Shown: positions 1 to 64,000 of the stretch, in pieces
How positions within the stretch are numbered: the stretch's first letter is position 1
Layout of the letters: each line of letters starts with the position of its first letter
DNA from: Pseudoxanthomonas sp. NC8
GTDB taxonomy: Bacteria > Pseudomonadota > Gammaproteobacteria > Xanthomonadales > Xanthomonadaceae
Direction: 5' to 3'
DNA length: 64,000 nucleotides
NCBI GenBank assembly: GCA_025232375.1
Contig: CP060419.1
Span: forward strand, 2,665,001 to 2,729,000
Notes under the pieces: model-generated
The model's database searches: none
The model's input: the letters and a program-made list of their open reading frames with translations, nothing else
Told to the model about the DNA's origin: nothing
Program-made: the position numbers and the translations under genes

Positions 1-2988
<2,988 letters not shown>

Positions 2989-3064
2989 TCAGGAGTGAAG
3001 GCGTGTTTGGCGGTTCGATGCGGGATCGCGGCGGCCCGTCGCAAGCGACGGACCACCACGCGCC

Positions 3065-7255
<4,191 letters not shown>

Positions 7256-7457
7256 GGGTGTACCACCTTTGGCAGTGCGGGCCGCGCGTCCGCGAACCCG
7301 GGGAACATGAAGCTGTCAGTCGGTAGTCGCTGGTATTGCCGGCACCAGCACGCCCTATCCCGCTACTTCCGACTACCAGCTCCGCGTGTGCGTGAGACTG
7401 GGTTTCCTGTTGCTTGCGGGCCGCCTGGAGCGCATGGCTCCGGAACGACCAAAGGCC

Positions 7458-7471
7458 GGGGCTTTCGCCCC
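7458..7471 (-). promoter_or_regulatory. GGGGC-GAAA-GCCCC hairpin in the rplL-rpoB spacer
   Basis: The 261-bp spacer between rplL and rpoB holds a short GC stem with a GAAA tetraloop, read on the minus strand, and no U-run. In enterobacteria this spacer carries a partial terminator and RNase III site that lower rpoBC relative to rplJL. An equivalent role here is inference from position only. Confidence 0.35.
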
Positions 7472-7516
7472 CAGCCTTCGCGCATCACCGAGTAAGCCGG
7501 CGATGCAAGATGCCGC

Positions 7517-7888
7517 TTACTTGAGCTCGACGGTCGCGCCGGCGGCTTCCAGTTCCTTCTTGAACTTGGCGGCGTCGTCCTTCGACACGGCTTCCTTGAC
7601 GTCCTTCGGTGCGCCTTCGACCAGGTCCTTGGCTTCCTTCAGGCCCAGGCCGGTGATGGCACGGACGGCCTTGATGACCTCGACCTTCTTCTCGCCGGCG
7701 GCCTTCAGCACGACGGTGAACTCGGTCTGCTCTTCGACGACGGCAGCGGCAACCGGGCCGGCGGCCACGGCAACCGGGGCAGCGGCGGAGACGCCGAACT
7801 TCTCTTCGATGGCCTTGACCAGCTCCATCACTTCCATCAGGGTCTTGCCGGCGATGGCTTCGACGATCTGCTCGTTGGAAAGGGACAT
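7517..7888 (-). CDS. rplL: 50S ribosomal protein L7/L12
   Basis: Stalk protein of the 50S subunit that recruits translational GTPases. It is 123 residues, open throughout, with the N-terminal dimerisation helix ([17 protein letters not shown]), an Ala/Val-rich hinge near residues 37-52, and the C-terminal factor-binding domain ([20 protein letters not shown]). It lies 56 bp downstream of rplJ, the normal partner gene of the L10(L12)4 complex, and upstream of rpoB. Confidence 0.98.
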
Positions 7889-7944
7889 TGTGATTACCTT
7901 CTGAATGTTTTCTGGAAAGGGATTTCGGAAATCGTCGACGCGAC

Positions 7945-8494
7945 TCAGGCCGTCTCGGCCGGGGCCTCGGCGGACGCAGCGTCTTCAGCCGGCGCGGCTT
8001 CGCCACCACCCTGCTGCTCGGCGACGGCCTTGACCGCGCGGGCAAACATGGTGACCGGCTCGGCCAAGGCGCGGGCGACCATGGTAAAGGCCTTGGTCGA
8101 GCGTCGGCAGCGAAGCTGGGACCTCGACATGGCTGGCCGGGTACAGCTGGCCGCCCACGGCAACCACCTTCGGCTGCAGCTTGTCGTTGGTCTTGGCGAA
8201 CTCCTTGATCAGGCGACCGGCTGCGCCGGGCTCCTCGGTCGAGAACGCATACAGCAGCGGACCCGTGAGCACATCCTTCGTGCACTCGAATTCCGTGCCT
8301 TCGACGGCGCGCGCGGCCAGCGTGTTCTTGACAACTTTCAAGAAAACGCCGTTCTCGCGAGCCTTCTTGCGCATCGCGGTCATCTGGGAGACCGAGGTGC
8401 CTGCGTATTCGGCGGCGATCAGGGAGTGCGCCTTGGCGGCGACGTCGGCCAGTTCGGCGACGACTTCCTTCTTCTGGGACAGATTGAGAGCCAT
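7945..8494 (-). CDS. rplJ: 50S ribosomal protein L10
   Basis: L10 anchors L7/L12 dimers to the 50S stalk base. The start [15 protein letters not shown] is conserved. Within 8095-8125 the sequence departs from the family: a CTG codon reads as CCA and a CCAGG reads as CCAAGG, shifting the frame; the remainder ([19 protein letters not shown] onward) continues in another frame to 7945. Joined length is about 183 residues, with an Ala/Glu-rich C-terminus that binds L12. Translation is probably autoregulated through the long leader upstream. Confidence 0.95.
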
Positions 8495-8863
8495 AACACT
8501 CCTCCGTAGTAACTCCGCTCACAGCTCCTGCCGCTTGCGGTCCTGGGCGGCGCCCTTCCGTGCGCGCCGGGGATGCCTCGGGCATCCCGGTGCTGGCCTT
8601 TCTGATCCGTACGCCCGATTGGTCGGTCGGCCGGGAAAACTTCCAGAAGGCGGCACCATCTGCGCAGGCTCAGGCCCTGACGGACCTTCGATTAAGCGAT
8701 CCCGCTGCGTCGACGGCGATTCCCTGCCAGTGCGAGCATCCGTGCCCGTCGTCGATGTGCGCAGACCGCACCTGCGGTCTTTGACGGCTGTCGCCGGCGT
8801 TCGCCGACGACTGCCCTCAAAACTTGCACCCGGGGCCGCCTTCGGCGCCCCCGGGGTATTGCA
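8495..8863 (-). promoter_or_regulatory. rplA-rplJ intergenic leader (probable L10 leader)
   Basis: A 369-bp gene-free stretch between rplA and rplJ, the only gap above 300 bp in the window. On the minus strand it opens with a strong GC hairpin (8828-8857, stem ACCCGGGGCCGCC around TTC) just after the rplA stop, then structured sequence without open frames. This is where the autoregulatory L10-binding leader and a promoter lie in many bacteria. The kink-turn itself was not resolved by eye; function is inferred from position. Confidence 0.5.
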
Positions 8864-9562
8864 TTACTTCAGGGTCAGCGAAGCCTGGTCGACGGTCACG
8901 CCCGGGCCCATGGTCGAGCTCAGCGAGATCTTCTGCAGATACTGGCCCTTGGAGGTCGCCGGCTTGGCCTTGATCAGGTCCAGCAGCAGCGCCTGCAGGT
9001 TCGACTTCAGCGCCTCGTCGGTGAACTCGGCCTTGCCGATGGTGGCGTGGATGATGCCGGCCTTGTCGGTGCGGTAGCGGACCTGGCCCGACTTGGCGTT
9101 CTTCACCGCCTCGGCCGGGTTCGGCGACACGGTGCCGACCTTCGGGTTCGGCATCAGGCCGCGCGGACCCAGCACCTGGCCGAGCTTGCCGACCACGCGC
9201 ATGGCGTCCGGGGTGGCGATGACGACGTCGTAGTTCAGGTCGCCGGCCAGCATCTTCTCGGTAAGGTCATCCATGCCCACGGCCTCGGCACCAGCGGCGG
9301 CGGCCTCATCGGCCTTCGCGCCGGCCGGCGCGAACACCGCCACGCGCACGCTCTTGCCGGTACCGGCCGGCAGCACGGTCGAACCGCGCACCTGCTGGTC
9401 GGACTTCTTGGCGTCAACGCCGAGGCGCACGGCCACGTCCACGGCCTCGACGAACTTGGCCTTGGTGAAACCCTTGATGATCTTCAGCGCCTCATCGATG
9501 GAGTAAGCCTTGCCCGGCTCCACTGCCGTCTTGATCGCCTTCTGTCGCTTGTTCAGTGCCAT
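8864..9562 (-). CDS. rplA: 50S ribosomal protein L1
   Basis: L1 forms the E-site stalk and represses its own operon. It is 232 residues and open throughout. The ATG at 9562 ([11 protein letters not shown]) is chosen over an upstream in-frame ATG at 9583, because that one would overlap rplK and adds residues not found in the family. The sequence DDLTEKM near 9264 contains GGTAAGG, so this Thr may be a miscalled Ala. Follows rplK after 4 bp. Confidence 0.97.
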
Positions 9563-9566
9563 GTTC

Positions 9567-9995
9567 TCAGCCCTCCACCACAAGGCCCATCGAACGGGCC
9601 GAACCCGCGATGGTGCGCACAGCCGCGTCCAGGTCCGCCGCGGTCAGGTCGGGTTCCTTCGCCTTGGCGATCTCCTCGAGCTGCTTGCGGGTGACCTTGC
9701 CCACCTTGTCGGTGTTCGGGCGCTTGGAACCGGACTGGATACCGGCAGCCTTCTTCAGCAGCACCGTGGCAGGGGTGCTCTTGGTGATGAAGGTGAAGGT
9801 ACGGTCCGAGTAGGCCGTGATGATGACCGGGGTCGGCAGACCCGGCTCGAGCTTGGAGGTCGCTGCGTTGAACGCCTTGCAGAACTCCATGATGTTCAGG
9901 CCACGCTGGCCCAGTGCAGGACCAACCGGCGGCGAGGGGTTGGCCTGGCCGGCCTTCACCTGCAACTTGATGTAACCGACGACTTTCTTTGCCAT
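9567..9995 (-). CDS. rplK: 50S ribosomal protein L11
   Basis: L11 of the GTPase-associated centre, 142 residues, open throughout. The start [16 protein letters not shown], the N-terminal [12 protein letters not shown] motif (residues about 19-31) and the C-terminal rRNA-binding domain match the family. Translationally coupled to rplA through a 4-bp gap. Confidence 0.98.
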
Positions 9996-10206
9996 TTCAG
10001 TGCTCTCCGGGTGCTAGCGCCTGCATGCAGGCTCCCCATCGTTCCGGGAAAATCACGCGTCCCGGCGTCGCGTTGAAACCGTGTTTTCCGTCCGCGCGAA
10101 TGGCCGCCAAGGCGGCGGCCATTGCGGTTGCCCGGCTGTCCCGGGCAGGGAGCCGCGCAGTATAGCAGGGTTTCGGACGCCCCGGGCGAAGCCGGGGCAG
10201 CCCCGG
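9996..10206 (-). promoter_or_regulatory. nusG-rplK intergenic leader with two hairpins
   Basis: A 211-bp spacer with two adjacent inverted repeats: GGCCGCC/GGCGGCC at 10102-10120 and TGCCCGG/CCGGGCA at 10129-10147. No U-run follows, so they are not clear terminators. In many bacteria the rplK leader contains the L1-binding mimic of 23S rRNA and the operon promoter. That assignment is positional inference. Confidence 0.4.
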
Positions 10207-10765
10207 TCAGGCCTTCTCGACCTTGGCCGAATTCGAGCTCTACCGGCGTGGACCGGCCGAAGATCAGCACCGCCACGCGCAGGCGACTCTTCTCGTAATT
10301 GACTTCCTCGACGACGCCGTTGAAATCGTTGAACGGACCATCGGTGACCCGGACCATCTGGCCGGGCTCGAACAGGACCTTCGGACGCGGCTTCTCGACA
10401 CCTTCCTGCACGCGCTGCAGGATCGCATCGGCTTCGTCATCGCGGATCGGCAGCGGGCGGTCGGCGGTGCCACCGATGAAGCCCATGACCTTGGAGGTCT
10501 CCTTGATAAGGTGCCAGCTCTCGCTGTCGATGCGCGGGATGCCCGCCTCGTCGTGGGTCTCGATCTGGACCAGCACGTAGCCCGGGAAGAACTTGCGCTC
10601 GGAACGGCGCTTCTGGCCGGAGCGCATCTCCACGATCTCTTCGGTCGGGACCAGCACGTCGCCGAAACGGTCTTCCATGCCGTTGCGGACGATGCGATCA
10701 CGCAGCGCCTGCGCAACGCCCTTCTCGAAACCGGAATAGGCGTGAACCACGTACCAACGCTTCAC
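10207..10765 (-). CDS. nusG: Transcription termination/antitermination protein NusG
   Basis: NusG binds RNA polymerase and couples it to Rho or the ribosome. The N-terminal NGN domain ([19 protein letters not shown]) and C-terminal KOW domain ([22 protein letters not shown]) are visible. Near 10224 the conserved end ELEFGQVEKA is broken by an extra base at CCAGG (read as CCAAGG); without it the gene stops at the TGA at 10207-10209, giving about 185 residues. Uncorrected, the frame runs on to 9956 and overlaps rplK, which is not credible. It begins 13 bp after secE. Confidence 0.95.
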
Positions 10766-10778
10766 TGCGACATTCTCC

Positions 10779-11183
10779 TCAATGACCCAAGAACCACTGG
10801 ATCGCCTTCTGCACGAAGAAATCGAATCCAGCCAGGATCAGGCTCAGGATCACGACCACCGCGATCACGACCCAGGTCATGCGCGTGGTTTTTTGGCGCG
10901 TCGGCCAGACCACCTTGCGCAGCTCGAAGCGCGATTCGGAAAGGAACTCACGTACGTCATGGCCCTTGCCGCTGGTGAGAAACACCAGCGCGCCGCCCAC
11001 GAGACCCACGGCAACGGCCAAGCCGCGCAGCTGCGCGGACCAGGAACCGAGCTGCGCGGCACGCGCCGCGTCGGAGAACCAGAACCAGACGAACAGGCCG
11101 CCGACGACGAGCAGTGCGGCGATGACGTACTTGACGATATCGCTACCGGAAGCGGCCTGTGCCGGATTGATCTTGCTGTTCAA
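10779..11183 (-). CDS. secE: Preprotein translocase subunit SecE
   Basis: Small essential subunit of the SecYEG channel. Three membrane segments are visible ([51 protein letters not shown]) with the conserved ELRKVVWPT amphipathic motif before the last one. The open frame extends back into tRNA-Trp, so a start inside the spacer is needed; TTG at 11183, preceded by AGAAGAG, gives 134 residues. A GTG or another start nearby remains possible. Confidence 0.92.
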
Positions 11184-11242
11184 GTCGCTTGTGCTCTTCT
11201 TGTGCCGTTGCGGCCGTGCCGGCCCTGTGGGGTCGCGGGAAA

Positions 11243-11318
<76 letters not shown>

Positions 11319-11418
11319 ACGTCTGAAACCGGACTTCCCTTAGACGGCGAAGGCGGACCGAGGTTCCGGCCCGCCCTTCGCGCTTTCCGGCGAACCCGTC
11401 GCCGGGGCCCGCAGGGTC

Positions 11419-12610
11419 TTACTTGATGATCTTGGCCACGACGCCGGCGCCGACGGTGCGACCGCCTTCGCGGATCGCGAAGCGCAGGCCTTCGTCCATC
11501 GCCACCGGGTTGATCAGCGTGACCACCATCTTCACGTTGTCGCCCGGCATCACCATCTCCACACCCTCCGGCAGCTGAACCGCGCCGGTGATGTCGGTGG
11601 TGCGGAAGTAGAACTGCGGGCGGTAGCCCTTGAAGAACGGGGTGTGGCGGCCGCCCTCGTCCTTCGACAGCACGTACACCTCGGCCTCGAACTCGGTGTG
11701 CGGGGTGATCGAACCGGGCTTGGCCAGCACCTGGCCACGCTCCACGTCGTCACGCTTGGTGCCGCGCAGCAGCAGGCCCGCGTTGTCGCCCGCCTGGCCC
11801 TGATCCAGCAGCTTGCGGAACATTTCCACGCCGGTCACGGTGGTCTTCTGGGTCGGACGGATACCGACGATCTCGATTTCCTCGCCCACCTTGATCACGC
11901 CGCGCTCGATACGGCCGGTCACCACGGTGCCGCGACCCGAAATCGAGAACACGTCTTCCACCGGCATCAGGAACGGCTTGTCGACGTCACGCTCCGGGGT
12001 CGGGATCCAGGTGTCCAGCGCGTCCACCAGCTTCAGGATCGCCGGCACGCCGATCTCCGACTGGTCGCCTTCCAGCGCCAGACGGGCCGAACCGTGGATG
12101 ATCGGGGTGTCGTCGCCCGGGAACTCGTACTTGCTCAGCAGCTCGCGGACTTCCATCTCCACCAGCTCCAGCAGCTCGGCGTCGTCCACCATGTCCGCCT
12201 TGTTCAGGAAGACCACGATGTACGGCACGCCGACCCTGGCGCGACAGCAGGATGTGCTCGCGGGTCTGCGGCATCGGGCCGTCGGCGGCCGAGCACACCA
12301 GAATCGCGCCGTCCATCTGCGCCGCACCGGTGATCATGTTCTTCACGTAGTCGGCGTGGCCCGGGCAGTCCACGTGCGCGTAGTGGCGCGCCGCCGATTC
12401 GTATTCCACGTGCGCCGTCGAGATCGTGATGCCGCGCGCCTTCTCTTCCGGCGCCGCGTCAATCGCGTCGTACGCCTTGAACTCGCCGCCAAAACGCTCT
12501 GCGCCGATCTTCGTCAGCGCCGCCGTCAGCGTCGTCTTGCCGTGGTCAACGTGACCGATCGTGCCCACATTCACGTGCGGCTTGGTGCGCTCGAACTTAC
12601 CCTTGGCCAT
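11419..12610 (-). CDS. tuf: Elongation factor Tu
   Basis: EF-Tu delivers aminoacyl-tRNA to the ribosome. The G1 motif [10 protein letters not shown]3 DCPGH and G4 NKADMVDD are all present, followed by domains 2 and 3 ending VVAKIIK. One extra G at a CCAGG site near 12237 splits the gene between LLSRQ and [14 protein letters not shown]; corrected length is 396 residues. It is the only tuf copy in the window and is flanked by tRNA genes on both sides. Confidence 0.97.
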
Positions 12611-12704
12611 GGCTGCCTATCTCGCTGACGGTTGTAGATGGAGTGCTGCTGTTTGTAACACCCGGCCCTGAGAGCCGGGCTTGCGCGGACGGATCCGCTG
12701 AAGA

Positions 12705-12780
12705 TGGTGCTCACGAAAGGAATCGAACCTTCGACCTCCTCCTTACCAAGGAGGTGCTCTACCGACTGAGCTACGTGAGC
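12705..12780 (-). tRNA. tRNA-Thr (GGT anticodon)
   Basis: 76-nt tRNA with encoded CCA. Acceptor GCTCACG/CGTGAGC; anticodon stem CCTCC/GGAGG around loop TTGGTAA gives anticodon GGT. The CCTTACC seen on the plus strand here is genuine tRNA sequence. Confidence 0.97.
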
Positions 12781-12822
12781 GTGAAACCTTTACTGCTTCC
12801 CGGAACAACTTGGGCGGTGCAA

Positions 12823-12896
<74 letters not shown>

Positions 12897-12963
12897 GAGG
12901 GGAACCGCTTCCCGGTCTGCCGCTCCGGGCCTTGCCTTGTTGTTGCCGGTACCGCTTTGAAAC

Positions 12964-13049
12964 TGGTGGAGGGAGGTGGATTCGAACCACCGAAGGCGTA
13001 AGCCAGCAGATTTACAGTCTGCCCCCGTTGGCCGCTTGGGTATCCCTCC
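12964..13049 (-). tRNA. tRNA-Tyr (GTA anticodon)
   Basis: 86-nt class II tRNA with a long variable arm and encoded CCA. Acceptor GGAGGGA/TCCCTCC; anticodon stem GCAGA/TCTGC around loop CTGTAAA gives anticodon GTA. First gene of the tRNA-Tyr/Gly/Thr-tuf transcript. Confidence 0.97.
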
Positions 13050-13149
13050 GGGACCTGCCACCGCGACCGATACGACCGGGGTGAAACAGCCCGCAATTCT
13101 GACGATCCCCCTCGCCGCTGTCAACGTTTTGGCGACGACTTTTTACGAA

Positions 13150-14241
13150 TCAGACGTTGAAGCGGAAGTGGAGGACATCGCCCTCCTGCACCCGGTACTC
13201 CTTGCCCTCCAGGCGCATGCGCCCGACTTCCCGGGCCCCGGCCTCGCCCCGATAACGGATGAAGTCGTCGAAGGCGATGGTTTCGGCGCGGATGAAGCCC
13301 TTCTCGAAGTCGGTATGGATGACGGCGGCCGCCTGCGGCGCGGTCGCTCCGGCCTTTACCGTCCAGGCGCGGACTTCCTTCACGCCCGCGGTGAAGTAGG
13401 TCTGCAGGCCGAGCAGGCGGTAGGCCGCGCGGATCACCCGGTTCAGGCCGGGCTCGTCCGCGCTCAGGTCGGTAAGGAAGGTGTCGCGGTCGTCGTCGTC
13501 CAGCTGGGCCAGCTCTTCCTCGATGGCCGCCGACACCGGCACCACCTCGGCACCTTCGGCGGCGGCGCGGGCACGCACCGCCTCGAGCAGCGGATTGTCG
13601 TGGAAGCCATCTTCCAGCACGTTGGCGACGTACATGACCGGCTTGAGGGTGAGCAGGAACAGGTCGCGGACCAGCGCGCGCTCCTCCTCGTCCAGACCCA
13701 GCGCCCGGCCGGGCTTGCCCCTCGCTCAGTCCGGCATGCAGCTTCTGCAGCACTGGCTTGCGCGCGATGGCGTCCTTCTCGCCAGCCTTGGCCGAACGCT
13801 CGGCACGGTTGAGCGCCTTTTCGACGCTGTCGAGGTCGGCCAGCGCCAGCTCGGTATCGATCGTTTCGATGTCCGAGATCGGGTCGACCTTGCCGGCGAC
13901 GTGGATGATGTCCGGGTGGTCGAAGCAGCGGACCACGTGCGAAATGGCGTCAACCTCGCGGATGTGGGTAGGAACTTGTTGCCCAGGCCTTCGCCGCTCG
14001 CCGCACCGGCCACCAAGCCGGCGATGTCGACGAATTCGACCGCCGTGGCGACGACCTTTTCAGGCTTCACGATCTCGGCCAGCTGGCCCGGGCGCGGATC
14101 CGGCACAGGAACCACGCCCACGTTCGGCTCGATCGTGCAGAACGGGAAATTGGCCGCGGCGATGCCCGCCTTGGTCAGCGCGTTGAAGAGGGTCGACTTG
14201 CCCACGTTGGGCAGGCCGACGATGCCGCATTTGATGCCCAT
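13150..14241 (-). CDS. ychF: Redox-regulated ATPase YchF (Obg family)
   Basis: YchF/OLA1-type P-loop ATPase associated with ribosomes. The P-loop GLPNVGKST sits at the N-terminus; a coiled-coil arm follows, and the C-terminal TGS domain ends [13 protein letters not shown]. Frame breaks near 13966 (CCTGGCC read as CCTACC) and near 13722 (one extra G after LSEG) divide it into three segments in three frames; joined length is about 363 residues. ATG at 14241 gives the conserved [12 protein letters not shown]. It lies 70 bp after pth. Confidence 0.95.
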
Positions 14242-14311
14242 GGTTTTCTGTTGTCCCGCAGGAGATTGGGGGCTGGGCACCGGCCGACGCCGGACCCCAG
14301 CCCCCAGCCAC

Positions 14312-14893
14312 CTAGGCCTTCGGGGTATGCAGCCGCTTCATCGCTTCATTGACGTCGCCCGCCACCGCCAGCGGCAATGCCGCCATGGCGTCATCGATCG
14401 CCCGATCGATCAGCACCGCGTCGTCCTTGCCCGGCCGGCCCAGCACCCAGCCGGTGACCCGGTCCTTGTGCCCGGGATGGCCGATACCGATCCGCAACCG
14501 GTGGAACTTGCCGTGCCCGAGGTGCTGGATGGTGTCGCGCAGGCCGTTCTGCCCGCCGTGGCCGCCATCGAACTTCAGCCGCGCCGTACCCGGGGCCAGG
14601 TCGAGCTCGTCGTGGGCCAGCAACGCCTCTTCGGGGGCGATCTTCCAATAGCGCAAAGCGGCGGCCACCGACTTGCCGGACAGGTTCATGAACGTCGCCG
14701 GCTTCAGCAGCCAGACCGTGTGCGACCACCGATGTCGACCTTGGCCGTCTCGCCGAACAGCTTCGATTGGCCGAAGCGCACGCCAGCCTCCGCCGCCAGG
14801 GGCGTCGACCAAACGAAACCCGGCGTTGTGCCGGGTGTTCGCGTGTTCCGGACCCGGATTGCCCAGTCCGACGATGAGTCGAAGTTCTGCCAT
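14312..14893 (-). CDS. pth: Peptidyl-tRNA hydrolase
   Basis: Recycles peptidyl-tRNA by cleaving the ester bond. N-terminal [18 protein letters not shown] contains the family Asn and His residues; FMNLSG, the DELDL loop and [14 protein letters not shown] follow. The ORF is open over 193 residues, but residues about 29-57 do not match the family: an extra C at CCTGG and a later +2 error near 14735 cancel. The intended stretch reads [20 protein letters not shown] in another frame. Precedes ychF and follows rplY. Confidence 0.95.
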
Positions 14894-14946
14894 CGCAGGT
14901 CAGGCAGCCAAGCCCCGTCCGGCAAGGCGGACGGGGCCATGACGGC

Positions 14947-15566
14947 TTACTTCTTCTCGGTGCCTTCGGCAGCAGCCGGCTCTTCCTCGCCGCGGGCGTG
15001 CTTGGCGATCACCACCGCCAGGTCGTGGTCGGCACCCAGCTTCAGCTCCGGGATCTCCACGCCAGCCGGCAGCTTGAGCGCCGACAGGTGGATGACGTCG
15101 CCGACCATGGGTCCGACAGGTCGACCTCGATGGCCTCCGGCAGGTCCTTCGGCAGGCACGACACGGTGACTTCGTTCAGCTCGTGGGTGATGACCACGCC
15201 AGCCGACTTGCCCGCCGGCGACTTCTCGGCGTTGACGAAGTGCAGCTGCACGGCGGCGCGCAGCACTTCATTCTCGTTGACGCGCAGGAAGTCCAGGTGC
15301 ATGACCAGCTGCTTGTACGGGTGGCGCTGCATGTCACGCAGCAGCACGCGCTGCACGTCGCCATTGAGGCTCAGGTCCAGGATCGACGAGTAGAACCACT
15401 CGTTCTGCTGGGCCAGCCAGATCTGCTCGTGGTCGAGCTGGATGTTGACCGGGTTCAGGTCGCCACCGTAGACGATGGCCGGAATCTTGCCGCCGCGACG
15501 CAGGCGGCGGCTCGCACCCTTGCCCTCGTCCTCGCGACGTTCGACGTTGATCACATGAGTTGCCAT
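14947..15566 (-). CDS. rplY: 50S ribosomal protein L25 (general stress protein Ctc type)
   Basis: Binds 5S rRNA. This is the long Ctc form: an N-terminal L25 domain (ERREDEGKGASRRLRRGGKIPAIVYGG) followed by a TL5-type C-terminal domain and an Ala/Glu tail ending EGTEKK. A frame break near 15107 turns CCTGGTGGTC into CCCATGGTC between EVDLSD and VGDVIHLSALKLPAG. Corrected length is about 206 residues. ATG at 15566 (MATHVINVER) is preferred to the one at 15584. Downstream of prs. Confidence 0.93.
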
Positions 15567-15657
15567 TTCGATATCACTCTTCAAAGGTTGGAGGGCTGCC
15601 TCGCGGCGCCCGGATGACTCGTCCGCGACCAGACGAGCCTTGCGGATCCCGGGGATC

Positions 15658-15728
15658 GGGAATCCGGAACCGGCGCTTCCGGTTCCGCATTGCCGTCCCC
15701 GGCGGCCGGCATTCCGCCGGCCCGGGTA
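15658..15728. repeat. Hairpin-rich prs-rplY spacer
   Basis: The 174-bp spacer holds two clear inverted repeats: CGGAACCG with CGGTTCCG near 15665-15687, and CCGGCGG with CCGCCGG near 15699-15720. Neither has a T-run. They could stabilise the prs transcript end or be REP-like elements. Confidence 0.4.
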
Positions 15729-15740
15729 TTGCCGCCGACC

Positions 15741-16708
15741 TCAGTCGACGTAGAGCGAGCTGACCGATTCGCCGAACGCGATGCGGCGGATCGTCTCGGC
15801 CAGCAGCTCCGCCACGCTGACCTGGCGGATGCGGCCGCAGGCGCGGGCGGCCGGCGACAGCGGGATGGTGTCGGTGACGACCAGCTCGTCCAGCTGCGAG
15901 CCGGTGATGTTGTCCACCGCGGGACCCGACAGCACCGGATGGGTGCAGTACGCGGCCACCTTGGTCGCGCCCTGCGCCTTCAGCGCCGCGGCCGCGGCGC
16001 ACAGCGTGCCGGCGGTGTCGACGATGTCGTCCACCAGCACGCAGGTCTTGCCCGCGACGTCGCCGATGATGTTCATCACCGTCGACACGTTGGCGCGCGG
16101 GCGGCGCTTGTCGATGATCGCCAGGTCGGCGTCGTCCAGGCGCTTGGCCACCGCGCGGGCCCGGACCACGCCGCCCACGTCCGGCGAGACCACGATCAGG
16201 TTTTCGGTGCCATGCGCGCGCCAGATGTCGGCCAGCAGCAGCGGGGAGGCGTAGACGTTGTCGACCGGGATGTCGAAGAAGCCCTGGATCTGGTCGGCGT
16301 GCAGATCCACGGTCAGGACCCGGTCGGCTCCCACGGCGTTGAACATCTTGGCCGCCACCTTGGCCGTGATCGGCACTCGCGAGGAACGCAGGCGACGGTC
16401 CTGCCGCGAATAACCGAAGTACGGCACCACCGCGGTCACGCTGGCGGCACTGGCGCGCTTGAGCGCGTCGATCAGCACCAGCAGCTCCATCAGGTTCTCC
16501 GCAGCCGGCGCGCAGGTCGGCTGGACCACGAAGACTTATGGCGACGCACGTTCTCCTCGATCTCGACCTGCACCTCGCCATCGGAGAAGGTCGACACCAG
16601 CGCCTTGCCGGGGCGCACGCCCAGCTCGCGACAGATGCTCTCGGCCAGCGCCTTGTGCGCGTTGCCGGAGAAGACGAGCAGGTTGCGATCTTCTTGCATC
16701 TTCTTCAT
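15741..16708 (-). CDS. prs: Ribose-phosphate pyrophosphokinase
   Basis: Makes PRPP from ribose 5-phosphate and ATP. N-terminal [17 protein letters not shown], the catalytic flexible-loop region ([10 protein letters not shown]), and the PRPP-binding loop [13 protein letters not shown] are visible. The two halves are split near 16538, where CCAGGAAG is read as CCATAAG after ENVRR. Joined length is about 322 residues. Start is ATG 16708 or, three codons later, 16699. Located between tRNA-Gln and rplY. Confidence 0.95.
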
Positions 16709-16796
16709 TCCGGCGACTCGGATGGGGGAACTTCATGGGACACCGCGTTCCGTGCGGTTTCCGGCGAATCCACGCAGCGGCGAAGACTCGCCGGCG

Positions 16797-16873
16797 TGGC
16801 AGGGGCGGCAGGATTCGAACCTGCGGATGCCGGGATCAAAACCCGGTGCCTTGGACCTCTTGGCGACGCCCCT
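16797..16873 (-). tRNA. tRNA-Gln (TTG anticodon)
   Basis: 77-nt tRNA with encoded CCA. Acceptor AGGGGCG/CGCCCCT with G discriminator; anticodon stem CCGGG/CCCGG around TTTTGAT gives anticodon TTG. It lies between ispE and prs in the same orientation. Confidence 0.97.
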
Positions 16874-16885
16874 GTGTCAACTCCA

Positions 16886-17735
16886 CTACAGGCGCGCCAG
16901 CGCACCACGCAATGGCGAATCCGACACACCGGCCGCGACCCGGGCACGCAACCGTCGCGGCAATCGCGCCAGTGCCTCCTGCGCCGCGTCCGGATCGGCG
17001 AACTCGACGAAGCAACCGCTGCCAGTGCCGGTCAGGCGCGGCAGTCCGATCCGCGCCAACTCGGTGAACACGGCCTCGACGGCCGGTTCGCGGCGGCGCA
17101 GGACCGGCTCGAACGCATTGTCGAGAGCCGTTCCGGCAGCGAAGTCCGACATTTTCGCGGGCTGGGAATCCCGCGTCAAATCCGGGGACCGGAACAACAG
17201 CGCCGTCGGCACGTGCACGCCCGGATCCACCGGGACATAAGGCCGGGTCCAGCGGAATCGGCTGCAGGCGCTCGCCCACCCCTTCCGCCCAGGCGCTGCG
17301 GCCGCGAACGAAGACCGGCACATCAGCCCCCAGCCGCAGGCTGGGGCCGCCAACCGGTCCTCCCCCAACCCCAGCCCCCAGAGCCGATCCGGGGCGCAGA
17401 GCACGGTCGCCGCGTCGGATGACCCGCCGCCGAAGCCACCACCGGCAGGTATGCGCTTTTCGACGAAAATGTCTGCGCCTTGGCTACAGTTAGACTCGTT
17501 TTTCAGCAACTCGGCGGCGCGCAAGGCCAGGTCGTCCGGATCCGCCACTCCCGCCAGCCGATCGCCGTGGCGAAAAAAGGCCATCGGCGCGCGGCCGCAG
17601 CCGGATCCGGTCGCCCCAGTCGAGCAGGCGGAACACCGTCTGCAGGTCGTGGTAACCGTCCGGCCGGCGTCCGGTGATGCGCAGGAACAGGTTCAGCTTG
17701 GCTGGCGCCGGCCATTCGCTCCAGCCGTCGCTCAT
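16886..17735 (-). CDS. ispE: 4-diphosphocytidyl-2-C-methyl-D-erythritol kinase
   Basis: GHMP kinase of the non-mevalonate isoprenoid pathway. N-terminal [21 protein letters not shown], the ATP-binding loop [14 protein letters not shown], and C-terminal [10 protein letters not shown] are visible. One extra T in a T-run near 17575 breaks the frame. Errors at CCTGG sites near 17350 and 17240 (-1 and -2) cancel, so about 35 residues in between are garbled; the true stretch contains [19 protein letters not shown]. Start overlaps the lolB stop as ATGA. Confidence 0.93.
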
Positions 17736-18357
17736 GGCCGTCGCTCCCAGCCGTCCACCACCAGCCGGACCCGGGCGCCCTCGCGGCTGGCCTGCAGCCG
17801 CCGCGGCATTTCCGGCCAGCCGCCGGCGGCCGGCAGCCATTCCTGGTATTCGACCGTCCAGCCACCAGCCACCATCGACTGCAGGCGGCCGTCGGCGCCG
17901 AACACCAGCGCTTCGTTCCCATCCGACGGCAGTGCCCGCACCCAACGGACCATGGCATCGACCGGAATCGGCCAGCCGGTCGCCCGGTACAGCAGTTCCG
18001 CGGCATCCGGACCGGACTGCGGACCACCCTCGAGGCCCTCCAGGTCGCCCCGCCCGGCTCCGCGGACAGCTGCCAGCTCTGTCGGGTGACCGGCGCGCTC
18101 AGCACGATCCGGTACCCCTGCCCCTGCTGCTGCCAGTCCAGCCGGCCGCTGCCGCCCTTGTCGCCGACGCTGACCGCGATCCGGCCCTGCATCGCCCAGT
18201 CCGGAACGGCTTCCAGCTGCTGCTGGCGCTGGTCCTGCCTGGCCTGCGCCAGGGCGGAGTCGACCGTCGGCGCCGAAGTCCTCACCGACGGAGCGGCGCA
18301 GCCGGCGAGCAGGACCATGGCCAGCACCGGGCCGGCCGCGCGGAAGCGGGCGTTCAC
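17732..18357 (-). CDS. lolB: Outer membrane lipoprotein insertion protein LolB
   Basis: Receives lipoproteins from LolA and inserts them into the outer membrane. A lipobox (LLAGC) follows a short hydrophobic segment; the body contains [22 protein letters not shown] and ends VDGWERRP. Near 18043 a C is lost at CCCTGG, shifting the frame. GTG at 18357 overlaps the stop of the TPR gene (GTGA), and its own stop overlaps ispE, so the three genes are tightly coupled. Length about 208 residues. Confidence 0.9.
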
Positions 18358-20103
18358 GGCGCCGGCTCCGGCTTCGGTTCGGACTTCGGTTCCGGCAACC
18401 CCAGTCTTTCGAGCGTCCGCCGCAGCGACCGGTTGTCCGGGTCCAGCTTGTACGCGTCGTCGAAGTAGCGCCGGGACTCGTCGTGGCGCCCGAGCACCCA
18501 CAACACCTCGCCGATGTGCGCGCCGATCTCCGCATCCTTCATCAGCCCCCCAGGCCCGGCGCAGCTCGACCAGCGCCTCCTCGGCGCGTCCCAGCCGGAA
18601 CAGCACCCAGCCGTAGCTGTCGACGATGGCCGCACTGTCCGGCTCGGCGGTACGGGCGCGATCGATCAGCTCCAGCGCCTCCCTGGTAGCGCTGGGTGCG
18701 GTCGGCCAAGGGTATAGCCGAGCGCATTGAGGGCGGCCACGTTTTCCGGGTCGGCGACCAGCACCTGGCGCAGATCGGCCTCGGCGCGGTCGATCCGGTC
18801 CTGCCGCTCAGGCCAGCGCACGCGCATACAGCAGGGCGCCGTCGTCGGGATAGGCCCGCCAGGCCGCGGCTGAGCGCCTCGATCTCGCCCTCGATGTTGT
18901 CGGACCGCTGGCGCAGCTCGCCTTCCAGCAGATAGGCATTGCGACGCGCTTCGTCGTCGCTGCCGGCATCGTTCTGCAGGGCGTGCGCCTCGGCAAAGGC
19001 ATCGTCCGCGCGACCCAGCTCGTACAGCGCGGCGGCCATGCGGATCCGCGCCTCGGCCCGCTCCGGACCACCCGGCACGCCCCGGTACCAGTCCACCGCC
19101 TCGGCCGGCCGCTTCAGGAATTCGGCCATGCGCCCGAGCAGCATCCGCCGCGCCGGATCCGGCTTACCGCCGTCGGCCGCCGACAGCTCGCGGTACAGGT
19201 CCGACAACGTTGCGCTGTCGTCGCTGCGCGCCAGCAACGAGGCGCGCATCCCGTAGCTCTGGGTGTCCTGGGGACCGGGGCCATGATCCGGGCCGCGGCA
19301 TCGTAATCACCGAGGGACTGGTAGGCCACCGCCAGCATTCCACGGACTTCCGGGTCTGCCGCCGCACGCGGCTCGGCCAGGCCAGCATCGCCCGCGCCGC
19401 ATCGACCTTGGCCTGCCTGGCTCAGCTGCCCCGCGCGCAGCACCGCCACCCGCGGCTCACCCGGAAAGCGCCGGACCATCTCGTCGACGATGCGCTGCGA
19501 CAACCGCGGCTGCTCCAGGCGCAGCGACAACCGGCCGAACTCCTGCTAAGGCCAGCAGCTCGTCAGGGATCACACCCTGCTCGACGAGCTCGCCCATCAC
19601 CTGTCCGATCACGACGGGGTCGCGACCGCCGGCAAGCGCCACCACCGCATACCGCCAGGCACGCGGGTCCGGTGCCTTCAGTACCTGCACCAGCTCGCGG
19701 CGGGCCTTGCGTGCCTGGCGCTTGGCGCAAGGCCAGCGAAGCGGTGGCCGCACGCAGCGCCAGCGAATCGGGGCGCGCTGGCGCCACAGGCGCAGTGACG
19801 CCTCGGCCCCTGGCGTCGTCGTTGGCCAGCATCGCAATGCGGGCGGCGCGCTCGGCCATCAGCACATCGCCCCGGGCCAGCCGCGCCGCTTTCCAGGTAC
19901 CAGTGCGCAGCCTCGTCCAGCTGGCCGGCCTGCAGGGCATACTCGCCTGCCATCACCTGCTCCAGCGGCACATCGACGGCAGCGGCGGCCTGCAGCGGCC
20001 CCGCCGCCAGGAGCGCAAGCAGCAGCCCGGTAAGGCGGCCACGGGCACGAACAGGCGGACGCGGGTGTCCAGATGCGGTCGCGGAAAGCTCAGGTTCGGG
20101 CAT
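18354..20103 (-). CDS. Tetratricopeptide-repeat protein upstream of lolB
   Basis: Exported TPR protein of about 580 residues in family length. After a signal-like segment (GLLLALLAAGPLQAAAAVD) come repeated helical motifs, such as WYLESARLARGDVLMAE, VLRAGQL and AVAYQSLGDYDAA, ending in GRHDESRRYFDDAYKLDPDN. It is split by at least seven frame breaks (near 19890, 19810, 19735, 19545, 19420, 19270 and between 18560 and 18850), so it appears only as fragments. This TPR gene next to lolB is typical of Xanthomonadaceae. Its partner and exact role are unknown. ATG 20103 leaves 65 bp to divergent hemA. Confidence 0.8.
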
Positions 20104-20168
20104 TGGCACCCACCGGGCCGTAAAATGGCGGCCCAAAGAAGCCAGCAGATTAACGCAAGCCACCGAAC

Positions 20169-21464
20169 ATGACGCTTTGGCTCCTCGGCCTCAACCACCA
20201 GACCGCGCCGGTCGACCTGCGCGAACGGGTCGCTTTTGCCGGTGACGCGCTGGCCCGGGCGCTGGCCTCGCTGCGCGCCTTGCCCGAGGTTTCCGAGGCG
20301 GCCTTGCTGTCGACCTGCAACCGCACCGAGGTCTATGCGGTGGCCTCCGACGGCGACGCGCTGGCCGCATGGCTGGACCAGCAGGCGCAGGGCCTGGGCG
20401 CCTACCTGTACCGGCACCAGGATGCCGACGCGGTGCGCCACCTGTTCCGCGTGGCCACCGGCCTGGACTCGATGGTGCTGGGCGAACCGCAGATCCTCGG
20501 TAAGGTGAAGGACGCCTGGGTGCAGGCGCGCGAACACGGCGCGCTCGGCGGCCGGCTCGACCGGCTGTTCCAGCAGACGTTCTCGGTGGCCAAGCGTGCG
20601 CGCACCGACACCCGCATCGGGGTCAACCCGGTCTCGGTGGCCTCCACCGCGGTGCGGCTGGCGCAGGACTCCTTCGCCAGTCTGCCCGACTCCACCGTGC
20701 TGCTGGTCGGCGCCGGCGAGACCATCGAGCTGGCCGCCCGCCATCTGGCACGGGGCGGCGTGCGCCGGCTGCTGGTCGCCAACCGCACCCTTGCCCATGC
20801 CCGGAATCTATGGCCAGTCGCCACGGCGGCTATGCCCTGCCGCTGACGGAACTGGACCGGCACCTTGGCCGAAGCCGACGTGGTGTTCTCGGCCACCGCC
20901 AGCCGCGAGCCGGTCCTGCGCCAGGCACAGATCGAGGCCGCGCTGGCCGCACGCCGGCGCAAGCCGGTCCTGCTGTTCGACCTTGCCGTGCCACGCGACA
21001 TCGAACCCGGCGTGGCCAGCCTGGACGACGCCTACCTGTACACCGTCGACGACCTGGAGCGCGCGGTCGAGGACAACCGCCGTGGCCGCCACGAGGCCGC
21101 CGAAGCGGCCGAGGCGATCATCGACCTGCAGGTCGCCCGCTACATGGAGACCATGCAGGCCGGCGGCCGCCAGGAGACGCTCAAGAGGCTGCGTGCGCTC
21201 GGCGACAGCACCCGCGACGAACTGCTGGCCCGCGCCCGCCAGCAGCTGTCCGGCGGGCGCGATCCGGACGAGGTCCTGCAGTTCCTCGCCAACACCCTGA
21301 CCAACCGCCTGCTGCATCCGCCGACCGCGGCGTTGCGCGAGGCCGCGCTCACCGGCGACACCGAACTGGCCCGCGCGGCCGAGCGCCTGTTCCCCGCCAA
21401 GGCGCCCTATTCCCACCCCATTTCCCCATCTCCCACGCCCGATGACCCCGAGCCTGCGCCGTAA
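20169..21464 (+). CDS. hemA: Glutamyl-tRNA reductase
   Basis: First committed enzyme of tetrapyrrole synthesis by the C5 route. The catalytic STCNRTE motif, the conserved VLGEPQILG loop and the NADPH fold [14 protein letters not shown] are present. Around 20810-20870 two errors (CTGGCC read as CTATGGCC, CCTGGCC read as CCTTGGCC; +2 and +1) cancel but create a TGA at 20844, so the gene looks split. At 20499 the usual ILGQVK reads ILGKVK through GGTAAGG. Length about 431 residues. Overlaps prfA by 23 bp. Confidence 0.96.
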
Positions 21465-22523
21465 GCTGGAAGCGCTGGCCGAGCGCCGCGAGGAACTGGA
21501 ACGCCTGCTCGCCGACCCCGGCGTGCTGGCCGACAACACGCGCTTCCGCGACCTGTCGCGCGAGTTCGCCCAGCTCGAGCCGGTCGCCACCGCGCTCGCT
21601 GCCGAAGCGCGGGCCAAGGCAGACCTGGCCGCGGCCGAGGCGATGCGCGGCGACCCCGAACTGGCCGGACTGGCCGAGGAAGAGATCGCCGGCGCGCGCG
21701 CGCAGCTCGACGCGCTCGACGGCGAGCTGGCCCTGCTGCTGGTACCGAAGGACCCGCGCGACGAGGGCAACCTGTTCTGGAAGTGCGCGCCGGCACCGGC
21801 GGCGACGAAGCGGCGATCTTCGCCGGCGACCTGTTCCGCATGTATGCGCGCTATGCCGAACGCCGGGGCTGGAAGGTCGAGGTCGAATCGGAGAACCCGG
21901 GCGAACACGGTGGGCACAAGGAGATCGTGGCCCGCGTGGTCGGCCGTGGCGCGTATTCGCGGCTGAAATTCGAATCGGGCACCCACCGCGTGCAGCGGGT
22001 GCCGGCGACCGAATCGCAGGGGCGCATCCACACCTCGGCGGCGACCGTGGCGATCATCCCCGAGGCCGACGAGGTCGAGGAAATCGCGATCAACCCGGCC
22101 GACCTGAAGGTCGACACGTTCCGCTCCTCCGGCGCCGGCGGCCAGCACGTCAACAAGACCGACTCGGCGATCCGCCTCACCCACCTGCCGACCGGCGTGG
22201 TGGTCGAAAGCCAGACCGAGCGCAGCCAGCACGCCAACCGCGACAAGGCGATGAAGCGGCTGAAGGCGCAGCTGCTCGACGCCGAGCGCAGCCGCCAGCA
22301 GGCCGCGCAGGCCGAGTCCCGGCGCCTGCAGGTCGGCAGCGGCGACCGCAGCCAGCGCATCCGCACCTACAATTTCCCGCAGGGCCGGATCACCGACCAC
22401 CGCGTCGAAGGCCTGACCCTCTACGACCTGCCCGACATCCTCGCAGGCGCGCTCGACCCGCTGGTCACCCGCCTGCAGCAGGAACACCAGGCCGACGAAC
22501 TGGCGCGGCTGACCTCCGAGTAG
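21442..22523 (+). CDS. prfA: Peptide chain release factor 1
   Basis: Recognises UAA and UAG. The GGQ catalytic motif ([15 protein letters not shown]) and the RF1 domain ending are visible. One C lost at CCTGG near 21777 breaks the frame within [18 protein letters not shown]1 has no programmed frameshift (that belongs to RF2), so this is an error. Corrected length is 361 residues. Normally followed by prmC; here prmC is about 28 kb away. Confidence 0.96.
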
Positions 22524-22620
22524 CGCCCGTTCCGCCTCCCATGCAGCAAATGCTCCCGCACCGGTGGAAGGCCGCGCCACGCCTCCGGCACCGCGGCTTC
22601 GGCCGGTATAGGCTATGGCC

Positions 22621-23138
22621 ATGAGCACCGGAACCGACTTCATCCCCTGCAGCTGTGCGTGCTGACCGTGTCGGACACGCGCACTCCCGCCAACGACAGC
22701 TCCGGCGACTACCTGGTCGAGTCGCTCACCGGCGCCGGCCACGTCCTGCACGCGCGGGCGTTGCTGCCCGACGACCGCTACCGGCTGCGCGCCATCGTCT
22801 CGCAGTGGATTGCCGAACCGGCGATCGACGGCATCCTCGTCACCGGCGGCACCGGCTTCACCGGCCGCGACTCCACGCCCGAGGCGCTGCTGCCGCTGCT
22901 GGACAAGCAGATGCACGGCTTCGGCGAGCTGTTCCGCGCGATCAGCGTCGAGGAAATCGGCACTTCCTCGCTGCAGTCGCGCGCCTTCGCCGGGGTCGCC
23001 AACGCCACCTTCCTGTTCGCCCTGCCCGGCTCGACCTCGGCCTGCCGCACGGCGTGGGAAAAGATCATCGTCCACCAGCTCGACGCGCGCACGAAGCCGT
23101 GCAACCTGGCGACGCTGCGTCCGCGGCTGCGCGAATAG
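22621..23138 (+). CDS. moaB: Molybdenum cofactor biosynthesis protein B
   Basis: MogA/MoaB-fold protein that adenylylates molybdopterin. Visible motifs are [23 protein letters not shown] and [13 protein letters not shown] base lost near 22644 (ATCCCCCTG read as ATCCCCTG) separates the ATG at 22621 ([19 protein letters not shown]) from the main frame. Length about 172 residues. modA at the right end of the window is another molybdenum gene, but they are not linked. Confidence 0.88.
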
Positions 23139-23167
23139 TCCACCCGTCGGGGCACCGGGAGAACGGC

Positions 23168-23996
23168 ATGGCCGGCCACGGCAAGCACGGAAAAAGCACA
23201 AGGCGGCGTCCGGCACGCTCGGCAAGGGCGACTACAAGGACCTGCTCGAGCCGCTGCAGTTGGAGCTGGTGCGCATGGCCGAATGGCTGCAGGCCACCGG
23301 CAGGCGCCTGGTGGTGCTGTTCGAAGGCCGCGACACCGCCGGCAAGGGCGGCGCGATCAGGACCCTGGCCGAGCACCTCAACCCGCGCCAGTGCCGCGTC
23401 GTCGCACTGCCGAAGCCGACCGAGCGCGAAGCCACGCAGTGGTACTTCCAGCGCTACGCCACGCACCTGCCGGCCGCCGGCGAGATGACCCTGTTCGACC
23501 GCAGCTGGTACAACCGCGCCGGTGTCGAACGGGTGATGGGCTACTGCACCGATGCCCAGTACGCCGCATTCCCATCCAGGCCCCGCGGTTCGAGCGGATG
23601 CTGGTCGATGACGGCGTCCTGCTGTTCAAGTACTGGCTGTGCGTGGATAAGGCCGAGCAGGAGAAGCGCTTCGCCGAGCGCCGCGAAGACCCGCTGAAGG
23701 GCTGGAAGCTCTCGCCGGTGGACATGGAGGCGCGCCGCCGCTACGCCGACTACACCCGGGCGCGCGAGGAGATGCTCGCCGCCACGCACACCGCGCACGC
23801 GCCATGGACCCTGCTCGACTTCAACGACCAGCGCCGCGGCCGGCTGACCCTGATCCGCGACCTGCTCGACCGGCTGCCGGACGTGGCCGTGCCCAGCGAC
23901 GTGCCGCCGATGGAACCGCTGCCGGGCAAGCCCCGGCGCGAGCGCTATACCGTGCTGGAACCGATCGCGCCCTATGCCCCGCCCAGGCGCAGCTGA
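23168..23996 (+). CDS. ppk2: Polyphosphate kinase 2
   Basis: PPK2-family phosphotransferase moving phosphate between polyphosphate and nucleotides. Walker [16 protein letters not shown], the lid region [15 protein letters not shown] and the Walker B region [16 protein letters not shown] identify the family; the single-domain length (about 276 residues) suggests class I. Frame breaks lie near 23195 in the Lys-rich N-terminus and near 23573 (before [12 protein letters not shown]). It converges on the acylphosphatase gene with 1 bp between the stops. Confidence 0.9.
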
Positions 23997-23997
23997 G

Positions 23998-24281
23998 TCA
24001 GGCGACCGCGAAACCCGGTGCGACCTCGTCCGGCGTGGGTGCCGGTACCGGCTCCAGCCCATCGACCCGCGCCCGCGGCGGCCCCTGTCGCAGCCAGGCT
24101 TCCAGTGCGGCCAATGCCTCGGGCCTACCCGATGCCACCACCTCGACCCGGCCGTCGGCCAGGTTGACCGCGCTGCCGTCAATCCCAGCCGCAGCGCCTG
24201 CTCGCGGGTGGAGGCGCGGAAGAACACGCCCTGCACGCGTCCGGACACGTACCAGCGCGCGGCGGCGCGGCGCTCGCTCAT
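23998..24281 (-). CDS. acyP: Acylphosphatase
   Basis: Small enzyme hydrolysing carboxyl-phosphate bonds. The active-site loop GRVQGVFFR supplies the catalytic Arg, and the Asn lies in [14 protein letters not shown] one-base loss near 24181 within LRLG(I)DGSAV breaks the frame. Corrected length is about 94 residues. Its start overlaps the stop of the TlpA-like gene (ATGA). Confidence 0.88.
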
Positions 24282-24867
24282 TGCAGCTTGCCGGCGGCGG
24301 CTTCCACCGCCGTCTCGATGTCGTAGGCGGTGACCGGACCAACGAAATGCCGGGCGACCTTGCCATCCGGCGATAGCAGGTAGGTGGTCGGCAGGCCGCG
24401 CGGCGTGGCGAAATCCTGCGGCGGACTCATCGGATCGAGGATCACGATCGGATAGGACACCGGATGCTCGCGCAGGAACTCGCGCATCTCCTCCACGCTG
24501 ATGTCCTCGTAGGTAAGGCCAACGACCTCGATCTGGTCGCGCATGGTGTGCAGCGCGGCCAGTTCGGGCATCTCCTTCAGGCACGGCCCGCACCAGGTCG
24601 CCCAGAAGTTCACCACCACCCAGCGCCCGCGGTACGCAGCCAGGTCGTAAGGCTTGCCGTCGACCGCCGTGGCGACCAGCCGCGGCATGTCGGCGGTACG
24701 CTCGACCACGCCCGGCTGCGACTGGGGGGAATGCCCTCGTCCTGGGAGGGCGCGGCAGGCGCGGTGGTCGGCGGCTGCGCGGCCGGCGCCACGGGTGTCG
24801 GCGACGACTCGGGCCGGCACGCGGACAGGACCAGCAGCGCCGGCAGCAGCAGGAGGGAAACACGCAT
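24278..24867 (-). CDS. TlpA-family thiol-disulfide lipoprotein
   Basis: Membrane-anchored thioredoxin-fold reductase. A signal segment ends in lipobox LVLSAC, followed by a Pro/Ala linker and a thioredoxin domain with [12 protein letters not shown] and the cis-Pro region [12 protein letters not shown]. One C is missing in the C-run near 24725, shifting the frame between the linker and [13 protein letters not shown]. Length about 196 residues. GLTYED near 24513 carries GGTAAGG, so the Thr may be Ala. Between yihY (2-bp gap) and acyP (overlap). Confidence 0.87.
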
Positions 24868-24869
24868 GC

Positions 24870-26146
24870 TCAGGTCCCCGTTCGTTCAATGCTGGAAGGA
24901 TAGAGGTTGCCGACCCGGCGCTTGAGTGCGTCGCGCAACGGCAGGCGCAGGTCGTCGAGTACCGCATACGCGGCCGCGCCCAGCTCGTCGTCGCGGCACG
25001 GCAACCAGGCCTCGTCGATCGGCACGCGCAACTGGCAGGCCTCGTAGAGTTCGGTAAGGGTCAGGCCGTCCAGATCGCGCGCCAGCAGCCATTCGCCGCG
25101 TTCGTCGCGCCGCACCAGGCTGATCCCGTCCAGACTGCCAAGGAATTCCTGCAGCAGCGAATCGGTCAGCATCGGCTCCAGCGCCAGCATCTCGCTGGGT
25201 ATGCAGGCCCCGTCCTTCGCGACGCGCCTGCTGGAAACGGCCGATCAGCCGCAGCAGCGCATAGCCCTCGTAGCCTTGCGGCAACCGCATCGACGCGGGC
25301 TGGTAGCGGAACGCGGCCAGCGAGGACGCCAGCGAGGCACCGAGCAGGATCGCGACCCAGCTGAGATAGATCCACAGCATCAGGACCGGCACGGCGGCGA
25401 GCGTGCCATACAGCTTCTGGTAGCTGCGGAAGCTGCCCAGTACAGGCCCAGCCCCGCCTTCACCGCCTCCAGCAGCACCACCGCCAGCAGCGCGCCGGCG
25501 AAGGCATGCCGCCATTGCACCGTGTGGTGCGGCACCACGCGGTAGGCGACCATGACCGCGGCCATTTCGATCAGCACGGGGGTCATGCCAGGCTCAGGTC
25601 GACCAGCCACTGCCCGCCCGGCCAATCGAACACCCCTGACGCGAGGAACTTCGCCGACACCGACAGCGAGGCCGCCGCGAGCAGCGCGCCCAGGTCAGCA
25701 CGGTCCAGTAGATAAGGTACCGGGACAGCCGCGGACGGGCGCTGGCCACGCGCCAGATCCGGTTGAAGGTGGTCTCAACGCTGTGCAGGGTGACCAGCAG
25801 CGAGACGACCGGGGCCACGGTGCCGGCGGCGGTGAGCTCGGTGATGCTCGCCTTGACGGAGACAAGCCTGGCCTCGATCGCCCGCGCCGAACTGGGCACG
25901 AAGTTGGCGAATACATAGTCGACCAGCGCATCGCTCAGTTTCGCGAACACCGGGAACGCAGCCAGCACCCCCAGCACCACCACCGCCAGCGGCACCAGCG
26001 CGAAGGCGGTGGTGTAGGCCAGTGAGCCGGCCATGGAACAGGTTGTCGTCGAGGAAGCGGCGCCACAGGAACCGGGCGAACGTGGCCGCGCGCGCGCGGT
26101 CGCGCACGCGTTCGCGCCAGCCAGCGATGATCCCCTTGATGCCCAT
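24870..26146 (-). CDS. YihY/BrkB family membrane protein
   Basis: Polytopic inner-membrane protein of the YihY (former RNase BN) family. The frame holds the family region FVPSSARAIEARL, several membrane segments (LAVVVLGVLAAFPVF, MLWIYLSWVAILLGASLAS), and a cytoplasmic C-terminal domain with SLLQEFLGSLDGISLVRRDE. At least five frame breaks (near 26030, 25695, 25590, 25440 and 25205) scatter it over all three frames. Length about 424 residues. ATG 26146 (MGIKGIIAGWRERV) chosen by coding pattern. Biochemical role is not established. Confidence 0.83.
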
Positions 26147-26174
26147 CCGCGCAAGCCTACCCGAAGCACCGTGA

Positions 26175-26827
<653 letters not shown>

Positions 26828-26828
<1 letters not shown>

Positions 26829-27167
26829 TGGCCACGCCGCGTTCGCACCGGCTCGCCGGCGTCGCCCTGCTGGCGGTGGCGCTGCTGTACATCGCCTGGT
26901 TCCACGACGACCGGCATGCCGCCGCCGCGCTGCTGGTGTTCGCGCTGCCGCCCCTGCTGCTGGCGTTGCCGGCCTGGCGCGGCGGCCGTCGTGCGGCGTT
27001 CTGGGGCGGCGTCCTGGCCCTGTTCTGGTTCAGCCATGGCGTGATGGTCGCCTATACCCGGCCCGCCGAAGGGTTCTTCTTGGGGCGGGATCCTGCTGTC
27101 GCTGCTGGTGGTCGGTGCGGCCAGCTGGCCGGGACTGCATGCCCGCTTCGGCCGGCGCTCCGGCTGA
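26828..27167 (+). CDS. DUF2069 integral membrane protein
   Basis: Small membrane protein with four predicted helices (LAGVALLAVALLYIAWF, ALLVFALPPLLLALPAW, AAFWGGVLALFWFSHGVMV and a last one reading ILLSLLVVGAASWPGLHA). One extra G near 27080 (TTGGGCGGG) shifts the frame; corrected, it ends at the TGA at 27165-27167, about 112 residues. The wrbA-DUF2069 pairing is common in Xanthomonadaceae. Function unknown. Confidence 0.75.
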
Positions 27168-27283
27168 CGCCGCGACCTGCCACCCGCCGTCGCCGATAAT
27201 GGCCGCACTCCGCGGCCCGCCGACTCCGTCGCGACCGCCCCACCACATCCGCCCGGGCGCTGCACCGGGCACAGGGCACCGAC

Positions 27284-27769
27284 ATGGAAGAACTGCTGAT
27301 CGTCACCACCGGTGGCACCATCGACAAGATCTACTTCGACGACAAGTCCGACTACCAGATCGGCGATCCGCAGATCGGCACGATCCTGCGCGAGCTGGGC
27401 GTGACCTTCCGCTTCAGCGTGATCCCGATCCTGCGCAAGGATTCGCTGCACATCACCGCCGAGGATCGCGAACTGGTGCGCGCCACCATCGCCGCGCAGC
27501 CGACCCGGCACGTGCTGGTCACCCACGGCACCGACAGCATGGTCGATACCGCGAAGGTCCTGCAGTCGATCCCGGGCAAGACCATCGTCCTGACCGGCGC
27601 ACTCAACCCGGCGCGGTTCCGCGGTTCGGACGCGGAGTTCAACATCGGTTGCGCGGTCGGCGCGGTGCAATCGCTGCCGGCGGGCGTGTACATCGCCATG
27701 AACGGCCGCATCTGGGATCCGCAACGGGTGCGCAAGAACGTGGCCGCCAACCGCTTCGAAGCCGGCTGA
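27284..27769 (+). CDS. Asparaginase-domain protein, N-terminal half only
   Basis: 161-residue protein matching the N-terminal domain of type I/II L-asparaginases. Catalytic Thr motifs TTGGTIDKIYFD and VTHGTDSM are both present. The C-terminal domain that completes the active site in bacterial asparaginases (about 320-350 residues) is absent, yet the frame is clean and ends naturally before ybaK. It could act as a dimer, on another substrate, or not as an amidohydrolase. No broken C-terminal domain is visible downstream. Confidence 0.82.
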   Translation: MEELLIVTTGGTIDKIYFDDKSDYQIGDPQIGTILRELGVTFRFSVIPILRKDSLHITAEDRELVRATIAAQPTRHVLVTHGTDSMVDTAKVLQSIPGKTIVLTGALNPARFRGSDAEFNIGCAVGAVQSLPAGVYIAMNGRIWDPQRVRKNVAANRFEAG

Positions 27770-27783
27770 GCCGCGCCGTGTCC

Positions 27784-28253
27784 ATGGCCACGCGCGCCAC
27801 CCGCGCGCTCGACGCCGCAGGCGTGGCCTATCGCCTGCACCCGTACGACTACGAAGCCGACGCGGCCGGCGGCAAGGGCGTGCACGCCGCGCTCTCGCTG
27901 GGCGTGCCGCCGGGCCGGGTGCTGAAGACGCTGATGGCGTGGATCGACGCCAGCCCGGTATGCGTGGTGATTCCCGCCGACCGCCAGCTGCAGCCCAAGG
28001 CGCTGGCCGCGGCCGGCGGCGGCAAGGCGGCGCGGATGATGGAGATCCCCGAAGCCGAACGCCGCAGCGGCTACAAGGTCGGGGGATCAGTCCGTTCGGC
28101 CAGCAAAGGCCGCCGGCGGTGTGGTTCGAGCAGGACGCGATGGCCGAGGACAGCGTCTTCATCAACGCCGGCCAGCGCGGCCTGCTGCTGGAGCTGGCGC
28201 CCGGCGATGCGGTCCGCCTGCTGCGGGCGCAGCTGGCTTCGATCAGCCGATAG
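27784..28253 (+). CDS. ybaK: Cys-tRNA(Pro)/Cys-tRNA(Cys) deacylase
   Basis: Editing-domain protein that hydrolyses mischarged Cys-tRNA(Pro). The N-terminus HPYDYEADAAGGKGVHAA, the catalytic-lysine region GVPPGRVLKTLMA and GYKVGGISPFGQ are typical. A base missing near 28084 (GGGGGCATC read as GGGGGATC) breaks the frame before SPFGQ. Length about 157 residues, 14 bp downstream of the asparaginase-domain gene. Confidence 0.9.
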
Positions 28254-28380
28254 CCGCGCCGGTCAGCCTGGATGGCGCCGCATATTCCTGCCGTCCATAT
28301 CCAGATGACAATCAGTAAATAATCAAACACCGTTTTTTTAACAGAATGCGCTTCTCCATTGTGCAGGTCCCGCCCTCGCG
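28254..28380 (+). promoter_or_regulatory. AT-rich upstream region of the TonB receptor
   Basis: 127-bp spacer with a marked drop in GC, including GATGACAATCAGTAAATAAT near 28304-28323 and a run of seven Ts near 28333. It probably carries the promoter of the receptor-cytochrome locus. No convincing Fur box or -35/-10 pair was found. Confidence 0.45.
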
Positions 28381-30950
28381 ATGGAAAACGTTCCAATGCA
28401 GTTGCTCCGCAGCGACCTCGCCCGTCCCCGACGCTCCCTCCTTACCACGGCCACCCTGCTCGCCCTCGCCGCCGCCCCTGCCGCCTTCGCCGAAGGGGCG
28501 ACTGCCGCCGCCGGCGGCGCCGACGATGCGGTCTCCAATCTCGATGCGGTGCTGGTCACCGGGTCACGCGCGAGCAATCGCACCGTCGCCAACAGCGCCG
28601 TGCCGATCGACGTGGTTTCGAGCAACGAGATCGTCGCCACCGGCAAGTCCAACCTGCTCGAAGCGCTGCAGGTGCTGCTGCCGTCGCTGAGCCAGCAGGC
28701 CCGCCAGTCGGACGTGGAAGGCAACATCCCGGGCGCGCAGCTGCGCAACCTGCCACCGGGCTACACCCTGGTGTTGATCAACGGCAAGCGGCGCAACACC
28801 AGCGCCTACGCCTCGGTCGGCACGTTCCCGGGCCAGTCGTGGACCGACCTGTCGCTGATCCCGGTCTCGGCGATCGAGCGCGTGGAAGTGCTGCGCGACG
28901 GAGCGTCGGCGATCTACGGCTCGGACGCCATCGCCGGCGTGTTCAACATCATCCTGAAGACCTCGCCGGACGCCGGTTCGGCCTCGCTTGAGCTGGGCAC
29001 CAGCTACGAAGGCGACGGCGACCGCCTGATCGCCACCTTCAACCACGGCTTCGCCCTGGGCGAGCGCGGCTTCCTCAACCTGACCGCCGAGTACACCGAT
29101 AAGAATACGCCGTCCGCAGCCTCGAGTACCGCGACACCTACCTTTCCTACCCGGCGATCAACGCCAGCGGCAACCCGGTCAAGCTGGGCATCAACAACAG
29201 CCTGCCGGCCGGCACCACCCCCAATCCGGCCGAAGCCACCCGCAACCGCTACGCCCAGAACAACCAGGGCGTGGCCGAATTCGCCACCATGGCGGTGGCC
29301 GCGAACTGGAACGCCGGCATCACCGAGGCCGTCGACTTCTACGGCTTCACCACCTACTCCTCGCGCACGTCGGCGCAGCTGCAGAACCATCGCCTGCCGG
29401 CCACCATCTTCGCCAGCAACAAGGGGTTGCTGTCCGTGTATCCGGACGGGTTCACCCCTCGATTGACACCGACGAGGTCGACTATTCGGTGGTGGGCGGC
29501 TTCACCGGCACGGCCGGCGGCTGGAACTGGGACGCCAGCGCGACCTACAACCGCAACTACATCGACATCTACACCCGCAACAGCGCCAATTTCAGCCTGG
29601 CCTACCCCGGCGCGAAGACCGACTTCTACGACGGACGCCTGGACTACGCGCAGTGGATCGGCAACTTCGACGTCAAGCGCTCGTTCGAGAACACCGTGTT
29701 CGCCTCGCCGATCGACCTGAGCCTTGGCCTGGAGTACCAGCACGAGGACTACCAGCGCTACGCCGGCGAACCCGATTCGTACTTCGGCAGCGGCGCGGTG
29801 GCCTACCCGGGCAACGCGCCCCGCGACGTGGCCGAGTCGACCCGCCACCGCGTGGCCGCCTATGCCGGCGCCGCCGCCAACCTGACCGAGCGCTGGTACC
29901 TGGACCTGGCCGCCCGCTTCGAGGACCATTCCGACTTCGGCAACGTCTCCACCGGCCGCATCACCAGCCGCTTCGACTTCAACGAGAAGTTCGCCGTGCG
30001 CGGCACCATCAGCGACGGCTTCCACGCGCCGGCCTGGCGGCGCAGAACCTGCAGATCACCAAGGTCACCCCGACCACCAGCGAACTGACCGCGCGCGTCG
30101 GCTCGGCGGTGGCGGTCGCCCTCGGCGCCACCCCGCTGGAGCCGGAGAAGGCGGACAACTACAGCGTGGGCGTGGTGTTCAGCCCGACCCGCAGCTTCCA
30201 CGCGGCGCTGGACCTGTTCCAGATCGACATCAGCGACCAGATCGGCCGCTCCAGCAACATCGGCTACAACGCCGCCAACCCCAACGCCGTGGTCGATGCC
30301 TCCAACACGGTGCTCACCGCCGCGCAGAAGCAGATCGTGGACTCGCTGCTCGGCGCCGCCAGCGTGGCCATCCCCGCCGGTGGTTCGTACTTCGTCAACT
30401 ACTACACCAACATCGGCGACACCCGCACCCGCGGCGTCGAGTTCACCCTTGAATCGTCGCATTCGCTGTCGTGGGGCAACCTGCGCTGGAACTACGGATT
30501 CAACCGCAACCTGACCGAGTTCACCCGGGTCCAGCCGGTGTCCCCGGTCCTGCAGGGACTTCCGAACATCACCCTGCTCAGCCAAAGCGCCCAGTACGAC
30601 GTGCGCTACCGCGTGCCGGACTACCAGCACGTCGCCGGTGCGTACTGGAGCAACGGCGGCTGGCGCGCCAACATCAACTTCATCTGGGGGCCGACCCGGC
30701 ATCCCTGGGCGGCACCGTGCAGTGGGAGATCGACCCGGAGCTGGTCACCAACATCGGCGGCGGCTACGAGTTCGCCAACGGCTGGTCGCTGGACGCGGGC
30801 GTGAACAACGTCACCGACGAGTACCCGAGCAAGGTGCCCGAGGCCGCCCTGAGCGCCGCCTCCAACGCGGTCTACAAATGGCAGTACTCCGGCGGTTCGC
30901 TGAACAGGCTCGGCGGCTACTACTACGCACGGGCGTCCTACCGCTTCTGA
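28381..30950 (+). CDS. TonB-dependent outer-membrane receptor
   Basis: 22-stranded barrel receptor with a plug domain. A signal peptide (LLTTATLLALAAAPAAFA) is followed by a TonB box-like stretch (DAVLVTGSR), plug motifs (LEALQVLLPSLSQQ, VEVLRDGASAIYGSDAIAGV) and a barrel ending in YYYARASYRF with the C-terminal Phe. Breaks near 29105, 29455, 30040 and 30695 split it; joined length is about 850 residues. Start may be 28381 or the ATG at 28396. The ligand is unknown; it heads a locus with two cytochromes and a thioredoxin-like protein. Confidence 0.92.
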
Positions 30951-30960
30951 AGCACGCGCG

Positions 30961-30987
30961 GCGGCGCCTTCCTCCCGGAAGCGCCGC
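30961..30987 (+). terminator. GC-rich hairpin after the TonB receptor gene
   Basis: Inverted repeat GCGGCGC-CTTCC with GGAAG-CGCCGC around a 4-nt loop, one bulged base, 11 bp after the receptor stop. No T-run follows, so termination would be weak or the hairpin protects the mRNA end. Confidence 0.45.
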
Positions 30988-31119
30988 CGCATCCGCCGTC
31001 GGTCCGCGGTGAGTCGCTTTGCTCATCACCTGCGGACGACATCTCATAAATCGCTAGCCGCGTGCGCCCGCTCCGTGACCTAGGATCGGATCGCTGCGGA
31101 TGAACCATGGAATCGGCTG

Positions 31120-31564
31120 GTGCGAGCTTCGCGTGGATTGATCGTCTACCTGTTCGGCGTCTCGTTGTGCGCGGTCGCGCTTGCCACCTGGTCGCAGGAA
31201 ACGCCGGGCGGTTCCTCAGCGGTCGACCACATGTCCGCATCGAAACACCACAACCTGCAGGTGCTGCCCGGCGACGTGTCCGTGCCGATCCCAGTAAGGA
31301 CGATGAAGCGCTACGAGCGCGACCTCGGCGTCACCTGCGCCTACTGCCATGTCGAGGACCGCGGCACCGGCAAGTTCGACTACGCCTCGGACGAAAACCC
31401 GAAGAAGGAAACCACCCGGATCATGATCGCCATGCTCGACGACATCAACGAGCGCCACCTTGGCGCGGATGGGCGGGGACCAGCGCTACGCTGCGGCGGT
31501 CACCTGCGGCAGCTGCCGCCGGGGCCGCGCCAGTCCGCCGGCGTGGGAGGGCAAGCGCCAATGA
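31120..31564 (+). CDS. Periplasmic c-type cytochrome, reaction-centre cytochrome-subunit-like
   Basis: Exported haem protein of about 147 residues. A membrane segment (GLIVYLFGVSLCAVALATW) precedes HNLQVLPGDVSVPIP and a haem site CAYCH, then FDYASDENPKKETTRIMI, a pattern I associate with the photosynthetic reaction-centre cytochrome c family found in many non-phototrophs. A second site reads CGSCR instead of CxxCH. One extra T at CCTGG near 31459 breaks the frame. GTG 31120 is the only suitable start. The stop overlaps the next gene (ATGA). Confidence 0.8.
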
Positions 31565-32987
31565 CCGTAGGCCCGGACATTCCCCGCGGCAACGGCAAGC
31601 GCTGGCCCACGGCGCTGGCGGCGACGCTGGCCATCGTGTCTGGCGTGGTCCTGCTGGCACCGGCCGACGCGCAGATCGCCGTGCGCAACCAGGGCTACAT
31701 TCCCTACGACGATGCGCCGATCCACTACCGCTCGGAAAACATCGACGACCCGGTTTCGGTGCTGCAGCGCAAGCTGGAAGCGGGCAAGGCGCGCCTGGTC
31801 CACGACGGCAGCGCGCACGGCTACCTCGAGTCGGTGCTGACGCAGCTGGACATCCCGGTCAGCTCGCAGACCCTGGTGTTCTCCAAGACCAGCTTCCAGT
31901 ACCCGCATATTTCGCCGGAACACCCGCGCGCGCTGTACTTCAACGACGACGTGTACATCGGCGTGGTCAACGAGGGGTAAGGAGATCGAGGTCGTCTCCT
32001 TCGACCGCAACCAGGGCGCGATCTTCTTCATCCTGCACGAGCAGGCGACCGAGCGGCCGCGCTTCGAACGGGCCGAACTGGACTGCACCCAGTGCCACAT
32101 CGCCGCGGGCACCCGCGGCGTGCCCGGGGTCCTGGTGCGCTCGGTGTATCCCACCACCAGCGGCACCTGGTGACCGGGTCGAAGTCCTATATCACCGACC
32201 AGGACAGCCCCTCCTCGCAACGCTGGGGCGGCTGGTACGTGAGCGGCCCGCTGGCCACCGGCAGCATGGCCAACGCGATCGCACCGGACGGCGCGGCCTC
32301 CCTCAAGCCCGCGCTGCAGGCGCTGCCGGAGCACAGCTTCGATCCGGCCAAGTACCTGGCTCCCGGCAGCGACGCGGTCGCACTGCTGGTCCTCGGTCAC
32401 CAGACCGGGCCCACAACCTGATCACCCTGACCAACTACCGCACCCGGATCGCGCTGCATGCTGTCGGTGGCGACGCGGCGCTGGCCTCGCCGCCGCCGCT
32501 CGAGAGCCTGCCGGAGGAGGCGCGGGAGAAGATCGTGCGACCGGCCGAGCAGCTGCTGCGCTACCTGCTGTTCGCCGACGAGACCCCGCTGCACGGTGCC
32601 AACGGCGCGCAGGCGATCGCCGCCTCGCCGTTCGCGCGCGAATTCGCCGGGCGTGGCCCGCGCGATTCGCAGGGCCGCTCGCTGCGCGACTTCGACCTGG
32701 ATGCACGCCTCTTCCGCTACCCGCTCAGCTACCTGGTCTATACGGACGCCTTCGACGCGCTGCCCGAGCCGGCCAAGGGCTACGTCTACCAGCGCCTGCT
32801 GCAGGTGCTCAGCGGTAAGGACGACAGCGGCGAGTTCGACACCATTTCCGCCGAGGACAAGCGTGCAGTCCTCGAGATCCTGCTGGAAACCAAGGCGGGA
32901 CTGCCGCCGCAATGGCAGGCATACGCACGCAGCAACCACCTGCGGATCGCAGCGGCCACTCCGGCCGGACGACCGCTCCGCCGCTAG
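31561..32987 (+). CDS. Large monohaem cytochrome-like protein of unknown function
   Basis: About 475 residues. A hydrophobic signal (ALAATLAIVSGVVLLAPADA) is followed by a body with one haem motif, CTQCH, after RPRFERAELD. Recognisable conserved-looking stretches are VSSQTLVFSKTSFQ, ALYFNDDVYIGVV, RWGGWYVSG and FAGRGPRDSQGRSLRDFDL. Frame breaks lie near 31977, 32170 (C lost at CCCTGG) and 32405. I recall similar unnamed proteins in Acidobacteria and Planctomycetes but cannot name a family. Coupled to the preceding cytochrome gene by an ATGA overlap. Confidence 0.75.
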
Positions 32988-33022
32988 ACCACCCAAGCGC
33001 CACCACCCACGAGGAAGCGACC

Positions 33023-34368
33023 ATGAAACGCCTCATCCGAACCACCAGCCTCGCGCTGCTGCTCGCCGGCAGTTCCACCGCATATGGGCCGACTCCCCGG
33101 TCGATGGCCGCTGGGACGCCCAGCTGGTCCGCGGCGATACCGTCATTCCGTTCCGCCTCGACATCGCCGGCGAAGGCGCGGCGCTGAAAGGCACCTTCTA
33201 CGACGGCTTCAAGCCGTACGAGACCACCACCGGCGCCAGCTACAAGAACGACACCCTGGTGCTGGACATCGGCCACTACCTGACCCGCATCACCGCCCAC
33301 CTGGAAAACGGGCGACTGGTCGGCGACGTGGTCGCGCAGAACCGCGGCGCGCGTTCCGAGTACGAGTTCGTCGCCGTGCGCCATGATCCGAAGGCCGCCG
33401 CCGCGGCGGCCGCGGTGCAGGCGCCGTCGATCGCCGGCAACTGGGAGATCCCGCTGTCCGATCCGTCGGCCAAGGGCGAGAAGGCGTTCCGTTTCATCGT
33501 CGAGCAGAAGGGCGCCGAAGTGGCCGCCTCGATCCTGCGCGTGGACGGCGACACGGGCGCCTACAGCGGCGTGTTCAAGAACGGCGCGTGGCAGCTGAGC
33601 CACTTCGACGGCTCCCGCCCCGGCGTGATCGAGGTGACCCCGCAGGCGGACGGCACCCTGCGCATCGTGCAGGGCGGCGCCCGCGCGCAGCGCAGCGCGG
33701 CCGACGCCTATGCCGCCGCACCCGACGGCCGCGCTGCGCGGGTGTTCACCGCGTACCGCCCCGAAGTGGCGCGCGCCAAGGGCCTGCCGCAGCCGGCCAA
33801 CCACCTGACCCACAGCACCGCGCGCGACGCGGGCGAGAAATTCACCTTCAGCTTCCCCGACCTGGATGGCCGCCTGCGCAGCCACGACGACCCGGGCTTC
33901 AAGGGCAAGGCGGTGATCGCGGTGGTGACCGGCACCTGGTGCCCCAACTGCCATGACGAAGCCCAGTACCTTGGCCGAACTGGACCGCAAGTACCGCGAC
34001 CAGGCCTGGCGGTGGTGGCCCTGAACTTCGAGGAGGTCGAGCAGCAGCAGTCGCTGCAGCGCGCACGCGCCTTCGTCAGCCAGTACAACGTGGAGTATCC
34101 GTACCTGCAGGCCGGCTCGCCGGAGGAGATGTGGGCCAAGGTTCCGCAGCTGGTGAACCTCAACACCTGGCCGACCACGCTGTTCATCGGCCGCGACGGC
34201 ACCATCCGCGCCGTCCACTCCGGCTTCGGTTCGCCGGCCACCGGCGACTTCTACGCCAAGCAGGACAAGGAGTTCACCAGCCGCGTGGAACAGCTGCTGG
34301 CCGAGAAGGCCCCGGTGGCGGCGGAAACCCCGGCGCCTGCCGATCCGGTGGCGGTGGCCGACCACTGA
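33023..34368 (+). CDS. TlpA-like thioredoxin-fold protein with duplicated beta-rich N-terminal domains
   Basis: Exported protein of about 447 residues. After a signal (LIRTTSLALLLAGSSTA) come two related beta-rich units, near residues 24-120 (VDGRWDAQLVRGDTVIPFRL) and 137-230 (IAGNWEIPLSDPS), then a C-terminal AhpC/TlpA-type domain with GTWCPNCHDEAQYL and NTWPTTLFIGRDG. A +2 error near 33085 (GCATGGGCC read as GCATATGGGCC) splits signal from body; +1 near 33970 and -1 near 34007 cancel. Lies 35 bp after the large cytochrome and probably shares its transcript. Confidence 0.82.
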
Positions 34369-34411
34369 GGCAAAGGATCCGCCGGCCCGGCCCGGCCGGA
34401 TCCGGAAAAAC

Positions 34412-34439
34412 GAAGGCCCGCCTTGCAAGGCGGGCCTTC
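34412..34439. terminator. Bidirectional rho-independent terminator
   Basis: Perfect 11-bp stem GAAGGCCCGCC / GGCGGGCCTTC around TTGCAA, followed by TCTTTG on the plus strand and by GTTTTT on the minus strand. It sits between the convergent stops of the thioredoxin-like gene (34368) and sufT (34484), so it can serve both. Confidence 0.85.
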
Positions 34440-34483
34440 TCTTTGCGGAACGCACCCGGCAAACACGTGCCAAGGCGGCGGTC

Positions 34484-35033
34484 TCAGAACATCCCGGTTT
34501 CCAGCCGCGCCGCCTCGGACATCATGTGCCGGCCCCACGGCGGATCGAACACCAGCTCCACGTCGGCCTCGGCGATGGTCGGAATCTGCTCGAGCTTGCT
34601 GCGCACGTCATCGACAGGATCTCGCCCATGCCACAGCCGGGCGCGGTCAGGGTCATCTTCACCTCCACCATGCGGCTGCCGTCATCGCGCGGCTTCAGGC
34701 TGGCCTCGTACACCAGGCTACAGGTCGACGATGTTGAACGGGATTTCCGGGTCGAAGCAGGTGCGCAGCTGGCGCCAGACCATGGCCTCGACCTCGCCGT
34801 CGCTGGCATCGGCCGGCAGTGCCAGCTCCGCCGCCGGCTCCTTGCCGATGGCGTCGGCGTCCTTCCCGGCGATGCGGAACAGGTTGCCTTCGACGAAGAC
34901 GGTGTAGCTGCCACCGGGCCTGGGTGATGTAGCCGACGCTGCCGGCGGGCAGGGTCACGGCTTCGCCCTGCGGCACCATGACGGCGGCGCAATCGCGCTC
35001 AAAACGGACGGGTTCGCTGCTGCGGGAATACAT
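34484..35033 (-). CDS. sufT: Fe-S cluster assembly protein SufT (MIP18/DUF59)
   Basis: Auxiliary iron-sulfur maturation factor. The SufT-type N-terminus (RDCAAVMVPQGEAVTLPAG) precedes the DUF59 core with FDPEIPFNIVDLSLVYE and TAPGCGMGEIL, then VELVFDPPWGRHMMSEAARL. Breaks near 34920, 34725 and 34612 spread it over three frames. Corrected length is about 183 residues, with stop at 34484-34486. No other suf gene is in the window. Confidence 0.88.
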
Positions 35034-35149
35034 GCGTGCTATATGGGGCCGCTGGCGGCGCGGACAAGGCGCGGCGGCGGCAAGCTGGAGGGCGAGATTC
35101 TAGCCGATGCGGGCTGCGCGTATTCTTGGCGCCCCATCAGGTCGCCACC

Positions 35150-35582
35150 ATGACGCCGGTCAAGCCCAGCCCGTCCACCCCGTCCCGCCCCGCGCCATGG
35201 CTATGGCCGTTCATGCTCCTGCTCGGCAGCACCACCTTGGTGGTGGCCTGGAGTTCGCTGGCCCTCGCAACAGGCCGCCAGCATGGCTGGGTCGCGCTGC
35301 TGGCCGCGCTCGAGGCGGCGTGGATGCTGCGCCTGGGAGGGATGCCGGCCGGCTGGCCACGGGGCCTGCTGGCCGCGGCGGCGACCGTGGCGATGGCCAT
35401 CGCGGTGCAGTGGATCATCGTCTCCGGCCACATCGGCGCGCAGATGGGCATGGCGCCGTGGGAAGCGGCGCCGAAGATGGGCGCGTTCTTCGTCTGGACC
35501 CTGTCGCGGCTGGCCAACACCGGGCTGGACCTGCTCTCTGCCAGGCCTAGCGCCGCTGCTTGCGCTGCGGGCCGCGCGCTGA
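35150..35582 (+). CDS. Hypothetical integral membrane protein
   Basis: Not recognised. About 144 residues with four likely membrane helices (WPFMLLLGSTTLVVAWSSLA, HGWVALLAALEAAWMLRL, LLAAAATVAMAIAVQWIIVS, MGAFFVWTLSRLANTGLDLL). ATG 35150 follows a Pro-rich cytoplasmic N-terminus. Near 35540 the frame shifts before LAPLLALRAAR, ending at 35582. Stands alone between sufT (divergent) and pntB (convergent). Confidence 0.6.
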
Positions 35583-35615
35583 GGCGACGGCCCGTCCCGC
35601 GAAGGTGCGGCGGGC

Positions 35616-37046
35616 TCAGTGCCCGCCGCCGTCCAGCGCCTTCAGCTCGCTGATGGGGCGCTGGCCATTTCAGCGCCGTCGCCGTAGAGCATGCGGGTGT
35701 TGTCGGCGTAGAACAGCGCGTTCTCGATGCCGGCGAAACCGGTGCCCTTGCCGCGCTTGATGACAATGGTGTTCTTCGACTCGACCACGTCCAGGATCGG
35801 CATGCCATAGATCGGGCTGGCCGGGTCGGTCTTGGCCACCGGGTTGACCACGTCGTTGGCGCCGATCACCAGCGACACGTCGGTGTTCGGGAACTCCGGG
35901 TTGATGTCGTCCATGTCTGCGATCAGGTCGTACGGGACGCCGGCCTCGGCCAGCAGCACGTTCATGTGCCCGGGCATGCGCCCGGCGACCGGGTGGATCG
36001 CGAACTTGACCTTCACCCCGCGCTCGATCAGCCGCTGCGCCAGTTCCCAGATCTTGTGCTGGGCTGGGCCACGGCAGGCCGTAGCCGGGCACGATCACCA
36101 CGCGCTCGGCGTAGGCCATCATCGCGGCCACGTCGCCGGCCTCGATGGGCTTCTGCGCGCCGGTGATCTCCTGCTGCTGGCCGCCACCGCCGAAGCTGCC
36201 GAACAGCACGCCGGTAATCGGCCGGTTCATCGCCTTGGCCATCAGCCGGGTCAGCAGGATGCCGGCCGCGCCGACCATCATGCCGGCGATGATCAGCGCC
36301 TCGTTGCCCAGCACGTAGCCTTCGAACGCCACCGCCAGGCCGGTGAACGCGTTGTACAGCGAGATCACCACCGGCATGTCGGCGCCGCCGATCGGCAGCG
36401 TGGTCAGCACGCCCAGCGCCAGGGCCACGACGAAGAAGGCCACGATCGCCCACGGCTGCAGCGTCACCGCCGCCATTACGCCCAGCACGACCATGGCCAC
36501 CGCGACCAGCAGGTTGAAGGCCTGCTGCCCCGGGAACACCACGCGCCGGTCGAGCCGGCCATCGAGCTTGGCCCAGGCGATGACCGAGCCGGACAGCGAC
36601 ACCGCACCGATCGCCGAGCCGAGCACGGCCAGGGTCAGCACTACCGCGTTCGGCTGCGGCGGCGTGCCATCGGGCCCCAGCGAGCCGTGCGCGAGCGAGG
36701 CGAAGCGCAGCAGTTCCACCGCGCCGATCGCGGCGGCCGAACCGCCGCCCATGCCGTTGTACAGCGCGACCATCTGCGGCATGTCGGTGATCGCCACCTT
36801 CTTGCCGGAAATCCATGCGGCAACCGTGCCGACCACCAGCGCGGTGACGATCAGCGGCATGTTGTGCAAGCCCGGCAGCAGGAACGTCGCCGCCGTGGCG
36901 ATCAGCATGCCCCAGCCCGCCCACTGGATGCCGCTGCGCGCGGTGGCCGGCGAGGCCATGCGCTGCAGGCCGAGCAGGAACAGGGTCGCAGCGATAAGGT
37001 AGCTGGCGCCCACCAGTAAGGTACGGAAATCGAAGCCGGTGCTCAT
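35616..37046 (-). CDS. pntB: NAD(P) transhydrogenase subunit beta
   Basis: Proton-translocating transhydrogenase beta subunit: membrane domain II with nine or so helices (YLIAATLFLLGLQRM, MPLIVTALVVGTVAAWISG, NLLVAVAMVVLGVMAA), then the NADP(H)-binding domain III with VVIVPGYGLAVAQAQ, VKFAIHPVAGRMPGHMNVLLAEA and VIGANDVVNPVA. Two single-base losses at CCTGGCC and CCAGG near 36062-36078 and another error near 35660 shift the frame. Corrected stop is the TGA at 35616-35618 (ELKALDGGGH). Starts with ATGA overlap on pntAB. About 477 residues. Confidence 0.95.
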
Positions 37047-37342
37047 GCCTTCGATCCCGGCTTCTTGGACGACTTGAACATCTCGAGCATGCGCTCGGTG
37101 ACCACGTAGCCGCCGGCGGCGTTGCCCGCGCCCGGGACCACGGCGATGAAGCCGACCGCCTTCTCGAGCGTGGTGTCGGCGTGGCCGAGCACGACCATCG
37201 CGCCGATCAGGACGATGCCATGGATGAAGTTGGAACCCGACATCAGCGGCGTGTGCAGGATCACCGGCACCCGCGAAATGATCACGTGGCCGGCGATCGC
37301 CGCCAGCATGAAGATGTACAACGCAACGAAACCGTCGTTCAT
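37043..37342 (-). CDS. pntAB: NAD(P) transhydrogenase alpha subunit, membrane part
   Basis: 99-residue membrane segment of the split alpha subunit, with three helices (LYIFMLAAIAGHVIISRVP, FIHGIVLIGAMVVLG, AVGFIAVVPGAGNAAGGYVV) and the C-terminal TERMLEMFKSSKK. Open throughout. Its stop overlaps the pntB start. The soluble NAD-binding part (pntAA) lies 1.7 kb upstream, beyond an opposite-strand sigma module. Confidence 0.94.
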   Translation of the reverse strand: MNDGFVALYIFMLAAIAGHVIISRVPVILHTPLMSGSNFIHGIVLIGAMVVLGHADTTLEKAVGFIAVVPGAGNAAGGYVVTERMLEMFKSSKKPGSKA

Positions 37343-37545
37343 TACCGCATCGCTCCCCGGGGCACGGCGCCCGCCGCGATGATAACCGCAGCATGAACCG
37401 ATCGCAGCCCGGTCAACCAGTTACATGCGCATGCGTTTCCAGTAGCGAGCACCCCCGGAGATGCCATGAGGCGCATGCTCTCGTTCGCCCACCGCCGCCG
37501 TCGCCTCCCCGTCCCGGTCGCCGCCGACACGGACGCGTCTAAGCT

Positions 37546-38115
37546 GTGCTGGTGACCACGCCCCTCGATCCCGGCCGGGAGCTGCAGGCGACGCCCCGCT
37601 GGGCGTCGCTGGATGCATTCCTGGCCGAGGTCGGCCCGCGCGCCTTCCGCTTCGCCGAAGCCGGCCTGCGCAACCGCGACGATGCGCTGGACGCGGTCCA
37701 GGACGCGATGATGAAGATGCTCGCCTACCGCGAGCGCCCGGCCGCGGAGTGGACGCCGCTGTTCTGGAGCATCCTGCGCCGGCGGATCATCGACCTGCAG
37801 CGCCGCGCGCGGTTCCGCCTGCGCTGGGTGCGACCGGCCATCGATGCGCCCGGTGGCGAGGACGCCAGTGTCGACTGGGCCGATCCGGGACACGGGCCGG
37901 CGCAGGCGCACGAGCAGCGCCAGGCCTATGCCCGGATGGTGGAAGCGCTGCGCGCGCTGCCGGCGCGACAGCGCGAGGCATTCACCCTGCGCGTGCTGGA
38001 AGAGCTGGACGTGGCCACCACCGCACGCGCGATGGGCTGCTCGGAAGGCTCGGTAAAGACCCACCTGTCGCGTGCCCGGCAGGCGCTGCAATCACAACTG
38101 GAGGACGTCCGATGA
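37546..38115 (+). CDS. ECF RNA polymerase sigma factor
   Basis: 189-residue sigma-70 family factor with region 2 (residues about 25-95: AFRFAEAGLRNRDDALDAVQDAMMK, shown in part as RNRDDALDAVQ and WSILRRRIIDLQRRAR) and region 4 (about 128-185: LPARQREAFTLRVLEELDV, CSEGSVKTHLSRARQAL). There is no region 1 or 3. GTG at 37546 or 37552 is the start; no ATG fits. The stop overlaps the next gene as ATGA, the usual coupling of a sigma factor with its regulator. Confidence 0.9.
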   Translation: MLVTTPLDPGRELQATPRWASLDAFLAEVGPRAFRFAEAGLRNRDDALDAVQDAMMKMLAYRERPAAEWTPLFWSILRRRIIDLQRRARFRLRWVRPAIDAPGGEDASVDWADPGHGPAQAHEQRQAYARMVEALRALPARQREAFTLRVLEELDVATTARAMGCSEGSVKTHLSRARQALQSQLEDVR

Positions 38116-38490
38116 CGACCGCACCCGACAACCACGACCCGTTCGACGCACGGGCTCGGCAACTGCACGCCGCCGCGGTCGCGCATGTTTCCCCTCCGAC
38201 GCTGGCGCGCCTGCGCGACGCCCGTCGCGGCGCGTCCGCACCCCGACGCACAGCGCTGGTGCCATGGCTGGCCGGCGGCGCGGTGGCCGCGGCCCTGGCC
38301 GTGGCCGTCCTGCAGCAGCCGGGACACCCCGGCTCCCGACAGCGGCGGCGCCCGCCGCGCCAGTGGTGGCCGCGACCACGCCTGTTCCTGCTTCCGCGAC
38401 GGCCGCCGACCCGGCCGCCCCCTGCAGGAGGACCCGGGCTTCTACCTGTGGCTGGATTCGGTCGACGCCACCGCCCTCGCAATGGAGTAA
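38112..38490 (+). CDS. Probable anti-sigma-type single-span membrane protein
   Basis: About 126 residues: a cytoplasmic N-terminus (DPFDARARQLHAAAVAHVS), one membrane helix (LVPWLAGGAVAAALAVAVL), and a periplasmic Ala/Pro linker ending DPGFYLWLDSVDATALAME. Errors between 38325 and 38430 shift the frame in the linker. Layout and start overlap with the sigma gene suggest a regulator of that sigma factor, as in DUF3619-like proteins, but no zinc-binding anti-sigma motif is visible, so the role is inferred. Confidence 0.6.
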
Positions 38491-38493
38491 GGC

Positions 38494-38977
38494 CATGAAG
38501 CCGCTTCGCATCGCCGCCTGCCTGATCGCCCTTTCGCTGCCGGCACTGGCCGCCGCCGGGGCGCCGCCCCGCCCAAGCCCCCGGCCCAGCACGCGGCCGA
38601 CGCCCGCAGCGCCGCCGCGCTCCCGGCCTGGGACCAGCTCAGCGCCGAGCAGCGCGAAGCGCTGGTCGCGCCGGTGCGCGACCGCTGGAACGAGTCGCCG
38701 CAGGACCGCCAGCGCATGCTCGACCACGCCCGTCGCTGGAAATCGATGCCGCCGGAGGAGCGTGAACGGGCCCGCCGCGGCATGCACCGCTTCGAACAGA
38801 TGAACCCCGAGCAGCGCGAACGCGCGCGCGCGATCTTCGAGCAGACCCGCGAGATGACGCCCGAGCAGCGCCGCGACTTCCGCCAGCGCTGGGAGAAGAT
38901 GACCCCGGAGCAGCGTATGGGAATGGCTGCGCGCGCATCCTGCGCGCGCGCAACCGCAACCGCCGCCGGGGCCGTAG
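38494..38977 (+). CDS. DUF3106 exported protein
   Basis: Periplasmic protein of about 161 residues. A signal (IAACLIALSLPALAAA) is followed by repeated short helical motifs around LSAEQREALV, MPPEERERARRGM, MNPEQRERARAIF and MTPEQRRDFRQRW, typical of DUF3106. Frame errors lie near 38570 and near 38907 (CGCCGGGAATGG read as CGTATGGGAATGG); corrected, it stops at the TAG at 38975-38977. Third gene of the sigma module. The repeats recall CpxP/Spy-like chaperone adaptors, but that link is loose. Confidence 0.75.
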
Positions 38978-39047
38978 CCCGGCAGGAAGGCGATCGCATG
39001 CCGGGCCTGGCGACAGCCCCGGTAAGGGCATGCCGCCTCCGTGGCCC

Positions 39048-40155
39048 TCAGGCCGCTGCGGGTGCTTCCGCCGGCGCGGCCGGCCAGACCGTCTTCGCCA
39101 GCAGCTCGTCGCCCCAGTCGAACGACAGCGCACCGTCCTTCACGAACAGCGCGACGAAGTTGTACACGTTGCGCGCGTACATCTCGCTGGCGTGCACCGC
39201 GCCCATGCTGGTAAGGTCGAGCGGGCCGGCGATGGTCACGCCGTCCAGCTCGTAGCTTTCGCCCGGGCGGGTCAGTTCACAGTTGCCGCCGGTCTCGGCG
39301 GCCAGGTCGACGATCACGCTGCCCGGCTTCATGCCCTTCGCCATCGCCGCGCTGATGATCTTCGGCGCGGGGCGTCCCGGGACCGCGGCGGTGCAGACCA
39401 CCACGTCGATACCCTTGAGATGGTCGGTAAGGCGCCGCTGCTGCTCGGCGCGCTCCTCGTCGGTGAGCTGGCGCGCGTAACCGCCTTCGCCGGCCGCGCT
39501 CACGCCCAGGTCGAGGAACTTGCCACCCAGCGATTCGATCTGCTCGCGCGTTTCCGGACGCACGTCGAAGCCTTCGACCTGCGCGCCAAGACGGCGCGCG
39601 GTGGCAATGGCCTGCAATCCGGCCACGCCGGCGCCGACGATGAGCACCTTCGACGGCCGGATGGTGCCGGCGGCGGTGGTCAGCATCGGAAAGAAGCGCG
39701 GCGCCAGCTGGGCGGCGATCAGCACCGCCTTGTAGCCGGCCATGCCGGCCTGCGAGCTGAGCACGTCCATCGCCTGCGCGCGGGTGGTGCGCGGCAGCTT
39801 CTCCAGCGGGAAGGCGCGGATCCCGCGCGCCTGCAGTGCCGCCGCGCGCGCCTCGTCGGCCTGCGGATGCAGCACGCCGACCAGCGTGGCGCCCTGCTTC
39901 AGGCCGGCGATCTCTTCGGCCGGCGGCGCCTGCACGCTCAGCACCAGGTCGGCGAACGCGCGCGCGCCGGCCGACGCGACCTGCGCGCCCGCATCGACAT
40001 AGGCCTTGGTCGGTGATGCCCGCGCCGAGGCCGGCACCGGATTCGACCTGCACCCGCGCACCGGCGGCAAGCAGCTTCTTCACCGTTTCCGGCGTGGCTG
40101 CCACGCGCTTCTCGCCACGCGCGCCTTCCTTCAGCACCACTACTTCGACCGCCAT
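39048..40155 (-). CDS. pntAA: NAD(P) transhydrogenase alpha subunit, NAD-binding part
   Basis: Soluble domain I of the split alpha subunit, homologous to alanine dehydrogenase. N-terminal GEKRVAATPETVKKLLAAGA, the Rossmann loop VLIVGAGVAGLQAIATA, and GSVIVDLAAETGGNCELT are diagnostic. One extra base at CCAGG near 40012 breaks the frame between ITDQ and AYVDAGAQV. About 368 residues. Unusually, it is separated from pntAB-pntB by the plus-strand sigma module at 37546-38977. Confidence 0.94.
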
Positions 40156-40200
40156 GTGTTCCCCTCGCCCAACTCCGGACCGAGCGGCGATGCTAGCAAA

Positions 40201-40223
40201 ACGCGCCCGCAGAACGGGCGCGT
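40201..40223 (-). terminator. Terminator of the DUF1631 transcript
   Basis: Perfect 9-bp stem ACGCGCCCG / CGGGCGCGT with a 5-nt loop, followed on the minus strand by TTTTGC. It lies between the stop of the first DUF1631 gene (40280) and pntAA. Confidence 0.7.
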
Positions 40224-40279
40224 GCAAATGGTTTCATGCGTATCGCTGGTACGCCGCGCAGGCGACGCGGACCGAGGGC

Positions 40280-42591
40280 TCAGTGCAGGGTGACCGGCTC
40301 GCGCACCGCCGGCATGTCCAGACGGTCGATCACGCCCTGCATCGCGCTGTCGAAGGCGCCGTCATCGGCCACGTGCATGCGCAGCCGGCCGAGGCGGACC
40401 ATCACCGCAAGCTCCTCGGGCGAGGCGACGCAGAAGCGCACGCCGCGGCGGTTGACGAACAGCAGCCGCGAGGAAATGGGGCTGACCCACGACAGCTTGC
40501 CCGGCTGCACGCGACCATCCTTGTCGATGAAATCCAGCCAGGTGCCGACCGGCAGCGCGCGGATGCGCTCGGCGTCGGCATTGTCGAAACCGGGGTGTCG
40601 GTGCCGGCGACGATCTCGATCGCGTTGCGCTCCACCGGCGCGGGCTGCGGCAGGGCCACGGCCGGCAATTCCGGAAGCGGCCGCTCCATCTCGGGCCGTG
40701 CATCGGCCACCGCCTGCAACGTGTCGTGCAGGGCGCCGATCGCCGCTTCCGCCGCATCGCCATGCAGGCCGACGCTGGCGAAGACCTTGCGCAGGCCCGG
40801 CTGCCAGTTCTGCAGCCACAACTTGCCGACGATGTGGCGCTGGGCCTCGGCCACCTCTTCGAGGATGCCATCGGCCAGCTCCAGCGATTCGGTGAAGCCG
40901 TCGCCGACCTCGCCCTCGCGCAACAGCGCCGGGGTGATGTGGTGCTGCCACGGGTTGCCGAGGAACTCGGCCACCGCCTGCGGCAGCTGCCGGCCCTCGC
41001 TGCGCGCGGCCAGCTCGAACTCGGCACGGTTGCGGGCCAGCTCCAGCCGCTCCTGCCCGCGCTGGATCTCGGCGGCGCGGCGCTCGGTGATCTCCACGCG
41101 ACGGCGGTGCTGGTCGAGGAAGTCGCGGAACTCCTCTTCCAGGGTCATGAAGATGGTAAGGTTCTCGTTGAACTCGGCCACCAGCCGCTGGATGATCTCC
41201 TCGACCTTGGCCAGCAGCGTGCGCTCGGCCGCGCTCTCGCCCCTGGTTGCCTTCGCAGGCCTCGGCCAGCGCATTGAGCAGGCGCCGGGCCGGGTGGGTC
41301 TTCTGCACGAACATGCGCCGGTCCAGCAGCGCGACCTTCACGAACGGCACGAGCAGCCGGCCGATCAGCTCGCGCGGGCGACCGGGTAAGGTCGCGCTCG
41401 TCCAGCAGCACGTCGAACAGCATGCCGACCAGGTCGATCGCGTCCTCGTCCTTGGGGTCGAGGCGGGCGTTGGACGGGTCCACGCCGAGCTGGCTGGCGT
41501 TGAACAGCACCTCGCTCTTGAGCCGCTGCGAGAGCGACTCCTTGGTCGTCGCCGATCGCCGCGCTCAATGGGGCGCTGGGCGTGGCCTGCAGCAGCGACA
41601 GCACCGACATCATCTCGCGCTGGCTCAACGGACGCTGGTTGGTGTGCCCCCTGGGTGCCGGCCTGTTCCTGGCCCGCGCCGCGATGTTCGCGGCTCTGCT
41701 GCAACATCTGGTGCAACGCATCGAGCAGCACGCCCGGATTGCCCGGCCCGGTCGTACCGGGCAGGCCTTCGGGCACGTCGAAGCCGTGCGTCTTCATCGC
41801 GCCACGGGTTTCCTGCCAGCGCTGCATGAAGCGCGCCGCCCAGGCCGGGGAATATTCGTCGGCCGCCTCGCCCCAACCTGGGTCGAAGAGCGTGCGGAGT
41901 CGTTCGCGCGCGTCCCGGCGGGGTCGGCGCCAGCGGGCGGCGCGCCCGCCAGCACGCCTTCGCGGACCAGGCGCAGGTCCAGCGCCTCGTACAGCTTGGC
42001 CACCGTCGACGCCAGGTCGCGCTCGCACAGCTTGAACAGCACCAGGCGCACTTCCGGCGCCAGTTCGCAGGTCGCGAAGGCATCGTGCACGGCCACGCCG
42101 ATGTGTTCGGGGCCGATCGGATTGCTGTCCGCGTCCAGGCTCAGGCCGCCGGCGATCCAGCCCAGGCGGCGATCCAGCCGCGCCAGCACCGACTTGCAGT
42201 CGCGCAGCATCACGCTGGTAAGGTTGCGCACGGTAAGGCGTGATTCGAGTTCGTGTTCGGCGATCAGGCTCAGGCTGCCGGCCTGACCGGACAGGGCCAC
42301 TTCGGCCGACAGGGGCTCACCCGACTCCAGGGTCTGTAAGGCGGTGGAAAGCTGGTTGCGGAACCGGGTGGCGACTTCCTCGCGGCGGCGGCGCAGCTCG
42401 CGCATGCCATCGAGGAACGCCAGCTGCGATGAGCCTGCGCGTTCGGCACGGTCGAACAGCACATCGTCGTACCGCGCGACCGCCTCGGCGAAGGCCACGC
42501 CCAGCGGCGGCAGGAACGCATTGCGGACCGCCGCCAGAAGGAGCGGGTCGCGGGCGTGATGACGATGTGGGTCTTGGTGGGTCGGGCTCAT
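40280..42591 (-). CDS. DUF1631 family protein (copy 1)
   Basis: Cytoplasmic protein of about 770 residues with no signal or membrane segment. Recognised by the DUF1631 pattern: N-terminal LLAAVRNAFLPPLGVAFAEAV and SAEVALSGQAGSLSLIAEHE, central VKVALLDRRMFVQKTHPARRLLNAL, and a C-terminal PilZ-like region (WLDFIDKDGRVQPGKLSWVS, RLLFVNRRGVRFCVASPEEL). Several breaks (among them near 40595, 41245, 41390, 41556, 41650 and 41880) fragment it. ATG 42591 chosen by pattern. Function unknown; its closest relative is the gene immediately upstream. Confidence 0.8.
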
Positions 42592-42733
42592 ACGCGCAAC
42601 TCCGGCGCGGGCACAGGGAACAAGGGACTGCGGCTCCCCATTGCCGCACAGACATCGTACGTTGCCCTTGGCTTTGGCGACCGTGACCCAGTGGGCATTT
42701 CCTGCCCCCGAGGGCAATACTAGCCCATCCGGG

Positions 42734-44939
42734 TCAGGCCGCAGTCGACGGCCTGTCCAGCAGATCGACGACCGACTGCATGGCGCTGTAGAACGCGTCC
42801 TCTTCGCGGTGCAGGCGCAACCGGCCGAGGCGCACCATCGCCGCCAGCTGCTCGGACGAGGCCACGCAGAGGCGGGCCCCGCGCCGGCTCACGAACATGC
42901 GCCGGCCGGAGATCGGACTGACCCAGGCCAGCTTTCCCGGCTGGACCCGCCGGGCGGTCGACGAAATCCAGCCAGGTGCCCAGCGGCAGGGCCTGGAAGT
43001 ACCCGGCCGTGTCGATGTCGAACCCCAGCTGGTCCGGCGACTCCTCTGGCAGCGGCGAGCCCGCATCCTCGTCGGCCGGGACCTGCGGCGGCGGTGCAGG
43101 CGGCAGCTCCGGCACCGGCGCATCCTCCGCCCGCACGCCGCTGAGCACGCCCAGCAACGCATCGGCGGCGGCCTCCGCCGATGCGGGGGCGAGCCCGGCC
43201 TCGGCGTAGATCCGCTGCAGGGCCGGGCGCTGGAGGTCCAGCCAGGCGTCGTCGCGAGCCACCCGCTCCACCCCGCCGAGCAGGCCGTCGGTAAAAGCTG
43301 GGCGGCCGCCACGGCTGGCCCCTCGGCACCACCTTCGCGCAGCGCGGCCCGCTCGAGGTGCTGCGCCCACGGCCTGCGCAGGAATCCCTCCAGCACCGGC
43401 GGCAACGTCCGCCCCTCAGGCGGACCTCGATCGCCGCGGCTGCCAAAAGCGCCTGGGCGCCGACGCGTCGCTCCTCCGCGCGCTGCAGTTCCGCGGCGCG
43501 GCGCTCGGCGATCTCCACGCGGCGGCGATACTGCTCGTAGTAGGCGCCGAATTCGGATTCCGCCTGCAGGAACACGCCGAGGTGCTCGTCGAAGTCCTGG
43601 ACCACGCGCGCGGCCACTGACTGCACCTGGGCCAGCACCGCCAGCTCGGCCGCGGTCCCGCCCGGGTTGCCGTCGCAGGCCTCGGCCAGCATGTTCAGCA
43701 GGCGACGCACCGGATGGCTGTCGCGCGCGAACAGGCGCGGATCCTGCAACGCGACCTTGGCCACCGGCGCAAGCAACTGGCCGAGCACCGGGCGCAGCTC
43801 CGGGCTCAGCTGCGATTCGGACAGCAGGGCTGGAACAGCATCGCCACCAGGTCCAGCGCATCGGCATCGGCCGGATCCAGCCGCACCGATCGCGGGTCGA
43901 CGCCGAGCCTGGCGGCATGCGCGAACACCTCGCGGCGCAGGCCGGAACGCAGGTCTCCGCCCTGCTCGATCTCGTCGAACCCGCCATGCGAAGCGGTCTG
44001 CAGCAGCGACAGCGCCGACGCCAGTTCGCGTGGCGACAGCGCGCGTGCGTCACCTGCGACATCGCCGTCCGCTCCATCGCGGGCCCGGGCGCCACGCAGC
44101 AGCCGGTGCAGCCCGGCGGGCAGCAGCTCGTGATCGCCACGCAGGTGCACGTCGATCGCAGCACCGGCCGCGCCGGCCGCCCTCCCGCCGCCCTGCCACT
44201 GGCTGAAGAAGCGGCTGATCCAGTCCGGCGCGTCGCCAGCGCCCCCGTCCTGGCCGGGGATGCCGCGGCGCCGGCCCCGGCCTTCTGGCAGATCCACGTT
44301 GCGGCCGATGGCGACCAGTTGCCGTTCCAGCGCCGCATACAGCCCGCCGACCCGCTCGACCATGCCGGGCTCGACCAGGCGCACCGCCGCCAGCTGCGCC
44401 CGAACTGCGAGCCGGGACCCGGAAAACGCACTGTAGACCGCCGCACCCAGGTGCTCGGGACCGATCGGATCGGTATCTCCATCCAGGCGCAGGCCGCCGG
44501 CGATGAAAAACCCAGTAGCGGTCCAGCCGCATCAGCTCCGGACGCCATTGCTGCTGGATCGCGCCGGTAAGGTTGCGTATGGCCAGCCGCACTTCCAGCT
44601 CGCTGTCCGCGACCAGGTCAGGTCGTTGCCGCGAGCCAGGGTCCGCTCCACCGACAGCGGACGCCCCGCTTCCAGCGCCTGCCGGGGCGCTTTTACTAGT
44701 TGCATGCGGAAACGGGCGACCAGCGATTCGCGCTCGCGGCGCAGTTCCGGGACCGCCTCCAGATAGTCCTTCTGCAGCGCCGGCGACGCCTTGTCGGCAA
44801 GCTGGAACAGTCCGCCACCCAGCGCGTCCAGCTCGGCGGCGAAGGCATCGGACAGCGGCAGCAGGATGCTTTCCCGCACCTGGTTCAACAGGTCCAGGTT
44901 GCGACTGGGAAGGTCGTCGGCGTAGGGCGGTGTCTGCAT
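42734..44939 (-). CDS. DUF1631 family protein (copy 2)
   Basis: Tandem paralogue of the neighbouring gene, about 735 residues. Shared landmarks are N-terminal NLDLLNQVRESILLPLSDAF, central VAKVALQDPRLFARDSHPVRRLLNMLAEACD, of which VRRLLNMLAEACDG is clearest, and C-terminal GTWLDFVDR and RMFVSRRGARLCVASSEQL. Many frame breaks occur, including near 44620, 43830, 43420, 43300 and 42950. Start is 44939 (MQTPPYADDLPSRN) or 44963. About 140 bp separate it from copy 1; both are probably cotranscribed. Confidence 0.8.
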
Positions 44940-45059
44940 CGGCCTGTAATTAGAGGCGCGCACATGAACCGCGTGTGCAGTCTCCGTCCCGGACGGGCGG
45001 GCGCCTATACTTCTTCAGTCTTTCGGCACGACGCGGCCGGGCTTGAGCGAACTGAGATT

Positions 45060-45635
45060 ATGCGCACACTTTCCGGGCTGCAAGCCCTCGACCAGCGCCG
45101 CTCGGTGCCTTCGATGCAACTGGGCGAACCGGGCCCGGACGAGGCGACCCTGCTGCGCATGCTGGCCTCGGCGGTGCGCGTCCCCGACCACGGCAAGCTG
45201 GTCCCGTTCCGCTTCCTGCGCATCGCCGGCGATGCCCGGCATGCGCTCGGCGCCTTCCTCGCCGAACGCGCCGTGCAGCGCGACCCGCACGCGCCCCAGC
45301 ACCAGGTCGACAAGGACCGGCAGCGCTTTTCGCATGCGCCGCTGGTGGTGGCCGTGGTCGCCCGGCTGCAGGCAGGGCACAAGGTGCCCGAGCAGGAGCA
45401 GTTGCTCGCCGCCGGGTGCGTCTGCTTCGCCCTGCTCCAGGCCGCGCAGGCCTGCGGCTTCGGTGCGCAATGGCTGACCGCATGGATGGCCTACGACGCC
45501 GAGGTGGCACGCGTGCTTGGCCTGCAGGCCGACGAGAAGGTGGTCGGCTTCATCCATATCGGCACCCCGCTGCAGGACGTGCCCGAGCGGGAGCGACCGG
45601 ATCCGGCGCTGCTGCTGACGGACTGGAATCCGTGA
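45060..45635 (+). CDS. Nitroreductase family protein (YdjA-like)
   Basis: FMN-dependent oxidoreductase of 191 residues, open throughout. The N-terminal RRSVPSMQLGEPGPDEATLL and RVPDHGKLVPFRF match the YdjA subgroup, as do QAAQACGFGAQWLTAW and ADEKVVGFIHIGTP. ATG 45060 lies 120 bp from the divergent DUF1631 gene. The stop overlaps the next start (GTGA). Physiological substrate unknown. Confidence 0.88.
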   Translation: MRTLSGLQALDQRRSVPSMQLGEPGPDEATLLRMLASAVRVPDHGKLVPFRFLRIAGDARHALGAFLAERAVQRDPHAPQHQVDKDRQRFSHAPLVVAVVARLQAGHKVPEQEQLLAAGCVCFALLQAAQACGFGAQWLTAWMAYDAEVARVLGLQADEKVVGFIHIGTPLQDVPERERPDPALLLTDWNP

Positions 45636-46592
45636 ACCACGAGCTGCCTGCGACGTCCCGCCCGGCGCTGCACCTGGTCGACGCCAGCCTGTACGTGTTC
45701 CGGGCGTGGCATTCGATGCCCGACGAATTCCGCGACGCGCACGGCTGGCCGACCAATGCCGTGCACGGCTTCGCCCGCTTCCTGCTCGACCTGCTCGAGC
45801 GCGAGCGGCCGCGCCATATCGCGATCGCCTTCGACGAGGCGCTGGACAGCTGCTTCCGCAACCGGATCTACCCGGCCTACAAGGCCAACCGCGAGCCTGC
45901 GCCGGAGGAGTTGCGCCGCCAGTTCAGCCATTGCAAGGCGCTGTGCGCCGCGCTCGGCCTGGCGGTGCTGGCCGACCACGACTACGAAGCCGACGACCTG
46001 ATCGGCAGCGCCCTGTACCGCGCGCGCCCGGCCGGCTATCGCGGCGTGATCGTTTCGGCCGACAAGGACCTGTCGCAGCTGCTCGGCGAGCACGACGAGC
46101 AGTGGGACTACGCCCGCGCGCAGCGCTGGGGTGCAGCCGGGGTCAAGGCGCGGCACGGCGTGCACGCGCACCAGATCGCCGACTACCTGGCCCTGACCGG
46201 CGATGCGGTCGACAACATCCCCGGAGTGGGCGGGGTCGGGCCCAAGACCGCGGCGGTGCTGCTTGCCCATTTCGGCAACCTGGACGAACTGCTCGCGCGG
46301 GTCGACGAGATCGCCTTCCTGCGCCTGCGCGGCGCCGCCCAGGGTGGCCGTGCGCCTGCGCGAGCAGCGCGAGCACGCGCTGCTGTGGCGGCAGCTGACC
46401 ACGATCGCCTGCGATGCGCCGCTCGGCTACGAGGCACCGGTCGCCATGCGTGGCGAGGCCGACCCGGAGATGCTCGACGCGCTCACCGCGACCCTGCGCT
46501 TCGGGCCGATGACCCGGCGCCGGCTGCGCGCAGCCGCGGGACTGGACCTCGACGGCACCCCTGACGCGCATCCGTCACCGCTTCCCGCTTAG
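45632..46592 (+). CDS. 5'-3' exonuclease, FEN/ExoIX family
   Basis: Structure-specific nuclease related to the 5' nuclease domain of DNA polymerase I. Metal and DNA-binding motifs are LVDASLYVFRAWHSMP, YKANREPAPEEL, DYEADDLIGS, VSADKDLSQLL and the helix-hairpin-helix GDAVDNIPGVGGVGPKTA. A C inserted at CCAGG near 46338 breaks the frame in LRGAARVAVRL. About 319 residues after correction. GTG 45632 overlaps the nitroreductase stop. It ends 10 bp before the Nudix gene. Confidence 0.9.
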
Positions 46593-46601
46593 CATGGCTC
46601 C

Positions 46602-47192
46602 ATGACCCACGATTCCAGCTCCGACCCGCGCGCCGCACCCGCGACGCGCTCCGACCCGCCCCGCACCGTCTACGAAGGCCGCTACCAGCGCATGGTGGTG
46701 CGCGGCACCTGGGAGTATTCCGAGCGTACCCACGCCGGCGGCCTTACCGCGATCATCATCGCCGTCACGCCCGACGACCACGTGCTGTTCGTCGAGCAGT
46801 TCCGCGTCCCGCTGCAGGCACGCACGATCGAGATGCCGGCCGGCCTGGTCGGCGACGTCGACGCCGGCGAGTCGATCGAGCAGTCCTCGATCCGCGAGCT
46901 GGAAGAGGAGACCGGCTGGACCGCCGAACGCGCCGAGGTGCTGATGGTCGGCCCCACCTCGTCCGGTGCCAGCAGCGAGAAGATCGCCTTCGTCCGCGCC
47001 ACCGGCCTGCGCAAAGTCGGCGAAGGCGGCGGCGATGCCAGCGAGGACATCACCGTGCACGAGGTCCCGCGCCCGCAGGCCGCGGCTCGGCTGGCGCGCA
47101 AGCTTGACGAAGGTTACGAGCTGGACCCCAAGCTCTGGGCCGGCCTGTGGATGATCGACCACAACCTCGATGGCAGCGCGCGTGCCTGCTGA
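46602..47192 (+). CDS. Nudix hydrolase (ADP-ribose pyrophosphatase-like)
   Basis: 196 residues, open throughout. A perfect Nudix box, G-x5-E-x7-RE-L-x-EE-x-G-W, lies at residues about 87-109 (GDVDAGESIEQ through RELEEETGW). VLFVEQFRVPLQ and MPAGLVGD before the box match ADP-ribose pyrophosphatases (NudF type). Its stop overlaps the next start (TGATG). Substrate is inferred from the overall pattern only. Confidence 0.88.
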   Translation: MTHDSSSDPRAAPATRSDPPRTVYEGRYQRMVVRGTWEYSERTHAGGLTAIIIAVTPDDHVLFVEQFRVPLQARTIEMPAGLVGDVDAGESIEQSSIRELEEETGWTAERAEVLMVGPTSSGASSEKIAFVRATGLRKVGEGGGDASEDITVHEVPRPQAAARLARKLDEGYELDPKLWAGLWMIDHNLDGSARAC

Positions 47193-47963
47193 TGCCGCGG
47201 CTGCTGCTGCAGCCTGGCGACCCGCCGCCATTCGAACTGCTGAATCCGGCCGGCAGCTCGCTGGCTGTTCGTGGTCGACCATGCCGGTAAGGCGATCCCG
47301 CGCGCACTGGGCGACCTCGGCCTGCTGCCGGGGAGATCGACCGGCACATCGGCTGGGATATCGGCATCGCCGGCGTCGCCCGGCAGCTGGCCGTCGCGCT
47401 GGATGCGTGGACCATCCTGCAGACCTATTCGCGCCTGGTGATCGACTGCAACCGGCCGCTGGCGTCGCCCACACTGGTAGTCACCGCCAGCGACGGCACC
47501 CCGGTGCCGGCCAACGCCTCGCTCGATCCCGCAGGCCGTGAAACGCGGGTGCGCGAAATCTTCGCCCCGTACCACGCCCTGATCGCGAAGGCGCTGGACG
47601 ACCGCCGGGATGCGACGCGGCCGACCCTGCTGGTCACCCTGCACAGCTTCACGCCGGCGATGGGCGGCACCGCCCGGCCCTGGCATTGCGGCGTGCTCTA
47701 CCACCGCGACACGCGCCTGGCCCACGCCCTGCGCGATGCGCTGCAGGCCGAAGGCGACCTGGTCGTCGGCGACAACCAGCCCTATGCAGTCAGCGACAGC
47801 AGCGACTACGCCGTGCCCGTGCACGGCGAAGCACGCGCGCTGCCGCACGTGGAACTGGAGATCCGCATGGGACCTGATTGCCGACGAGACGGGCCAGCTG
47901 CTGTGGGCGCAACGGCTGGCCCGGCTGCTGCGCTCGCTGGAGCCGCGCTTCCTCGCAGCCTGA
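47192..47963 (+). CDS. N-formylglutamate amidohydrolase family protein
   Basis: Zinc hydrolase of the N-formylglutamate amidohydrolase (FGase) family. Landmarks are FVVDHAGKAIPRALG, RHIGWDIGIAGVARQLA, YSRLVIDCNRPL, LLVTLHSFTPAM and PHVELEIR. Breaks near 47270 (CCCTGG region), 47333 and 47872 (CCAGG) split it. About 256 residues, ending at 47963. The first His motif (VDHA) and HSF are consistent with metal binding. No histidine-degradation genes are nearby, so the substrate is uncertain. Confidence 0.83.
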
Positions 47964-48077
47964 GTCGCAAATGAATCTGTGAACGGCGCCCCTGAAAACG
48001 GTACCACCCCGGTGCATTCAGCCCACCCGCGATCCGGCATACTCCCTCAGGTTTCCAGATTCCGCGTGATCCGCACG

Positions 48078-49754
<1,677 letters not shown>

Positions 49755-49893
49755 GCGCGGGTCCTTGCGAATGAGCCGCTGATTCTAGCCGAGCCCCCAT
49801 CCGACGCCGGCAGCCCCGCCCGCATGGGGGCAACGACGACCGCGGCGGCGAACCGTCTTTGCGGCACGCCCGCTGTGCCCGCCGGACGGCCTG

Positions 49894-50732
49894 CTACAGC
49901 GGCATGCGACCGAGGGTGACGCGGTCGCGCTGCTCCAGGTCAGGGGCCGTCCGCACCTCGACCATGCCCGCCTGCGCCAGCAATGCGCGCACCGCCGCGC
50001 CCTGCTCGAGGCCATGCTCGAGCAGCAGCCAGCCGCCGGGCACCAGGTGCCGCGGGGCGGCGCCGACAATGGTGCGGATCGCATCCAGCCCGTCGACGCC
50101 GGAGGACAGCGCGCGCGCGGGTTCGTGGCGCAGGTCGCCCCGGTCCAGGTGCGGGTCGCCCTCGGCGATGTAGGGCGGATTGCTGGCGATCAGGTCGAAG
50201 CGGTCGCGGCCGAGCGCCTGGTCCCAGTCGCCGCGCCGGAACCAGATGTTGTCCACGCCCAGCGCCTTGGCGTTGGCCACGGCCACGGCCAGGGTCGCCT
50301 TGGCCACGTCGGTGGCCACCACCGCCGCCTGCGGACGCTCGCTGGCAATGGTAAGGGCGATGGCGCCGCTGCCCGTGCCCAGGTCGGCGATCCGCGCCGG
50401 CAGGTCCGGCGCGATCAGGGCCAGCGCGAGTTCGACCAGGAGCTCAGTCTCCGGCCGCGGGATCAGGGTGTCCGGGCTGACCTGCAGGTCCAGCGTCCAG
50501 AAGCCGCGGCGGCCGGTGAGGTAGGCGACCGGCTCGCCCGCGGCGCGGCGTTCGACCAGCGCGCGGAAGGCGGCCGCGGATTCCGGCGCGAGCGGCTCGG
50601 TGGCGTGGGCGAACAGCCAGGCGCGGTCGCGCCCGGGGCATGGACCAGCAGCGGCTCGGCATCTTCGCGGCCGATGCGGGCGGCGGCCTCGCGGAGCAGG
50701 GTGTCGGGGCGGTCAGGGGCGGAAGCGTCCAT
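49894..50732 (-). CDS. prmC: Release factor glutamine methyltransferase
   Basis: Methylates the Gln of the GGQ motif in release factors. The SAM-binding [18 protein letters not shown] and catalytic [13 protein letters not shown] are present. GAIALTIA near 50349 carries GGTAAGG, so Thr may be Ala. The N-terminal part ([20 protein letters not shown]) is in another frame because of an error near 50635 around [12 protein letters not shown]. About 279 residues. It is divergent from ahpC, and apart from its substrate gene prfA. Confidence 0.9.
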
Positions 50733-50808
50733 GCGCGGCACGATGGACCAAGCACGGGTTGCTGCCAACCGATCCCGCGATGCACCAAAGATGCTTCATT
50801 CGCTATTG

Positions 50809-50845
50809 ATAGGCAATGTCTATCTATTCAATCCCATCAATTGAT
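50809..50845 (+). promoter_or_regulatory. OxyR-type operator upstream of ahpC
   Basis: A 37-bp element fits the tandem OxyR pattern. The first half is ATAG-GCAATGT-CTAT (50809-50823), an exact ATAG-N7-CTAT; after 7 bp the second half ATCCCATCAATTGAT (50831-50845) is a degenerate copy. The start codon of ahpC is 70 bp downstream and oxyR is encoded in the same cluster. The region is AT-rich compared with its surroundings. Confidence 0.7.
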
Positions 50846-50915
50846 TTGATCTGTCTATCGCAGCGGACTAGCATGGCCGCCATCGATTCACCCACCCAGC
50901 AGAAAGGACCCACCC

Positions 50916-51479
50916 ATGTCCCTGATCAACACCCCGGTCAAGCCGTTCAAGGCCACCGCTTTCCAGAACGGCGAGTTCATCGAAGTCACCGACGCCAGCC
51001 TGAAGGGCAAGTGGTCGGTCCTGATCTTCATGCCGGCCGCCTTCACCTTCAATTGCCCGACCGAGGTCGAGGACGCCGCCAACAACTACGCCGAGTTCCA
51101 GAAGGCCGGTGCCGAGGTCTACATCGTGACCACCGACACCCACTTCTCGCACAAGGTGTGGCACGAGACCTCGCCGGCGGTGGGCAAGGCCCAGTTCCCG
51201 CTGGTCGGCGACCCGACCCACCAGCTGACCAACGCCTTCGGCGTGCACATCGCCGAGGAAGGCCTGGCCCTGCGCGGCACCTTCGTCATCAACCCGGAAG
51301 GCGTGATCAAGACGCTGGAAATCCACAGCAACGAGATCGCCCGCGACGTCTCCGAAACCCTGCGCAAGCTGAAGGCCGCACAGTTCACCGCCGCCAACCC
51401 GGGTAAGGTCTGCCCGGCCAAGTGGAAGGAAGGCGCCCAGACCATCGCTCCGTCGCTGGACCTGGTTGGCAAGATCTAA
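50916..51479 (+). CDS. ahpC: Alkyl hydroperoxide reductase peroxiredoxin subunit
   Basis: Typical 2-Cys peroxiredoxin, 187 residues, open throughout. The peroxidatic Cys lies in FNCPTEVED (about residue 47) and the resolving Cys in VCPAKWKEG (about 166). Reduced by AhpF, encoded next. Probably OxyR-activated through the operator upstream. NPGKVCP at 51403 contains GGTAAGG, so the Lys may be Gln. Confidence 0.98.
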
Positions 51480-51490
51480 ACGACGTACCC

Positions 51491-51608
51491 GCCCTCCCCG
51501 CCCATGCGGGGAGGGCAACCCTCCCGCAGTGCATCGCGGGGGTGGACCGGAGCCATCGCTCCCACGCCGCCGCGGTACGCCACGCAGGTCGCGTCGGCTC
51601 CGGTCCAC
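51491..51608. repeat. Inverted repeats in the ahpC-ahpF spacer
   Basis: The 231-bp spacer contains a perfect 11-bp hairpin, GCCCTCCCCGC (51491-51501) and GCGGGGAGGGC (51506-51516) around CCAT, then a 13-bp inverted repeat GTGGACCGGAGCC (51542-51554) and GGCTCCGGTCCAC (51596-51608) with 41 bp between arms. The first may attenuate ahpF relative to ahpC. The second resembles a small palindromic mobile or REP-type element. Confidence 0.55.
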
Positions 51609-51710
51609 TCCCTCGCCCGCAGCGCCCGTTCCGACGGGCGCGACGGGAGCGGCTTGCCCCGCCTCGCCGCCCAGCCCCTGTCCGCCAGTCCCTCTCCAAG
51701 GAGCCGCGCC

Positions 51711-53301
51711 ATGTTGGATGCCAGCCTCAAGACCCAGCTCCAGGCCTCTACCTGGAACGCCTGACCCGCCCGGTGCACCTGGTCGCCTCGCTCGATGACG
51801 GCGCCAGCTCGGCCGAGATGCTCGCGCTGCTGCAGGACATCGAAGCACTGTCGCCGAAGGTCAGCCTGGACGTGCGCCGCGACGATGCCGAGCGCAAGCC
51901 GTCCTTCGCCGTGACCAGTCCCGGCCACGACATCGCGCTGCGCTTCGCCGGGCTGCCGATGGGACACGAGTTCACCTCGCTGGTGCTGGCCCTGCTGCAG
52001 GTCGGCGGACACCCGTCCAAGGCCGCGACCGAGGTGATCGAGCAGGTGAAGTCGCTCGACGGCGAGTTCGTGTTCGAGACCTACTTCTCGCTGTCCTGCC
52101 AGAACTGCCCGGACGTGGTCCAGGCGCTGAACCTGATGGCGGTGCTGAACCCGAAGGTCCGGCACGTGGCCATCGACGGCGCGCTGTTCCAGGACGAGGT
52201 CGAAGGCCGCCAGGTGATGTCGGTGCCGGCCGTGTTCCTCAACGGCGAGCTGTTCGGCTACGGCCGCATGGGCCTGGAGGAGATCGTCGCCAGGCTCGAC
52301 ACCGGAGCCGAGAAGCGCGAGGCCGGGAAGATCGCGAAGAAGTCCGCGTTCGATGTGCTCGTCGTCGGCGGCGGTCCGGCCGGCGCGGCGGCGGCGATCT
52401 ACGCCGCGCGCAAGGGCATCCGCACCGGCGTGGCCGCCGAGCGCTTCGGCGGTAAGGTGCTGGACACCATGGCGATCGAGAACTTCATCTCCGTGACGCA
52501 CACCGAAGGCCCGAAGCTTGCGGCGGCGCTGGAACAGCACGTGCGCGAATACGACGTGGACGTGATGAACCTGCAGCGCGCCACCGCGCTGGTTCCGGCC
52601 GGCGATGACGGACTGGTCGAAGTGAAGCTCGCCAACGGCGCTTCGCTGAAATCGAAGAGCGTGATCCTCTCCACCGGCGCGCGCTGGCGGCAGATGAACG
52701 TGCCCGGCGAAAACGAGTACCGCAACAAGGGCGTGGCCTACTGCCCGCACTGCGACGGCCCGCTGTTCAAGGGCAAGCGCGTGGCGGTGATCGGCGGCGG
52801 AAACTCCGGCGTCGAAGCGGCGATCGACCTGGCCGGCATCGTCGCCCACGTCACCTGGTCGAGTTCGACGGCAAGCTGCGCGCCGACGAGGTGCTGCAAC
52901 GCAAGCTGCGCAGCCTGCCGAACGTGCGCATCGTCACCAGCGCGCAGACCACCGAGGTGCTGGGCGACGGCCAGAAGGTCACCGGCCTGGTCTACACCGA
53001 CCGCACCAGCCACGATTCGCACCGGGTCGAACTGGAGGGCGTATTCGTGCAGATCGGCCTGCTGCCCAACACCGAATGGCTGAAGGGCACCGTCGAGCTG
53101 AGCCCGCGCGGCGAGATCGTGGTCGACGAGCGCGGCCAGACCAGCGTGCCGGGCGTGTTCGCCGCCGGCGACTGCACCACCGTGCCCTACAAGCAGATCG
53201 TGATCGCGATGGGCGAAGGCTCGAAGGCCTCGCTCGCCGCGTTCGACCACCTGATCCGCACCTCGGCACCGAAGGCCGAAGCAGTCGCGGAAGCCGCCTG
53301 A
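51711..53301 (+). CDS. ahpF: Alkyl hydroperoxide reductase flavoprotein subunit
   Basis: NAD(P)H-dependent disulfide reductase for AhpC. The N-terminal double thioredoxin fold carries the CQNC site; the FAD domain begins [18 protein letters not shown]; the redox-active CPHC is in [27 protein letters not shown] closes the FAD site. Frame breaks near 51755 (+2, between LQA and YLERLT) and 52857 (C lost at CCCTGG). FGGKVLD at 52451 contains GGTAAGG where the family has Gln. About 530 residues. Lies between ahpC and oxyR. Confidence 0.96.
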
Positions 53302-53310
53302 ACGCGATAG

Positions 53311-53357
53311 GGTGGGCCTTGGCCCACCTGTGGCGGTCATTCGTGGGCCCGGCCCAC
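53311..53357. repeat. Paired GTGGGCC palindromes (REP-like) between ahpF and oxyR
   Basis: Two short palindromes, GGTGGGCC-TT-GGCCCACC (53311-53328) and GTGGGCC-CG-GCCCAC (53343-53357), sit 10 and 42 bp after the ahpF stop. Copies of GTGGGCC hairpins are common between genes in xanthomonads. They may act as a terminator pair or mRNA end stabiliser. Confidence 0.5.
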
Positions 53358-53403
53358 CCGCCATCGCGTCGCAGGGGTGGAAGCGCGCTCCGGAGGGAAT
53401 GCG

Positions 53404-54372
53404 ATGAACCTGCGCGACCTCAAGTACCTGGTGTCCCCTGGCCGACCACAAGCACTTCGGCCGCGCCGCCGCCGCCTGCCATGTCAGCCAGCCCACGCTC
53501 TCCACCCAGATCCGCAAGCTGGAGGACGAACTGGGCGTGCCGCTGGTCGAGCGCGCGCCGCGCAAGGTGATGCTGACGCCGGCCGGCCGCGAGGCCGCCG
53601 AGCGTGCGCGCCGGATCGTGGCCGAGGTCGAGCAGATGAAGGAGGCCGCGCGGCGCAGCCGGGATCCGGAAGCCGGCACGGTGCGCCTGGGCATCTTCCC
53701 GACCCTCGCCCCGTACCTGCTGCCGCACGTGATTCCGCGCGTGCGCGCCCGCTTCCCGCAGCTGGAGCTGCTGCTGGTCGAGGAGAAGAGCGACGAGCTG
53801 CTGGCGCGCCTTCGCGAAGGCCGGCTCGATGCGGCGGTGCTCGCCTTGCCGGTGCACGACGAACAGCTGCACACCGAGTCCCTGTTCGAGGAACCGTTCG
53901 TGCTCGCGGTGCCGGAGAACCACCCGCTGTCGCGACACGACACGCTGACCTGGACGAACTGGCCGACCAGCGCCTGCTGCTGCTGGAGGACGGCCATTGC
54001 CTGCGTGAACAGGCACTCGACGTGTGCCGCCTGTCCGGCGCGCACGAGAAGACCGAGTTCCGCGCCACCAGCCTGGAGACGCTGCGGCAGATGGTCGCCG
54101 CCAACGTCGGCGTGACCCTGCTGCCGACCCTGGCGGTCAAGCCGCCGGTGGCCCGCTCGGACAACATCCACCTGCTGCATTTTTCCGGCTCTCCGCCCAG
54201 CCGCAGCATCGCCATGTGCTGGCGCCGCAGCTCGGCGATGGCGGACTTCCTCGGCCGGCTGGCACAGGTGTTCCGCGAACTGCCCGCCGGCCTGCTTGCA
54301 CCTGCTGATCCGGTCGCGGCACCGAAGCGACAGGCCAGCGCGGCGCCGCCGCCACGCAGCGATTGGGGCTGA
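53404..54372 (+). CDS. oxyR: Hydrogen-peroxide-sensing LysR regulator OxyR
   Basis: LysR-type activator of peroxide defence. The N-terminal helix-turn-helix is ACHVSQPTLSTQIRKLEDEL, and the sensor cysteines lie in GHCLREQALDVCRLSG, the two redox Cys being 9 residues apart as in OxyR. An extra C near 53440 (CCTGG) and a lost C near 53953 (CCCTGG) cancel, so the ORF is open but the DNA-binding domain and the middle are read in the wrong frame between them. About 322 residues. Clusters with its targets ahpC and ahpF. Confidence 0.94.
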   Translation: MNLRDLKYLVSPGRPQALRPRRRRLPCQPAHALHPDPQAGGRTGRAAGRARAAQGDADAGRPRGRRACAPDRGRGRADEGGRAAQPGSGSRHGAPGHLPDPRPVPAAARDSARARPLPAAGAAAGRGEERRAAGAPSRRPARCGGARLAGARRTAAHRVPVRGTVRARGAGEPPAVATRHADLDELADQRLLLLEDGHCLREQALDVCRLSGAHEKTEFRATSLETLRQMVAANVGVTLLPTLAVKPPVARSDNIHLLHFSGSPPSRSIAMCWRRSSAMADFLGRLAQVFRELPAGLLAPADPVAAPKRQASAAPPPRSDWG

Positions 54373-54443
54373 ACGCGGGGCCGGCGCACGGTTGAAACGA
54401 CCCGCGTTCCGGGCTACGGTGGTTCCACAAAACGACGATCGGA

Positions 54444-54470
54444 GGCGGGGCGGAAACGCGCCGCCTTTTT
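54444..54470 (+). terminator. Rho-independent terminator after oxyR
   Basis: Stem GGCGGGGCG / CGCGCCGCC with one mismatch around GAAA, followed by TTTTT. It lies 72 bp after the oxyR stop and ahead of rnk. Confidence 0.85.
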
Positions 54471-54510
54471 CTTGATGCGTGCACTGCGCGCAGCCACCAC
54501 AGGAGCCACC

Positions 54511-54939
54511 ATGCCCAACCAGCCCACCAGCGGCCTGCCGCCATCGCTGATCATCTCCAGCCGCGATCTTGCCCGGCTCGAAGCCCTGCTCGATTCCCCG
54601 GTGCTGAGCCGCCATCCGGCCGCGCTCGCGCTGATGGACGAACTCAACCGGGCCGAAGTCCTGCCCCCGAGCAGATCCCCGCCGACGTCGTGACCATGCA
54701 TTCGCGGGTCGAATGCGAGGACATCGCCAGCGGCGAAGAACACGTGCTGACCTGGTCTATCCCAACGAGGCCGACGTCGAGCGCGGCCGCGTGTCCGTGC
54801 TGGCCCCGGTCGGCACCGCGCTGCTGGGCCTGTCGGTCGGCCAGAGCATCGACTGGCAGGCCCCGGCGGTCGCCCGCTGAAACTGCGCGTGAAGGCCGTC
54901 CGCTACCAGCCCGAAGCAGCCGGCGACCTGCATCGCTGA
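54511..54939 (+). CDS. rnk: Nucleoside diphosphate kinase regulator (GreA/GreB-related)
   Basis: Rnk-family protein that binds RNA polymerase through a GreA-like C-terminal domain. The N-terminus reads PPSLIISSRDLARLEALLDS, and the C-terminal fold includes TMHSRVECEDI, GRVSVLAPVGTALLGLSVGQ and IDWQAPGGRPLKLRV. Single-base losses near 54662, 54757 (CCCTGG) and 54870 break the frame. Corrected length is about 143 residues, stop at 54937-54939. Converges on pgk across a terminator. Confidence 0.88.
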
Positions 54940-55014
54940 TCCGCACGCCGGCGCCTCCGCGCCGGCCCTGCGCCCGCTTCGACCATCCCGGCATCACTCC
55001 GCGCACCTTGCGGA

Positions 55015-55043
55015 ACAAAAAGGCGGCCCGCTGCCGGGCCGCC
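55015..55043 (-). terminator. Rho-independent terminator of pgk
   Basis: On the minus strand GGCGGCCCG and CGGGCCGCC form a perfect 9-bp stem around a 4-nt loop, followed by TTTTTG. It starts 23 bp after the pgk stop. Confidence 0.88.
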
Positions 55044-55065
55044 CTTGCGTGCGCTTCGGAACGAC

Positions 55066-56253
55066 TCAGCCGCGCGCGTCGAGCGCCGCCACCGCCGGCA
55101 GGGTCTTGCCCTCGAGGAACTCGAGGAACGCGCCGCCGCCGGTGGAGATGTAGCTCACCTGCTCCTCGATGCCGAACTTGTCGACCGCCGCCAGCGTGTC
55201 GCCGCCACCGGCGATCGAGAACGCCTTCGAACCGGCAATCGCGCGCGCCACCGCCTCGGTGCCGCCGGCGAAAGCGTCGAACTCGAACACGCCGACCGGG
55301 CCGTTCCACACCACCGTGCCGGCGTCAGCGATCAGCTGCGCGTAGCGCGCGCCCGTCTGCGGGCCGATGTCCAGGATCAGGTCGTCGTCGGCGACCCCGT
55401 CGATCGCCTTGACCGTGGCCTGTGCATCGGCAGCGAACGCCTTGGCCACCACCACGTCGCTCGGCAGCGGGATGTCGGCACCGCGCGCCTTGGCGTCGGC
55501 GAGGATCTTCCGCGCCGTATCGAGCAGGTCCGGCTCGTACAGCGACTTGCCGACCGGGTGGCCGAGCGCGGCGAGGAAGGTGTTGGCGATGCCGCCGCCC
55601 ACGATCAGCTGGTCGACCTTGCCAACCAGGCTGGTGAGCAGTTCGAGCTTGGTCGAGACCTTGCTGCCGGCCACGATCGCCAGCAGCGGCCGTGCCGGGC
55701 TGGCCAGCGCCTTGTCCAGCGCATCGAGTTCGGCCATCAGCAGCGGGCCGCCGGCGGCGACCGGCGCGAAGCGGATCACGCCATGGGTCGAGGCCTGGGC
55801 GCGGTGCGCGGTACCGAAGGCGTCCATCACGAACACATCGCACAGCGCGGCGTACTTCTTCGACAGGGCTTCGTCGTCCTTGCCCTCGCCGACGTTCATG
55901 CGGCAGTTCTCCAGCAGCACGACCTGGCCCGGCGCCACGTCCACGCCATCGACCCAGTCGCGCACCAGCGGCACGTCCACGCCGAGCAGCTGCGACAGGC
56001 GCGCGGCGACCGGCGCCAGCGAATCGGCCTCGCTCCACACGCCTTCCTTGGGCCGGCCCAGGTGCGAGGTGACCATCACCGCCGCGCCCTTCTGCAGCGC
56101 CAGCCTGATCGTGGGCACCGAGGCGGTGATGCGCTGCTCGGAGGTGATGCGGGCCGGCTGTCCGTCAACGTGGTCGATCGGCACGTTCAGGTCCTGCCGG
56201 ATCAGCACGCGCTTGCCGGCAAGGTCGAGGTCGGTCATCCGCAGGATCGTCAT
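55066..56253 (-). CDS. pgk: Phosphoglycerate kinase
   Basis: Transfers phosphate from 1,3-bisphosphoglycerate to ADP in glycolysis. About 395 residues and open throughout, one of the few long genes without an error. [29 protein letters not shown], the hinge region and the nucleotide-binding [13 protein letters not shown] are typical. ATG 56253 ([16 protein letters not shown]) is chosen; the further upstream open frame is non-coding. Same strand as gapA, 4.4 kb downstream of it with two DUF genes in between. Confidence 0.98.
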
Positions 56254-56355
56254 CGGTACGGTCTCATCTCGTTCACATGGGGGAACCACGCAGGCGCGTA
56301 CGCCCGGCGGGACGGGCATTGTCACGCCCGCGCCGGCGCGCGGCAAACCGCCGGC

Positions 56356-57742
56356 TCACTCGCGCGGTGGTTGCGGACGCAACAGGCTCAGTCCGAGCGC
56401 CGCCACCAGCACTGCACCACCAACCAGCAGCGCCCACAGCAGGCCGCTCTTCCAGTCGATGTTCCGCTGCGGCTTGAGTGCGCGTTCACCGGCCAGCTCT
56501 TCCGGCGCGGCGGCAGGTAGGCCGGCGCGGGTTGCCAGCCGGCGCCCCGCTGGCGGCGCAGCGCGTCGAGCAGGGCCGGGATCGGCGCATCGGCACGGCT
56601 CGCATTGGCGCTGCCGGCGGCCAGCGCGAACGGCGGCGTGCCTGGGCAAGGAACACCACCACCTCGGGTCGATAGCCCAGGCGCAGCACCGGGGCCGCGT
56701 CGCCGGCGGGACTGCTTGCGGTCAACCGCCAGTGGCGGTCGCGTACCACCGAAGCCAGCGGCTTCGGATCCGACTGGCTGGTCGTACCGGATCCGCCGCC
56801 ACCGACTGGAAGGCCATCCACGGCCCGGCGCGCCACAGTAAGGCGCCATCGGCTTCGCGGCTGTGCAGGGTCCATTCGACGGCGCTGTTGCCTGGCAGGC
56901 GCACGTCGGCGCGCTCGACCGGGAAGCGTCCGGGCAGGGTGAACTCGAAGTACGTCCGACCGCCCTCGCTGCGGCGCTCGCCGGCGATTTCCTGCCATTC
57001 CCAGTGCGTATCCGGCGGCGGCGGGGCCAGCTCCGCGGTGACCGCAGTGAGCACCGGCTCCTCGCCGGCGCGCAGCGGCAGCAGGCGCAGGTAGCGCGCC
57101 TGTCCGTCCAGGACCACGCGTCCCCTGGCGCAGGCGCTCGCCGCCGCGCTCCAGGTCAAGCAGCGTGGTGCCCTCGTTGAGCGTGCGCCACTGGCGCAGG
57201 TCGTTGCTGCCCTCGACCCGGTAGCGCGCCTGCAGCGACTGCGCCGGATGCTGCCATTCCAGCAACAGCGCGCGCACCGGCTCGCGCAGGCGGCTGGCAT
57301 CGACCAGCCACTGCCCCGGAGCCCGGACGGCCGCATCCGGCGCACCGATCCCGGCCTCGATGCGGACGATCCCGCCGTCCGCGTCACGCTCGGCCACCAG
57401 CCGCAGGTCGCCGCCCCCGGCGGCGGGATCGGTCGCCGGCAGCGGGAACCACGGCAGCGCCAGCAACCGCGGCGGCTGCGCCAGCGGTTGTGCCGGCGAC
57501 AGCACCGCCGCCGGCAACGGCTGGCCATCGCCGTTGAACACCTCGATGTCGCCCAGCGAAGCCTGGCTGGCGCTGCGGTACACGGCCGCATCCAGCACCA
57601 CGCGGTACGCGCCACCTTCCTCCTTACCGACGGTCAGCGGCCACTGCCGCGCGTAGTCGTCGCGGGTACCGGCCATGGCCACGGGTGCCGACAGCAGCAG
57701 TGCGCTCGACAGCGCGGCGACCAGCCAGCAGGGGGGTCCGGC

Positions 57743-57746
<4 letters not shown>
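56356..57746 (-). CDS. DUF3999 exported membrane-anchored protein
   Basis: About 460 residues. A signal (MSRTPLLLVAALSSALLLSA once an extra G near 57735 is removed) precedes a beta-rich domain (DDYARQWPLTV, RVVLDAAVYRSASQASLGDIEVFN, YRVEGSNDLRQWRTL) and a C-terminal helix (LLWALLVGGAVLVAALGLSLL) ending PQPPRE. More errors near 57125, 56790, 56640 and 56515 shift the frame. Its start overlaps the DUF2339 stop (ATGA), the usual pairing of these two families. Role unknown; probably envelope or polysaccharide-related. Confidence 0.82.
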
Positions 57747-61848
<4,102 letters not shown>

Positions 61849-61910
61849 GGCATGCGGCGGGCAGCGGCCGGAAACTGGCCCCCATCCCCACGAGACGACG
61901 AGCGTTGCCC

Positions 61911-62535
61911 ATGAAACAGAAGCTTCTTCCCGCCCTGCTGTGCGCTGGCCTTGGCCGTCGCCGCCACCCCCGCGTTCGCCCAGTCAGCCGGCGACTGGAC
62001 CCTGGGCGTGGGTGTGCACCAGGTCGACCCGAAATCGGACAACGGCGCGCTCGCCGGCGGCACCCTGCCGCTGTCGATCGGCAGTGACGCCAAGCCGAGC
62101 GTGACCTTCGAATATTTCGTCCGCGACAACCTCGGCATCGAGGTGCTGGGTGCGCTGCCGTTCAAGCACGACATCGCAGTCAAGGGCGTGGGCAAGGTCG
62201 GCGAAACCAAGCATCTGCCGCCCACCATCGCCCTGCAGTACCACTTCAACAGCGCCGGCAAGGTCTCGCCGCTGCTGGGTGCGGGCCTGAACTACACGAC
62301 CTTCTTCAGCGAAGACACCACCGGCGCACTGGCCGGCACCGACCTCAAGCTCGACGACTCGTGGGGCCTGGCCGCCCATGCCGGCCTGGACTTCAAGGTC
62401 AGCGAACGCAGCGCGGTGCGCGTGGACGTGCGCTGGGCCGACATCGACACCAAGGTCAAGGTCGACGGCGCCAGCCTGGGCACGGCCAACATCGACCCGC
62501 TGGTCTACGGCATGGCCTACGTGCACACCTTCTGA
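61911..62535 (+). CDS. ompW: Outer membrane protein OmpW
   Basis: Eight-stranded beta-barrel porin, about 207 residues. A signal (KLLPALLCALALAVAATPAFA) leads into the OmpW pattern: GDWTLGVGVHQVDPKSDNG, SVTFEYFVRDNLGIEVLGALPF, HLPPTIALQYHFN and C-terminal YGMAYVHTF with the terminal Phe. An error near 61945 (CCTGGCC read as CCTTGGCC) shifts the frame inside the signal peptide, so automated calls may miss the start. Confidence 0.92.
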
Positions 62536-62589
62536 CCGTTGCTGGCGGGCAGGCGGGAGGGGTGCGGGCGTGTCGGTTAAAGTGCCGGC

Positions 62590-63589
62590 ATGACCCGCAT
62601 CCCCACCCGTTTCCGCCGCTCCACCAATCCCTTGCGCCGCCCGGCCCCTTGGCTGGCGGCGCTGCTGGCGTTGTCCTGGCCTTGCCCGCGCAGGCATGGG
62701 GACCGCTGGGCCACCGCCTCGTCGCACGCCTCGCCGAGGACGGCCTGACCGCACAGGCACGCGCCGGCGTCAGGCGCCTGCTGCAGGACGAAGCCGACCC
62801 AAGCCTGCCCGGCATCGCCAACTGGGCCGACGAACTGCGCGCCAACGACCCCGGGCTGGGCAAGCGCTCCGCACGCTGGCACTACGTCAACATCGGCGAC
62901 CCCGGCTGCGCCTTCGACGCGGCCCGTGACTGCCCCAACGGCGACTGCGTGGTCGCCGCGCTGGAAACGCAGACCCGTATCCTTGGCCGACCCGAAGCGC
63001 AGCGAAGCCGAGCGCCGGCAGGCGCTGAAGTTCGTCGTGCACCTGGCCGGCGACATGCACCAGCCGCTGCATGCCGGCAGTGCGCGGGACCGCGGCGGCA
63101 ACGACTACCAGGTCAGCTGGCGCGGCAAGGGCAGCAACCTGCATTCGCTGTGGGACAGCGGCATGCTCAACGCGCAGGGCCTGGACGAGGATGCCTGGCT
63201 GGCGCGGCTGCGGGCCCTGCCCGCGCCGGCACCGGTGTCGCCGCTGCCGGCCGGCGCGCCGCGGCTGTGGGCCGAGCAGTCCTGCAAGCTCGCATCCGCA
63301 CCCGGCTTCTACCCGCAGGGCCACGTGATCGAGGACGCCTACGTCGCCGCGCACCTGCCCACCGCCGAGGCGGCGCAGCTGCGCCTTGGCCGGTGCACGG
63401 CTGGCGGCGCTGCTCAACGCCGCCTTCGGCGGTGGGGCTGAGCCCGGAATCGCCGCGATGTTCTTGGTCGACCCGTGCGACGGCAAGCCGCCCGGCCAGT
63501 ACACCCGGCCGTCGCGCCTGATCGTGCCGGACGACGGCCGCCCGGCGCGCGGCCGGCAGATCGAGAGCATCACCGGCCTTTCCCCTTAG
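62590..63589 (+). CDS. S1/P1-type nuclease
   Basis: Secreted zinc endonuclease family. The mature protein should start at the Trp of [18 protein letters not shown], whose Trp and His ligands bind zinc; [16 protein letters not shown] and GGNDYQVSW supply further ligands. Errors near 62668 (C lost at CCCTGG), 62985 and 63390 (CCTGG read as CCTTGG) break the frame. After [17 protein letters not shown], where homologues usually end, the frame runs 45 more residues to 63589; a TGA in the neighbouring frame at 63439-63441 may be the real end. Confidence 0.87.
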
Positions 63590-63615
63590 TACCGTTCCCA
63601 CCGGAGAACGACGAC

Positions 63616-64000
63616 ATGACCGCTGCACGTGCCTCGACGCTGTTGACCACGCTCCTGTCCACCCTGGTGCTGGTGGCTGGCCCGCGCTTTGGCCATGCGC
63701 GACCCGCGCCGCCGAGGGCACGCCGCTCACCGTGTTCGCCGCCGCCAGCCTCAAGGAATCGCTGGACGAAGCCGCCGCCGCCTATGAGCAGGCCACCGGC
63801 ACGCCGGTACGCGTGTCCTACGGGGCCAGTTCGGCGCTGGCCCGGCAGATCGAACAGGGCGCGCCGGCGCAGGTGTTCGCCTCCGCCGACCTGGGTGGAT
63901 GGACTACCTGCAGCAGCGCAACCTGATCGACGCCGGCAGCCGCCACAACCTGCTCGGCAACCGGCTGGTGCTCGTTGCGCCACAAGCCAGCACCGCCAGG
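63616..64000 (+). CDS. modA: Molybdate ABC transporter substrate-binding protein (3' end off-window)
   Basis: Periplasmic molybdate-binding protein. A signal ([18 protein letters not shown]) precedes the ModA pattern [42 protein letters not shown] and [21 protein letters not shown], where the Ser residues bind the oxyanion. Errors near 63680 and 63895 (CCTGG) shift the frame. ATG 63616 follows GGAGAACG. The rest, and probably modB and modC, lie beyond the right edge. Confidence 0.9.

Follow-up and report, generated by a model that had tools for sequence, protein, structure and literature searches.

According to the available part of PMC3621798, haem enzymes of the MauG/MbnH kind that are linked to a receptor accompany systems for the import of metal compounds, and MbnH and MbnP are found with methanobactin operons and their receptors. 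The locus analysed here resembles the MbnT receptor with MbnP and MbnH in that a TonB-dependent receptor stands in one setting with a putative periplasmic c-type haem enzyme (here c2), and sister loci in the same genus carry MbnH/MauG-like proteins. It differs in that c2 is not a CCP_MauG protein, that a thioredoxin-like protein belongs to the set, and that methanobactin biosynthesis genes were not recognised by eye. A member of the CCP/MauG di-haem family (PF03150) adjoins thioredoxin-like and DsbD_N-like genes in five sister loci, whereas c2, with its single CxxCH, does not match PF03150 in sequence. The ResA/TlpA/CcmG reductases that go with DsbD share a C-terminal WCPNC thioredoxin domain with the last protein of the set, and DsbD_N-like or DsbD genes lie near several of its homologs; here, however, the protein has an N-terminal half of ~260 residues that is modelled as beta-rich and has no Pfam match. 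Finally, the small cytochrome c1 is PufC-like in the non-photosynthetic sense (NF033196, PF02276), passing the NF033196 cut-off in the genome analysed, in its congener G540 and in G754, which belongs to another genus of the same family, but it has two haem motifs where PufC has four. In the literature searched, which covered few subscription journals, we found no published account of the four-gene set. The one paper in which MauG, a TonB-dependent receptor and DsbD occur together (PMC7567364) concerns, in its available part, separate Leptospira genes and not the cassette set.

The window, as we call the whole 64 kb stretch of DNA analysed, comes from a genome assembled as one contig of 3.54 Mb. 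The cassette consists of four plus-strand genes, and the coordinates confirm the order and spacing that an earlier note on this DNA had given: receptor, 169 bp, c1, an ATGA overlap, c2, 35 bp and the thioredoxin-like gene. The features are as follows.

27776..28253, plus strand: gene that we take to be YbaK-like, left border of the block.
28301..28328, plus strand: AT-rich block 5' of the receptor, conserved with G540 in the spacer alignment; candidate promoter or operator.
28381..30950, plus strand: TonB-dependent receptor, with Pfam Plug and TonB_dep_Rec_b-barrel in three pieces and an ortholog in G540.
30958..30990, plus strand: GC-rich hairpin 3' of the receptor stop, without a T-run (RNA fold), not among the terminator-like sites.
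31030..31119, plus strand: spacer 5' of c1, conserved in stretches with G540; may hold a second promoter.
31120..31567, plus strand: c1, small, predicted exported cytochrome with two CxxCH motifs, PufC-like 'c_type_nonphoto' (passes the NF033196 cut-off).
31564..32987, plus strand: c2, putative exported one-haem c-type cytochrome without a named family (CTQCH in the sequence; homologs).
33023..34368, plus strand: predicted exported protein in which a beta-rich N-terminal half is joined to a thioredoxin domain of the ResA/TlpA type with WCPNC (G540 comparison, homolog families, AlphaFold2/Foldseek).
34412..34439, no strand assigned: hairpin in the gap that separates the cassette from the convergent gene 3' of it (pattern scan and fold), with a similar one in the same place in G540.
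34486..35030, minus strand: gene that is presumably SufT/DUF59-like, right border of the block.

The earlier note had also closed the set with a strong terminator and placed a hairpin between the receptor and the cytochromes. The closing hairpin is present, with 12 pairs, but its full stem was scored for the minus strand and only a 5-pair version for the plus strand; the hairpin 3' of the receptor stop is likewise there, but it lacks a T-run and was not scored as terminator-like. The pattern scan found 6 terminator-like sites against 3.7 in shuffles, and no sigma-70-like promoter upstream of the receptor or of c1. Parts of the DNA 5' of the receptor and 5' of c1 are conserved between the window and G540, and it is possible that the receptor and the c1-c2-thioredoxin-like genes form two transcripts.

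All four cassette frames are broken in the window by about ten shifts in total: four in the receptor, one in c1, three in c2, and others in the thioredoxin-like gene, where they affect both the signal peptide and the thioredoxin domain. Taken at face value, breaks on this scale across four genes would describe a cassette decaying in this strain. However, because the flanking YbaK, SufT-like and PntB genes, all whole in relatives, are split in the window too, and because the completeness score of the one-contig source genome is 57%, the shifts are most likely sequence errors; as dN/dS below 1 also speaks against decay, we regard it as extremely unlikely. When the Novosphingobium thioredoxin-like protein was searched against 17 genomes of the genus, it led to G540, where the four genes, unchanged in order and between the same flanks, lie in open frames: receptor of 862 aa, c1 of 149 aa, c2 of 479 aa, and a thioredoxin-like frame that stays open for 625 aa, overrunning the point at which the window gene stops.

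Amino-acid identity between the window pieces and G540 is 84% for the receptor (775 codons), 72% for c1 (114), 79% for c2 (457) and 86% for the thioredoxin-like protein (395), of which only the first 451 residues of the G540 frame were compared. dN/dS was 0.30-0.40 for the four cassette genes (0.33 for the receptor). The support that these values lend to selection on the cassette is weak, because sequence errors inflate dN and the values for the flanking genes were 0.42, 0.46 and 0.03, of which 0.46 and 0.03 are based on few codons. Since the synonymous difference of the block (pS 0.26-0.38) resembles that of the flanks (0.18-0.32), the window genome and G540 probably inherited the block from a common ancestor.

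We then used the G540 YbaK protein as query against the 17 genomes of the genus and looked for the four genes beside it at E 1e-8. YbaK was matched in 15 genomes, the two carriers among them, and had no match in the other 2. In every non-carrier congener readable at the site (13/13), none of the four genes lies between YbaK and the SufT-like gene, whereas both carriers, the window genome and G540, have all four there. The distance between the two border genes in the 13 empty sites is 57 to 1191 bp; the 1191-bp gap (L062) holds a 361-codon open frame unrelated to the four genes, and in two stretches (L057, L065) a receptor of 36% identity lies elsewhere, outside the flanks. Because all 13 empty sites lack the whole set and both full sites have it complete, the four genes are gained or lost as one block, and the claim of the earlier note that they form one genomic unit is borne out.

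Six genomes yielded homologs of c2: the window genome, G540 and G754, which belong to one family, another gammaproteobacterium (G1084) and two Novosphingobium, the latter from a search that finds close relatives only. Five of these loci can be read on both sides of c2, that is, all except that of G1084, where no thioredoxin-like gene follows c2 within 12.5 kb and the contig breaks off on the other side. The earlier note had proposed to score how often the other genes accompany c2, and the outcome is graded: the thioredoxin-like gene follows c2 in all five readable loci, but c1 precedes it in three, and although a receptor lies in the region in all five, only those of the window, G540 and G754 are orthologous to one another. 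In G754 the set is spread over ~14 kb, which hold an ortholog of the receptor, 54% identical over residues 5-860, together with an MFS gene, a YceI-DsbD_N-TlpA-DsbD group, and a run ordered cytochrome b561, cytochrome c'-like, c1, c2, thioredoxin-like. The cytochrome c'-like protein scores 26.0 against a cut-off of 26.5 bits, DsbD_N stands at its cut-off with 25.0 bits, and the names YceI and TlpA were given by eye and similarity. Both Novosphingobium loci have the order DsbD_N, c2, thioredoxin-like, class I cytochrome c, and ~3 kb 5' of c2 lies a receptor that matches the window receptor in part (33% over 187 residues); the orthologous receptor and c1 are absent from the ~10 kb read on each side. 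DUF6152, DUF6644 and a GxW-type gene without a family assignment are common to G754 and one of the two Novosphingobium, and within ~10 kb the other has the GxW gene as broken pieces only. Searches of the literature on DUF6152 and DUF6644 returned nothing. None of the extra genes of the G754 and Novosphingobium loci is matched in the 64 kb window at E 1e-4, and DsbD_N has no match there or in 20 kb of G540.

The block might be read as unrelated genes lying together by chance and inserted once, and the pS values of block and flanks would fit an origin of the window and G540 copies in one such event. Against this, c1, c2 and the thioredoxin-like gene recur with a nearby orthologous receptor in G754, in another arrangement, and the pair of c2 and the thioredoxin-like gene recurs in another class; a chance assembly seems to us very unlikely.

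The distribution of c2 is sparse. It was found in 2/17 genomes of the genus, in 3/395 of the family, in 2/369 in the search that reached G1084 (the other being the window genome), and in the window genome only among 398 genomes of the phylum searched with a single sequence and then with a profile, all counts coming from overlapping samples and from searches that open with a loose first pass and could miss distant relatives. It occurs in G754 only among 38 genomes of that genus and in G1084 only among 36 of that order, and plasmids gave no match at E 1e-5. Weak matches in G054 and G126 (E ~1e-3) were discarded, as their loci (L003, L004) fail to match c2 on re-test. Proteins resembling c2 may also occur in Planctomycetes, annotated as 'hypothetical protein'. 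The c2 of G540 is 60-61% identical to those of Novosphingobium and 58% to that of G754, of its own family; for the thioredoxin-like protein the corresponding values are 60-61% and 46-47%. As the Novosphingobium proteins are thus as close to G540 as those of the same-family G754, or closer, these cross-class similarities suggest lateral transfer of cassette genes.

Concerning the individual proteins, the receptor pieces match PF07715 (3.8e-20) and PF00593 (2.6e-12 and 2.2e-19), which identifies a TonB-dependent receptor, and the G540 receptor matched 19 NCBIfam models, all below their own cut-offs, so that no ligand-specific subfamily was assigned. The window pieces place c1, with its two CxxCH motifs, in CytoC_RC/NF033196 (c_type_nonphoto); against a cut-off of 70 bits, the window piece scores 72.5, G540 101.7 and G754 104.3. 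G126 also carries an NF033196 protein, and the 15 kb around it hold no match to the other cassette genes.

c2 has a single CxxCH (CTQCH in the window), invariant across five aligned sequences, and is a putative exported c-type cytochrome, export being read by eye from its hydrophobic N-terminus. Besides CxxCH, one histidine is common to the five sequences (H284 in G540), and we propose it as a candidate second haem ligand. Neither the window pieces nor the homologs scanned have a Pfam or NCBIfam family, and c2 has no sequence match in the PDB. A lone Pfam row for the G754 protein (E 0.25) and two rows in a PDB profile search (E 0.53 and 1.5) were taken as chance. The three homologs scanned gave no PF03150 or TIGR04039 match, and CCP_MauG/MbnH membership needs two CxxCH motifs where c2 has one. 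AlphaFold2 modelling of c2 from an alignment of six rows, four of them window pieces and the others L005 and L006, reached a pLDDT of 38, and the result was rejected for fold search.

The thioredoxin-like protein belongs to the ResA/TlpA type: WCPNC is invariant in six homologs, AhpC-TSA and ResA families were found on the homologs L005 (from Novosphingobium) and G540, and a model of L005 (pLDDT 64) matches ResA in Foldseek with a TMt of ~0.7. NCBIfam cut-offs were not reached by L005 (ResA 55 of 170 bits, TlpA 44 of 230) or by G540 (55.8 of 170 and 29.6 of 230). Only the thioredoxin half of the model was recognised, and its N-terminal half had no match in the 50 Foldseek rows shown.

Paralogs of this protein, ~30% identical, exist within the genus. 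Of the loci read, five (L021, L023, L024, L027, L028) hold thioredoxin-like, DsbD_N-like, MauG-like, DsbD and YceI-like genes, and in L023 and L024 a receptor lies between a GpsA-like gene and the thioredoxin-like gene. In L023 the MauG-like protein is a Pfam CCP_MauG match above the cut-off, and its DsbD_N-like neighbour stays below the Pfam cut-off (20.5 of 25 bits). In L025 and L026 a receptor, a dipeptidase-like gene, which we take to be M19-like, and a thioredoxin-like gene are found, with no c1, c2 or MauG-like match in 19 kb. L022, in the window's own genome, carries over ~12 kb a thioredoxin-like gene, a receptor, GxW-type genes and relatives of DUF6152 and DUF6644, with neither c1 nor c2. 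Note that the names GpsA, YceI, M19 and TlpA in these loci were assigned by eye. Since the sister loci differ in their haem proteins and receptors, one kind of thioredoxin-like protein sits, within the genus, with varied partners.

Maturation of c1 and c2 is the main rival reading of the cassette: the thioredoxin-like protein would be a dedicated ResA/CcmG-type reductase by which the CxxCH cysteines of the two cytochromes stay reduced until haem is attached, and would not act on an imported ligand. Its thioredoxin domain indeed finds its best matches in ResA, TlpA and DsbE/CcmG, DsbD_N-like or DsbD genes lie near the thioredoxin-like gene in Novosphingobium, in G754 and in the five sister loci, and the WCPNC cysteines are the sole ones in 3/4 homologs, the exception being G754, whose long frame has two further cysteines close to its beginning. 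But L025 and L026 pair this type of protein with a receptor and an M19-like dipeptidase where no haem partner of these kinds is matched in 19 kb, and the ~260-residue N-terminal half lies outside the stretch that matches ResA/CcmG, so we consider maturation as the role of the set rather unlikely.

The sister loci also bear on copper acquisition or copper-site assembly, in which the receptor would import a copper chelate, the TlpA-like protein would reduce a copper site or chaperone, and c2 would take the place that the MauG/MbnH-type enzyme has in the sister loci. The MauG-like protein of L023 scores best with TIGR04039 (MbnH), at 230 of 362.85 bits and thus below the cut-off, one Foldseek match of the thioredoxin domain is a structure of TlpA together with the copper chaperone ScoI, and in G754 and one of the two Novosphingobium the DUF6152 protein that lies near c2 would start with HHSF after its inferred signal cleavage. 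MbnH and MbnP accompany methanobactin operons and receptors, but in the same available part of PMC3621798 no data link close MbnP homologues or partners to copper. Here, c2 has no CCP_MauG match, and neither methanobactin biosynthesis genes nor MbnP were recognised by eye. In our view a copper role is improbable.

Redox chemistry in the envelope is the probable function of the cassette. The earlier note had coupled uptake of a ligand to periplasmic haem and thiol chemistry, an interpretation that stands in part: the four genes are one unit, and a set that shares some of them turns up again in another genus and in another class. We put at about even the chance that they form a laterally acquired, receptor-linked periplasmic redox module, with c2 as its enzyme and the ResA/TlpA-type protein as its thiol arm. 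In such a module, the receptor would carry a ligand across the outer membrane and periplasmic c2 would act on it or on a partner; c1, as a two-haem carrier, would join c2 to the respiratory chain, electrons passing between c2 and the quinone pool through it. DsbD would reduce the ResA/TlpA-type protein, whose thiol electrons would go to the same substrate, shared by receptor and redox proteins; alternatively, this protein may keep the haem-binding cysteines or a metal site reduced.

A bolder version of the redox module, which we offer tentatively and hold to be possible more than probable, makes c2 the first member of a new family of periplasmic enzymes with a single haem. Such an enzyme, helped by a di-haem donor of the PufC kind and a two-part reductase resembling ResA, would process a compound imported by its own TonB receptor, and the whole would be a portable redox pathway of the envelope whose haem enzyme is exchangeable for one of the MauG type. 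c2 in a receptor setting would be a new case, a second haem protein from another sequence family than MauG/MbnH, and since the block is present or absent in close relatives, its effect is directly testable by strain comparison or deletion.

Paralogs of the cassette's thioredoxin-like gene recur at sister loci in the genus (L021, L023, L024, L027 and L028), together with DsbD_N-like, DsbD and YceI-like genes and one for a MauG/MbnH-like di-haem enzyme; a TonB receptor is present in two of these five loci. The window also carries a WCGPC-bearing TlpA-like frame (24278-24967, minus strand), which lies upstream of the cassette at a distance of a few kb.

A further paralog lies in the window's own genome at L022 (G000:C1:3076000-3095000), where about 12 kb holds it with a TonB receptor, GxW-type genes and relatives of DUF6152/DUF6644. 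Every gene of the window and of G000 that was set against relatives shows frame breaks, and the completeness score of G000 is 57% despite its single contig.

The following genes were located at L022 and at the cytochrome c2 loci of another genus of the family (L074) and of one Novosphingobium (L005).

Exported-looking proteins with a GADGxPxLxGxW-type segment, each with a TonB receptor near:
L074:10082-12135, plus strand
L005:14830-15876, minus strand
L022:6867-7523, plus strand
DUF6152 proteins, each adjoining a DUF6644 protein:
L074:13335-13784, minus strand
L005:15875-16357, plus strand

When scanned, the L074 and L005 GxW-type proteins gave no Pfam or NCBIfam matches. Signal-peptide cleavage would leave His-His-Ser-Phe as the mature N-terminus of both DUF6152 proteins, an end that could form a CopC-like metal site.
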